A stretch of 12,404 nt of DNA from Deferribacteraceae bacterium (lineage in GTDB: Bacteria > Chrysiogenota > Deferribacteres > Deferribacterales > JAISNW01): the NCBI GenBank assembly GCA_031276055.1, contig JAISNW010000151.1:1-12404 (forward strand), read 5' to 3'. Shown piece after piece: positions 1 to 12,404 of the stretch. Below the pieces are notes generated by a model that did no database searches, was not told the origin of the DNA, and worked only from the letters and a program-made list of their open reading frames with translations. Every line of letters begins with the position of its first letter. Position 1 is the stretch's first letter. Position numbers and translations under genes: made by a program.

Positions 1-403
1 GATGTGTAGGAAGTTTATCCGCCAACTCCAATATTATGCGCTCGGCAGTTTTTTTTCCAACCCCCGCCACCATAGAGAGCCTAGCAATATCCTTTGCGCC
101 GATGGCTGAAATAAGCTCATTGTATTCAATATTTCCTAATACAGCAAGCGCCAGCTTAGGTCCAACCTTGCTCACAGATATAAGCAGGAGGAATAACTCC
201 TTCTCTTTTAAGGTATTAAAGCCGAACAACGCCGCTGCATCTTCTCTAATGACAAAGTGGGTGTAAAAAGAACAGATTTCACCGAGTTTAACCTTGGCGT
301 AAGTATCTAAGGAGAGGTTTATCTCAAAGGCAACCCCCCCAACCTCCAATGCTGCACGTCCGCCTTGCTTTGCAATCAAAGTTCCGGTGATCTTATAAAA
401 CAT
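1..403 (-). CDS. ruvA: Holliday junction branch migration protein RuvA (N-terminal 134 residues, runs off the window)
   Basis: RuvA binds four-way DNA junctions as a tetramer and loads the RuvB motor for branch migration during recombinational repair. The reading frame is open from the ATG at 403 to the window edge, so the C-terminal RuvB-binding domain is missing only because the window ends. Residues 1-60 form the OB-fold domain (MFYKITGTLI start, VGGVAFEINL). Two helix-hairpin-helix motifs follow: VSKVGPKLALAVLG around 78-91 and VAGVGKKTAERIILEL around 112-127. An AGGGG Shine-Dalgarno sequence lies 5-6 nt upstream of the start, and a consensus sigma70 promoter lies at 441-469. The gene is divergent from uvrB. 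RuvA identity is clear. Whether ruvB or ruvC follows cannot be seen here. Confidence 0.95.
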   Translation of the reverse strand, partial: MFYKITGTLIAKQGGRAALEVGGVAFEINLSLDTYAKVKLGEICSFYTHFVIREDAAALFGFNTLKEKELFLLLISVSKVGPKLALAVLGNIEYNELISAIGAKDIARLSMVAGVGKKTAERIILELADKLPTH

Positions 404-440
404 AACTGCCCCTAAAATATACTGACCAAAAAACTGTTTC

Positions 441-469
441 ATTATAGTTATTCCCGTGGACGCTGTCAA
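441..469 (-). promoter_or_regulatory. sigma70 promoter for ruvA
   Basis: On the minus strand there is an exact TTGACA (464-469), a 17-nt spacer and an exact TATAAT (441-446). This is a full consensus housekeeping promoter about 38 nt upstream of the ruvA start. No LexA-type operator (CTGT-N8-ACAG or GAAC/GTTC dyad) was recognised over it, so expression may be constitutive. Confidence 0.8.
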
Positions 470-490
470 TTACTAACTATTATACATTTG

Positions 491-519
491 TTGACACAAT
501 TCAGATGTTGGAGTATATC
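491..519 (+). promoter_or_regulatory. sigma70 promoter for uvrB
   Basis: There is an exact TTGACA at 491-496, a 17-nt spacer and TATATC at 514-519, ending 31 nt before the uvrB ATG. Spacing and the -35 box are ideal; the -10 box matches consensus at four or five positions. It is divergent from the ruvA promoter with about 20 nt between the two -35 boxes, so regulators bound between them could affect both genes. Confidence 0.7.
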
Positions 520-550
520 TCTTTTATGAATATTTTAGCAGTGGGTGTAT

Positions 551-2515
551 ATGCCTTTTGAGCTAGTGTCGGATTATCCCCCTGCGGGGGATCAACCGGA
601 GGCTGTCTCCTCTATCGTTGAAGCTTTCAAGAACGGTGCAGAAAAACAGGTGCTCTTAGGGGTTACCGGTTCTGGAAAAACCTTTACAATGGCTAATGTT
701 ATATCTAAGCTCAATGTGCCCGCCCTTATAATAGCCCACAATAAAACTCTTGCCGCTCAATTGTATGGTGAATTTGCAAAATTTTTCCCCAATAATGCGG
801 TGGAATACTTTGTGAGCTATTACGATTATTTTCAACCTGAGGCGTATATCCCCTCAAGCGATGTTTATATTGAAAAAGATTCTGCGATCAATGAAGATAT
901 TGATAAACTGCGCCACCGCGCTACCCGCTCTCTGCTGGAAAGGCGGGATGTAGTTGTAGTGGCGTCTGTCTCATGTATTTACGGTATAGGCTCTCCCGAG
1001 GCATATTATGGGCTTCTCGTAACTTTAGAGAAGGGAAAGCCCGCTAAAATTGACGAGCTTTTAGCAAAGTTGATAGAGATACAGTATGAGCGCAACGACT
1101 ATGATTTCCACAGAGGAGTTTATCGGGTTAAAGGGGATACTGTAGAGGTTTTCCCCGTGCATGAAGATAACCTTGCCTACCGTATAGAGTTTTTTGGGGA
1201 TGAGGTGGAAAATCTAAGCGAATTTGACCCGCTCACAGGTAAAACTTTGCGAGAGCGGGAGAAGTTGGCAGTTTATCCCGGCAGCCACTATGTGAATGAA
1301 AGAATAAAGATGAAACCAGTTTGCGAGATGATAAAAGAAGACTTGAAGCTGCGTTCAGCAGAACTTTTAGCAGAGAATAAACTTGTAGAGGAGCAGCGGC
1401 TTACTCAGCGCACTATGTTTGATATAGAAATGCTCTTAGAAACAGGCTATTGCAATGGAATTGAGAACTATTCTCGATATTTTGAGGATAGAGCGGCAGG
1501 CACCCCTCCCTCCACCTTAATTAGCTATCTCCCTAAAGACGCCCTTGTAATAATAGATGAATCCCATATTACCCTTCCGCAGCTTAGGGGGATGTTCAAC
1601 GGAGACAGAAGCCGTAAAACCACGCTGGTAGAGTATGGCTTCCGCCTCCCTGCCGCCCTTGACAATAGACCGCTGAAATTTGAAGAGTTTAACGAACGCG
1701 TTCATAAAACGCTCTATGTAAGCGCCACTCCAAATGAATATGAGATCGCCTCAGCTAAAGGCGTCATGGCGGAGCAGGTGATCCGCCCTACAGGGCTTAT
1801 AGACCCTGAGATTGAAATCCGCCCATCCCGCACACAGGTGGATGATCTCTTCTTTGAGGTGCAAAAGGTTGCGGCAAAGGGGGAGAGGGCGCTTGTCACC
1901 ACCTTAACAAAGCGTATGGCTGAAGAGCTTACAAAATATCTTGCAGATTTAGGGGTGCGGGTGCGCTATCTGCACTCTGAAATTGATACCATAGAAAGAG
2001 TGCAGATATTAAGAGCGCTGCGCCTTGGAGAGTTTGATGTGCTTGTGGGGATTAATCTTCTTAGAGAGGGGCTCGATCTGCCTGAAGTCAGCCTTGTGGC
2101 GGTGCTTGATGCAGACAAAGAGGGGTTTTTGAGGAGCGCTCAATCGCTAATTCAGACTGTAGGGCGCGCTGCGCGCAATGTAAACGGGCGGGCTGTATTT
2201 TATGCAGATAAGTTGACCGGTTCTATCAACGCCGCCATCGCTGAAACCAACCGTCGCAGGGAAAAACAGCTTGCTTATAATAAACTCCACAATATAACCC
2301 CTGAAACTATAAAGAGCGAAATTTCAGATATTCTCGCCTCTATATATGAGCAGGACTACCTCACAATACCTGCCGTTGATGAACCTGAACTCACCGGGGA
2401 TAACTATATTGATATACCAGAGCTTGAAAAGTTGATGAAAAAAGCCGCCAAACAGCTGGATTTTGAGAGGGCGGCAAAGTATAGAGATATGATAATAAAG
2501 CTGAAGAATCGATAA
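551..2515 (+). CDS. uvrB: UvrABC excinuclease subunit B (UvrB)
   Basis: UvrB is the damage-verifying helicase-like subunit of nucleotide excision repair. It is loaded by UvrA and then recruits UvrC for incision. The product is 654 aa, normal for the family. It has Walker A GVTGSGKT (about 37-44), the damage-probing beta-hairpin region [20 protein letters not shown] (about 92-111), the DEAD-like IDESH box (about 335), helicase motif [11 protein letters not shown], and a C-terminal UVR domain ([20 protein letters not shown]) that contacts UvrC. I chose the ATG at 551 because family members start [18 protein letters not shown] two codons upstream (545) is also in frame. The Shine-Dalgarno match is weak (GTGGG). 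The gene has its own promoter and is followed by an 89-nt gap before pyrR. Confidence 0.97.
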
Positions 2516-2560
2516 AATTTGAGATTGTTGCAAAAGCGCTCAAAAAGGGTTACAAATATT

Positions 2561-2577
2561 ATAACTGTTCTAGTTAT
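2561..2577 (+). repeat. Short inverted repeat in the pyrR leader
   Basis: ATAACT (2561-2566) and AGTTAT (2572-2577) form a perfect 6-bp inverted repeat with a 5-nt centre, 27 nt before the pyrR GTG. It could be an operator or a weak RNA hairpin. It has no U-run and does not resemble the PyrR RNA-binding loop, so no function is assigned. A possible promoter, TTGCAA (2528-2533) with TACAAA after 17 nt, overlaps this gap but is poor. Confidence 0.3.
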
Positions 2578-2604
2578 ATTCTGGTTTTGTGTTGTGGAGG
2601 GGTT

Positions 2605-3150
2605 GTGAAACGGGTTATTGACGGAGTAGAGATAGCAAGAATGCTGGAACGCCTCACTTTTCAGATAATTGAAGCTGTTCCAGAGCTTAAAGAGCTTGCG
2701 TTAGTTGGGGTTCATCGTCGTGGAGTTTGGCTTGCGGAGCGCATCCGCAAAATCATAGAAAAGCATCGGGGCATCCTGCTTGATATGGGCAGCCTTGATA
2801 TTACCCTCTTTCGTGATGACTTGAGCGGGGCTGTCTGTCTTCCTAAGGTATTCTCAACAGATATTAGTTTCTCTGTTACTGGTAAAGTAATTGTTCTTGT
2901 TGACGATGTTTTATATACAGGCAGAACTGTAAAAGCATCTCTTGACGCCATCTCTGAATTTGGACGCCCTGATAAGATTCTCATGGCGGCTCTAATAGAC
3001 CGCGGACATAGGGAGTATCCGATCCACGCAGATTTTATCGGCAAAAAGATACCCACATCCCGAACGGAGGAAGTTCTAGTCCACCTTAAAGAGGTGGATG
3101 GTGAAGATAATGTATACATTGGTTTACCTAAAGAGAGCGAAAATATATGA
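2605..3150 (+). CDS. pyrR: Bifunctional pyr operon regulator / uracil phosphoribosyltransferase PyrR
   Basis: PyrR belongs to the type I phosphoribosyltransferase family. It can convert uracil and PRPP to UMP, and in many bacteria it binds pyr mRNA to cause attenuation. The PRPP-binding signature IVLVDDVLYTGRTVKAS is present at about residues 98-114, preceded by LVGVHRRGVWLAERI and followed by the family-typical LIDRGHREYPI and DFIGKKIPTS. The GTG start at 2605 gives 181 aa (usual length about 180) and has GGAGG at 2596-2600. An upstream in-frame TTG at 2587 would translate through this ribosome-binding site and is unlikely. The stop overlaps the pyrB start (ATGA), implying translational coupling. 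No anti-terminator/terminator pair or PyrR loop was recognised in the 89-nt leader, so the regulatory mode is open. Confidence 0.93.
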   Translation: MKRVIDGVEIARMLERLTFQIIEAVPELKELALVGVHRRGVWLAERIRKIIEKHRGILLDMGSLDITLFRDDLSGAVCLPKVFSTDISFSVTGKVIVLVDDVLYTGRTVKASLDAISEFGRPDKILMAALIDRGHREYPIHADFIGKKIPTSRTEEVLVHLKEVDGEDNVYIGLPKESENI

Positions 3151-4046
3151 AAGATCTTATCTCTACGAAAGATATCTCAAAAGATCAACTCATCTCTATA
3201 CTAGACACAGCAGAGTCGTTTCATGAGATAAACCGTAGAGATATAAAGAAAACCCCCGCCCTTAGGGGCAAGACCATTGTAAACCTCTTTTTTGAGAATT
3301 CCACCCGCACCCGCACCAGCTTTGAAATTGCTGCAAAACGTCTTTCGGCTGATTCTATTAACTTTACGGCGGCATCCAGCAGCACTCAAAAGGGAGAGAC
3401 GCTTTTAGACACTATAAAAAATATTGAAGCGATGCAGACAGATATCCTTGTTCTACGTCATGAGGCAAGCGGAGCTGCTAAATTGGCGGCTAAACACTCT
3501 AAAGCATCTGTTATAAATGCAGGAGACGGAATCAATGAACACCCCACACAGGCGCTCTTAGATATATTCACTATCCGGCGTGTAAAGGGAGGGTTTGAGG
3601 GGTTGAGCGTATGTATAATGGGCGATATAGCCCATAGCAGAGTCGCCCGATCGGATATCTGGGCGCTGCGGACGCTTGGGGTTGAGGTAAAACTCTTTGC
3701 TCCCCCTACACTTCTCCCTAACGATCCTAACGGACTCGGCTGCAAAGTAGTTTCAAGCAAGCGGGATGCCGTGAAAAGCGATGTGGTTATCGCCCTTCGC
3801 ATCCAGAGGGAGCGGCAAGGCAAGCTCCTTATTCCTTCTCTTAGAGAATATGCTCGGTTTTTTGGGCTGAATCGTGATGACTTAAAATATGCACCGAAAG
3901 ATCTTTTATTGTTGCACCCAGGCCCCGTCAACAGAGGGGTGGAACTTACAAGCGCCCTTGTGGATGCAGACAACTCTCTGATATTAGATCAGGTGGAAAA
4001 CGGGGTATCTGTTCGAATGGCTGTAATGTGCATGTTGCGGAGGTAG
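3147..4046 (+). CDS. pyrB: Aspartate carbamoyltransferase catalytic subunit PyrB
   Basis: PyrB condenses carbamoyl phosphate with aspartate to N-carbamoyl-aspartate, the committed step of pyrimidine synthesis. The 299-aa product is near the usual length of about 305. It carries the carbamoyl-phosphate loop FENSTRTRTSFE (about 50-61), the HPTQALLD motif (about 131-138), the domain-linking GDIAHSRVARS segment, the aspartate-binding LRIQRER (about 217-223) and HPGPVNRGVE near 257-266. The start ATG overlaps the pyrR stop by 4 nt, and the Shine-Dalgarno match is weak, so coupled translation is likely. No pyrI regulatory subunit lies beside it. The next gene, pyrC, starts 3 nt after its stop, as in lineages where PyrB and PyrC work as a pair or complex. 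Confidence 0.96.
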   Translation: MKDLISTKDISKDQLISILDTAESFHEINRRDIKKTPALRGKTIVNLFFENSTRTRTSFEIAAKRLSADSINFTAASSSTQKGETLLDTIKNIEAMQTDILVLRHEASGAAKLAAKHSKASVINAGDGINEHPTQALLDIFTIRRVKGGFEGLSVCIMGDIAHSRVARSDIWALRTLGVEVKLFAPPTLLPNDPNGLGCKVVSSKRDAVKSDVVIALRIQRERQGKLLIPSLREYARFFGLNRDDLKYAPKDLLLLHPGPVNRGVELTSALVDADNSLILDQVENGVSVRMAVMCMLRR

Positions 4047-4049
4047 GCG

Positions 4050-5327
4050 ATGCCTTTGATATTAAAAGACGGCTTTGTTGTGCAGGAAAAGGTTAGACAG
4101 GCTAATCTCATTATAGATGACGGTATAATTGCAGATATATCTGAAACCGCTCCAACCGACGCCTTGATTGCAGACAGCACAGTTATTGACTGCTCAGGCT
4201 TATATATCTTGCCAGGTCTTATCGATATGCATGTGCACCTTAGAGAGCCGGGGTATGAATATAAAGAGGATATACAGAGCGCCAGCCGCGCCGCTGCATA
4301 CGGCGGCGTCACCACAATATGTTCTATGGCGAATACTAACCCGCCCGTCGACAACTCTTCAATAGTATCGTGGATCAAGAACCGTTCGCGAGAGATCGGT
4401 CTTTGCGATGTTCTTCCTTATGCGGCTTTAACAAAAGGGATGAAGGGGGAAGAACTTACCGAGATAGGGGATATTTTATCCGCCGGGGCCTGCGGATTTT
4501 CTGATGACGGCTTTCCTATCTCCTCTAGCGAGGTTATGCGGCGGGGGCTTGAATATACCCGCTTTTTCAACAGTTTTATAGCCTGCCACGAAGAGGATAG
4601 AGAGCTTTTTAACAACGCCTCAATGCACGAAGGGAAGATTTCCGCACAATGCGGCATCCGATCTGCCCCTGCGGAAGCTGAAAGCGTCATGGTCGCAAGG
4701 GATATCGAGCTTGCCCGCCTTACAGGCGGGAGAGTTCACTTCTGCCATATATCTTCTAAACACAGTGTAGAGCTTATAAGGCGCGCAAAAGAGGCGGGGC
4801 TTAACATTACAGCGGAAGTTACCCCTAACCACCTATCGTTGACTGATGAAATATGCCAAGATTATGACTCTTTTGCCAAAGTAAACCCGCCTTTAAGGGA
4901 AGAGAGTGATAGACTTGCACTGCTGGAAGCTGTAAAAAGCGGGGTGATAGATTGCATTGCAAGCGACCATGCCCCCCACCACATTGACGATAAATTAAAA
5001 GAGTTTGATTGCGCTGCTTTTGGTATGATCGGCTTGCAGTTGATAATCCCTCTGCTCACCCATTTTGTTGAAGAAGGGTTTATTGATTGGTGCGAGTTTG
5101 CAAAGATTACCGCCGCAAATCCCGCGAAGATATTGAATCTTAACGATAGAGGTGTTTTAAGAAAGGGGCTGGCGGCAGATATTGCTGTAATCGACCCTAA
5201 AAGCGAGTATATTTTTGATGAAAGTGTAAACGCCTCAAAAAGTTATAATACCCCTTTTTGGAAGAAAAAGTTGCGCGGGCGAGCCGTCTACACTATAAAA
5301 GGCGGGAAAGCGGCAGCAAAGGTGTAA
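4050..5327 (+). CDS. pyrC: Dihydroorotase (class I, zinc-dependent) PyrC
   Basis: PyrC cyclises N-carbamoyl-aspartate to dihydroorotate, the step after PyrB. The 425-aa length and motifs fit the class I amidohydrolase-type enzyme. The metal site HVHLREPG is at about 61-68 (two His ligands). GFSDDG (about 151-156) supplies the Asp seen in Aquifex-type enzymes. CHEED (His about 177), FCHISSKHS (His about 230) and the catalytic ASDHAPHH box (about 305) complete the site. GGAGG at 4039-4043, 6 nt before the ATG, is a good ribosome-binding site. The last codons overlap the Shine-Dalgarno region of the next gene. A fully ligated active site suggests an active enzyme, not one of the inactive PyrC-like partners found in some bacteria. 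Confidence 0.96.
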   Translation: MPLILKDGFVVQEKVRQANLIIDDGIIADISETAPTDALIADSTVIDCSGLYILPGLIDMHVHLREPGYEYKEDIQSASRAAAYGGVTTICSMANTNPPVDNSSIVSWIKNRSREIGLCDVLPYAALTKGMKGEELTEIGDILSAGACGFSDDGFPISSSEVMRRGLEYTRFFNSFIACHEEDRELFNNASMHEGKISAQCGIRSAPAEAESVMVARDIELARLTGGRVHFCHISSKHSVELIRRAKEAGLNITAEVTPNHLSLTDEICQDYDSFAKVNPPLREESDRLALLEAVKSGVIDCIASDHAPHHIDDKLKEFDCAAFGMIGLQLIIPLLTHFVEEGFIDWCEFAKITAANPAKILNLNDRGVLRKGLAADIAVIDPKSEYIFDESVNASKSYNTPFWKKKLRGRAVYTIKGGKAAAKV

Positions 5328-5329
5328 TT

Positions 5330-6469
5330 TTGAAAGCTAAACTAATTTTAATAGGTAAGATTATTCTAACCCTTTTTGCTCTGGAGATTATAGCAGGCGG
5401 GGTTATCGCTTATTCAATCTGGGTGCGGATAGGGGCAAAACCAGTGAGTTATAATGTTGATTATTATAAATCGGGGAGGTTTATCTTCCCCAAAAACCCC
5501 AATCCTGTTCACCGCCCATTGCGAGAGGAAGATAAGCTGGCTAAACGCGGCTACGCGGGCTGGCTCCGCTTTTTATCCCGTTCCCCAAATGCACCGGATT
5601 TTAAGTTGGATAAAATATATTTAAGAAAGTATGATTTTCCAAATGCGCCGGATAAATACAACGTATATTGGCTAGGGCACTCTACAACTATTATCGAGTT
5701 AGACGGGGTTAGGCTTATTACAGACCCAGTATTTGGGTATGCATCCCCTTTTTTTCTAGCGGGAAGACGTTATGATGCACCCGCTTTAGAGCGTAAAGAG
5801 CTCCCAAATATTGATATAGCGCTCATCTCCCACGATCACTATGATCACCTAGAATATGCAACGATCAAGCGCTTAAAAAACAAGCGGACAATCTTTGTTG
5901 TGCCTCTAGGGGTAGGAAACCACCTTAAAAGGTGGGGTATTGAAGATATTAGGATTAAAGAGTTGGGGTGGGGCGATTCCTTCTCATATAAAGGGGTTGT
6001 TATTACCGCTGAAAGAGTTATTCATTGGACAGGGCGCCTGCCTAAATATAGAAATTCAACTCTAGCTGTTTCCTATGTGATAAAAGGCGCTGATAAGCTG
6101 CTGTTCTTCAGCGGTGATACCGGTTATGGAAAGCACTTTAAGCAGATCAGAGAGAAGTATGGAGATTTTGATCTTGCAGCTATTGAGATAGACGGTTGGA
6201 ATCCGCGATGGTCTGATATTCATCTCTTCCCTGATGAAGTGATTGCAGCATCAAGGGATTTGGGGGCAAAACTTCTTCTGCCTATCCATTGGGGCGTATA
6301 TGATCTTGCATATCATAGGTGGGATGAATCCATTAGAGAGGTTGCAAGACTTGCCATTGAAAGCGGGCAACGTATAGCCTCTCCGCGCATGGGGGAAAAG
6401 CTGCAACCGCTTGAATTTCTAAAAAAAGAAGATAAAGAGCCTATGTGGTGGATGTATCAGAAAAGGTAG
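5330..6469 (+). CDS. Membrane-anchored metallo-beta-lactamase-fold hydrolase (NAPE-PLD/UlaG-like)
   Basis: A metal-dependent hydrolase of the Lactamase_B_2 branch. Relatives include N-acylphosphatidylethanolamine phospholipase D and UlaG-type lactonases; the substrate here is unknown. From the TTG start the product is 379 aa. Residues 4-32 form one hydrophobic segment (KLILIGKIILTLFALEIIAG and on), so the enzyme is probably anchored with the catalytic domain outside the cytoplasm. The fold starts at YWLGHSTTIIELDGVRLITD (about 113-132). The metal motif HDHYDH is at about 168-173, with further candidate ligands D263 (SGDTGY) and H320 (PIHWG). TTG at 5330 is chosen because AAAGGTG (5318-5324) is 5 nt upstream and the start lies 2 nt after the pyrC stop. 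An upstream in-frame TTG at 5258 would lie inside pyrC and hide the membrane segment. Confidence 0.85.
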   Translation: MKAKLILIGKIILTLFALEIIAGGVIAYSIWVRIGAKPVSYNVDYYKSGRFIFPKNPNPVHRPLREEDKLAKRGYAGWLRFLSRSPNAPDFKLDKIYLRKYDFPNAPDKYNVYWLGHSTTIIELDGVRLITDPVFGYASPFFLAGRRYDAPALERKELPNIDIALISHDHYDHLEYATIKRLKNKRTIFVVPLGVGNHLKRWGIEDIRIKELGWGDSFSYKGVVITAERVIHWTGRLPKYRNSTLAVSYVIKGADKLLFFSGDTGYGKHFKQIREKYGDFDLAAIEIDGWNPRWSDIHLFPDEVIAASRDLGAKLLLPIHWGVYDLAYHRWDESIREVARLAIESGQRIASPRMGEKLQPLEFLKKEDKEPMWWMYQKR

Positions 6470-6480
6470 ATGGTGCGAAT

Positions 6481-7425
6481 ATGAGTTTGTTTGAATATAC
6501 TATTTCAGAGCAATACAATGCCGACAGCGATGCTGTATTTTTGACAGGAGATGTTCTTAAAGTATCTAAACACCTTCCCGACAATGCTTTTAAGTTGATC
6601 ATAAGCTCTCCCCCATACAACATAGGTAAAGAATATGAGAAAGAAACCGCTTTAGATGATTACCTTCATTGGCAGGAAGAGGTTTTGAAAGAGTTGTATC
6701 GGTGCATACATACCAATGGGAGCATCGTTTGGCAGGTGGGAAATTATGTAGATAAAGGCGAGATATACCCGTTGGACGTCTTTTTTTACCCTATTTTTAA
6801 GCGATTGGGCTTAAAACTCAGAAATAGGATAGTTTGGCATTTTGGGCATGGTTTACACGCTTCTAAACGGTTTTCCGGTAGATATGAGGTTTTGCTCTGG
6901 TTTACAAAAGGTGATGAGTATACATTTAATCTAGATTCTGTTAGAGTTGCCTCAAAATATCCGGGAAAACTAAGCTATAAGGGTAAAAATATCGGCAAAC
7001 CTAGCGGGAATCCGTTAGGCAAGAACCCAACAGATTTCTGGGAGATTATAACAGACGAGTGGGAAGAGGGGATCATAAATATCCCTAACGTTAAATCGAA
7101 CCATCCGGAGAAAACAGAACACCCTTGTTCTTTTCCTATAGAATTAATTGAAAGATCTGTTTTAGCGCTGACGGATGAGGCAGACGCGATATTAGACCCT
7201 TTCGGCGGTGTGGGTTCAACATTGATAGCAGCAATAAGAAGGGGGCGCCGCGGGGTTATTATTGACAAAGAATACAGATATATTGAGATTGCAAAAGAGA
7301 GGGTGAAAAAGCTGGAGAATGGTTTATTGAAGGTGCGCAATATCGGAACCCCTATATATACTCCTACCGGGCGGGAAAAAATCTCACAAGCGCCGTTAGA
7401 GTGGCTGAATTTGGAGGATAAATGA
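6481..7425 (+). CDS. Site-specific DNA methyltransferase, SPPY type (probably N4-cytosine), first MTase of the RM cassette
   Basis: An S-adenosylmethionine-dependent amino-methyltransferase of the beta arrangement, with catalytic motif IV before the SAM-binding motif I. Motif IV is SSPPYNIGKEYE (SPPY at 43-46) and motif I is DPFGGVGST (from D239). SPPY is most common in N4-cytosine enzymes, DPPY in N6-adenine enzymes, but the rule is not absolute. Between them are WQVGNYV, WHFGHGLHASKRFSGRYE and SGNPLGKNPTDFW, which look like a conserved target-recognition region. The 314-aa product starts at the ATG at 6481. A GTG at 6445 is in frame but overlaps the previous gene and adds 12 residues that do not look conserved. 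The stop overlaps the ATG of the endonuclease gene (ATGA). It presumably protects host DNA against that nuclease. Confidence 0.85.
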   Translation: MSLFEYTISEQYNADSDAVFLTGDVLKVSKHLPDNAFKLIISSPPYNIGKEYEKETALDDYLHWQEEVLKELYRCIHTNGSIVWQVGNYVDKGEIYPLDVFFYPIFKRLGLKLRNRIVWHFGHGLHASKRFSGRYEVLLWFTKGDEYTFNLDSVRVASKYPGKLSYKGKNIGKPSGNPLGKNPTDFWEIITDEWEEGIINIPNVKSNHPEKTEHPCSFPIELIERSVLALTDEADAILDPFGGVGSTLIAAIRRGRRGVIIDKEYRYIEIAKERVKKLENGLLKVRNIGTPIYTPTGREKISQAPLEWLNLEDK

Positions 7426-8000
7426 AAATAGTTGCAGAGTATGATTTTAATGGCGGGAAGAAAGTGTTATCAGAAAGATATGTTGAGGAATATGATGAAA
7501 TAGTGACAGTAATAAATTCTGTGGATGCCTTATTTTATAAGAACAAGGTAAGTAATGAGATTACAATGAAGGGTAAGCTGCTTTTTTCCCCAATTGAATT
7601 AAATGAAGCTTATAAAAAAGAATTTAACATACTAGGGTGGCAGCATAAAAAAGTGGAGTGTAATTATATTTATGGCAATTATTTTAAGGATTATAAACCA
7701 TCCCTAACATCTACTAGAAAACCTTTTAGGGATATGGATTTTATAAAGTGCTCAAAAAAATTAGGTGTGGAGGTTCAATTCGGAAAATATGCTTTTATGG
7801 TTTATAATGTGTGTGCAAAGATGACTATCTTTAGGAATTTAGGGGTAATAGATACCGGGGTGGAGATAGTGCCCGTAAAACGCTTGGCTGACGATATGAG
7901 TACTGGAGTTTCGTATTTTGAACAGTTTGCATGGGATTTAGAAGTTAGGGGTGTATCGGACATAGATGTACCTGTTTTGATATTAGGCGTGGATATTTAA
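7422..8000 (+). CDS. BglII/BstYI-like type II restriction endonuclease
   Basis: A 192-aa protein that I recognise from recalled sequence as a BglII/BstYI-family PD-(D/E)XK nuclease. BglII cuts AGATCT and BstYI cuts RGATCY. Similarity to BstYI is strongest in KLLFSPIELNEAYKKEF (about 52-68), VEVQFGKYAFMVYN (116-129), GVEIVPVKRLADDMSTGVSY (146-165) and VPVLILGV at the end. The active site is visible: D106 (in RDMDF), then E117 and Q119 (VEVQF), matching D84, E93 and Q95 of BglII. Length is close to BstYI (about 200 aa). GGAGG ends 5 nt before the ATG, which overlaps the upstream methyltransferase stop. The gene is visibly more AT-rich than the pyr genes, a sign of acquisition. A GATC-core target is inferred from the family, not shown. 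Confidence 0.82.
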   Translation: MKIVAEYDFNGGKKVLSERYVEEYDEIVTVINSVDALFYKNKVSNEITMKGKLLFSPIELNEAYKKEFNILGWQHKKVECNYIYGNYFKDYKPSLTSTRKPFRDMDFIKCSKKLGVEVQFGKYAFMVYNVCAKMTIFRNLGVIDTGVEIVPVKRLADDMSTGVSYFEQFAWDLEVRGVSDIDVPVLILGVDI

Positions 8001-8005
8001 TATAT

Positions 8006-8899
8006 ATGATTAAGTTAAATATGGGCAACAATAAAAACAATTTTGAAGAGCTTATATCCAATCTATCAATGCTGAAACCAACAAAAGAACCTTATTATTA
8101 CTCTGATAATCTAATTCTTTATAACGATAACTGCCTTGAAGTGCTTGCAAATATCCCTGAAAATTCAATAGATATGATTTTTGCCGACCCGCCTTACCTA
8201 TTGTCAAACAATGGTTTCACCTGCCAAAACGGAAGGAGGGTTGCCGTTAATAAGGGCAAGTGGGATCAAAGCAACGGATTTGAAGAAGATTTAGCTTTCC
8301 ACAACGTTTGGATAACAGAGTGCCGCCGCATCTTGAAACCAGAGGGAACTATCTGGATAAGCGGCACATACCATAATATTTACCAGTGCGGCTATTTATT
8401 GCAAAAAAACAATTTTCATATCTTAAACGATGTCGCATGGTTTAAGCCCAACGCGGCGCCTAATCTTAGTTGCAGATTTTTTACTGCATCTCATGAAACG
8501 CTATTATGGGCAAGGAAAGAGAAAAAAGCAAAACACACATTCAATTATGAGAGTATGAAAAACGGTTGTTTTCCTGAAGATAAAATAAAAAAGGAAAATG
8601 CACAGATGCGCTCTGTTTGGCATATCCCCACTGCAGGCAAAGATGAAAAGGAGTTTGGCAGACATCCGACACAAAAGCCTTTGTCGCTCTTAAACAGAAT
8701 TATTCTTGCTTCAACAAAGGCTGAGGATATTATCTTAGACCCTTTCAGCGGGGGAGGAACTACAGGCGCTGCATGTTTAAGCGTCGGCGGCAGATATTGC
8801 ATCGGTATAGAGATAGACAGAGAATATTGTAAATTATCCGTTGAAAAATTTAGAAATATGCAAGGCAGATCTCTTGTTTCGTTTGAGACTTTAACTTAG
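8006..8899 (+). CDS. Site-specific DNA methyltransferase, DPPY type (N6-adenine, M.DpnA-like), second MTase of the RM cassette
   Basis: A beta-arranged DNA amino-methyltransferase of 297 aa. Catalytic motif IV is FADPPYLLSNNG (DPPY at 61-64) and motif I is DPFSGGGTTG (from D245). The intervening GTIWISGTYHNIYQCG, NPNAAPNLSCR-like NAAPNLSCRFFTASHETLLW and GRHPTQKP closely resemble, from memory, M.DpnA and other second methyltransferases of DpnII/MboI-type systems, which methylate adenine in GATC. That fits the GATC-core specificity expected of the neighbouring nuclease. The ATG at 8006 follows the endonuclease stop by 5 nt and has only a weak Shine-Dalgarno sequence; an ATG at 8021 is an alternative that removes five residues. 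The TAG stop directly abuts the ATG of the next gene. The recognition sequence itself is an inference. Confidence 0.85.
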   Translation: MIKLNMGNNKNNFEELISNLSMLKPTKEPYYYSDNLILYNDNCLEVLANIPENSIDMIFADPPYLLSNNGFTCQNGRRVAVNKGKWDQSNGFEEDLAFHNVWITECRRILKPEGTIWISGTYHNIYQCGYLLQKNNFHILNDVAWFKPNAAPNLSCRFFTASHETLLWARKEKKAKHTFNYESMKNGCFPEDKIKKENAQMRSVWHIPTAGKDEKEFGRHPTQKPLSLLNRIILASTKAEDIILDPFSGGGTTGAACLSVGGRYCIGIEIDREYCKLSVEKFRNMQGRSLVSFETLT

Positions 8900-9688
8900 A
8901 TGCTTCTTTCCCCCTTTTTGGAACATCTCTATGCAAAATACAATACGCAAGAATATATAAAAACCGATCCGATCTTTTTCCCTCATACATTTGACGGCAA
9001 TAGAGAATTTATCGCCTTTACTTCCGCCCTTTTTGCCTATGGAAACGTTAAGGCTATGCAAAATTTCTTAAAAGAATATTTTAATACTGCAGGCGTTAAT
9101 CCGCTTGAGTTAGAGCCAAAAGGCGAAATTAAATATCGTTTCCAGAGCGCCGAGGATGTGCGGGAATATAGCGCTGTTATGAAAAAGTTATATAAAGATT
9201 ATGCAAGTATTGAAAATCTCTTTTTGCTCTCCTCACGAGAAGGGCTATACAATGCCGCTGAAAGAGCTTTTTATAAGATTCATTCGGACTACCTCCCTAA
9301 AAAAAAATCACATGGGCTAAACTTCCTCTTTGCCGTGCCGAATCGTTCAGCTTCCAAACGTGTAAATATGTTTTTAAGGTGGATGCTGCGCTCTGATGAG
9401 GTAGATTTAGGGCTTTGGAAAGGCGGTTTTAATAAAAGCGAGCTTAGCATCCCATTAGATACCCATATTCAGCGGCTCTGTGGAAATTTAGGGGTAATAG
9501 GCGAAACCGAGAAAGCAAGCGCCGCGCTTAAAAAGGTGAATGCCTTCTTTGCAGAACTCTCTCCTGATGATCCCGCAAAATATGATTTTGCTCTTACGCG
9601 GCTAGGGATCACAATGGGCTGCCAATACAGGTTGTCTCTTGCCTGCACTTTATGTGAGGAAAGGGGGGTATGTGCTTTTAAGGGTTAA
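8900..9688 (+). CDS. TIGR02757 (DUF2400) family protein, possible DNA glycosylase-like fold
   Basis: A 262-aa protein recognised as TIGR02757 by MFLRWMLRSDEVDLGLW (about 157-173), IPLDTHIQRLC (184-194) and DPAKYDFALTRLG (224-236). The family has no firmly assigned function. The C-terminal half resembles endonuclease III-type helix-hairpin-helix glycosylases. SKRVN (K153) falls where these enzymes have GRKTAN with the catalytic Lys, and LDTHI (D187) matches VDTHI with the catalytic Asp. C241-x7-C249-x2-C252-x5-C258 resembles their [4Fe-4S] loop (C-x6-C-x2-C-x5-C). A DNA base-excision or DNA-binding role is therefore plausible but inferred. The ATG directly follows the methyltransferase stop (TAGATG), so translation is probably coupled. 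An A9 run at 9299-9307 encodes three Lys codons and could slip. The stop overlaps that of the convergent gene. Confidence 0.8.
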   Translation: MLLSPFLEHLYAKYNTQEYIKTDPIFFPHTFDGNREFIAFTSALFAYGNVKAMQNFLKEYFNTAGVNPLELEPKGEIKYRFQSAEDVREYSAVMKKLYKDYASIENLFLLSSREGLYNAAERAFYKIHSDYLPKKKSHGLNFLFAVPNRSASKRVNMFLRWMLRSDEVDLGLWKGGFNKSELSIPLDTHIQRLCGNLGVIGETEKASAALKKVNAFFAELSPDDPAKYDFALTRLGITMGCQYRLSLACTLCEERGVCAFKG

Positions 9689-10254
9689 AATACAGAATTG
9701 ATGTTAAAACCGGTAACAGTGCTGCTCTGATTATCGCTTATAATAAAGGAAAATACAGTATCTTTAGACGGAAAGAGCGATAAAGCAAACATGTATTCAC
9801 TATTTGGAATAAGAAAGTTTAGCCCCAGATAATTGTTAGGACGCAATCCGAGTTCTACCGAATAATCACTCTTATTGTTATCGCCGTTTGTTATTTCGCG
9901 CACACGCAGGTTAAACTGGTCTTTCGTCAACATCCTTATAGCAAAAGATAAGAGTGAAGAGGTGAGGTCTATATAAAGCTCTGTTTTGGTCACATTGTCA
10001 TCAAACATATAGTTAGCAACAGCGGGTGAAATCTCTTGCGCTGCGTTAAAGAGAGTCTTGAAACTGCTGTTTTCTACTTCTTTGTGGTCGATAGGTTCTT
10101 GCGGAATTATCGAATGGCTCTCCTCAAAAGCGCCGTTTACATAAGAATATTGGGTTTTATCAGGGGTTAGGTAGGTAAAATCTGCATAATATGCTGCGGC
10201 ATATTGGGGATAGACAAACAGGAAAACCAATAAAAATTCAAACGGCTTTCTCAT
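9685..10254 (-). CDS. Exported protein of unknown function
   Basis: A 189-aa protein I do not recognise. It begins with a clear signal peptide: basic MRK, a hydrophobic core FEFLLVFLFVYPQY, and AAA at about 18-20 as a likely cleavage site. The mature part is Tyr/Asn/Ser-rich, with alternating hydrophobic strands near the end (NYLGLNFLIP, YMFALSLFP, TVFSFIISD, TVTGFNINSVF) and a C-terminal Phe. That pattern is compatible with a small outer-membrane beta-barrel or a periplasmic beta protein, but this is inference. The start is supported by AGGAG at 10259-10263, 4 nt from the ATG. The stop overlaps the TIGR02757 stop by 4 nt, so the two genes converge with no room for a terminator. The upstream side borders the repeat-rich Rpn region. 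Confidence 0.75.
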   Translation of the reverse strand: MRKPFEFLLVFLFVYPQYAAAYYADFTYLTPDKTQYSYVNGAFEESHSIIPQEPIDHKEVENSSFKTLFNAAQEISPAVANYMFDDNVTKTELYIDLTSSLLSFAIRMLTKDQFNLRVREITNGDNNKSDYSVELGLRPNNYLGLNFLIPNSEYMFALSLFPSKDTVFSFIISDNQSSTVTGFNINSVF

Positions 10255-10293
10255 ACAACTCCTAAAACAACTAATTGATATAACAAATTTAAG

Positions 10294-10320
10294 GTTATAT
10301 CTCTTTCATAACTTCGTCAA
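10294..10320 (-). promoter_or_regulatory. Possible promoter for the exported-protein gene
   Basis: On the minus strand TTGACG (10315-10320) is followed after 15 nt by TATAAC (10294-10299), about 40 nt before the ATG. The boxes are good but the spacer is short. The stretch 10264-10354 is otherwise AT-rich, with nothing further recognised in it. Confidence 0.4.
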
Positions 10321-10384
10321 TCTATAATTTATGGGTTATATTATATAATAGTTAAGAGCGGCCGCTCTGAAAATTCCCCTTCAC

Positions 10385-10418
10385 CCTTTCATTTTTGTGT
10401 TTACACAAAAATGAAAGG
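10385..10418. repeat. Perfect 16-bp hairpin in the left block
   Basis: CCTTTCATTTTTGTGT (10385-10400) pairs with ACACAAAAATGAAAGG (10403-10418) without mismatch around a 2-nt centre. The flanks (CCCCTTCACC before, about GGGGGTG after) are conserved at the three other repeat arms, but the stem sequence is not. It lacks a T-run on either side, so it is not a typical terminator. Confidence 0.8.
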
Positions 10419-10441
10419 TTTTAAGTGCAGGGGGTGGACGC

Positions 10442-10473
10442 CTTCTGATTGTGAGTTTACGAACAATCAGAAG
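10442..10473. repeat. 11-bp hairpin with conserved loop (left copy)
   Basis: CTTCTGATTGT and ACAATCAGAAG pair perfectly around the 10-nt loop GAGTTTACGA. The same hairpin recurs inverted and identical at 12031-12062. It recurs in direct orientation with a changed stem (9 of 11 pairs) but an identical loop at 11806-11837. Confidence 0.8.
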
Positions 10474-10495
10474 ATTAGCAGACGGGGTAGTCTAA

Positions 10496-10597
10496 ATCGC
10501 AAGCCGTTATTACGCTATAAAATGGAAATAAATTAGCGGACTTAGGTAGTTGTACATCGCAAACTGTAATTACGCGATAGATGAAAATAAATGGCGG
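10496..10597 (+). repeat. Two direct copies of a ~43-bp unit, 60-bp period
   Basis: 10496-10539 and 10556-10597 both follow the pattern ATCGCAA..C.GT.ATTACGC.ATA.A, then AAATAAAT..GCGG. Only one copy exists in the right block, so this is a local tandem duplication in the left block or a deletion in the right. Confidence 0.65.
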
Positions 10598-10732
10598 TTA
10601 AAAATACCCCAAAGGTAAATTGTATTATACTTTGCTCTTTTATTTTCCAATTACCCCGTCTGCTGATTTATTTTCAACGGTCGCGTGGGCAGCGTTTGCG
10701 ATTGAAACAAAGATGAGAAAGCAGTTATGAAT

Positions 10733-10975
10733 CTATAGTTTAGTCTTTAGTGTCTCTATCTCTGATATGCTAAGATTCGTAAGCTCTGAAATTAAAGAAA
10801 TATCCATCCCTTTTTGCAACATCTCAAGCGCAACTTCCGCCTTGCCTTCCGCCTTGCCTTCCTTCCTTGAGACTATCATGCTATGATCCCAATCTGCCAA
10901 AAATTTCCGACGGGAACGAAATTTTGCCCGCTCATGCTCATCTTGGCTTATATGAACCAACACCTCATTAGCCAT
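10733..10975 (-). CDS. Predicted intragenic small protein from the Rpn gene (RpnS-like C-terminal product)
   Basis: An in-frame ATG at 10975 (Met 218 of the nuclease) is preceded by AAGGAGG (10985-10991), a full anti-16S match, with a 9-nt spacer. This is a stronger ribosome-binding site than the one at the full-length start. It would give an 80-aa product holding only the C-terminal helical region and the EGKAEGKAE repeat, without the catalytic residues D68, E82 and Q84. In E. coli, Rpn genes are known to encode such short C-terminal proteins from internal starts, and these inhibit the toxic full-length nuclease. Here the small protein is predicted by analogy. A TATAAC box lies just upstream (near 10999-11004 on the minus strand), but without a good -35 box, so a separate promoter is uncertain. 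Confidence 0.5.
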   Translation of the reverse strand: MANEVLVHISQDEHERAKFRSRRKFLADWDHSMIVSRKEGKAEGKAEVALEMLQKGMDISLISELTNLSISEIETLKTKL

Positions 10976-11626
10976 CTTTATCTCCCTCCTTGCAGCTGTT
11001 ATACTCTCTATCAATCCTTCATAATTGGGGTTATCGGCATATTTTATAAACACTGACCAACCTTCAGCGCCATTCATTGCTCTCACAGGCTTTCTCAATA
11101 TCTCCCCAAGTTTCGTCAAATCCACAAATCCTATATTAATATCTTCCGATAGAAGAAAACCATCTTCACTGCGGAGCTTAAACCAGTTAAAAGGAGCATC
11201 CCTGCCCGCGAATACAGGAAAACCGCAAAAAGTCAGCTGATACGACCTTACCATATCCTTGTAATCGATCCCTTTTCCTCTCTGTGATGAGTGTAAATCG
11301 CAAAGATTATAAATAAACCTAGTTTTGAGCCCCTTATGTTCATTCAAGGCGCTGTCGCCTTCAACAGCTGCTGTCTGCATCTCCACATTTACCTGATCTC
11401 CAGAGTCGGTTGCACAGTTCACATCCAAACGCTCCATCTTCTCAAATACATCACCTTTAGGCAACTCCGTATTAACCAGCGCAACTTCCTTTACAGTTAT
11501 ACCCGTGAAAGAAGTTATTATATCTTTCAAACTATCCCTAGTATCAGGGTGCATTAATATCGTCTTAAATACAAGATCGTCTGTAGGCGGTAAAATCTTT
11601 GGCAGCTTCATCTCATCGCTTCTCAT
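10733..11626 (-). CDS. Rpn-family recombination-promoting nuclease (PD-(D/E)XK, PF12784-like)
   Basis: A 297-aa member of the PD-(D/E)XK 'nuclease family transposase'/Rpn group. Characterised E. coli Rpn proteins are DNA endonucleases that promote recombination, and some act in phage defence. Recognisable parts are TDDLVFKTILMHPDTRDSL (about 16-34) and the catalytic D68 (MERLDVN) with E82-x-Q84 (VNVEMQ). SYQLTFCGFPVF comes next, with a C-terminal EGKAEGKAE repeat (about 257-265) and a helical end, MLQKGMDISLISELTNLSIS, typical of the family. ATG 11626 is chosen because AGGAG lies 6 nt upstream. The longer in-frame start at 11683 would need translation through the promoter at 11645-11674. The gene sits alone between inverted repeats and contains a strong internal start at 10975. 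Confidence 0.88.
   Translation of the reverse strand: MRSDEMKLPKILPPTDDLVFKTILMHPDTRDSLKDIITSFTGITVKEVALVNTELPKGDVFEKMERLDVNCATDSGDQVNVEMQTAAVEGDSALNEHKGLKTRFIYNLCDLHSSQRGKGIDYKDMVRSYQLTFCGFPVFAGRDAPFNWFKLRSEDGFLLSEDINIGFVDLTKLGEILRKPVRAMNGAEGWSVFIKYADNPNYEGLIESITAARREIKMANEVLVHISQDEHERAKFRSRRKFLADWDHSMIVSRKEGKAEGKAEVALEMLQKGMDISLISELTNLSISEIETLKTKL
10834..10857 (-). repeat. 12-bp tandem repeat coding for EGKA-EGKA
   Basis: Two exact 12-bp units (CTTCCGCCTTGC on the plus strand), followed by a partial third, encode Gly/Lys/Ala/Glu tetrads in the Rpn nuclease C-terminus. Gain or loss of a unit keeps the frame and would change linker length in both the nuclease and the predicted internal protein. 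Confidence 0.8.
10985..10991 (-). promoter_or_regulatory. Internal Shine-Dalgarno sequence in the Rpn gene
   Basis: AAGGAGG on the minus strand encodes Ala-Arg-Arg-Glu in the nuclease frame and lies 9 nt before the in-frame ATG at 10975. It uses the otherwise rare-looking AGG-AGG Arg pair. Confidence 0.6.
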
Positions 11627-11644
11627 GGCAGCTCCTGCGGCTCT

Positions 11645-11674
11645 ATTATACTTTTCAAACGGATGCAAAGTCAA
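11645..11674 (-). promoter_or_regulatory. sigma70 promoter for the Rpn nuclease gene
   Basis: On the minus strand TTGACT (11669-11674), an 18-nt spacer and an exact TATAAT (11645-11650) lie 18 nt before the ATG at 11626. The leader would be only about 10-12 nt, just holding the AGGAG ribosome-binding site. The promoter lies inside the repeat-bounded region, so the gene carries its own expression signal. Confidence 0.75.
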
Positions 11675-11701
11675 GGATAACAAAAATTACTATCTGAGTG
11701 G

Positions 11702-11752
11702 AGGGGAATTTTCGGAGCAGCCGCCTACACTCTTAAATTCCCCTTTACCCTT
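11702..11752 (+). repeat. 51-bp direct repeat, copy 1
   Basis: Identical at 50 of 51 positions to 12111-12161. It contains a 10-bp inverted repeat AGGGGAATTT (11702-11711) / AAATTCCCCT (11735-11744) around GGAGCAGCCGCCT. The near identity suggests recent duplication, gene conversion or a dispersed family. Confidence 0.85.
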
Positions 11753-11783
11753 TCGCCTTTTATGCTTGCATAAAAGAGAAAGG
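11749..11783. repeat. Hairpin in the right inner arm
   Basis: CCTTTC pairs with GAAAGG, and CTTTTATGC with GCATAAAAG, around TT with a small internal loop. It occupies the position of the 16-bp hairpin at 10385-10418 but has a different stem sequence. Confidence 0.7.
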
Positions 11784-11860
11784 TATTAAGTAAAGGGGTG
11801 ACCGCCTCAGTATTGTGAGTTTACGAACAATTATGAGAATTGCGGGCGGGGTAATCATAA

Positions 11861-12133
11861 ATCTCAAACTGCAACCCACGCGACCGCTGAAAATAAATTA
11901 GCGGGCGGGGTAATTGGGATATATAAAGAGCAAGATATAATACAATTTACCTTTGGGGGATTTTAACCCACATTTATTTTCATCTATCGCGTAATTTCAG
12001 TTGATGATTTAGACTACCCCGTCTGCTTATCTTCTGATTGTTCGTAAACTCACAATCAGAAGGCAGCCACCCCTTGCACGGAAACCTCCCCGCTAAAGCG
12101 GGTAGGGTGAAGGGGAATTTTCGGAGCAGCCGC
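11861..12133 (-). repeat. Right inverted-repeat block of the Rpn region
   Basis: The reverse complement of this block aligns with 10358-10702. Shared stretches include AATACAATTTACCTTTGGGG, TTTATTTTCATCTATCGCG, TTTAGACTACCCCGTCTGCT, the 32-nt hairpin at 12031-12062, and the end AGGGTGAAGGGGAATTTTC. The hairpin next to the outer end is again a different sequence (CCCGCT/AGCGGG, 12089-12102, extended by CCT/AGG). It lacks one of the 60-bp units found on the left. Confidence 0.75.
11914..11941 (+). promoter_or_regulatory. Promoter-like sequence in the right block
   Basis: TTGGGA (11914-11919), 16 nt, then an exact TATAAT (11936-11941). The left block has an inverted counterpart (TTGGAA at 10645-10650, TATAAT at 10624-10629, 15-nt spacer). 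Both point outward, through the hairpin arms, and could drive a short structured RNA. Conservation may only reflect shared ancestry of the repeats. Confidence 0.35.
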
Positions 12134-12210
12134 CTGCACTCTTAAATTCCCCTTTACCCTTGCACTTAAAACCCCGCTTTTTTAACGCAAGCGTCCAAAG
12201 TGCAAGAGGT
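12111..12210 (+). repeat. 51-bp direct repeat copy 2 and fourth partial arm
   Basis: 12111-12161 repeats 11702-11752. The sequence continues with another distinct hairpin at the same relative place: CTTGCACTT (12159-12167) pairs with AAGTGCAAG (12198-12206) around an inner CGCTT/AAGCG. It ends in GAGGTG, like the other arms' GGGGTG. The fourth arm stops next to the flagellin terminator. Confidence 0.7.
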
Positions 12211-12211
12211 G

Positions 12212-12250
12212 AAAATAAAAAGAGGGGAAGGGGGTTTTTCCCTTTCCCCT
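12212..12250 (-). terminator. Rho-independent terminator of the flagellin gene
   Basis: Read on the minus strand, AGGGGAAAGGG and CCCTTCCCCT pair around a short A-rich loop with a one-base bulge, and CTTTTTATTTTC follows. It lies 50 nt after the flagellin stop and separates that gene from the repeat region. Confidence 0.85.
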
Positions 12251-12299
12251 CAAGCTAACTCTTACTCAAGCTATAACTAGCTCAACTTTAAGTTCTAAA

Positions 12300-12404
12300 C
12301 TATTGCAGCAGCTGCAGCGCTATCTGCGGCAGGGTGTTTGCCTGCGCCAGCATCGCAACGGCGGAGTTCACTAGAATCTGATTCCTTGCAAATGTGGCTG
12401 ATTC
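12300..12404 (-). CDS. Flagellin, C-terminal 34 residues (runs off the window)
   Basis: The minus-strand frame from the window edge to the TAG at 12300-12302 reads ESATFARNQILVNSAVAMLA and then QANTLPQIALQLLQ. This is the conserved C-terminal D0 helix of flagellin, which packs in the core of the filament and is needed for export and assembly. The pattern ARNQIL..SA.AMLAQAN..PQ is diagnostic. A terminator follows at 12212-12250, so this is the last gene of its transcript. The rest of the gene, its promoter and any sigma28 signal lie outside the window. Confidence 0.92.
   Translation of the reverse strand, partial: ESATFARNQILVNSAVAMLAQANTLPQIALQLLQ

Follow-up and report, generated by a model that had tools for sequence, protein, structure and literature searches.

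A conserved internal start signal and a predicted small C-terminal product in an Rpn-family nuclease gene

We propose, with good though not complete confidence, that one reading frame of the Deferribacteraceae contig analysed here (the window, the whole stretch of 12,404 nt) encodes two proteins: the nuclease RpnL and an independently translated C-terminal product, RpnS, that is most likely its inhibitor. The weight of the argument lies in a comparison of 85 homologues, which indicates that the internal start of the gene is under nucleotide-level selection across several phyla. Features of the locus are collected in Table 1.

Table 1. Features of the rpn locus, in window coordinates
Feature	Position	Strand	Basis
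rpnL, full-length Rpn-family PD-(D/E)XK nuclease, 297 aa, from ATG 11626	10733..11626	-	PF12784, TIGR01784
rpnS, predicted 80-aa intragenic product	10733..10975	-	start codon ATG/GTG/TTG in 85/85 kept homologues; C-terminal part matches RpnA_S 7TH0
Internal Shine-Dalgarno (SD) AAGGAGG	10985..10991	-	pairing -11.8 kcal/mol; best of 299 columns across 85 homologues
TATAAC, possible -10 box, 6 nt before internal SD	10998..11003	-	5/6 letters; family-level TATAAT excess
Two GKAE four-residue repeats in predicted long helix	10835..10858	-	sequence; helix 230-271 of 297-aa model
ATG Met269 (ORF-listing frame), close to E. coli-type RpnS start; not conserved	10877..10879	-	pairing -4.0
AGGAG, SD of full-length start, 5 nt before ATG 11626	11632..11636	-	sequence; pairing -6.6 kcal/mol
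Sigma70-like promoter TTGACT-18-TATAAT, just ahead of full-length start	11645..11674	-	11/12 consensus matches

The window gene and its two predicted starts

The product of the window gene matches PF12784 (E 4.6e-21) and TIGR01784 (E 2.7e-22), both over cut-off; among the control genomes, the E. coli proteome also passes the TIGR01784 cut-off. The translation start of the full-length nuclease is likely to be ATG 11626, which is also the start of the database entry P0001. The ORF listing begins instead at TTG 11683, which we rejected because it has no SD and sits just upstream of the sigma70-like promoter; the ATG 11626 column, for its part, shows SD constraint across the family in the synonymous-shuffle test described below. 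In an alignment of 40 homologues E54, D68 and E82 are invariant in the nuclease part, and from what is known of the PD-(D/E)XK family these residues probably lie in the active-site region.

Within this frame an in-frame ATG (10975-10973), which is residue 218 of the 297-aa protein and codon 237 of the ORF-listing frame, opens 80 codons running to the stop at 10733. It is preceded by AAGGAGG (10991-10985) with a spacer of 9 nt (10984-10976). The first-pass annotation had described this arrangement correctly, and it is confirmed here on the minus strand, although the interval given for it ended at 10990, one base short of the SD. Its further statement that the 80-residue product would lack catalytic residues agrees with a start well after E54, D68 and E82, and the ribosome-binding site is, as it had suggested, stronger than that of the full-length start (-11.8 versus -6.6 kcal/mol).

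Taken alone, the internal SD and ATG of the window gene are only mildly unusual. The window contains one instance of AAGGAGG-N5..10-ATG against 0.24 expected, and 39 of 200 shuffles contain one or more. Among the 156 internal in-frame ATG, GTG and TTG codons of the 11 window ORFs, two reach an SD pairing of at least -8.5 kcal/mol, namely the rpn ATG (-11.8) and a TTG in pyrB (-11.5). Synonymous shuffling of the window gene by itself gives p ~0.08; one gene is thus no proof, and the proof comes from comparison of the family.

Constraint on the internal start across homologues

Genome contigs were scanned with the alignment of 40 homologues and two peptide patterns taken from the nuclease region, far from the internal site. 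This gave the 80 loci used here, the top 80 among 111 that were confirmed; a scan with a single protein as query found no matches in the genome contigs. Viral sequences, scanned with three patterns of which one lies just downstream of the internal site, added 2 loci. From 110 matches, 98 ORFs scoring >60 bits were aligned; six were gapped at the internal-start column, and the remaining 92 rows had 68 ATG, 17 GTG, 4 TTG and three other codons (ACA, CAA, GAA) there. Seven rows were then dropped: four solitary tail copies (L057_10, L030_22, L097_8, L075_20), one divergent sequence (L009_45), and L005_18 and L006_20, which are the same sequence cut before the SD. All three non-start codons belonged to dropped rows (L057_10, L030_22, L009_45). 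The kept set (n=85) comprises the 80 genome loci, the 2 viral loci and 3 copies from the window's own genome. At four of the genome loci (L025, L048, L064, L077) the full-length gene is split into two open frames with the internal start and tail frame intact, and only the C-terminal frame entered the counts; some other rows are cut by contig ends.

Assigned by hand from record titles, the genome loci fall into 40 Bacillota/other, 19 Spirochaetota, 8 Synergistota, 8 Fibrobacterota, 2 Planctomycetota, and 1 each from Acidobacteriota, Deltaproteobacteria and Actinomycetota. These are eight phylum-level groups, the window's own phylum being absent from them, and as most records are MAGs, binning errors and gene transfer are possible. 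Among 50 genomes of the window's phylum three have a match, one of which is the window's own. For the protein of the neighbouring pyrB gene, the closest named matches among the 120 best of 8000 listed come from Deferribacteraceae and Deferribacterales, so that the host probably belongs to this group.

Every one of the 85 kept homologues has a start codon at the internal-start column (66 ATG, 15 GTG, 4 TTG). Where the residue is Val it is always encoded by GTG (15/15) and where it is Leu always by TTG (4/4), whereas elsewhere in the same genes GTG makes up 494 of 1657 Val codons and TTG 511 of 2404 Leu codons. The product of per-gene probabilities for this skew, estimated with pseudocounts from the codon usage of the gene concerned, is 9.7e-12, which is not an exact p value as the genes are related. 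Among 63 homologues available only as proteins (P0002-P0064), the residue at this position is M in 50, V in 10, L in 2 and E in 1.

The SD shows the same kind of constraint. Against a null of 200 shuffles keeping amino acids and codon usage, mean SD pairing at the internal-start column is -10.9 kcal/mol versus -6.0 (sd 0.36) in the shuffles (z -13.7), a larger pairing excess than at any other of the 299 columns; neighbouring columns carry the same signal because the search windows overlap. Next among independent sites comes the N-terminal start, around column 20 (52 genes, z -7.6), and its recovery serves as a positive control that validates the method. Pairing of -7 kcal/mol or better is found in 84 of the 85 genes, the exception being L041 (-6.4), and the SD is retained despite shifts in frame phase and in the encoded residues (KEE, RRE, KGE, KKE, EEV). 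Gene by gene, 15 of the 85 reach p 0.05 and 81 beat the null median; thinning to 49, 28 and 13 sequences leaves z at -10.3, -8.0 and -6.1. The first-pass annotation had named loss of the internal SD/ATG in close homologues as a result that would speak against it, and had asked whether conservation went beyond what the amino acids require; the homologues keep both elements, and the excess over synonymous shuffles is the conservation it looked for. Column 269 (Met269), near the E. coli-type start, was considered as an alternative internal start and rejected, having a start codon in 35% of 82 genes and an SD z of -0.8.

Ahead of the internal start, at -33..-15, boxes resembling TATAAT are over-represented (z 7.0 in a first test, z 6.3 in a permutation test), TATAAT being the most enriched of 20 A/T permutations there, and a perfect TATAAT precedes the internal start in 20 of the 85 genes. 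A further A/T excess at +3..+21 was rejected as a promoter, being generic, with TATAAT mid-ranked among the permutations. An internal promoter has been reported for E. coli rpn genes (PMC10327210). Around the internal start, from -20 to +22, the mRNA folds less than its shuffled versions do (z +5.9), an effect that is not specific to this start since z has a similar value of +5.3 eight codons further along and reaches -5.9 after twenty codons.

To place the window clade in the wider PDDEXK_2 family we assembled 55 Rpn genes, after excluding those with >180 bits to the window-clade profile or <170 aa, and thinned them to 47. A strong internal start lies in the C-terminal 36-150 codons of 23 of the 47, where synonymous shuffles would lead one to expect 9.4. 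In this set the column with the best SD (z -4.9) precedes the window's start by ~10 residues, has a start codon in 11 of 41 genes and fits the motifs E-E-E-L-x-M and E-T-K/E-E-E-L-x-M. Other PDDEXK_2/TIGR01784 Rpn genes are therefore like the window gene in that a strong in-frame internal SD and start is common among them, but differ from the window clade in that their starts occupy shifted positions; the feature is common but neither universal nor fixed in place.

The predicted small product, its relatives and its surroundings

Intragenic small proteins of Rpn genes have been demonstrated in E. coli and for one C. difficile gene (PMC10327210, preprint, main text). In that work Zhong et al. 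2023 described the RpnL/RpnS toxin-antitoxin pairs of E. coli (rpnA-E, rpnP2) and C. difficile. The window gene has in common with these a PD-(D/E)XK nuclease, an in-frame internal start with SD, a small C-terminal product (here predicted), four-residue repeats, many copies of which occur in locus L007, and, in some cases, a separate copy of the small gene further downstream. It differs in its nuclease domain (PF12784 rather than PF04754 as in E. coli RpnA), in the length of RpnS (80 aa versus 49, 53, 59-60 and 56 aa for E. coli K-12 rpnA, B, C and E in the same scan) and in the distance from Met to the repeats (~40 residues rather than the 8-20 of PMC10327210). The first-pass annotation's claim of the same layout as in E. 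coli thus stands for the in-frame internal SD and start but needs qualifying for their position, as the start here lies ~37 residues earlier than that of RpnA_S, inside the nuclease Pfam domain.

An AlphaFold model of the 297-aa protein has a mean pLDDT of 91 and C-terminal helices at 200-212, 214-228, 230-271, 276-283 and 287-296. In this model the predicted RpnS, from residue 218, takes in most of one short helix, the whole long GKAE-repeat helix and a two-helix tail. A Foldseek search of the PDB found nothing with E <= 0.001. A profile built from 40 RpnS sequences aligns with the crystal chain of RpnA_S, 7TH0 (E 2e-4), positions 44-83 of the profile falling on 7-47 of the chain. The repeat protein 8vd6 scores above it, with an E of 9e-14 that is summed over five stretches of 0.65-1.4 each taken alone and covers only profile 52-83, the last helices. 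From the 7TH0 alignment, E. coli RpnA_S corresponds to the C-terminal half of the window type, which has ~37 extra N-terminal residues. All residues invariant in the 40 aligned RpnS (M1, A2, L6, S10, E13, R22, D28) fall in this extra region, a stretch missing from E. coli RpnS, so that the binding mode may differ. In a search of openly accessible literature listings, and in the main text of PMC10327210, we found no report of the codon-level pattern or of a longer RpnS.

Solitary copies of the tail lie downstream of a full gene at six loci (L057, L030, L097, L049, L033 and L075), the last with two successive tails after one full rpn gene (L075:1234-1899), and shorter tail fragments lie near genes in L083, L069 and L028. 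Compared with the 85 tails, five of the seven solitary copies are most similar to that of the full gene beside them, which ranks second and third for the other two. Copies L075_20 and L097_8 keep GTG with an SD at the internal-start column; the remaining copies begin slightly further downstream or overlap the stop codon of rpnL, and the SDs of some of them are weak.

The window's own genome (G000) has further rpn copies, mostly fragments and several at contig ends. One of these (L003, contig C239) begins with a 42-nt stretch that is 86% identical to the window promoter region and ends in TATAAT; a short weak match to codons ~181-188 follows, then continuous rpn sequence from ~codon 201 (ORF-listing numbering). 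Most of the nuclease part is missing, and the internal SD and an 81-aa RpnS are retained. By its sequence L003 is a solitary rpnS-like gene behind an rpn-type promoter, which we read as a probable natural deletion, an assembly fault being the alternative. The dN/dS between the window RpnS and that of L003 is ~0.14 (0.148/1.07), part of which divergence may predate the deletion. A second PDDEXK_2 paralogue in this genome (C130, L099) has no internal start at -7 kcal/mol in its 188-aa open frame. By eye, C-terminal tails look swapped between paralogues: the tail of L002:208-438 resembles that of the divergent C130 paralogue, and the tail of L003 that of the window gene.

Two N6/N4 methyltransferase genes enclose a gene for a BglII-like restriction endonuclease (PF09195, E 1.2e-13) at 6445-8899, about 1.8 kb away from rpn; to judge by these matches they are together likely a restriction-modification system. 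Its proximity is consistent with a defence neighbourhood but proves nothing. PADLOC models gave no match for P0001, nor for E. coli RpnA. Long imperfect inverted repeats flank the rpn gene (10358-10689 and 11875-12133; arms up to 100 nt, 86%), whereas PMC10327210 describes rpn genes as lacking identifiable flanking inverted repeats. The genome contains 46 matches to this repeat family, some of them next to rpn fragments on contigs C17 and C194, and with so many matches the repeats are no more than candidate ends of an autonomous transposase element of the kind implied by the old annotation. At the window edge, an open frame (12300-12404, minus strand) looks by eye like a flagellin C-terminus.

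Interpretation and alternatives

In the reading we prefer, RpnL would be a PD-(D/E)XK DNA nuclease translated from ATG 11626, and RpnS would be translated independently from ATG 10975 via its strong SD, probably in excess, and in some lineages perhaps also from an internal promoter. Having no catalytic core, RpnS would most likely bind the identical tail of RpnL and hold the nuclease inactive until stress or phage infection upset the balance. That RpnS is made, binds and silences the nuclease as an antitoxin, and equally that RpnL is toxic and the pair anti-phage, we infer by analogy with E. coli (PMC10327210).

The internal product could instead be an obligate assembly subunit without which RpnL does not work, like Cas11d in type I-D Cascade. 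According to the main text of PMC10327210, the small subunit in that CRISPR system is likewise translated inside a large-subunit gene, that of Cas10d, although the proteins are different and their relation is cooperative, not inhibitory. The DNA-level evidence for a separate product would be the same on this account; an RpnS start inside the nuclease Pfam domain would suit it, and the seven invariant N-terminal residues could be structural. E. coli RpnA-S, however, inhibits RpnA-L both in vitro and in vivo (PMC10327210), and we consider the subunit account unlikely. The solitary tails and L003 fit an antitoxin that outlives its toxin, but are compatible with a subunit too.

Two further accounts do without a second product. 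It has been proposed that ribosomes slow down at SD-like motifs within genes, and the SD-like stretch here might tune elongation, with a pause before the C-terminal domain, rather than initiation; the site does lie near a helix boundary (between helices 200-212 and 214-228). But pausing would neither limit the downstream codon to ATG, GTG or TTG nor put TATAAT upstream, which makes this account very improbable. The SD and ATG might also be a by-product of conserved amino acids (K/R-E-E-I-x-M-A). E- and K-rich codons do by themselves bring the shuffles to a mean of -6.0 kcal/mol, and the window gene singly is not significant. Shuffles that keep the amino acids nevertheless give much weaker pairing than is observed, and the choice among synonymous codons is biased towards GTG and TTG; at the level of the family, thinned sets included, the data contradict this explanation, to which we give next to no credence.

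Returning to the two-protein reading, we lean slightly towards a broader version of it, in which a gene-within-gene antitoxin would be a general and old feature of the PDDEXK_2 branch in many phyla, its start having moved; the K/R-E-E-I-x-M-A motif would have been kept largely as a ribosome-binding site and start, and the extra helix of the window clade would come from the nuclease domain. If this is true, that extra helix implies that RpnS docks in a way that E. coli does not show. Constraint in eight phylum-level groups (by record titles) suggests a lasting property of a nuclease family that is often annotated 'transposase', and gives a rule for genome annotation: an internal SD with ATG, GTG or TTG should be sought in Rpn genes. 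It also illustrates that what looks like a conserved protein motif can conceal a signal for translation, and the differences in start position raise the question of the minimal RpnS needed to silence the nuclease.
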